From a virus, in the IMG/VR virus record IMGVR_UViG_3300043570_002319, positions 1 to 24,706 of that record: a stretch of DNA of 24,706 nucleotides. The stretch is one strand, 5' to 3'. The position numbers and the translations under genes are program-made. Each line of letters begins with the position of its first letter. Position 1 is the first letter of the stretch. The notes below the pieces were generated by a model. The model was not told the origin of the DNA, did no database searches, and was given only the letters and a program-made list of their open reading frames with translations. This document shows, piece after piece, positions 1 through 24,706 of the stretch.

Positions 1-209
1 CCAATATCACCGAGAGCACTCCCGTGACTACCAGTAGTGGGAAAATTATTACTCCTGGGCCTGTCCCAGTAAACGACACTAGTATTGTATTCCTTCCCGA
101 GATACAGGATAGAGGAATGCTAAGCACTGTACACCTACGCTGCTTTGGGGTATGTAGTACCTACTTGACTTTTATTAAACGAATGCGCAATGAGGGCGCC
201 TGGTATTAG
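1..209 (+). CDS. possible 3' end of a plus-strand gene entering from the left
   Basis: A plus-strand frame is open from the left edge (codons start at base 3) to a TAG at 207-209, giving 68 residues. An internal GTG lies at 24, but the frame is open upstream of it, so this is more likely the C-terminal end of a longer gene. I do not recognise the protein; it includes a Pro/Gly-rich stretch (PGPVPVND) and a charged end (FIKRMRNEGAWY). The minus strand over 1-205 is broken by stops, so this is either a plus-strand gene or non-coding. Its stop overlaps the stop of the minus-strand gene that ends at 206, a compact tail-to-tail junction that argues mildly for a real gene. Confidence 0.35.
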   Translation, partial: NITESTPVTTSSGKIITPGPVPVNDTSIVFLPEIQDRGMLSTVHLRCFGVCSTYLTFIKRMRNEGAWY

Positions 210-610
210 CGTGGTGTTTTCACTGAAGCCAGATAACTTTCTAAGTCACCGTACAGTGACATCATCATAGCTATTTTGCTATCATAAAATCTAATATAGG
301 GCTTGTGTGGCTTGACATTTTTCTGCGTATTTAGATAATACGGGCATCTAATTTTTTTAGTCAACTCTAAGAGAAAGCTATGATAGCTTTGTCCTTCTTG
401 GACCAAAGGAAAATCATAATATGTAATTTCAGCGAGTGTGAAGGCTGCTACTCCACGATCTGTAAGCCGTAGCCCATCTTGCCTACCGGTACTCCACCAT
501 TTGAATATAACATCCTCGATCAGCAATTCGTGATCAGTGGACAAATGTTTGGGTATCTCGGCTAAAACAGCTTCTGTGATTTGTTGTTTTATTGATTTAC
601 GATTGGTCAT
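206..610 (-). CDS. conserved T4-type phage protein of unknown function
   Basis: A 134-residue protein read from ATG at 610, which overlaps the end of the upstream gene by 14 nt. A longer frame to 631 exists, but its first ATG lies deep inside the neighbour. Motifs such as FKWWSTGRQDGLRLTDRG, ITYYDFPL and YDSKIAMMMSLYG resemble an uncharacterised family that I associate with environmental T4-like phages. There is no signal peptide or membrane segment. It is the last gene of a run of seven overlapping small genes that probably share one transcript. Function unknown; the gene call is secure from length, overlap and family resemblance. Confidence 0.8.
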   Translation of the reverse strand: MTNRKSIKQQITEAVLAEIPKHLSTDHELLIEDVIFKWWSTGRQDGLRLTDRGVAAFTLAEITYYDFPLVQEGQSYHSFLLELTKKIRCPYYLNTQKNVKPHKPYIRFYDSKIAMMMSLYGDLESYLASVKTPR

Positions 611-896
611 CGGGGTATACGCACGACCCACTGTTCATAAACATCACGGTAAACAACGTAGTTTTAAATTGACTGTTAAGCTTCCTGCATAGATTTCTAG
701 CATGTCCAGGATTAGAGAAACTTGTCTTTTTGTATTTAGGAGTGGACTCACTATCCAAATAATGTTGAGATTTCAAATTAATCGGCTGACCATCATAAAA
801 CACAGCCCAAATGCCAGAGGCTTCTACCACCTGATCGCATTTATATGTTTTTTTGTCTACTATTTCTAGTAGCACTTTTGGGTGAGTTCGACTCAT
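597..896 (-). CDS. conserved small phage protein of unknown function
   Basis: A 99-residue protein. Its ATG overlaps the upstream stop as ATGA, which fixes the start and implies translational coupling. The middle has the pattern GIWAVFYDGQPINLK followed by PKYKKTSFSNPGHARNLCRKLN, which looks like a compact mixed alpha/beta fold seen in other T4-like phage hypotheticals. No catalytic motif, signal or membrane segment is visible. It is part of the accessory early cluster 206-2507. Function not recognised. Confidence 0.8.
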   Translation of the reverse strand: MSRTHPKVLLEIVDKKTYKCDQVVEASGIWAVFYDGQPINLKSQHYLDSESTPKYKKTSFSNPGHARNLCRKLNSQFKTTLFTVMFMNSGSCVYPDDQS

Positions 897-1099
897 TTAA
901 AAGATCCGCCTTTAATATCGATTTGTATGACGGGGTTCTCGATAGGTGGTTTATCTAAGCTAGCTGAATAATGGTCAGCAAGGATCTTTGCTAATTCGTC
1001 ACGTAGCCCGCGAGCCTCAATGATTGGAATAACAACATCCTTACCCTGCTTACTCTCTAAGATAGAAACCTTATCAATGAACCTCTTCACGTGAATCAT
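893..1099 (-). CDS. small phage protein of unknown function
   Basis: A 68-residue protein whose ATG overlaps the upstream stop (ATGA), so the start is well supported. It has a charged amphipathic middle (IIEARGLRDELAKILADHY) and a beta-like tail (VIQIDIKGGSFK) and ends by overlapping the next gene's ATG. The residue pattern suggests a small helical partner protein, but nothing specific can be assigned. Confidence 0.75.
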   Translation of the reverse strand: MIHVKRFIDKVSILESKQGKDVVIPIIEARGLRDELAKILADHYSASLDKPPIENPVIQIDIKGGSFK

Positions 1100-1554
1100 A
1101 GATTATTTATCACATTTTCTGCTTCAGTCCGTGTTTTGTAAGGGCCTGAGTACTTATAGCGTTGAATGAAGATGTACTTGGGACAAAAAATAATCTCATT
1201 CTCTCCAGACTGGTCGACTACAAACCATCCCGCTACATAAAAACATTTACTATTTGACGTTTTAGTGTATAGATGCACCCTGCGCTTAATATCTAAAATT
1301 GAATTATGTACCGGTTCTGTAGTTGGATAATGTGAGAATGGTAGTTCTATCTTTGTTTTATTGGTTTTTAGTGTTTGAAACTCAATACGGGTACTACGTT
1401 TTAGTTCAGTAGTGCTAGTGTAATGAGTATTGATCCCGTTTATTTTAAGATCCACCCCAGTACCGTTGGCAATAACATTTCCAACTTTCTTGTCACCGTC
1501 AGTGACAACCCAGTATTGATTTTTAATCACCGGTTTTGCAATTAGTGTTTTCAT
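1096..1554 (-). CDS. conserved T4-type phage protein of unknown function
   Basis: A 152-residue protein from ATG at 1554, which overlaps the upstream TGA as ATGA. A second ATG nine bases upstream at 1563 is possible but lies too close to the AAAGGA motif. Residues read PVIKNQYWVVTDGDKKVGN near the N-terminus and FCPKYIFIQRYKYSGPYKT near the C-terminus, patterns I associate with an uncharacterised family in T4-like phages of marine and fresh water. It is rich in beta-prone and Lys/Thr residues with no membrane segment. Function unknown. Confidence 0.8.
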   Translation of the reverse strand: MKTLIAKPVIKNQYWVVTDGDKKVGNVIANGTGVDLKINGINTHYTSTTELKRSTRIEFQTLKTNKTKIELPFSHYPTTEPVHNSILDIKRRVHLYTKTSNSKCFYVAGWFVVDQSGENEIIFCPKYIFIQRYKYSGPYKTRTEAENVINNL

Positions 1555-1826
1555 ATATTCCATGTTCCTTTAGTATAATCCCAATGTCTATTATCATATA
1601 TTTTAACAGAAAATACGTAACTTAGCAAGCCTATGGTTATTTCGGGGCCAGCATGATCCCTACCTCGCCAATGAAGATCGCATTCAAAATAAAATAGATT
1701 TTCAGAAAATCGAGTTATTTCTATCTCCCAACATTTGTGTTTCGTAATAACTCCACTACGGCTAAAGATACTTTTAAAGGTATCTTGTATCCACGGTATA
1801 TCAATCACAAATTTACAATGTAGCAT
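1551..1826 (-). CDS. small phage protein of unknown function
   Basis: A 91-residue protein starting at an ATG that lies 14 nt inside the end of the upstream gene. It has many aromatic residues (PWIQDTF, FYFECDLHWRGRD, NRHWDYTKGTWNI) and no signal peptide or transmembrane helix. It is less familiar than its neighbours and could be a phage-specific orphan. The gene call rests on the overlap at both ends and on the continuous packing of the cluster. Confidence 0.65.
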   Translation of the reverse strand: MLHCKFVIDIPWIQDTFKSIFSRSGVITKHKCWEIEITRFSENLFYFECDLHWRGRDHAGPEITIGLLSYVFSVKIYDNRHWDYTKGTWNI

Positions 1827-2274
1827 GGTCTTTCGTCAGTTCACATACCAACCTAAAATGGTCATATGCCTTTCGAACTGCCTCGTTCTGCATTAGCTTT
1901 TCGGCTTCGGCGATCATGGCCTGTACGCCAGCTTCTGCACAGTCTTGGATACATAGCCCGCTCAGGGTGCAAAGATCATCTCCAAACTCTTTAGCAAGTT
2001 TATTCCAGGCCTTGCGCTGACCTTCTGTAATGGGAGTTCGCTGTGGTCGTAGTTCGCTTGCTTTACTGATGGCCTTGCAAATAGCATTCTCGGCAACTCG
2101 GCCTGCAGCAATCATAGCAGCGTGGTTGGGATTGACATTGTACCTACGACTAATCCCACCAGGATAACACATTACAAGATGGTCACCCTTTGGGAAACTA
2201 GCCAGATAGTCACCGTCGTACTCGGCTATAGGGTTGTACCTATTCCCGACTTTTTCATAGTAAATTTTACTCAC
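1813..2274 (-). CDS. conserved phage protein of unknown function
   Basis: A 153-residue protein. The N-terminal third carries YNPIAEYDGDYLASFPKG and HLVMCYPGGISRRYNV; the C-terminal part is helical, with ITEGQRKAWNKLAKEFGDD and YDHFRLVCELTK. This combination matches an uncharacterised protein I have seen in several tailed phages. No catalytic motif is evident. The start overlaps the upstream stop by 4 nt. Probably an early accessory protein; function not assigned. Confidence 0.8.
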   Translation of the reverse strand: MSKIYYEKVGNRYNPIAEYDGDYLASFPKGDHLVMCYPGGISRRYNVNPNHAAMIAAGRVAENAICKAISKASELRPQRTPITEGQRKAWNKLAKEFGDDLCTLSGLCIQDCAEAGVQAMIAEAEKLMQNEAVRKAYDHFRLVCELTKDHATL

Positions 2275-2507
2275 AGCATATACTTTTTCAAATAGGCAGT
2301 GGTCATAGATAGGTCATCGGTATCGATGTTATCATCAATCTCAACCAACAACAATTGAATTAGCTGGTCAGCCATTGCAACCTCATCGCCACTCAGCGTA
2401 TCTCGCCACTCTAGATAATCATCTTCAGAATCAATCGCCCACATTGTATCAAGCATAGCAACTTGCTTTGGTGTCAATCCAGTAATTACAATTCCATTCT
2501 TGTCCAT
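2271..2507 (-). CDS. small acidic phage protein of unknown function
   Basis: A 78-residue acidic protein from ATG at 2507. A TTG at 2537 opens the same frame further upstream, but a good Shine-Dalgarno (GGGAGA) lies 6 nt before the ATG, which decides the start. The sequence (TPKQVAMLDTMWAID..DYLEWRDTL..EVAMADQLIQLLLVEI) is helical and acidic, suggesting a protein-protein adaptor. It sits directly downstream of rnh with 22 nt between them. Function unknown. Confidence 0.75.
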   Translation of the reverse strand: MDKNGIVITGLTPKQVAMLDTMWAIDSEDDYLEWRDTLSGDEVAMADQLIQLLLVEIDDNIDTDDLSMTTAYLKKYML

Positions 2508-2529
2508 GATATTCTCCCAATGTATTATT

Positions 2530-3534
2530 TTACGCAACGGTGAGGTTGCCTTTGTATGCAGAATTCAGCCACTTAGCATACGTTTCCGCTTGTTCACTGA
2601 TTTTAGTAAGTTCATACTTACCACAGAACCGCATAAGATGCACCCCAACCTGAGGAGTAATAGTTCTGCGGACATTGTCGGCGATTGACTTATCAACTGA
2701 TTCCTTGATTGAATCGGGTTGGGCAGTCAGATCAATCAAAACACGATTACGTTCGTAATCGTCACGTACTCGGTGTTCTTCGCCATTATGATCTACCCAA
2801 CGTTGTAGCATAATGTTATTCCAATTGAAACCCTGCTTGTTGCGGTCAGCATAGGCTTCAATCAACCCAACCTTATTTTTACTGCCCTTTGTGCGGACTC
2901 CCGGATAAGCACTGAATACATTGTCAGTCGCATCTCCGCGCATACATTTTTCAAATAGATGAAACGCTGGTTCACCCAACAGCTTTGGCTCTTTAGTTTT
3001 CTTATCTTTGACAATGCGTCCCTTGTCATCAAAATAACCATCAAGTTTAATCAATTGTCCCGAAACACCATTGTATTGCTGGACATTTTCACTAATCAAT
3101 TGCACATAATCAGTGTCACTAGAAATGATGTAATGATTGTCATCTGGATGTAGATGCACAAATCGAGCGATGAGGTCATCAGCCTCCGCAGTTGCGTCAC
3201 GCAGAACACTGACATTGGTCTTTTCACGTAGAAATGTAGTAAACAATTCATACGTTTCCCAGAACATCTTATTTTCTTCCTGTTCCGTCTCGGTCAATGC
3301 TTGAGCTACAACAGTACGATTGGCCTTATAAGGTTTGTAATGATCTTTCCGCCATGAGCGGCCTTCGAGGCAAAAGACAACGTGGTCGATTCCAAATTTA
3401 CGAACAGCCTGATTAACAGACGATAGCGTAAGATGTAGTGCCATTCCGATCTTTTCCCAAGTATCACTATTGCGTGAGGCAACGTGTCGGGCACGGAAGA
3501 AAGTATTTGCTGTATCGATTAGGGCATACTTCAT
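2530..3534 (-). CDS. rnh: T4-type RNase H / 5'-3' flap exonuclease
   Basis: A 334-residue FEN-family nuclease (T4 Rnh is about 305). In T4 the enzyme removes RNA primers and flaps from lagging-strand fragments. Visible landmarks in order are LIDTANTFFRAR at the N-terminus (first metal Asp), RSWRKDHYKPYKANR (arch/basic region), AEADDLIARF (acidic metal cluster), SSDTDYVQLI (second acidic cluster) and MRGDATDNVFSAYPGV (helix-hairpin region). The acidic residues expected for two-metal catalysis are present. Translation starts at ATG with GGAG upstream, and a strong promoter (3561-3589) precedes it. Function follows from the family; partners would be the gp43 polymerase and gp45 clamp in this window. 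Confidence 0.93.
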   Translation of the reverse strand: MKYALIDTANTFFRARHVASRNSDTWEKIGMALHLTLSSVNQAVRKFGIDHVVFCLEGRSWRKDHYKPYKANRTVVAQALTETEQEENKMFWETYELFTTFLREKTNVSVLRDATAEADDLIARFVHLHPDDNHYIISSDTDYVQLISENVQQYNGVSGQLIKLDGYFDDKGRIVKDKKTKEPKLLGEPAFHLFEKCMRGDATDNVFSAYPGVRTKGSKNKVGLIEAYADRNKQGFNWNNIMLQRWVDHNGEEHRVRDDYERNRVLIDLTAQPDSIKESVDKSIADNVRRTITPQVGVHLMRFCGKYELTKISEQAETYAKWLNSAYKGNLTVA

Positions 3535-3560
3535 TAAAACTCCAAAGTCTATGAAAAACT

Positions 3561-3589
3561 ATTATACATTAAACCATAATTAAAGTCAA
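3561..3589 (-). promoter_or_regulatory. sigma70-type promoter for rnh
   Basis: On the minus strand TTGACT (3589-3584), a 17-nt spacer and a perfect TATAAT (3566-3561). Transcription should start near 3554, leaving a short leader with a GGAG ribosome site before the rnh ATG at 3534. Confidence 0.85.
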
Positions 3590-3596
3590 TCTTTTT

Positions 3597-4046
3597 CTAA
3601 CTTACCTCAGTTCTCCCATTACCCAAATCTCTACTCCTAATCACCCTAACATCTCGGTTATCGGGATCAGCTTGATTTTGCTCATAGATTTCCAAAGCAA
3701 TATTCCTACAGACCGTCTGGAACCACCGGTCCACGATAACATTATCTGCATCATCTTCACGCATCTTATATCCGGCTTTGATTAGATTCAACAAAAATTT
3801 GTCATTCCAATCCAACTCAAATGACCCGTTATTGATATCACTCGGATCAATTTCTACTTTAAGAATATTGATATATGGTTGGTTGTTGAGTGTGGCAGTT
3901 TCTTTAGCAGTTGGTGGGGGAGGTTCAACCTTTTCAGGACGAGGCTTACGTGGTTTTTTCTCTTTTACTACTGCAACGGGTGGAATATCTACAGGAGGGG
4001 GTGTTTCGGGTTCAGATGTAAACCATTTTTTAAATTTATTAAGCAT
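3597..4046 (-). CDS. conserved phage protein with Pro/Lys-rich N-terminus
   Basis: A 149-residue two-part protein. Residues 1-50 are a low-complexity Pro/Lys/Glu linker (EPETPPPVDIPP, EKKPRKPRPEKVEPPPP). From about 57 onward comes a folded domain with PYINILKVEIDPSD, GSFELDWNDKFLLNLIKAGY and VDRWFQTVCRNIALEIYEQ. The folded part resembles an uncharacterised protein common in T4-like cyanophage-type genomes. The ATG overlaps the uvdE stop by 8 nt and an AAGGAA site lies upstream. Function unknown; the linker suggests a tethered or scaffolded role. Confidence 0.8.
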   Translation of the reverse strand: MLNKFKKWFTSEPETPPPVDIPPVAVVKEKKPRKPRPEKVEPPPPTAKETATLNNQPYINILKVEIDPSDINNGSFELDWNDKFLLNLIKAGYKMREDDADNVIVDRWFQTVCRNIALEIYEQNQADPDNRDVRVIRSRDLGNGRTEVS

Positions 4047-5076
4047 TAATTTTTCCTTGATTCTTAGTATATCTATCGTAAAGTTGACGAGACCCTAAGT
4101 TTTTAGATTTTGCCTCCACCATTATGTCGGCCCAGTCCCAGTGACTCAATGCCCAATCATTAACTGCGTCTGACCACAGGTAGTTGCTATGGGCTCTGAG
4201 CTTTTGTTTCTTGTGTCCAGAAGCTAGTAGAGTGGCAAGATCGGGACGCTGGTCTCCGGGAAAAGTTCCGAGTACGTCTTCGCGAGATACACTGTAATGC
4301 ATAGTAGGACGCTTACCTCGCCAACTATCAACAATCCTTTTAATACGGTCATCAGATGCTTCAATATATTCTCCTGTGTGTACCCAATGGTGATGCACAT
4401 CTAACACCAAAGCGAGATCGTGTGCCAATTCGAGGCTAGAGTCGATTCCCCAGGTGAGTTCATCATTTTCGATAGTAATACAGTTTCTTGCCTCCGGTGA
4501 GAGACGTTGAAGTGCGGCTTTAATACCGGTTGGACCTTCTCGACCTGATATGTGTACGTTGATTTTAAAGTCTTGGAAAGTCTTGCCGTATCCCAACCAC
4601 CTGACCATATCTGCATGATATTCAAATTCCTCTATACTCTTATTTACTACTTCTTCGCGGCTACTCGCAAGAACTGTGAATTGTCCAGGATGAAATGATA
4701 AACGCACATCATTTGCTCGGGCTGTTTCACCAATAGGAGCAAACCATGCAGCTAACATCTTTTGAATGTCAGTAGATTGCCAAAACGGTTGCCAATCTTT
4801 GTGTGTGTAAAAACTAAGCATATCGCTGGTCAATCTAACCATGCGCAATTCAGGATCTAGTGAGCCTATTTTCTTAACTAGATTGTGCGTGTTAAGAATG
4901 TTGCGTTTGGCTATATCAAACACCCGTTCTTCGGCAATAGCACGTTTGTTTCTAGTTGCCCAGGCAAGAGTCGTGCCACCAGTAGTCATTTCGGGTACAC
5001 TAGAAACTTCGCCCTTGTGGTTGAGTTCACTGAACTTGCAGGCAAAGCCAATGCGTTTGATAGAGGTATTTGTCAA
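4039..5076 (-). CDS. uvdE: UV damage endonuclease (UvdE/UvsE family)
   Basis: A TIM-barrel endonuclease that in characterised homologues nicks DNA 5' of UV photoproducts using metal ions. Family landmarks are visible: IGFACKFSELN at the N-terminus, RLSFHPGQF, INVHISGREG, TIENDE, ALVLDVHHHWVHTGE and MHYS, carrying the His, Glu and Asp ligands expected of the fold. The open frame extends to a TTG at 5136, but that TTG is part of a -35 box and the promoter -10 lies inside the frame, so the real start is downstream. The first canonical candidate is TTG at 5076 (345 aa), with no clear Shine-Dalgarno. The gene ends by overlapping the next ATG. It probably repairs phage or host DNA under sunlight. 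Confidence 0.88.
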   Translation of the reverse strand: MTNTSIKRIGFACKFSELNHKGEVSSVPEMTTGGTTLAWATRNKRAIAEERVFDIAKRNILNTHNLVKKIGSLDPELRMVRLTSDMLSFYTHKDWQPFWQSTDIQKMLAAWFAPIGETARANDVRLSFHPGQFTVLASSREEVVNKSIEEFEYHADMVRWLGYGKTFQDFKINVHISGREGPTGIKAALQRLSPEARNCITIENDELTWGIDSSLELAHDLALVLDVHHHWVHTGEYIEASDDRIKRIVDSWRGKRPTMHYSVSREDVLGTFPGDQRPDLATLLASGHKKQKLRAHSNYLWSDAVNDWALSHWDWADIMVEAKSKNLGSRQLYDRYTKNQGKINA

Positions 5077-5107
5077 GGTAAATGTACGTAGTGATAAATA
5101 AGAACTA

Positions 5108-5136
5108 AGTATACTACCTTTTTGCGTACTTGTCAA
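5108..5136 (-). promoter_or_regulatory. sigma70-type promoter for uvdE
   Basis: On the minus strand TTGACA (5136-5131), a 17-nt spacer and TATACT (5113-5108). Start of transcription is expected near 5101. It lies in the short region between uvdE and the divergent plus-strand gene. Confidence 0.85.
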
Positions 5137-5137
5137 C

Positions 5138-5151
5138 TATTATTAATAATA
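5138..5151. promoter_or_regulatory. 14-bp perfect palindrome, possible operator
   Basis: TATTATTAATAATA is a perfect palindrome. It sits two bases from the -35 box of the uvdE promoter and just before the Shine-Dalgarno of the divergent secreted-protein gene, so a dimeric regulator bound here could affect both. It may also be a chance AT-rich palindrome. Confidence 0.35.
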
Positions 5152-5164
5152 AAGGGAAATCAAA

Positions 5165-5728
5165 ATGAAAAAATTATTAGTTATATTGGGATTTATTTTA
5201 GCGTTTAATGCACAAGCACAAACTAAAGGCATCACTATATGTGACGGGCAATATGCTTTGTGTGCAGCATCAACTTGTAAGCCAACCGGAAAAACACTTA
5301 CTGGCAATAATGGCATAGCATATCCAGAGGTAGAATGTCGCTGCCCAATACTTAAAGGGCGTGCAATTGCCGACACTACAGCAGGTAATATGCAAGGGTC
5401 TTGCACCGCTACAGATGATAAGCACGTTTGGAGTTTATTTGCTCCCAAACTTTTCTACCCGCAAGAGACTAATGACTTTAGCAAAAAGCCAAAAGATATG
5501 AAAGCAACACTGCAAAAATGTGATGCTAGTTTGAATCTTGGTAATAAATCTAGCAACTGTTTTAGTTGGAATTGTACCAAAGGTGCTGACGGTATTGCAG
5601 TATGTTCGTGCCCAACAGGACAAGTACCAGCAGCGACAACATTCTTAACAGAAGCAGGTCAGGGTAACCCCGATATTTGCTCTCAGTATCCAGTAAGTAT
5701 GCCCATCCAAAACCCACCGGGCAACTAA
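5165..5728 (+). CDS. secreted Cys-rich protein, probable moron
   Basis: A 187-residue protein and the only complete plus-strand gene in the window. Residues 1-18 form a textbook Sec signal peptide: MKK, a hydrophobic core and an AQA cleavage site. The mature part has 12 cysteines in short clusters (CDGQYALC, ECRCP, NCFSWNC, VCSCPTG), which suggests disulfides and a periplasmic or surface location. There is no lipobox or transmembrane helix beyond the signal. An AAAGGG ribosome site precedes the ATG. Lying reversed within a minus-strand block and closed by a palindrome, it looks like a moron, an independently acquired gene. Possible roles include changing the host envelope or superinfection exclusion, but no function is recognised. 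Confidence 0.85.
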   Translation: MKKLLVILGFILAFNAQAQTKGITICDGQYALCAASTCKPTGKTLTGNNGIAYPEVECRCPILKGRAIADTTAGNMQGSCTATDDKHVWSLFAPKLFYPQETNDFSKKPKDMKATLQKCDASLNLGNKSSNCFSWNCTKGADGIAVCSCPTGQVPAATTFLTEAGQGNPDICSQYPVSMPIQNPPGN

Positions 5729-5736
5729 GATACAAC

Positions 5737-5754
5737 TAGCAAACTAGTTTGCTA
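5737..5754. terminator. 18-bp perfect palindrome between convergent genes, weak terminator candidate
   Basis: TAGCAAACTAGTTTGCTA is a perfect palindrome located 9 bases after the stop of the plus-strand secreted-protein gene and containing the methyltransferase stop codon. As RNA it would fold on either strand. Only a short T-run follows on the plus strand, so intrinsic termination is plausible but not shown. Confidence 0.45.
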
Positions 5755-6718
5755 TTTCAAATAGGGCAGAATCTAAAATTTTCGGTTGATGCTTGCCGGG
5801 TTGTTTGTTGTACCCGTTAAGCCTATCAGTCATTTTCTGAAACATTACCCGATCCCTTTCTATTAGAATGCATTTTCTATCGAGGTCAATGCAAGCAATA
5901 CCAGTTGCGCCAGAACCAGCAAATGTATCTAATACTGTATCTCCCTCATTGCTTAGTAATTCAATGAAATATTGTAATAGTTCTACTGGCTTCTGGGTAG
6001 GGTGAATTTTATTTTTTCCCAATCCACCACTATAAGTTATAGTGTTTGGTATTACACATTGAATTAACCCTTCTGCGGTCTTTTTACGATCAGCTAACAT
6101 CCTAGTCGCTTCTTTTTTAGCTTCCGCAAATACACTGTCTAGATTATCTAAACTGTTACTATCTTTAACTAATTTATATACAATACTAGAAATCTTATCC
6201 GCCGCCGCGTATCGTTCTACTGTAGAACCCAACAGTGAATCAGCATTAAAAGTTCTTTTTCCACCGGGCTTAATTCCAAACAGAATATATTCGCAAGCAC
6301 TTACAGGATTAACCTGACGATTGAATGGAACCGCCGCCGGCTTCTTCCAAGTAAAAACTCTCTTGGGTTCAAATCCCGCAGCTTCCATTGCTGTCCACAG
6401 ATATGAAACGTACTGGTCGCTAATGAAAATAGCAAATGTGCCACCCTTACGCATTTTCTTGAACCATAGCTTGGCCCAACTATCAATCTGTAGCAAAAAA
6501 TCATCGTGCTTAACTGCGTCCCAATCTTGTTCAAAGCTCTCACTGAAGTTTTGATTATGGATAGTTGTTTTGTTCTTGCCAGTTTCTTTATCAATCCATA
6601 CTGGATTCGCACCGTCTTCACTAATGTTATATGGTGGATCAGTTAGCAATAAGTCAACTGATGCGTCAGGTATGTCATCGCCGGCTAGAGTACAATCGTT
6701 ATTGATAGAGGTAATCAT
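5744..6718 (-). CDS. beta-class DNA methyltransferase (probable N6-adenine)
   Basis: A 324-residue SAM-dependent DNA methyltransferase. Catalytic motif IV TDPPYN is at residues 26-31, HPTQKPVELL lies in the C-terminal third, and SAM-binding motif I DTFAGSGATG follows. This IV-before-I order defines the beta class. DPPY is typical of N6-adenine enzymes, though N4-cytosine cannot be excluded. The target-recognition part is the variable middle, so specificity is unknown. The ATG lies 6 nt after the -10 box of a strong promoter, so the mRNA is predicted to be leaderless. The upstream 477-aa gene might be a partner; otherwise this is an orphan enzyme that shields phage DNA from host restriction. 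Confidence 0.92.
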   Translation of the reverse strand: MITSINNDCTLAGDDIPDASVDLLLTDPPYNISEDGANPVWIDKETGKNKTTIHNQNFSESFEQDWDAVKHDDFLLQIDSWAKLWFKKMRKGGTFAIFISDQYVSYLWTAMEAAGFEPKRVFTWKKPAAVPFNRQVNPVSACEYILFGIKPGGKRTFNADSLLGSTVERYAAADKISSIVYKLVKDSNSLDNLDSVFAEAKKEATRMLADRKKTAEGLIQCVIPNTITYSGGLGKNKIHPTQKPVELLQYFIELLSNEGDTVLDTFAGSGATGIACIDLDRKCILIERDRVMFQKMTDRLNGYNKQPGKHQPKILDSALFEIAN

Positions 6719-6724
6719 GCGTCA

Positions 6725-6753
6725 ATGATAACACAAAATCTAGTAGATGTCAA
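6725..6753 (-). promoter_or_regulatory. sigma70-type promoter, predicted leaderless start of the methyltransferase
   Basis: On the minus strand TTGACA (6753-6748), a 17-nt spacer and TATCAT (6730-6725), then 6 nt and ATG at 6718. The predicted first transcribed base falls at or next to the A of the start codon. The -35 box overlaps the stop of the upstream gene. Confidence 0.82.
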
Positions 6754-8183
6754 TATACAATCATAAATCCGGGTAAATTGTTTCCCGGCATGTGACTTGG
6801 TGCGTGATATTGAAATTTAAATTTCAAGGAAGTAAATGGTTTTGCGCTAGCAACAACTTGTCCATTATCAGTAATGTCTAATCTACCTAGCCACGCTGGG
6901 CTTTGGTTAACGATATTAGTCATCATCTGCGCATATTCATCTGCATCAGGACCACGCTCAACAGCATTAAGAGTACCGATACCCAGTACATAAGTTAGAA
7001 TATCAGCGGCAGCTTTAGCAGGGTTATTTCTAAAGCTGGGTAAACCGGCTTCTTTTTCTGTTGGCTTTTCCTTGCCTTTAGTCACACCCATATAGTAATT
7101 GCCATCAGCGGGCGACCCTACTGGTTTACCCCAATTGCCGGATGTCATTGCTGGATAGAACATTCTTAAAAATTCACCATAACCAGTTTCATTGGGGGTT
7201 GCAACAAATGGTTTCTTGCTGATTAATTCTTTTAGAGTGGCATAGTCAACGAAATCGGCGCCTAAGATGCGTGATATAGCAGTATATTCTGGCACACTAA
7301 TGTGATTGGCCCCAGCAATAATTTTATCTACATTTTTACCACCTGCTTTAGGATGATAACTTTTAAATAATGAAAATAGTTTTTCTTGTGAGCTATCTTT
7401 TTCAATAGTACCTTCAAAATTATCCATTAAATCTTGAATACTTCTAAAGCTTGTGCCACTGCCAGTTAAACTCTTTACACTATATTTAAGATCACCGACA
7501 ATAACGTCAATCAATGGAAAGTTTCCTTCGGCCGGGAATTCAATCTTGTCATTTTTAGTAGCTAATTTAATTGGAGTAAGAATCTCACCAAAGTCAACAC
7601 TTAATTGATTTCTAGCCCGTTGACTTAAATTTTCATTAGCCTCAGGTGAAAGCTCAGGTCTAGTGCCAACTGCAACTTCAATCAATTCTAACAGAATTTG
7701 TTGTAACTCAGGCCTAGTTTTTGTTTGGGATATTACCGCACCCTGTGTTGCTTTTATCAGAGATTGTCGGTTATATACCTGACCTGCAAGACCCAACGTT
7801 GTTGGTGTGAATTCTTTAATACTGACTGAGACTCCCTTGCCATCGTCATCTTTTTTACCTGACCCGGCTACAACTAATGAGTATATAACTCCACCGGCAT
7901 TGTAACTTAATATATTACTTCTATATTTGCTACTGAGTCCAAGCTGTTTCTGCTCTAATGGCAAATTGTCATACCCGTATTGCTGCAAGTAATTAGTGAT
8001 TGTTTGTTTATCAGATCCAAATATTCGAATACAAGCTAGACCTGATTTAGTTTGTAGCTCAAATCTAACATCCGGTATATCATGGGCCAAGTTATCAGCT
8101 AGTTGTTTTGTTTGAGCCCGAGTTGCAAAAGTAGGATCAGGTGGCAGAATGGTAGAGTCTTCTAATAGTTCAATACATCGCAT
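6750..8183 (-). CDS. 477-aa protein of unknown function, upstream of the methyltransferase
   Basis: A 477-residue protein I do not recognise with confidence. The middle contains LSVDFGEILTPIKLA, then FPLIDVIVGDLKYSVKSL, which has an Asp followed by a D-x-K / V-K-S pattern reminiscent of PD-(D/E)xK nuclease cores, but no second motif confirms this. Similar segments occur in hypothetical proteins of other large environmental phages. No signal or membrane segment. The start is ATG with only a weak purine stretch upstream. Its stop overlaps the -35 box of the methyltransferase promoter. A restriction-type nuclease paired with the methyltransferase, or a structural/DNA-binding protein, are both possible. 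Confidence 0.75.
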   Translation of the reverse strand: MRCIELLEDSTILPPDPTFATRAQTKQLADNLAHDIPDVRFELQTKSGLACIRIFGSDKQTITNYLQQYGYDNLPLEQKQLGLSSKYRSNILSYNAGGVIYSLVVAGSGKKDDDGKGVSVSIKEFTPTTLGLAGQVYNRQSLIKATQGAVISQTKTRPELQQILLELIEVAVGTRPELSPEANENLSQRARNQLSVDFGEILTPIKLATKNDKIEFPAEGNFPLIDVIVGDLKYSVKSLTGSGTSFRSIQDLMDNFEGTIEKDSSQEKLFSLFKSYHPKAGGKNVDKIIAGANHISVPEYTAISRILGADFVDYATLKELISKKPFVATPNETGYGEFLRMFYPAMTSGNWGKPVGSPADGNYYMGVTKGKEKPTEKEAGLPSFRNNPAKAAADILTYVLGIGTLNAVERGPDADEYAQMMTNIVNQSPAWLGRLDITDNGQVVASAKPFTSLKFKFQYHAPSHMPGNNLPGFMIVY

Positions 8184-8209
8184 AATGATATATTTATCTC
8201 TATACTGGA

Positions 8210-9040
8210 TTATACCTTCAACAACTCTTCTATGGTGTATAGATTTTTCATGTAGGGTGACACCTCTTCTAGTACGCTAGATTCAATGTCACCTTTTCTT
8301 CTGGGGCCTACTTTAACTGTAAAGTCAACACTGTTGACTTTTTTAAACATATCGACAATCTCTGTAACCGTTCTACCCACACCATGCCCTAAACATTCTA
8401 CACTATTACTAGGGTTCTCGATAGCTTGAAGTAATGAATCACATACCTCATTAACGTGAACATAATCACGCACACAAGTACCGTCTTTAGTATCATAATC
8501 ATCACCAAAGACTGTAAACTCACCTGTCTCACCAGCTTGCATTAGCTTGTACATCAACCCATCTGGGTTAGTAGGATAAAAGCCATCACTCCCGATAACA
8601 TTGTAAAACCTAAAAATAGTGTAGGGCATTGGATTATGCTTGGTACAGAATTCCCGAATAACATCTTCCGCTGCACGTTTACTGACTCCGTATGCACTTA
8701 CACAATCTTGTGCAGCGCCTGTACTTGAAAAGATAAAGTTGTTTGTATTAATCTTATTGATGACATTCATCGTACCATTTAAGTTGGTGATATAATACCT
8801 GATAGGAATTTGTTCACTTGCCCCCACATTAACGAGAGCAGCCAAATGTATTACCGCATGATATGGTTCAGTTTGGTCTGAGAGGGTGAATAGTCGATTG
8901 ATATCAATCTGAAAAAATTTATCTATAGGTGCGATGGGTTCATTGACATCTAAGCCATGTACCTCATATTTACCCTCTAATAGCTTACATAAGTGCGATC
9001 CTATATAACCTGAACAACCTGTAATCAAAATCTTTTTCAT
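8210..9040 (-). CDS. NAD-dependent sugar epimerase (GalE-like, extended SDR)
   Basis: A 276-residue extended short-chain dehydrogenase/reductase. The Rossmann motif GCSGYIGSHL is at residues 8-17, HLAALVNVGASE and the YGVSK (Y-x3-K) catalytic pair are in the middle, and RDYVHVNEV is in the C-terminal half as in UDP-glucose 4-epimerases. It is shorter than typical GalE (about 338), so the sugar-binding part is reduced and the exact substrate is uncertain. The ATG overlaps the upstream glycosyltransferase stop (ATGA), so the two are probably co-translated. It likely supplies a nucleotide sugar to the neighbouring glycosyltransferase. Confidence 0.88.
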   Translation of the reverse strand: MKKILITGCSGYIGSHLCKLLEGKYEVHGLDVNEPIAPIDKFFQIDINRLFTLSDQTEPYHAVIHLAALVNVGASEQIPIRYYITNLNGTMNVINKINTNNFIFSSTGAAQDCVSAYGVSKRAAEDVIREFCTKHNPMPYTIFRFYNVIGSDGFYPTNPDGLMYKLMQAGETGEFTVFGDDYDTKDGTCVRDYVHVNEVCDSLLQAIENPSNSVECLGHGVGRTVTEIVDMFKKVNSVDFTVKVGPRRKGDIESSVLEEVSPYMKNLYTIEELLKV

Positions 9041-10377
9041 AATCCGGCAAACAAGCTTGCACCTGCTGCTTCCTCTGTTGGTTCGAAACTGGGATTTTTC
9101 GTCAAGTAAGTATCATCATCAGTATAGATAACTCTAAATTTATGTTTGTTAGTTAACACAGAACGCGCATCATCAATACAAATTAGACTCCTATCCAAGT
9201 CTTTAATAAACTCAGTGTATTGGATTGTTTCTTGTTGACAAATTTTTGCAGTGTTACTATTGGATTTCCTGCCATCAAACTCTTGGAAACATTCACTCCA
9301 TTTACGAAATACTGAATCTTCCAATGATCTAAAATGAGACAACGAACCCAAAGCATAATACTTCTCAGCCGTAGGGTATTCATTGTATAATTGGGTGACA
9401 AGTTCTGCCATACACGCTTTACTAGTCTCTCGAAAGAATGCTGGATTAAAATTCTTTGTCCACCGCACTCCTTCAAGTGCCACTGTGGGTAGCTGAATCA
9501 TTTGTTCATAGAACGCAATACCATAGCTTTCAACTGTGCTGGGATTAAATGCCACCCTACAACTGGTTATGAAGTCAACCTTCTCTTGACCGATAATACC
9601 TACTTTGATTTGATAATCTACCCCAATTTTCTTCAACTGAACTTCAAATTTCTTTGCTCCGGTTGCACTAGTCATTACTCGGGCAGGAAGATTGGTTTGT
9701 TTAATTAAATCAAGGTATACCTCTGGATTCTTACCTTCTTCCCATCGACCCACGAACAGCACTCCCTCGCGAGGTGCGTTGTGTTCTTTCAAAAGATTCT
9801 TTTCAGGTAAAGGAATTGGCAAATGAAATCCACCTACCTCCAATTGATTAAATTTACTTTGTGTACCGATGTATATGTTAGACATTCCAAGTTGGAGTTT
9901 CATCATGCTATTAACACTATGCAAAAACGGATTCTTGGTATCTTTGAATATTTGGCTTTCTAAATGAGTATATGCAATCACTTGAATACAGTCATCCAAT
10001 CCCATAGTTGAAGCCACCTGAACAGTTTCGTAGGTGTTACAAATCAATGCATCATATATATTATGTTGCATTGCTTCTACGATAGCATTCCGAAAGTTTG
10101 CCATACGTTCATAACAATAACTATCCCCATACATAAAGATATTACTATGTGTGGTGTATGGCAAACTCTCACTTGGGTAAATAATATTTGCACCAAGTTG
10201 TTGTATCTCTCGTACAAAGCTGCTATTTTGCGGATGTTTATCGGTAATAATATCAACCTTAATATTATTAGCAGTCATCAATTCTACAAAGCTTTTAGCA
10301 AATTGACCGATTCCACCGTGGGGAATAAGAGTTTGATAGCTTACCAAAAAGCCAATTCGTTTGTCGTATGTTTTCAT
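9037..10377 (-). CDS. GT-B family glycosyltransferase (GT4-like)
   Basis: A 446-residue protein. The N-terminal Rossmann half begins IGFLVSYQTLIPHGGIGQFAKSF, a typical GT4 acceptor-side glycine loop. The donor half has VLFVGRWEEGKNPEVYLDLI and FNPSTVESYGIAFYEQM, matching the E-x7-E type donor-binding region. About 80 extra residues follow the GT domain with no assigned role. The start codon overlaps the stop of a 57-aa gene (TAATG), which carries a GAGG ribosome site in its last codons. The acceptor could be phage DNA bases, virion protein or host surface glycan; nothing in the sequence decides. Confidence 0.85.
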   Translation of the reverse strand: MKTYDKRIGFLVSYQTLIPHGGIGQFAKSFVELMTANNIKVDIITDKHPQNSSFVREIQQLGANIIYPSESLPYTTHSNIFMYGDSYCYERMANFRNAIVEAMQHNIYDALICNTYETVQVASTMGLDDCIQVIAYTHLESQIFKDTKNPFLHSVNSMMKLQLGMSNIYIGTQSKFNQLEVGGFHLPIPLPEKNLLKEHNAPREGVLFVGRWEEGKNPEVYLDLIKQTNLPARVMTSATGAKKFEVQLKKIGVDYQIKVGIIGQEKVDFITSCRVAFNPSTVESYGIAFYEQMIQLPTVALEGVRWTKNFNPAFFRETSKACMAELVTQLYNEYPTAEKYYALGSLSHFRSLEDSVFRKWSECFQEFDGRKSNSNTAKICQQETIQYTEFIKDLDRSLICIDDARSVLTNKHKFRVIYTDDDTYLTKNPSFEPTEEAAGASLFAGL

Positions 10378-10550
10378 TATGCCTCAACAATTGAGGGAAC
10401 AGGTTTCCAATTGGTCCATTCTCTTCGCAAGATATGAGTACCGTCATCCGTCTTTGCATTGTAATCATTCACCACTATTTGTTGCCTATATTGTAGTACT
10501 TTTTCAGATCCTTCACCCTCTTGACGAATAAGATATCGTAGCTCAAACAT
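10377..10550 (-). CDS. 57-aa phage protein of unknown function
   Basis: A short gene starting ATG at 10550 and ending TAA at 10377-10379, encoding MFELRYLIRQEGEG...IVEA. An AAAGG ribosome site overlaps the end of the upstream gene, and its stop overlaps the ATG of the glycosyltransferase. It fills an otherwise gene-free 177-nt gap in frame without stops. The residues (two Trp near the C-terminus, WTNWKPVP) resemble small phage hypotheticals. No function can be given. Confidence 0.7.
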   Translation of the reverse strand: MFELRYLIRQEGEGSEKVLQYRQQIVVNDYNAKTDDGTHILRREWTNWKPVPSIVEA

Positions 10551-10554
10551 ATAT

Positions 10555-10785
10555 TTACCTTTTCAACATCCATATAATATGGGCATTCTTAGAATGCCAT
10601 TTATATTCAAATATGGTATCACCCGGACCTGTCCACATAGCTGTTAGTCTATAAGACTTTTTTAGCCAGATACGTTTGCCTGTTAGATTACAAAGTTCGG
10701 GTAACCATGCAAATTTAAGTTCTGCACCTAAATATCTGTTACGATAGAAATCATTGTATGTGGTACCCATACTATCTAAAGGCAT
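10555..10785 (-). CDS. 76-aa phage protein of unknown function
   Basis: A 76-residue basic, aromatic protein. The start is taken as ATG at 10785, which overlaps the queE stop (TGATG); a GTG one codon upstream is an alternative. It contains DFYRNRYLGAELKFAWLPELC, LTGKRIWLKKSYRLTAMWTGPGD and an EYKWHSKNAH tail, suggesting a small beta-rich domain. It lies directly after queE and could be tied to it, but there is no motif to support a role. Confidence 0.7.
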   Translation of the reverse strand: MPLDSMGTTYNDFYRNRYLGAELKFAWLPELCNLTGKRIWLKKSYRLTAMWTGPGDTIFEYKWHSKNAHIIWMLKR

Positions 10786-11651
10786 CACGTACCCCAGAGG
10801 TTCTTGAAAAGAGGTACTTGTAATCTATCACTGTATCGCAGACCATGCTTAATCGCAAATAATGCTACATTACGATTGTTCATCTCGTAAACCTTTTCCG
10901 TACCACCAACTGGCATTAGATAAACCGGACCTTTAAACCCTGCTGCTCTATATTCAGCAGTAGCCTTCAAGGCATCTTGGGCATCTTCTTCACTGGCAAC
11001 TACGAATTTTAGATAAGCAAATCCAACATTTTCATAATCACGTACAATTTCAGTACAGATAGCATCTTCCCATTTCTCACCACTACCCGGCAGTTTAGGG
11101 CTTACTGAAAATGTAATCTCTCCACCAGAACCATGTGGATATTGACGTTGATTCCATGTCTTCAGATACTTGGTAAATTCGTCAGTTAGTGGTTGAGTAC
11201 CATTAGTCTCAAATGTAATTTCATTTAGTCCATTCATCTTTGGATGCTCAATCAAATCTGGGTAAGCACGTTGCCAACCCAATAATGGTTCTCCACCAGT
11301 GATTACTAGATGTTCATCACGCCACTCATTGAAGGGCAACATTTCACAAATGCTATCAGCAATGGTGTTAGTGTCAAGCACGGGACTAAGATGCTTGAAT
11401 GCAGGATCCCAGGACGCATAACTATCGCACCCTGTACTTACAAGTGGTAGCTCTTTGTAATTGGCGTATGGACCAAATGCATCTAACGCCGCAATCTTGA
11501 TACGCTCTTGACTTAATTCACCGCGAGGCATACCAAATCCACCACAAGTAAAATTACAACCAAATGTGCGAAGGAACACACTTGGTACCCCCATAAAACG
11601 GCCCTCTCCTTGGATACTATAAAAAAGTTCGCTTATTTTAAGATGTGACAT
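10785..11651 (-). CDS. queE: QueE, 7-carboxy-7-deazaguanine synthase (radical SAM)
   Basis: A 288-residue radical-SAM enzyme. In the preQ0 pathway QueE turns the QueD product into 7-carboxy-7-deazaguanine. Visible are the N-terminal SIQGEGRFMGVPSVFLRTFGC, the glycine motif TGGEPLL and ETNGTQPL. The cluster cysteines are unusual: C32 and C36 (C-x3-C) are present, but the third canonical Cys position is F39. The next cysteine is C75 in STGCDSYASWD, after an insertion. I associate the TGCDSYASW arrangement with phage-type QueE, so it is probably a functional variant. It works with FolE and QueD here and DpdA upstream. Confidence 0.92.
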   Translation of the reverse strand: MSHLKISELFYSIQGEGRFMGVPSVFLRTFGCNFTCGGFGMPRGELSQERIKIAALDAFGPYANYKELPLVSTGCDSYASWDPAFKHLSPVLDTNTIADSICEMLPFNEWRDEHLVITGGEPLLGWQRAYPDLIEHPKMNGLNEITFETNGTQPLTDEFTKYLKTWNQRQYPHGSGGEITFSVSPKLPGSGEKWEDAICTEIVRDYENVGFAYLKFVVASEEDAQDALKATAEYRAAGFKGPVYLMPVGGTEKVYEMNNRNVALFAIKHGLRYSDRLQVPLFKNLWGT

Positions 11652-11658
11652 AATGTAT

Positions 11659-11826
11659 TTACCAATGGCGAATAACGCCTGCTACAATAAAGAAATTTGT
11701 GATGATGTATGATAACACAATCATGGTGCGAAAGCAAGCGATTAAATCTGATTCTGTATCGGAATTGCCCGCTTTCTCACCAAGGGCTTTAGCCCATATA
11801 CGCCAAAGCAGCTTAGAACTGATCAT
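11659..11826 (-). CDS. 55-aa single-pass membrane protein
   Basis: A gene of 56 codons from ATG at 11826 (AAGGAAAAG just upstream) to TAA at 11659. Residues 1-30 are soluble (KLLWRIWAKALGEKAGN, then acidic DTESD) and residues about 34-52 form one hydrophobic helix ending IRHW. The pattern resembles a small membrane protein common in environmental T4-like phages. It lies between queD and queE, but a role in base synthesis is unlikely. Function unknown. Confidence 0.75.
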   Translation of the reverse strand: MISSKLLWRIWAKALGEKAGNSDTESDLIACFRTMIVLSYIITNFFIVAGVIRHW

Positions 11827-11844
11827 ACTTTTCCTTATTTTTTA

Positions 11845-12324
11845 TTAAAACAATTCTTCATTATCTTCTCTATGCCCGATACGCATTGCCATATTTGAAG
11901 GGGTCTCTCGTACTTCTACTTTAGAACACCACAACCTATCTGCTTCAACTCTACCGTAATCTGGAAGAAAGATACCATTTACATATTTGTAAAGATAATC
12001 AGCTAACCCCTCACAGCCAGTCTTTTCAACTTCAGTGATTTTGGCCAATCCCAAATCACCTAGTCGTTTGATATCAGCGTAGTGAGGATCATCTTGTGCT
12101 AAGAGTAATGCATGGTCAAAATGTTCTTCAAGGAAGGACTTAAGTGGCCGCAGCCCGCCGTAATCCATTGCCCAGTTTCTCACATCAAGATCATCGCATT
12201 CAAACTCAAACTTAAATGATAACGCATATCCGTGAATGAGATTACAATGGCTATCTGCACGCCATTGACGATACGCAACTGGCGCAATGTTAGAATATTC
12301 TTTAGTTGATATGTATTTTGCCAT
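11845..12324 (-). CDS. queD: QueD, 6-carboxy-5,6,7,8-tetrahydropterin synthase
   Basis: A 159-residue T-fold enzyme that converts the FolE product, dihydroneopterin triphosphate, into 6-carboxytetrahydropterin for QueE. Catalytic residues can be placed: C27 in SHCNLIHGY, the D70-H71 pair in FDHALLL, and Glu in VRETPSNMAMR near the C-terminus. The metal site is odd, with H26 next to the catalytic Cys, H31, and Tyr33 where the usual HGH motif has a second His. The ATG at 12324 has no visible Shine-Dalgarno (upstream is A-rich). A damaged copy of its first 43 bases lies upstream beyond a 67-aa gene. Confidence 0.92.
   Translation of the reverse strand: MAKYISTKEYSNIAPVAYRQWRADSHCNLIHGYALSFKFEFECDDLDVRNWAMDYGGLRPLKSFLEEHFDHALLLAQDDPHYADIKRLGDLGLAKITEVEKTGCEGLADYLYKYVNGIFLPDYGRVEADRLWCSKVEVRETPSNMAMRIGHREDNEELF
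12282..12324 (-). repeat. direct repeat, intact copy (queD 5' end)
   Basis: The first ~43 bases of queD are repeated almost exactly at 12556-12598 in the same orientation. The second copy differs by a one-base deletion in the run of As after ATGGC and a few substitutions. Confidence 0.85.
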
Positions 12325-12344
12325 GATTTTTTTCTAAATGTTTT

Positions 12345-12548
12345 TTATTGTGCTTTGCGACCATCTGAAACTTTGTAAAAAGCTTCAACCTCAACCGAAG
12401 AATAAGCGTGTTGAATATGTTCAGCACCCTGGAGGGTGTTGGTTATTTTTAACTCACACACCACCCCTAGTAAAGCTAGGTGTCGTATAGTCTCGTTAAG
12501 GTCTACTAGTTGCTGTTTGATCATCTGGCCCAACGCACGTTCGGTCAT
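12345..12548 (-). CDS. 67-aa protein of unknown function in a repeat-flanked cassette
   Basis: A 67-residue protein, MTERALGQMIKQ..., with a helical N-terminal half (QQLVDLNETIRHLALLG) and a beta-like C-terminal half. GGCAGG lies just upstream of the ATG, and the ATG overlaps the stop of a 17-codon leader reading frame (ATGA), so its translation may be coupled to it. The gene lies between two copies of the queD 5' end and looks like an insertion separating queD from its promoter. Function unknown. Confidence 0.65.
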   Translation of the reverse strand: MTERALGQMIKQQLVDLNETIRHLALLGVVCELKITNTLQGAEHIQHAYSSVEVEAFYKVSDGRKAQ

Positions 12549-12598
12549 ACACCTGCCCGCAATGTTTGACTATTCTTTAGTTGATATGTATTTGCCAT
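12545..12598 (-). pseudogene. decayed copy of the queD 5' end, now a 17-codon leader ORF
   Basis: Starting at ATG 12598 the sequence copies the first ~43 bases of queD, but a single-base deletion after ATGGC shifts the frame. The resulting reading frame is MANTYQLKNSQTLRAGV, ending in TGA that overlaps the ATG of the 67-aa gene. The ATG lies 5 nt after a perfect TATAAT. It is either a remnant or a short leader peptide that delivers ribosomes to the downstream gene. Confidence 0.7.
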
Positions 12599-12603
12599 TA
12601 TCT

Positions 12604-12632
12604 ATTATAACACACCCATTGTAATTTGTATA
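12604..12632 (-). promoter_or_regulatory. sigma70-type promoter, original queD promoter candidate
   Basis: On the minus strand TATACA (12632-12627; four of six match TTGACA), a 17-nt spacer and a perfect TATAAT (12609-12604), then 5 nt and ATG at 12598. A leaderless or nearly leaderless transcript is predicted. Confidence 0.65.
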
Positions 12633-12633
12633 T

Positions 12634-12647
12634 AGGGCAAATGCCCT
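12634..12647. other. short hairpin after the kinase/nucleotidyltransferase gene
   Basis: AGGGCAAATGCCCT can form a 6-bp stem with a 2-nt loop, starting 8 bases after the stop of the upstream minus-strand gene. No U-run follows on either strand, so it is only a weak terminator candidate. Confidence 0.3.
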
Positions 12648-12655
12648 TTCTATAC

Positions 12656-13447
12656 TTATTTACCTAAATTCAATTCTTTTCTAATGGTTGTTGCACTGAT
12701 TTTTACAATGCTCTCGTCAAAAATTTCTTCGCCTGAAGTGTAGCCGACCCCTCGCCCCCATCCAATATGAACAATATTAGGCACAACTTGTATTTCGTAT
12801 TGCCCTTGAAAGAGTGGATCTAAATCGCGGCGAATAAACCTAGTAACCTGGTTAATAGCAAATGGATTGCTACCTTGCCAACCCTGAACATCACGAATTT
12901 GTATTATCACTTGTCCGGTTCGTGCTATCAACCGTTCAAATAGCGCACGATGCCCGTCATGCCAGGGTTGCCAACGACCTAACATTTGTACCGTTTCTTT
13001 TTTCCAATCAAACACTGGTCGGCGCCGCTTGTCTAGGATATGGCCAGCAATAAATTCAGCCCACTTCTCTGAATTTTGTTCCGTAACACGAAAGTCGTAT
13101 ACTTCTGGTTCTACAAACATAGCATTTGTATCTGCATACCTACCTTCTTGTATGGTGTCCATCCAAATAGTCCAATCGGCTTTGTAGTTATTACGCATAT
13201 CAACTAGCGGTGCTACAAAATCACAAATCACATATTGTGTGTGTGACTCATCCGCCAATGCTCGCATACGTTTACTTTGTCGAATGCGGCCTTCTTGGCT
13301 GAAATCCCAGTCATCGTATTGTTTCCTGATTTCATCTGCATTCAACCATCCAACTTCGCGGTCGGCTAGCATTAGTTCAATTTTCAATCTGTGAGCCAGG
13401 GTGGTTTTACCAGAGCCAGGCAAGCCCATTATCAATATTCGTTCCAT
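12656..13447 (-). CDS. fusion of APS-kinase-like domain and nucleotidylyltransferase domain
   Basis: A 263-residue two-domain protein. The N-terminal ~145 residues are a P-loop kinase: GLPGSGKTT at 8-16, LNADEIRKQYDDWDFS, and VICDFVAPLVDMR, the layout of APS kinase (CysC). The C-terminal part is a HIGH-type nucleotidylyltransferase: GRWQPWHDGH at about 157-166 and ISATTIRKEL near the end, as in NMN/pantetheine adenylyltransferases. The kinase-then-transferase order resembles PAPS synthetases, but the transferase lacks ATP sulfurylase motifs. It probably phosphorylates and activates a small molecule with a nucleotide. AAGGAT precedes the ATG. The next gene is another nucleotidylyltransferase, which suggests a shared pathway; the substrate is unknown. 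Confidence 0.85.
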   Translation of the reverse strand: MERILIMGLPGSGKTTLAHRLKIELMLADREVGWLNADEIRKQYDDWDFSQEGRIRQSKRMRALADESHTQYVICDFVAPLVDMRNNYKADWTIWMDTIQEGRYADTNAMFVEPEVYDFRVTEQNSEKWAEFIAGHILDKRRRPVFDWKKETVQMLGRWQPWHDGHRALFERLIARTGQVIIQIRDVQGWQGSNPFAINQVTRFIRRDLDPLFQGQYEIQVVPNIVHIGWGRGVGYTSGEEIFDESIVKISATTIRKELNLGK

Positions 13448-13462
13448 TGCTTTATCCTTATC

Positions 13463-13939
13463 TTAGGTCAACTGCCATTCATCATTCTTTTTCTCAGCCT
13501 CTACCACTCGCTTTCTCAAACTACTAGAACTAAATGAATGATCTCTCCCATTGAAAACAAGACGTATACCTCGTTGTTCACAAATGGTACGACCGGTAAA
13601 GGACCGTTCCATATATTCAACTCCCAGAATTCGCACATCTAGAGGCAAAGTTAGTAGAATGTCTTCCAAATCTTTTTCAGTATTATATACTACTATTTCA
13701 TCAACAAACCTAACTGCACCGAGGCTAATCTGCCGTTCAACAATACTTTGAATTGGTTCATTCTTTTCAGGGCGATCCCAAGTGGCATTATTTTGCAATC
13801 CCGCGATGAGATAATCGCAGTGATTTTTTGCCTCACTTAGCATTGCAATATGCCCTGCGTGAAGCAGGTCAAACTGAGATGCCACAAATCCAATTATCAA
13901 TCCTTGTTCACGCAACTCTTTTAATTTGTCAAAAATCAT
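13463..13939 (-). CDS. cytidylyltransferase-like protein (TagD/RfaE-C type)
   Basis: A 158-residue nucleotidylyltransferase from ATG at 13939, overlapping the upstream TGA as ATGA; a GTG at 13957 in the same frame is less likely. GFVASQFDLLHAGHIAML carries the HxGH motif (27-30), and ERSFTGR and SSSSLRKRV correspond to the second conserved region. The size fits glycerol-3-phosphate cytidylyltransferases and RfaE C-terminal domains. The product is probably a CDP- or ADP-activated polyol or sugar. It is adjacent to the kinase/nucleotidyltransferase fusion and in the same block as two glycosyltransferases and an epimerase. Confidence 0.85.
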   Translation of the reverse strand: MIFDKLKELREQGLIIGFVASQFDLLHAGHIAMLSEAKNHCDYLIAGLQNNATWDRPEKNEPIQSIVERQISLGAVRFVDEIVVYNTEKDLEDILLTLPLDVRILGVEYMERSFTGRTICEQRGIRLVFNGRDHSFSSSSLRKRVVEAEKKNDEWQLT

Positions 13940-14172
13940 AATCTTATAGCTTTCCACACTGTTTCTTTACTATGTTGTTCTATGAATTCTTCTTCTCCTT
14001 CGAAGGAGCCTGTCCGTTTAAGAATATCATCTAGCAACCATTTCAACCTATATAGGTCTTTTTTAATTTCCCATTGATTGAACCCATCATAATATGGACT
14101 GTTCAATTCACTGCTGGCCCTATGAATCTGCTGTTTAATGCTAAGATAATCCATTGGTTTATGAAACCCCAT
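13936..14172 (-). CDS. conserved 78-aa phage protein
   Basis: A 78-residue helical protein with a strong Shine-Dalgarno (GGAGGG) before the ATG. GFHKPMDYLSIKQQIHRASSELN and FNQWEIKKDLYRLKWLLDDIL resemble an uncharacterised small protein of T4-like phages. No catalytic motif. It ends with an ATGA overlap into the cytidylyltransferase. Confidence 0.75.
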   Translation of the reverse strand: MGFHKPMDYLSIKQQIHRASSELNSPYYDGFNQWEIKKDLYRLKWLLDDILKRTGSFEGEEEFIEQHSKETVWKAIRL

Positions 14173-14174
14173 CT

Positions 14175-14324
14175 CTACCCTCCGTTACAGTTACAGTTTC
14201 TACCTTGATTGCAATCACTATTGCAATCTGTTTTATATTTGTTACCTATGATCCACCCGCATACAAATACAGCACCTATAACTAGCGTGCCATATATAAC
14301 AGTATATGCGATACTATCAATCAC
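14175..14324 (-). CDS. 49-aa membrane protein with Cys-rich tail
   Basis: A short gene starting GTG at 14324, overlapping the folE stop (GTGA), with AGGGA about 9 nt upstream; it ends TAG at 14175. Residues about 5-27 form one hydrophobic helix. The tail TDCNSDCNQGRNCNCNGG holds four cysteines in a compact CxxxC...CxC arrangement. Small membrane proteins with NQGRxC-type tails recur in phages. The Cys tail could bind metal or form disulfides; the function is unknown. Confidence 0.7.
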   Translation of the reverse strand: MIDSIAYTVIYGTLVIGAVFVCGWIIGNKYKTDCNSDCNQGRNCNCNGG

Positions 14325-15004
14325 TTTGATGATCCCTGCCTAGCAATTTGATAGAATTCATTACGAGCAGCCACATCACTTTTGAATCCACCACCCAATT
14401 TACTTGTAACAGTAGAGCTACCGGTATCTTCCACACCTCTAGAGGATACACATAAATGTTCAGCTTCAATCATCACTGCAATATCATCTGTTTCCAAAAT
14501 GAATTGCAATGCGTGATAAATCTGTTCCGTCAATCGCTCTTGAATCTGCGGTCGTTTACTAAAGTATTCTACCACCCTGTTAATCTTGCTAAGACCAAGC
14601 ACCTTTTTGTTAGGCACATAAGCTACAGTGGCTTTACCTACGATTGGCAAAATATGATGCTCACAGTTTGAATATACTGCTACTCCGCGCTCAACAACCA
14701 TTTCATCGTATTTCATTTTGTTGTCAACTGCGGTACATTTTGGAAATGCATCGTAGTCCAGACCCCAAAAAATTTCATTGGTGGCCATCTTAGCCCAACG
14801 ATTAGGCGTTTCAGCCAAGCTATCATCAGTGAGATCCAATCCCAATGTCTCCATGATAGCAGTCATATGCATTTGAATTTTATCAATCTTGGCTTTTCGG
14901 TCTAGATTGTTTGGTTTCATTGGAGTTTCAACGCCCATTTTAACTAGATGAGCGTGAACCAGTTGGCCTAATTCGGGATTTGTTTTTGATTTATTGTAAG
15001 ACAT
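14321..15004 (-). CDS. folE: FolE, GTP cyclohydrolase I
   Basis: A 227-residue enzyme that converts GTP to dihydroneopterin triphosphate, the first step towards 7-deazaguanines (and folate). Zinc ligands C114 and H117 in SNCEHHILP and C185 in AEHLC are present, with H183 as the likely catalytic His. VPNKKVLGLSKINRVVEYFSKRPQIQERL is a near-textbook family stretch. The frame extends to 15061, but AAGGAAGG 5 nt before ATG 15004 sets the start. The first ~35 residues are a non-conserved extension. Its leader contains a 9-bp hairpin. Together with QueD, QueE and DpdA it points to DNA modification. Confidence 0.95.
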   Translation of the reverse strand: MSYNKSKTNPELGQLVHAHLVKMGVETPMKPNNLDRKAKIDKIQMHMTAIMETLGLDLTDDSLAETPNRWAKMATNEIFWGLDYDAFPKCTAVDNKMKYDEMVVERGVAVYSNCEHHILPIVGKATVAYVPNKKVLGLSKINRVVEYFSKRPQIQERLTEQIYHALQFILETDDIAVMIEAEHLCVSSRGVEDTGSSTVTSKLGGGFKSDVAARNEFYQIARQGSSK

Positions 15005-15035
15005 GGTACCTTCCTTTGTGATGGTATGTTTTTTG

Positions 15036-15063
15036 AAGTGTGCGACCTTTGTGCCGCACACTT
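15036..15063 (-). promoter_or_regulatory. stable hairpin in the folE leader
   Basis: A perfect 9-bp stem (AAGTGTGCG / CGCACACTT) with a 10-nt loop lies 31 nt before the folE ATG. On the minus strand it is followed by CAAAAAAC rather than a U-run, so it is not a normal terminator. It may stabilise the mRNA or control folE translation. Confidence 0.5.
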
Positions 15064-15077
15064 ATTTAGCGTCTTAA

Positions 15078-15266
15078 TTAAGCCTTAGCTTCTTTTCGTG
15101 CGTTCTTAGTCTCAGTAATTTCGTTGCGCCGGGCCTTGATCGCCTTAGCTAGTTCGGCCAATGCCTTGCGTGCGCGAGTTCCCGCGGCTGAATTACCTGC
15201 TTCAAACTTTGCAGATTCCGCTTGGTATGCTGCCATGTGTGTTTCGATTTCTGTATTTGGGTTCAT
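15078..15266 (-). CDS. histone H1-like (Hc1-type) small DNA-binding protein
   Basis: A 62-residue Ala/Lys/Arg-rich helical protein. GNSAAGTRARKALAELAKAI is the characteristic motif of bacterial Hc1-like proteins (GNKAAGTRARKA type), followed by a basic tail (KARRNEITETKNARKEAKA). Such proteins are thought to bind and compact DNA. AAAGGA precedes the ATG. In a phage it could package or shield DNA or act on the host nucleoid. The assignment rests on one motif and composition. Confidence 0.75.
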   Translation of the reverse strand: MNPNTEIETHMAAYQAESAKFEAGNSAAGTRARKALAELAKAIKARRNEITETKNARKEAKA

Positions 15267-15289
15267 TTTCTTTTCCTTTAAGGTTAAAT

Positions 15290-15391
15290 TTATACCGGGG
15301 ACTTTGAAGTAAGAACTACTTCAATTCCAGTTCGTCCAATGGCCTTAAGCCAAGTATTCAATCTGTTCATAATGACGGTATCATCCTTTGG
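15290..15391 (-). pseudogene. second copy of the neighbouring gene's C-terminal module, out of frame
   Basis: Directly after the 68-aa gene, shifted +1, the sequence encodes 33 residues (PKDDTVIMNRLNTWLKAIGRT...SPV) that closely copy the last part of that gene (PKDDSVIIHHLNTWLKAIGRT...). The frame joins at CCC-A near 15389-15392. It is either a relic of tandem duplication or is reached by +1 frameshifting. An internal ATG could yield a 26-residue peptide. Confidence 0.7.
15304..15324. other. hairpin at the end of the duplicated module
   Basis: TTGAAGTA and TACTTCAA form a perfect 8-bp stem around a 5-nt loop. It overlaps the coding relic and lacks a U-run. Possibly an mRNA 3' or leader structure before the Hc1-like gene. 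Confidence 0.3.
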
Positions 15392-15587
15392 GCGATGATA
15401 CTGGAATTACTTCAATGTTAGTTCGTCCAATAGCTTTAAGCCAAGTATTAAGATGATGAATGATAACTGAATCGTCCTTGGGATTATCAAAGCTAATAGA
15501 TACATCCATTAAAGTATCATTAGTTGAATCTTCTCTGCTACCGAAAGACAGAGAGTAATTTGTATTGATTTTTTCTTGCTGTGCCAC
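15381..15587 (-). CDS. 68-aa phage protein with duplicated C-terminal module
   Basis: A 68-residue protein starting GTG at 15587. It has a Ser/Asp-rich N-terminal half (MAQQEKINTNYSLSFGSRED) and the module NPKDDSVIIHHLNTWLKAIGRTNIEVI. The stop TGA occurs exactly where a second copy of the module begins in the +1 frame. HHLNTWLKAIG looks helical and amphipathic. Only a weak AAGAAAG lies upstream of the GTG. Function unknown. Confidence 0.7.
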   Translation of the reverse strand: MAQQEKINTNYSLSFGSREDSTNDTLMDVSISFDNPKDDSVIIHHLNTWLKAIGRTNIEVIPVSSPKG

Positions 15588-15599
15588 GTTATTCTTTCT

Positions 15600-16775
15600 T
15601 TAATATTTTGCTTCTGATGTGTACTTACGATAATCTGTAGTCATTCTAAGCATTGACTCACCTTTACCTTCTAAGATATCACAAATACGGTCAATGGTAC
15701 CATCGTTGTAACTACTGATTGCACCCAACTTAGGATGAGGTGCTTCCAACAATACTTCTAGCTTATTCAAGGCATCTTCAATACTCCAAGGAACATACAT
15801 ACGAGTATGATCATTGGCAAAAGTTTCAGGGAAAGACCTATAAGCAGGATACAGAACATTACATCCCAAAGCGTCGGCTTCAGATACTGTGTTTGAGACC
15901 CAGTCTTGTAAAGCACAATTAAACACCACGCGACTGTCATTAACAATATTATAGTAATCATTCTTTCCTAGATTTTCATAGATTGTTAATAGACCTCGCT
16001 GTTGGTATGAGCGGGTCCTAGCCATGTAGCTGTCATTGTTTGACTTCAACGCAGAACCACTACACACTGCAAACTCAGTTGAACTTTCAGGATGCTTCGT
16101 AATGTAAGCATTAATCAGATCCATATAGAAATCAGGTTGCTTTTCCTGATCCCATCTAGCCGAGAATACCACCCGCTTTTTACGCTCATTGAATGGCTTG
16201 ATAGAGTCAACCCGTGATTGCACTTCAGCCTTACCAAATGCCAAACCACTGATATTGTAGATCGGGGCCTTCCAGCCCGCAATCTTCATATGCATTACCA
16301 TTTCTTCGTTAGTGGCTAGCACACCATCAACGAAACTATCGACCATTTTTTCATAATGACCCATGAAGTCAGCCATGTCCCAAACGTGAACAAAATCGTC
16401 GGGGTCGATAGACTGAGCAAGGCAACGGACGAAAATCTTGGGCCGACTGGTAATAGAAATTTGTTTCATAATGTAGGGCAATGATTCAATCCCGGGCTGA
16501 AACATATCTTCAAAATAAATAACGTCACCCGATCGTACTTCACCGGCCTTCATCATCTTTACTAGATTCATCAACTGACTCATGCCAAAGTAGGTACGAC
16601 CGTGTGCGTCTAACACCTGCCCAGTAACGATAGCCTGATCATTAGTCAGCGTTTCCCCTGGTACAATGAGATAGTCAATATTCCGTTGTTTGAATACAGC
16701 CTCATTCCATTGTTGCAGTTGATAGGTGTATCGGGCAACATAGGGCTCAAGTCCGCAATATATCAATCGTCGCAT
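15600..16775 (-). CDS. GT-B family glycosyltransferase
   Basis: A 391-residue protein from ATG at 16775 (MRRLIYCGLEPYVARYTYQL). A GTG four codons upstream touches the AGAGGG motif and is too close to it to be the start. The donor half shows VVFSARWDQEKQPDFYMDLI, a run after NCALQDWVSNTVSEADALGC matching the nucleotide-sugar E-x7-E-like region, and a GT-B Rossmann pattern. There is no signal or membrane anchor, so it acts in the cytoplasm. It is the second glycosyltransferase in the window and differs clearly from the one at 9037-10377. The substrate could be phage DNA, protein or glycan. Confidence 0.82.
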   Translation of the reverse strand: MRRLIYCGLEPYVARYTYQLQQWNEAVFKQRNIDYLIVPGETLTNDQAIVTGQVLDAHGRTYFGMSQLMNLVKMMKAGEVRSGDVIYFEDMFQPGIESLPYIMKQISITSRPKIFVRCLAQSIDPDDFVHVWDMADFMGHYEKMVDSFVDGVLATNEEMVMHMKIAGWKAPIYNISGLAFGKAEVQSRVDSIKPFNERKKRVVFSARWDQEKQPDFYMDLINAYITKHPESSTEFAVCSGSALKSNNDSYMARTRSYQQRGLLTIYENLGKNDYYNIVNDSRVVFNCALQDWVSNTVSEADALGCNVLYPAYRSFPETFANDHTRMYVPWSIEDALNKLEVLLEAPHPKLGAISSYNDGTIDRICDILEGKGESMLRMTTDYRKYTSEAKY

Positions 16776-16793
16776 TCTTGTAGTCACCCTCTA

Positions 16794-17003
16794 TCAATCG
16801 ACCTTGGCGTCGATTTCCCACATATCCTTCGCTGGCTTGCCTGAAAGATACTTGGTGAATTGCCGATATGCAAAACTTTTGTTGTTATACAAATCAGTTT
16901 CATCCATATTATATCCAAACCGCTTGCAGAACTCTAGATATTTTTCCAGATCGTCGAAAAGTTGATGAACCCGTGGGTTGGATTGAAAGATAATTTTTGC
17001 CAT
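16794..17003 (-). CDS. conserved 69-aa phage protein
   Basis: A 69-residue protein with a strong Shine-Dalgarno (AAGGAGA) before the ATG. FQSNPRVHQLFDDLEKYLEFCKRFGY and NNKSFAYRQFTKYLSGKPAKD fit an uncharacterised family in environmental T4-like phages. Helical and charged, without catalytic residues that I can identify. It lies between the T-fold gene and the glycosyltransferase. Confidence 0.8.
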   Translation of the reverse strand: MAKIIFQSNPRVHQLFDDLEKYLEFCKRFGYNMDETDLYNNKSFAYRQFTKYLSGKPAKDMWEIDAKVD

Positions 17004-17013
17004 TTGGTTCTCC

Positions 17014-17466
17014 TTAGATGGCTAGTTGTTGAATAGGTTGATGTGTTTTATAACTAATAGTAGCACCGTTCTCACCGTCTTCACTGACGGTAATCTCAAT
17101 GTCACGTTTGGGATAACGAGTAGCAATAACCTCATATAGGTCATCACTAATCATTTCACAACTCTTGAAATTCAATTCAATGGTGCCTTGCGAATATAGA
17201 TTCTCAAGCCAACGCTTAAATTGAATAAATTCAATATCCCTGTCATTGTGAAATACTTCAATCGCCACTTCAAAATGAAAAATGTGACGATGGGGAGTTC
17301 CTAGAAAGCTAACATCATATTCATCCCCTGTTTTAAGAGCGGGATCTGTTGCTGCTGCTGGATAGCAATGAATACCTTCTTTCTGGAATGTCACAAATAT
17401 GAGTCGTTTTGCTTTAGCTGAAATAGCTGAGCGGCGATCTGCCAATGCTTGGTCTCGTTGATCCAT
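17014..17466 (-). CDS. QueD-like T-fold protein (inferred), possible pathway paralogue
   Basis: A 150-residue protein from ATG at 17466 (AAAGGAAA upstream; a frame extension to 17493 is unlikely). The layout follows the QueD/PTPS T-fold: a first strand with H33 (GIHCYP), then PHRHIFHFEVAIEV with H59 and H61 like the HGH zinc motif, IEFIQFKRWLENL like the 'DFxxLK' helix, KSCEMISDDLYEVI like 'TSENIA', and ITVSEDGENGA with E129 where QueD has its 'ET' Glu. The Asp-His catalytic pair of QueD is missing. So the three-His metal site may remain while the chemistry differs. It is 2 genes downstream of dpdA. The fold is inference from pattern, not a search. Confidence 0.5.
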   Translation of the reverse strand: MDQRDQALADRRSAISAKAKRLIFVTFQKEGIHCYPAAATDPALKTGDEYDVSFLGTPHRHIFHFEVAIEVFHNDRDIEFIQFKRWLENLYSQGTIELNFKSCEMISDDLYEVIATRYPKRDIEITVSEDGENGATISYKTHQPIQQLAI

Positions 17467-17476
17467 GGTGTTTCCT

Positions 17477-17698
17477 TTATCGATAGTCATCAAAATGTAC
17501 CCGTTGAGTGTCTTCTTCCCATTGCAAACGATTAAGCCTACGCAGTTCAGTTGCTACTTGATTTTTCTTATCAGACAATGTGGTAATCTTATCTAGAGTA
17601 GTATTGTCTGATGTTTTTAAGTGAATTAATTGTAGAATCTGCCCATCTAAAAGATTTTGAGATTCCTCTAAAGAAGATATTTGTGTGCTATATGACAT
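17477..17698 (-). CDS. 73-aa coiled-coil-like phage protein
   Basis: A 73-residue protein with heptad-like hydrophobics (SLEESQNLLDGQILQLIHL, LSDKKNQVATELRRLNRLQ), consistent with a short coiled coil. The ATG follows the dpdA stop by one base, with AGGAAC inside the dpdA end as ribosome site, so it is co-translated with dpdA. It could be a partner or adaptor for the transglycosylase, but no family is recognised. Confidence 0.7.
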   Translation of the reverse strand: MSYSTQISSLEESQNLLDGQILQLIHLKTSDNTTLDKITTLSDKKNQVATELRRLNRLQWEEDTQRVHFDDYR

Positions 17699-17699
17699 A

Positions 17700-19301
17700 T
17701 TATGTTCCTAGTTGAAATAGTTCATTGAACATTGGTTCAAATGATGTTGCCTTTTTAACAGCCTTCGTTTCAGTTTTTGTCGAATGAAAATCTCCGTCAA
17801 AGTTATTATTTAGAGAAGTTATTGGATTAATTGCTTTTTTACCACTAAACCCTTGACTGCCTGATTTTAATTGCATCCAAAAGTTACTATGTTTTTCAAT
17901 CAATTCCAAACTCTTCTGTCTATCGTTCAACTTAAAAATAGCATCAACTATTTCGCTAAATCGAATTCGTTCAAAGGTATCATTCATCAACATTTTAGGA
18001 ATAATCCCATTGTCATACCGACGATTTGCCTCTTGCACCGCAGTCATATGCATATACACATTATGACTTTGTAGCAAAGTATAGCTCAATGTATCCCAAC
18101 TAGTTTTAGTTTCTTTACCATGTTGACCCAAGAATCCCTGTCCTCTATAACACAAATCATTCAGTGTCATTATATCAGTTACAGGGCTATCTGTAAACAG
18201 CTTATGGATACCGTCTTGTAATACTGCATCTCTAAATTTCCGGGTATCAGTGGAATAACTTTTCTTCTCGGCAGTTTTTTCCATACTGTACGCCCATTTT
18301 TTATTATGCTCAATGGTTGTGTTGAAATATGCCAAGCCCTTCGCTGCACTAAAGAATGGGCTAGCACAGTCAAAAGTAATCTGTAGGCGAGGATTATTGT
18401 ATTTGCGAATTGCACGTTGAATATCGGTAAACAACACCGCATATTCCAAAATACTTGTTCCCAAACAGTGAATAAGATCGTGCTTGCCCTCAGCAAGTAA
18501 ACCATCGTGGATTATACCAACCAACCTCTTTAGCATAAGGTGGATGTCGATTTTGTTTTGTCCTCCAAAAGCCCACCCATTAAAATGATTATCCGGGTAT
18601 TGATTTAAATCACAATACTTTTTCATCTCCCCATACCATTGGTCAGATTGTTCGTGCGTCAACCCCTGCAGTACATTTAAAAACTTACACTTTCCCGAAC
18701 GATGCTGCAAGAAGTATTCGTTATTGATGTGGGTGGCGTCGATTGCTTCCTGAATGGTACTGATACCATGCAATGATTGCCCCTCTAATTTATGACCCAC
18801 CGGGTGTTTTAGATTGAAGGTGCGTAGTGATTGAGAGGGGATATCTAGACACATTCCATAATCCATGTACGTATCCATCCAATTTAGCACGGCTTTACGC
18901 TTGATCATGGCCCGAGGACAAGCGGGATCCTTCCAATCAGCAGGCCATTGCCCTTTAAGAATCTGGAATCCACCACTGTCACCCAACATAAATGTGCCAG
19001 CCTCCCGGTCTCGGATAATGCTCTCTGAAGAATCAACTACTGTGGTATCTAAGTTGGCGTGCCCTGCCGAGTAAAGACCCCACTTATACACATACAATCC
19101 TTCTTTGCTGTTGAGAAAATTTAGCTTTTCCACATCACCATTGAACCCTTTGGGGATTCTAGCTGAGTCGAAATAATTTTCACCCGCTCGCTGCTTACCC
19201 AGTCCAGCAATGTAAAATGAACTGATAGCCGGCAAAAATAAGGCATACTTACTTAATCCGTTCGGTAAGGTTTGTCCTATAGTTAAATCAACTTGCTTCA
19301 T
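17700..19301 (-). CDS. dpdA: DpdA, 7-deazaguanine DNA transglycosylase
   Basis: A 533-residue member of the TGT superfamily. DpdA exchanges guanine in DNA for a preQ0-type 7-deazaguanine. The hallmark GDSGGFQI is at residues 107-114 (D108 equals the general-base/binding Asp of TGT), LNVLQG at 208-213, GGQN at 246-249, and the nucleophile region ITFDCASPF with D311 (TGT's TFDCV). It is longer than tRNA TGTs and lacks an obvious C-terminal CxCxxC-type zinc site. It starts at ATG directly after the upstream stop. Neighbouring folE, queD and queE supply its base. Placed in the DNA rather than tRNA group by residues around the active site and by context. Confidence 0.88.
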   Translation of the reverse strand: MKQVDLTIGQTLPNGLSKYALFLPAISSFYIAGLGKQRAGENYFDSARIPKGFNGDVEKLNFLNSKEGLYVYKWGLYSAGHANLDTTVVDSSESIIRDREAGTFMLGDSGGFQILKGQWPADWKDPACPRAMIKRKAVLNWMDTYMDYGMCLDIPSQSLRTFNLKHPVGHKLEGQSLHGISTIQEAIDATHINNEYFLQHRSGKCKFLNVLQGLTHEQSDQWYGEMKKYCDLNQYPDNHFNGWAFGGQNKIDIHLMLKRLVGIIHDGLLAEGKHDLIHCLGTSILEYAVLFTDIQRAIRKYNNPRLQITFDCASPFFSAAKGLAYFNTTIEHNKKWAYSMEKTAEKKSYSTDTRKFRDAVLQDGIHKLFTDSPVTDIMTLNDLCYRGQGFLGQHGKETKTSWDTLSYTLLQSHNVYMHMTAVQEANRRYDNGIIPKMLMNDTFERIRFSEIVDAIFKLNDRQKSLELIEKHSNFWMQLKSGSQGFSGKKAINPITSLNNNFDGDFHSTKTETKAVKKATSFEPMFNELFQLGT

Positions 19302-19643
19302 TTATGGATTTTCTTCTTTAATTAAGGATGCGATCATATCAATTTTATTTTGTAAATGTCTCCGCTCTTCAATAAGAACAGAAAGAGTTAGATGACTAGT
19401 TGCCAATTGTGCTAACTCTTGTTCTTCTTGACGCTTTTTAGCAACCCACTCAAGTAGTTCTACTACATCAGCCGATGAGTTTAATACAACAGTGTTGTCT
19501 ATTTTAAGCCATCTTCCGCTATCACTAACTTCAAAATGTTTTTGAATTCCATTCCATTGCACCGGTCCAGTGACATTAGGTAATGTCCACGATTGATCTA
19601 TTTGATAGACCATTGGTCCGTGGTGCCAATGAATCTTAATCAT
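19302..19643 (-). CDS. 113-aa phage protein of unknown function
   Basis: A 113-residue protein between the clamp and dpdA; the ATG overlaps the clamp stop (ATGA) and its stop abuts the dpdA ATG. The N-terminal half is beta-like with Trp residues (IKIHWHHGPMVYQIDQSWTLP, QWNGIQKHFEV). The C-terminal half is a charged helix (EWVAKKRQEEQELAQLA, IEERRHLQNKIDMIASLIKE), probably a coiled coil. Function not recognised; the tight packing suggests co-expression with clamp and DpdA. Confidence 0.75.
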   Translation of the reverse strand: MIKIHWHHGPMVYQIDQSWTLPNVTGPVQWNGIQKHFEVSDSGRWLKIDNTVVLNSSADVVELLEWVAKKRQEEQELAQLATSHLTLSVLIEERRHLQNKIDMIASLIKEENP

Positions 19644-20371
19644 TTTGCTTGTGCGGGTAGCAAGTAGCGATAGGTTGCAAGACCACTGTCAACTGTAATC
19701 TCTGCTGCACCTTGATCACTGATGCGAACAGTTTTGTCGCCAGGCAGATCCATGATGGCCAAGAAAACCTTAACAGGCCACATCCAAGCGCGAGTTAGCA
19801 CACCGGTGACACTTGGTTGAAATACAAAGTTACCACTGTGAGTGCTTGGGTCGCCGAAGAAAATCTTCAAGTCACCATTTTCAGTCTTAGCAGTGAAGGT
19901 TGTTTCATCATTGTTTGCTTGCGCTTGCTTTTTAAGACGCATAATTCCCGCAACAGTTGGTTCGAATTCTACGTTCCAAGCTGCACCCTTAAAGGTAACT
20001 GTCTTAACTTTCTCGTCAACGATAGACTTAGCCATCAAACGATAATCATTAATAAAGTCTCCGCTCTTGGTTTCAAAGTGCATTGCGCTAGGAATATCAA
20101 CCCCATCACGTGATGTCCTAGTTACATTAATCTTAGCGTGTTCGTCGTAGTCATCAAACCCAAGAATAATTTTCAGCTTTGATAGATTGGGCATACCAAA
20201 TGTCCCAACAAAATCTGCGACAGGATTTTTCATAGTGCCCATAACAATAACTGATTTATCTTCTGCGATAGCAGACATCTGCGTTTCGGTATCAGTACCC
20301 ACTATCTTAATCAAATCCACACATCCGAGCCCGTATGTATGTTGGATCAAGTCTTGTAGATTATCTTTCAT
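19640..20371 (-). CDS. 45: T4-type sliding clamp (gp45)
   Basis: A 243-residue clamp (T4 gp45 is 228). Features are FGMPNLSKLKIIL, the central SGDFINDYRLM and the C-terminal VFLAIMDLPGDKTVRISDQGA followed by YRYLLPAQAK, matching phage PCNA-like clamps. It forms a ring that holds gp43 on DNA and, in T4, activates late transcription. The clamp loader (44/62) is not in the window. AAAGGA precedes the ATG, and a strong promoter lies at 20416-20444. The assignment is from overall pattern, size and position after the polymerase gene. Confidence 0.88.
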   Translation of the reverse strand: MKDNLQDLIQHTYGLGCVDLIKIVGTDTETQMSAIAEDKSVIVMGTMKNPVADFVGTFGMPNLSKLKIILGFDDYDEHAKINVTRTSRDGVDIPSAMHFETKSGDFINDYRLMAKSIVDEKVKTVTFKGAAWNVEFEPTVAGIMRLKKQAQANNDETTFTAKTENGDLKIFFGDPSTHSGNFVFQPSVTGVLTRAWMWPVKVFLAIMDLPGDKTVRISDQGAAEITVDSGLATYRYLLPAQAK

Positions 20372-20415
20372 ATTTTTCCTTTGTGTTAGTATTATTTAGG
20401 TTTATAATATATTGC

Positions 20416-20444
20416 ATTATATTATATTTTATTGCGTAAGTCAA
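20416..20444 (-). promoter_or_regulatory. sigma70-type promoter for the clamp-dpdA operon
   Basis: On the minus strand TTGACT (20444-20439), a 17-nt spacer and a perfect TATAAT (20421-20416) in the 87-nt gap after the polymerase gene. It would drive the clamp, the 113-aa gene, dpdA and genes beyond. Confidence 0.82.
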
Positions 20445-20458
20445 ATTGATTGGGTAGC

Positions 20459-23176
20459 TTATTGAAAAACAAACAAATCATCAAATGTAGAATTGGTATC
20501 AGTGTTGCTTCGTATATCCCAATCCAAAACACCTAACAAGTTATCTATCTTCTCATCTACCAATGTGCGTTCCATTGCACTATCATCGAATGGTAATTCA
20601 CAGAACCAAGCAGGCAATCTAAGTTCATCTGTAGGGTATGCGACTGAGGTAAATCCCAATGGGTTAGGTTTAAGTTTACACACTATTACCTTCATCCCGT
20701 CAACAATCTTTTGACTGTAGTTGTCGCTATTAACCTTGCGTAGATAGTTATAGTTGAGCGCAGCCCTAACGTGTCCGGGCATATTTTCGCGGCCCTTCTT
20801 ACTGTTTGCTTCCTTATCGCCATACATAGTTAACTTGTTCACACCCTTCGGTGAACCCTTAGTCCAACTATCCTGTTCACTTAGTTTACGCTTGAAGGTC
20901 TTTATCACCTCGATAATTTCGTCACGCTGCTTACCAGCAAGCACCATGGTCAACACTTCCAACAAAAATTCTTGAACATACTTTGGAGTATCGGCACGCT
21001 TAAGATCAAGTCCCATTGCTTTAATTGAACCAGATCGACCATCTTTATCCTGACGCTTGCCTTCTTTGTCATAGATATTGATAGCATAGCGTTTTTTCGT
21101 AATAAAGATACCGCGATCACCTACGTATTCTCTACCGGCTTTGATAATCTCGCCGTTCTTTCGCGGACAGTGAAAGGCCTTTTCCATAAATGCAGGAAAG
21201 CCAATGTTAACCTGATCTGCTAATGAATCATACAGCCCAATTGCAATTTCTTTATTCCATTCCATCTTACCAGCAGCAACTTCATCCTTTACCATAGGCC
21301 AGGCTGAGAAAATACATGAGTCGGTATCACCGTATACGATAGCAGCACCGTCGTGTTGATACTCTCCAGTAACACACTCATTGATGTTACTCATCATATG
21401 CCGAACAATTTGCCTACCACTCAATGTGACACTTTGCCCGATTCGTTTATCATAAAATCTACAGTGCTCATTCAAAATTGCACCGTAACACGAATTAAGC
21501 AAAATCTTTCTAACCAGCTGCCGCTTATCCCAGAAGTCTCGATCTTCGCTGGTAGTAGCTTCCCGCATCTTCTTCTGCATGATTTTTCTATCGGAATACC
21601 ATTTAGATAGCAATCCAGGAATTACCCCCTCAGTAGCATGGGTAAAGATAGTACCATTGGCACTGATCATATATGGATTATTGCTATCAAATACAAATTT
21701 CCATATTTCAGCCGCACTCATTTCAACTGATCTACCGTCTTCAAAATCTACAGTGAGGACTGTTCCTCGTTCCTGATTCATCACTGCGGTATACTCTAAG
21801 CTACCAAACAATCCTTCCCACAAAACGCTACCGGTAACATCATCGTCACCTTCTTTGTGTCTGGCCTTTTCTCTGGCAAGTCGCATACCCTTGTCCAGCA
21901 TGTATTGATCGGTTAAAGTTTGACGGACCTGGGCAACAATGGTTTCCGGGGCCAAGTTAAGAGCGCGGATAGCTGAGGGGTAGAGTGAATTAATGTCCGT
22001 CGCACCGACCCATTCATGGATGCCCCTTTTGGGAGTAGCAACATAGGCACCTGCTGCTTGCTGTTGTTCTTCGTCATGATTATTATTCCTTCGTTTTTTA
22101 TCTGGGACTACCATACCGCGAGCATGAGATTCATTCATGATCGCCATTTCAATGGTTGCTACTGACCCCATAACGGTTGGCAGCAACACGGTGTTTTCGT
22201 GCGCAATTTGATTGGCAAGTTCTAAGAACTGTAGCTTATTGTGAATCTTTACCATTAGCATGGTATCCTGTCGATTGTATTCTATGAACTTTTTAAAGTC
22301 CTTATTATACAACTGATCGAGAGTACCTTCGTATGCAGTCTTGTTCTCTCCAACTTCCATCTCACCGATAGAATCCAACTTATAGCTGTGCCTACTTTCG
22401 TAGTTGTATTTTTTATATAGTTGAAGGTAGTCCATATGAATACGACCAACTAAGTCATATGTAGTTTCTTCCTTACCAAACCGTTCATATGTTCTTGGTT
22501 TAGGCAGGTGACCCAACAAACAAAACTTGCGAGTATCATCTTTACTCATTACCCTAGTGACACGATTTACCATATAGGGGATGTCGTACCCTTCTGAATT
22601 CCAACCAGTCAATACATCAGCATCTTCAATTAGCTGAAAGAAAGTTTCAAACATCTCCTTTTCTTCAGTGAATAGGATACAGTTTTCAAACTGTGAAACC
22701 ATTTCCTGTCCAGTCTCAGCACTCATATGTTTGGGAGCAATCACCAATGTAATTAGCTGGTCTAGCCAATCCAAATACATTGAGATAGCAGTTACTGAGT
22801 TGAATGCTTCGCTTGCAGGAGAAAATCCCTTCTCTTGCGAGAAATCGGTTTCAATGTCGAAAAAGCAAGTATGCAACTTAGGTGCATCTACGCCCAAATA
22901 ATGTTCACTCAAGCATCGGTATATAGGGTTTACATCGCTCTCAAACAACTGCTTGCCAGAATGAATCCGTCTTTCTTTTTCAAACTCGCCCCGGCTTTTA
23001 GTCGTGAATTTACTAACCTGAGTTCCAAATATGGTTCGATGTTTACCCTTACGATCAGGATAGTAGAGGGTATAATTTACAGGATGCTGGGTAAAGATTC
23101 TATTACCGTGCTTATCCCGCTCGACAACTTGGATTACATCCTTGTCTTTATCTAAGATACAATCAATATAGCTGAT
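20459..23176 (-). CDS. 43: T4-type family B DNA polymerase (gp43), apparent ATC start
   Basis: A 905-residue replicative polymerase. The proofreading motifs are FDIET at about 106-110 (D107, E109; T4 has D112, E114), WNSEGYDIPY at 192-201 and YNRQD at 300-304. The polymerase motifs are DINSLYPS at 394-401, KILLNSCYG at 557-565 and YGDTDS at 615-620. The C-terminal STFDDLFVF resembles the clamp-binding tail of T4 gp43. A start at TTG 22948 would cut off a conserved N-terminal domain. The frame runs on to a stop at 23189, and no ATG, GTG or TTG occurs in the added part. AGGAG sits 7 nt before ATC at 23176, giving (M)SYIDCILDKD, which aligns with the T4 N-terminus. Confidence 0.93.
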   Translation of the reverse strand: MSYIDCILDKDKDVIQVVERDKHGNRIFTQHPVNYTLYYPDRKGKHRTIFGTQVSKFTTKSRGEFEKERRIHSGKQLFESDVNPIYRCLSEHYLGVDAPKLHTCFFDIETDFSQEKGFSPASEAFNSVTAISMYLDWLDQLITLVIAPKHMSAETGQEMVSQFENCILFTEEKEMFETFFQLIEDADVLTGWNSEGYDIPYMVNRVTRVMSKDDTRKFCLLGHLPKPRTYERFGKEETTYDLVGRIHMDYLQLYKKYNYESRHSYKLDSIGEMEVGENKTAYEGTLDQLYNKDFKKFIEYNRQDTMLMVKIHNKLQFLELANQIAHENTVLLPTVMGSVATIEMAIMNESHARGMVVPDKKRRNNNHDEEQQQAAGAYVATPKRGIHEWVGATDINSLYPSAIRALNLAPETIVAQVRQTLTDQYMLDKGMRLAREKARHKEGDDDVTGSVLWEGLFGSLEYTAVMNQERGTVLTVDFEDGRSVEMSAAEIWKFVFDSNNPYMISANGTIFTHATEGVIPGLLSKWYSDRKIMQKKMREATTSEDRDFWDKRQLVRKILLNSCYGAILNEHCRFYDKRIGQSVTLSGRQIVRHMMSNINECVTGEYQHDGAAIVYGDTDSCIFSAWPMVKDEVAAGKMEWNKEIAIGLYDSLADQVNIGFPAFMEKAFHCPRKNGEIIKAGREYVGDRGIFITKKRYAINIYDKEGKRQDKDGRSGSIKAMGLDLKRADTPKYVQEFLLEVLTMVLAGKQRDEIIEVIKTFKRKLSEQDSWTKGSPKGVNKLTMYGDKEANSKKGRENMPGHVRAALNYNYLRKVNSDNYSQKIVDGMKVIVCKLKPNPLGFTSVAYPTDELRLPAWFCELPFDDSAMERTLVDEKIDNLLGVLDWDIRSNTDTNSTFDDLFVFQ

Positions 23177-23188
23177 ACTCTTACTCCT
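23174..23188 (-). promoter_or_regulatory. ribosome site placing initiation on an ATC codon
   Basis: On the minus strand AGGAG is followed by 7 nt and then ATC AGC TAT. The upstream in-frame codon is the TAA stop of the DsbA-like gene. This spacing is ideal for initiation at the ATC, which is rare as a start codon. Confidence 0.65.
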
Positions 23189-23449
23189 TTAAAGGGTGCG
23201 ACCCACTGCTTCCAAAATTGTATTTAGTGATTCGTGATCTTGATTAGCTGCACCAAGACTTGCCTTATGTGCAATACGCACAGCTTTCTTGAGGATACTG
23301 GGTTTAACTTCCAACTCTTCGGCGACAGCTTTAATCGTATCGCTCAACCCACCCTGCAATGTATCAATTTCGTGCATGGTAGCCATGCCTTCGTTAATGA
23401 GTTGCGTGAGTTTGATTTTTTGGTCACCACTGAAAATTCGATCTGACAT
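23189..23449 (-). CDS. DsbA-like phage dsDNA-binding protein
   Basis: An 86-residue helical protein. HEIDTLQGGLSDTIKAVAEELEVKPSILKKAVRIAHKAS resembles T4 DsbA, a small double-stranded DNA-binding protein that helps late transcription. AAAGGA precedes the ATG, and a consensus promoter lies at 23472-23500. It sits directly upstream of gp43 in the same frame, separated by a TAA and the gp43 ribosome site. The family call is from residue pattern and size only. Confidence 0.65.
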   Translation of the reverse strand: MSDRIFSGDQKIKLTQLINEGMATMHEIDTLQGGLSDTIKAVAEELEVKPSILKKAVRIAHKASLGAANQDHESLNTILEAVGRTL

Positions 23450-23471
23450 AGTATATTTCCTTTAAAATGTT

Positions 23472-23500
23472 ATTATACAGCATTTACACTTGTTTTTCAA
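23472..23500 (-). promoter_or_regulatory. sigma70-type promoter for dsbA-like and gp43
   Basis: On the minus strand TTGAAA (23500-23495), a 17-nt spacer and a perfect TATAAT (23477-23472), overlapping the end of the tilS-like gene. It would drive the DsbA-like gene and gp43. Confidence 0.82.
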
Positions 23501-24077
23501 CAATCTTTTTAACCATTGTATCGATACCGGGATTTACTTTCAGGACATGCGGCATCATTTCATGTCTAATATAATTACGGGTATATTGAATATTTCGATT
23601 ACTTGCGTCCTCACACCATTCTAAATTATGTTGCCGGCACCACTTGGAAAATTCAGCTTTAGGAGTAGTCAAAAACGGACGAAGTACATTATCACGCACC
23701 GTTGGAATAACTTTAGGAGTGCCATGCATTGACCCCCAAATATAAGTCTCAACGCAATCATTTAAGTGATGGGCGGTTACTACTGGGCCAAATGTAGAGA
23801 GGAATTGATAGCGTTCAATGCGCCAATATTCTTCTATGCTCATTTGCTTTGGTTTGGGAACTATACTAATTTTCCCTAGGTGAACAGTAATGCCTCGCTC
23901 AGAACAAAATCGGGTTACGAACTCTTCGGCACGGTCACAATTATCGGTCCTATGATGGAAAAATGCACAGGCGATATCGTGTTTTCTACTTAAAAAGTCA
24001 GCAACAGCAACGCTATCAAGACCGCCACTAAATGCCACAGTTAATTGTCTTGGCAAAGGGAAAAGTAATTTGAGCAT
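23484..24077 (-). CDS. tilS: TilS-like PP-loop protein, short form
   Basis: A 197-residue member of the tRNA(Ile)-lysidine synthetase family. In bacteria TilS ligates lysine to C34 of tRNA-Ile(CAU), changing its decoding from AUG to AUA. The ATP PP-loop SGGLDS is at 17-22, AHHLNDCVET at 102-111, and the TilS signature EDASN...RNYIRHEMMP at 156-176. The usual C-terminal tRNA-recognition domains (E. coli TilS is about 430 aa) are absent. QueC is also a PP-loop enzyme, but this signature is TilS, so it is not the missing QueC. The ATG lies 6 nt after a perfect TATAAT and probably starts a leaderless message. Confidence 0.85.
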   Translation of the reverse strand: MLKLLFPLPRQLTVAFSGGLDSVAVADFLSRKHDIACAFFHHRTDNCDRAEEFVTRFCSERGITVHLGKISIVPKPKQMSIEEYWRIERYQFLSTFGPVVTAHHLNDCVETYIWGSMHGTPKVIPTVRDNVLRPFLTTPKAEFSKWCRQHNLEWCEDASNRNIQYTRNYIRHEMMPHVLKVNPGIDTMVKKIVEKQV

Positions 24078-24083
24078 TGCTAT

Positions 24084-24112
24084 ATTATAGCATGATATTG
24101 ACTAACTGTCAA
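24084..24112 (-). promoter_or_regulatory. perfect-consensus sigma70 promoter, predicted leaderless start of tilS
   Basis: On the minus strand TTGACA (24112-24107), a 17-nt spacer and TATAAT (24089-24084), both exact consensus, then 6 nt and ATG at 24077. The -10 region lies in an inverted repeat (TGCTATA-TATAGCA). Confidence 0.88.
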
Positions 24113-24125
24113 CAATGTTTGGGCA

Positions 24126-24143
24126 AGACTGCGAACGCAGTCT
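24126..24143. other. 8-bp hairpin after the metallopeptidase gene
   Basis: AGACTGCG-AA-CGCAGTCT is a perfect inverted repeat 20 bases after the stop of the metallopeptidase gene and upstream of the tilS promoter. No U-run follows on the minus strand, so it is only a possible weak terminator or mRNA 3' stabiliser. Confidence 0.4.
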
Positions 24144-24163
24144 CGGTATGGTATTATCTACCT

Positions 24164-24706
24164 TTATTGGAATATGTGGTGATTTTTCTCGCCATATATC
24201 TTGATAAATTTTCCAGCCAACATATCTGCCATAACCTCTATTGGGCTCCCGGGATAACTAGCTCCTGGTTTTATCATATTTAACTCACCTTGCCGAACGT
24301 GAACCAATTCGTGGAACACGGTACGAAGTATGTCTACCAAGTTACGATTTTTCGCATAAACCCAAATATTATCGTCACCTACAATGTGGCCACCAGTGTG
24401 ATGTTCGTCTTGTGCCTCTTTAGTATCGTCGCTTAATTCAACGTGGGGAAGAGATTGCAGGTTTAATCTTTTAGCAGCCCAGTCAACGAACTTATCTACT
24501 TCAGCTTGAATGTCTAGCCCTGCATCCTCTTCATCCAATTTACCTTTAATCCAACTGTCAGGTGACCGTCTATATTTTCTAACGAACAAGTCGTGAAGAG
24601 CATCGCCAGTTATGCGATGTTTACGTGCAATTTGTTGCATTAGCTTGTCAATAGTGGTGTAATTATGTTTTTCTAATGAAGGCAACTTTTTTGCCAATTC
24701 GATAGC
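24164..24706 (-). CDS. HELVH zinc metallopeptidase-like phage protein, 5' end beyond window
   Basis: A reading frame open to the right edge; at least 180 residues are visible. The first part (LEKHNYTTIDKLMQQIARKHRITGDALHDLFVRKYRRSPDSW, cited in pieces elsewhere) is a helical phage-type module. The C-terminal part has FHELVHVRQ (HExxH zinc motif) and PIEVMADMLAGKF, whose Glu can be the third zinc ligand. A TTG at 24697 is the only nearby start, but in-frame codons continue to the edge, so the gene is partial. It may act on host or virion proteins; similar proteins occur in environmental T4-like phages with no known substrate. Confidence 0.8.
   Translation of the reverse strand, partial: AIELAKKLPSLEKHNYTTIDKLMQQIARKHRITGDALHDLFVRKYRRSPDSWIKGKLDEEDAGLDIQAEVDKFVDWAAKRLNLQSLPHVELSDDTKEAQDEHHTGGHIVGDDNIWVYAKNRNLVDILRTVFHELVHVRQGELNMIKPGASYPGSPIEVMADMLAGKFIKIYGEKNHHIFQ

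Follow-up and report, generated by a model that had tools for sequence, protein, structure and literature searches.

Why does the start of queD stand twice, in the same orientation, in a viral genome that carries a small gene between the two copies, and what might the upstream copy do now? The locus lies on the minus strand of a 24.7-kb IMG/VR virus record, the whole of which is referred to here as the window. The minus-strand gene order is folE, a 49-aa gene, a 78-aa gene, a 164-aa nucleotidyltransferase gene, a 263-aa kinase/NadR-like gene, the upstream copy (the stub) with the small gene (gene X), queD and queE. The NadR-like nucleotidyltransferase/kinase gene (12656-13447, an ORF with Pfam and PHROG matches) is the native upstream gene and forms the left flank of the insertion; it adjoins queD in syntenic relatives. 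Intact queD (11845-12324) encodes a 159-aa member of the 6-pyruvoyl/6-carboxytetrahydropterin synthase family (Pfam PTPS, 2.1e-14; phrog_2389 QueD-like, 1.3e-35) and is followed by a queE-like radical SAM gene (10785-11651; phrog_2076 QueE-like, 4.5e-50). The interval from nadR to queD contains, in order, a hairpin, an extended -10 promoter, five bases, a 17-codon ORF, gene X and a 20-nt spacer. Neither a near-identity search of named phages nor an Rfam search of the whole window gave a match. The explanation that we favour, with moderate confidence, is that out-of-register recombination inserted gene X and duplicated the queD start, and that the stub now feeds gene X.

Gene X and the duplicated queD start

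Compared without gaps, the two copies form a repeat of 36 nt with 94% identity and a spacing of 275; with one gap allowed the repeat extends to 45 columns, pairing 12601-12558 in the stub with 12327-12283 in the intact gene. This alignment has a local score of 67-68, whereas 2,000 shuffles of the upstream region never exceeded 31, and this bears out the claim of the first-pass annotation that the start of queD is repeated here. When 122 non-redundant loci (1.48 Mb) were each compared with themselves, similar repeats were few, apart from tRNAs, repetitive proteins and paralogues. The stub represents the first 42 nt of queD (about 14 codons) with one A deleted and two substitutions, followed by nine unmatched bases; a TAT of queD reads TAG in it. 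In queD type the stub agrees with the intact gene, and at a position where the intact copy has T it shares an A with the relative L016, which is what a duplication with later mutations in both copies should leave.

We retrieved 80 loci with queD homologues and 80 with homologues of the NadR-like gene. Six of these loci (L091, L092, L105, L135, L143 and L146) share the gene order and have an empty site, in which nadR, promoter and queD follow one another and both stub and gene X are absent. From nadR to the queD alignment these six have 74-92 nt, which contain a hairpin, TTTACAAATT, a TATAAT and AACATAGGAGAA before the ATG. The closest queD relatives (L016-L019, 92% aa identity) lack the block from the 78-aa gene to nadR, and run from folE through a short ORF to queD. 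Gene X was found beside queD only in the window and in three contigs of the same phage type (L002-L004), all with the same scar; as these carriers are all near-identical, the arrangement probably goes back to a single event.

Gene X (12345-12548) encodes an uncharacterised 67-aa protein and has matches in 11 viral loci, namely these three contigs and eight others (L005-L012). In the eight it always stands directly behind an IscA-like gene (Pfam Fe-S_biosyn); in several of them IscU is found just upstream. The iscA stop codon and the ATG of gene X overlap as ATGA, the same overlap that gene X makes with the stub. At the nucleotide level, L005, L006 and L008-L010 match exactly 12355-12550, a stretch that begins 2 nt ahead of the ATG and reaches about codon 64; in L007 the match is 12367-12550. 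The protein is strongly conserved (88% mean column identity), and its AlphaFold model consists of one helix and a beta hairpin (pLDDT 84). There was no Pfam match and only a weak, non-significant PHROG of unknown function; there was no significant match in the PDB, and small uncharacterised phage proteins gave only weak ones. Named phages yielded no convincing homologue (one weak match lay inside an RNA polymerase gene), and a search for a bacterial homologue found none. No transposase, nuclease, intron or other mobile-element signature was found in the insert with Pfam and PHROG, or with Rfam over the window. We did not find queD in the records with iscA-linked gene X, which are fragments, nor gene X in a tested subset of other large phage records that carry iscA. 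Elsewhere, L111 (5622-7112) and L170 (329-1853) have a NadR-like gene between or beside iscU and iscA.

These comparisons support the earlier proposal that insertion of a small gene separated queD from its promoter and duplicated the start. Two of the checks that it called for came out in its favour, with six syntenic relatives without the 67-aa gene and eight other viral contigs with homologues of it, and the repeat is not universal among the relatives and is no general element. Insertion of gene X before queD, with a duplicated queD start, is thus well supported by comparison of these loci.

The 17-codon stub and its possible use

The stub ORF (12545-12598), delimited by repeat alignment and frame reading, begins with an ATG at 12598 that follows a TATAAT (12609-12604) and the bases AGATA, and its 17 codons translate as MANTYQLKNSQTLRAGV. 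It ends in a TGA (12547-12545) that forms an ATGA overlap with the start codon of gene X (12548). The TATAAT placed 5 nt before the start and the one-base deletion that leaves a 17-codon frame ending in the ATGA of the 67-aa gene had both been described in the first-pass annotation, and both are confirmed. Between the stub repeat and gene X lie nine junction bases, GGCAGGTGT. The iscA tail was considered as their source, both sequences containing TGCGGG, but this would need an additional 12-nt deletion and we do not claim it. When the missing A is restored and TAG is read as TAT, the queD frame continues through GGC AGG TGT into gene X in frame (MAKYISTKEYSNIA-GRC-MTE...). The join may therefore have begun as an in-frame fusion, although the chance of such a frame by accident is one in three; a fusion intermediate, with an unbroken stub joined to gene X, was not seen among the genomes compared. 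In the explanation that we favour, the join would probably first have fused 14 queD codons, via Gly-Arg-Cys, to gene X. The TAG derived from TAT would have cut this fusion, and the deletion in the run of A would bypass the TAG, so that the frame ends at ATGA.

The present transcript would then comprise stub, gene X and queD, perhaps continuing into queE. Ribosomes would start at its 5'-terminal AUG, translate the stub, stop at the UGA and restart on the overlapping AUG of gene X, so that the stub overlap would replace the one with iscA seen elsewhere, and queD would now rely on a weakened leader, on coupling to gene X or on both. On this view the broken queD start would have become a leaderless leader cistron of 17 codons that hands ribosomes on to gene X and thence to queD, in a phage group in which a sizeable set of genes appears to have leaderless starts under consensus promoters of sigma-70 type; this is a plausible suggestion, though less likely than not, and we make it with hesitation. 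Both of its elements have precedents. Leaderless mRNAs are known in bacteria and phage, lambda cI being mentioned in a review (PMC9031893); they have been surveyed in bacteria (PMC3160421), and a -10 box next to the ORF has been described in Deinococcus-Thermus (PMC12340547). The stub resembles these in that its -10 box ends 5-7 nt before the ATG, no Shine-Dalgarno is present and the transcript would begin with AUG, but differs in that the ORF is a 17-codon gene remnant with a predicted transcript. Among overlapping ATGA gene pairs, termination-reinitiation was common in those tested (PMC6728339). The stub stop and gene X start overlap in this manner, as do iscA and gene X elsewhere, but here the partner on the upstream side is what remains of a gene start and not a functional gene, and the coupling is putative.

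Alternatively, the same insertion may have left a dead stub that persists as 5' untranslated debris, gene X having a weak translation signal of its own (GCAGGTGT-ATG); we regard this as a serious possibility though short of probable. An AGGTG does stand just before the gene X ATG, but its spacing from the ATG is short. The stub has two lesions, which would suit debris, and no signal of selection is measurable: its sequence is totally identical among the carriers, but so is much of the neighbouring sequence, and the identity is therefore uninformative on selection. Moreover, the present ATGA overlap would result from 36 of 39 single-base deletions and need not, therefore, have been selected. 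Against this, the end of the frame falls precisely on ATGA, as it does where gene X is linked to iscA, and an AUG at the very 5' end should capture ribosomes. We also considered a riboswitch or other structured RNA and rejected it (no Rfam match, and RNA folding no better than that of shuffles).

Probable recombination and the source of the duplicate

Mosaic phage genomes arise by illegitimate recombination and by the acquisition of morons. For the present locus we propose that out-of-register, non-homologous recombination between phages put gene X between the queD promoter and queD. As in other mosaics, a single gene has been inserted, there are no signs of a mobile element and homology ends near the gene borders; unlike them, this junction retains a 45-bp near-identical direct repeat and, unlike a classical moron, gene X displays neither its own promoter nor its own terminator. 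A search of the literature for illegitimate phage junctions that carry partial duplications yielded no useful report.

Other parts of these genomes bear similar marks. A second scar lies about 2.7 kb away (15305-15587, minus strand), where a 68-aa gene (15381-15587) is followed by the truncated 3' part of a second copy and then by a 62-aa gene. This piece is about 98% identical to L017, the rest of L017 being 69-86% identical, and appears from these values to be a recent transfer. The queD-queE block is 84-91% identical at the nucleotide level to L016 and folE 72%, and this closer relationship indicates that the block has moved. On the opposite strand to its neighbours, a 187-aa gene (5145-5736, plus strand) is 90-92% identical at the nucleotide level to L006, L007 and L009; as these three carry both the iscA-linked gene X and the 187-aa gene, the phages evidently exchange genes.

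Partial copies of queD also occur in other phages. A truncated queD 3' end (residues 129-159) lies 0.6-1.4 kb behind queD in L029 (2610-4073) and likewise in L026, L027, L030, L031 and L038. About 130 nt upstream of intact queD in L039 is a short ORF, MANYQPVTYKYTSTKEYMDLANLLE, that resembles a divergent queD start and is apparently a truncated 5' end. As a separate observation, repeats that begin alike (ATGAACGAACGAATTC...) are clustered as short stretches in L032 (680-2760) and apparently represent tandem small paralogous genes. The opposite-strand stretch between queD and the truncated end in L029 contains what we take to be NUMOD3-like motifs of homing-endonuclease type.

Homing-endonuclease insertions have been described in T4-like phages (PMC2988022). 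The L029 arrangement, an insertion beside queD with a truncated queD end, is similar, whereas gene X differs in that it matches no nuclease family and is modelled as the helix and hairpin described above. Out-of-register recombination between co-infecting relatives would explain the queD scar, the second scar, the moved block and the truncated queD ends.

The duplicate could have come from either one genome or two. In the two-genome version, one phage would have given the promoter and queD start and the other a ready-made block of gene X, leader and queD, with no duplication within a genome. Movement of the queD-queE block and the truncated copies of other queD types (3' ends in L026, L027, L029-L031 and L038, a 5' end in L039) are consistent with such an exchange. 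However, no phage with gene X and queD but without the stub was found, and the stub and intact copy have nearly the same sequence; we consider this version possible but somewhat doubtful.

Promoters, leaders and the leaderless layout

The predicted native queD promoter (12604-12632), recognised by the matching promoter in the six empty-site relatives, consists of a -35-like TATACA (12632-12627), 17 nt and the extended -10 TGTTATAAT, which includes the TATAAT. The extended -10 is good, the -35 matches at only four of six positions, and the promoter-like count of the region is below that of its shuffles. Just upstream, the hairpin AGGGC-ATTT-GCCCT (12634-12647), identified from RNA folds, occupies the place of the relatives' AGCGG...CCGCT hairpin. 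The window promoter corresponds to the relatives' nadR-queD promoter. The queD promoters of L029, L031, L032, L061, L082, L091, L092, L135 and L146 contain a repeated unit, the AGCGG...CCGCT hairpin with TTTACAAATTCTGC, and also carry CCTATG-CTATAATTAA-CATAGG; this palindrome around the -10 box is possibly an operator.

The -10 box of the stub ends within 5-7 nt of the ATG, a layout predicted to be leaderless. Its frequency was examined by scanning all loci for promoters near TTGACA-(16-18)-TATAAT and positioning the ATGs of ORFs of at least 60 codons. These ATGs peak sharply 5-7 nt after the -10 box (46 cases from 28 protein families), against a background of about three families at each other position from 0 to 15 nt (Poisson p 1.6e-8), and show a second, broad rise beyond 16 nt. 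A Shine-Dalgarno match precedes 0 of the 46 starts at 5-7 nt versus 54 of 131 at 16-35 nt, the zero being due in part to lack of room. Two other minus-strand starts in the window have this layout, at ATG 24077 (presumably a tRNA-lysidine-synthetase-like gene) and ATG 6718 (presumably a DNA methyltransferase-like gene). It is also found in homologues of the window's 334-aa gene, which we take to be FEN-nuclease-like, in L016, L017, L019, L026, L037, L038 and L054. Examples of the layout include L016:12864, L026:4623, L037:11708 and L038:14935. By position, the stub appears to have a layout that is used in this phage group, although queD's own was not of this kind.

The first-pass annotation had proposed that queD was itself leaderless in this lineage and that the insertion duplicated a leaderless start. 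The TATAAT-AGATA-ATG spacing, shared with the group's other leaderless-type genes, and the two further such starts in the window would fit, and the intact gene does, as that annotation stated, have no visible Shine-Dalgarno (only TTTAGAAAAAAATC precedes the ATG at 12324). However, not one of the 58 distinct queD starts compared shows a -10 box at 4-8 nt from the ATG (two further -10 hits at 1 nt fall at the end of upstream coding sequence), and promoter-bearing queD starts have a 16-22-nt leader, mostly with a Shine-Dalgarno. In addition, the relatives' leader can be aligned with the sequence that adjoins intact queD (AACATTTAGAAA-A/G-AAATC), and blastn alignments to L143, L146 and L082 continue through the queD leader to 12348. 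Comparison with relatives is thus suggestive that the leader of intact queD, AAAACATTTAGAAAAAAATC (12325-12344), may be a weakened version of their TAACATAGGAGAAAATC; a direct test of the resemblance gave shuffle p values of 0.017-0.033, with 31-39 of 1,774 control leaders scoring as well. A leaderless ancestral queD is therefore not supported, and we consider it improbable; the leaderless position of the stub is probably derived. On the simplest view, queD was once preceded by a leader, of which the intact copy would have kept a weakened form and which the stub would have lost, loss of the Shine-Dalgarno leader bringing the stub to the predicted transcription start. That the repeat is instead a regulatory element, such as an operator or binding site common to gene starts, is highly improbable: it is located at the predicted transcription start, but its sequence is queD coding sequence, a pattern scan of IMG/VR matched only queD starts and this stub, and no further copy occurs near the locus.

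The scar is mainly an ordinary product of phage mosaicism and sloppy recombination. Its value is as a readable snapshot of gene acquisition by a phage, in which the empty site, the usual context of gene X, the scar and the two lesions are all visible and, if the stub is used, as an indication of how a duplicate without function can turn into a working leader for translation. A more general lead than the scar is the recurrence of the leaderless layout. The excess of ATGs 5-7 nt after the -10 box suggests that leaderless initiation is routine in these phages, all of them uncultivated, which affects the annotation of their start codons.
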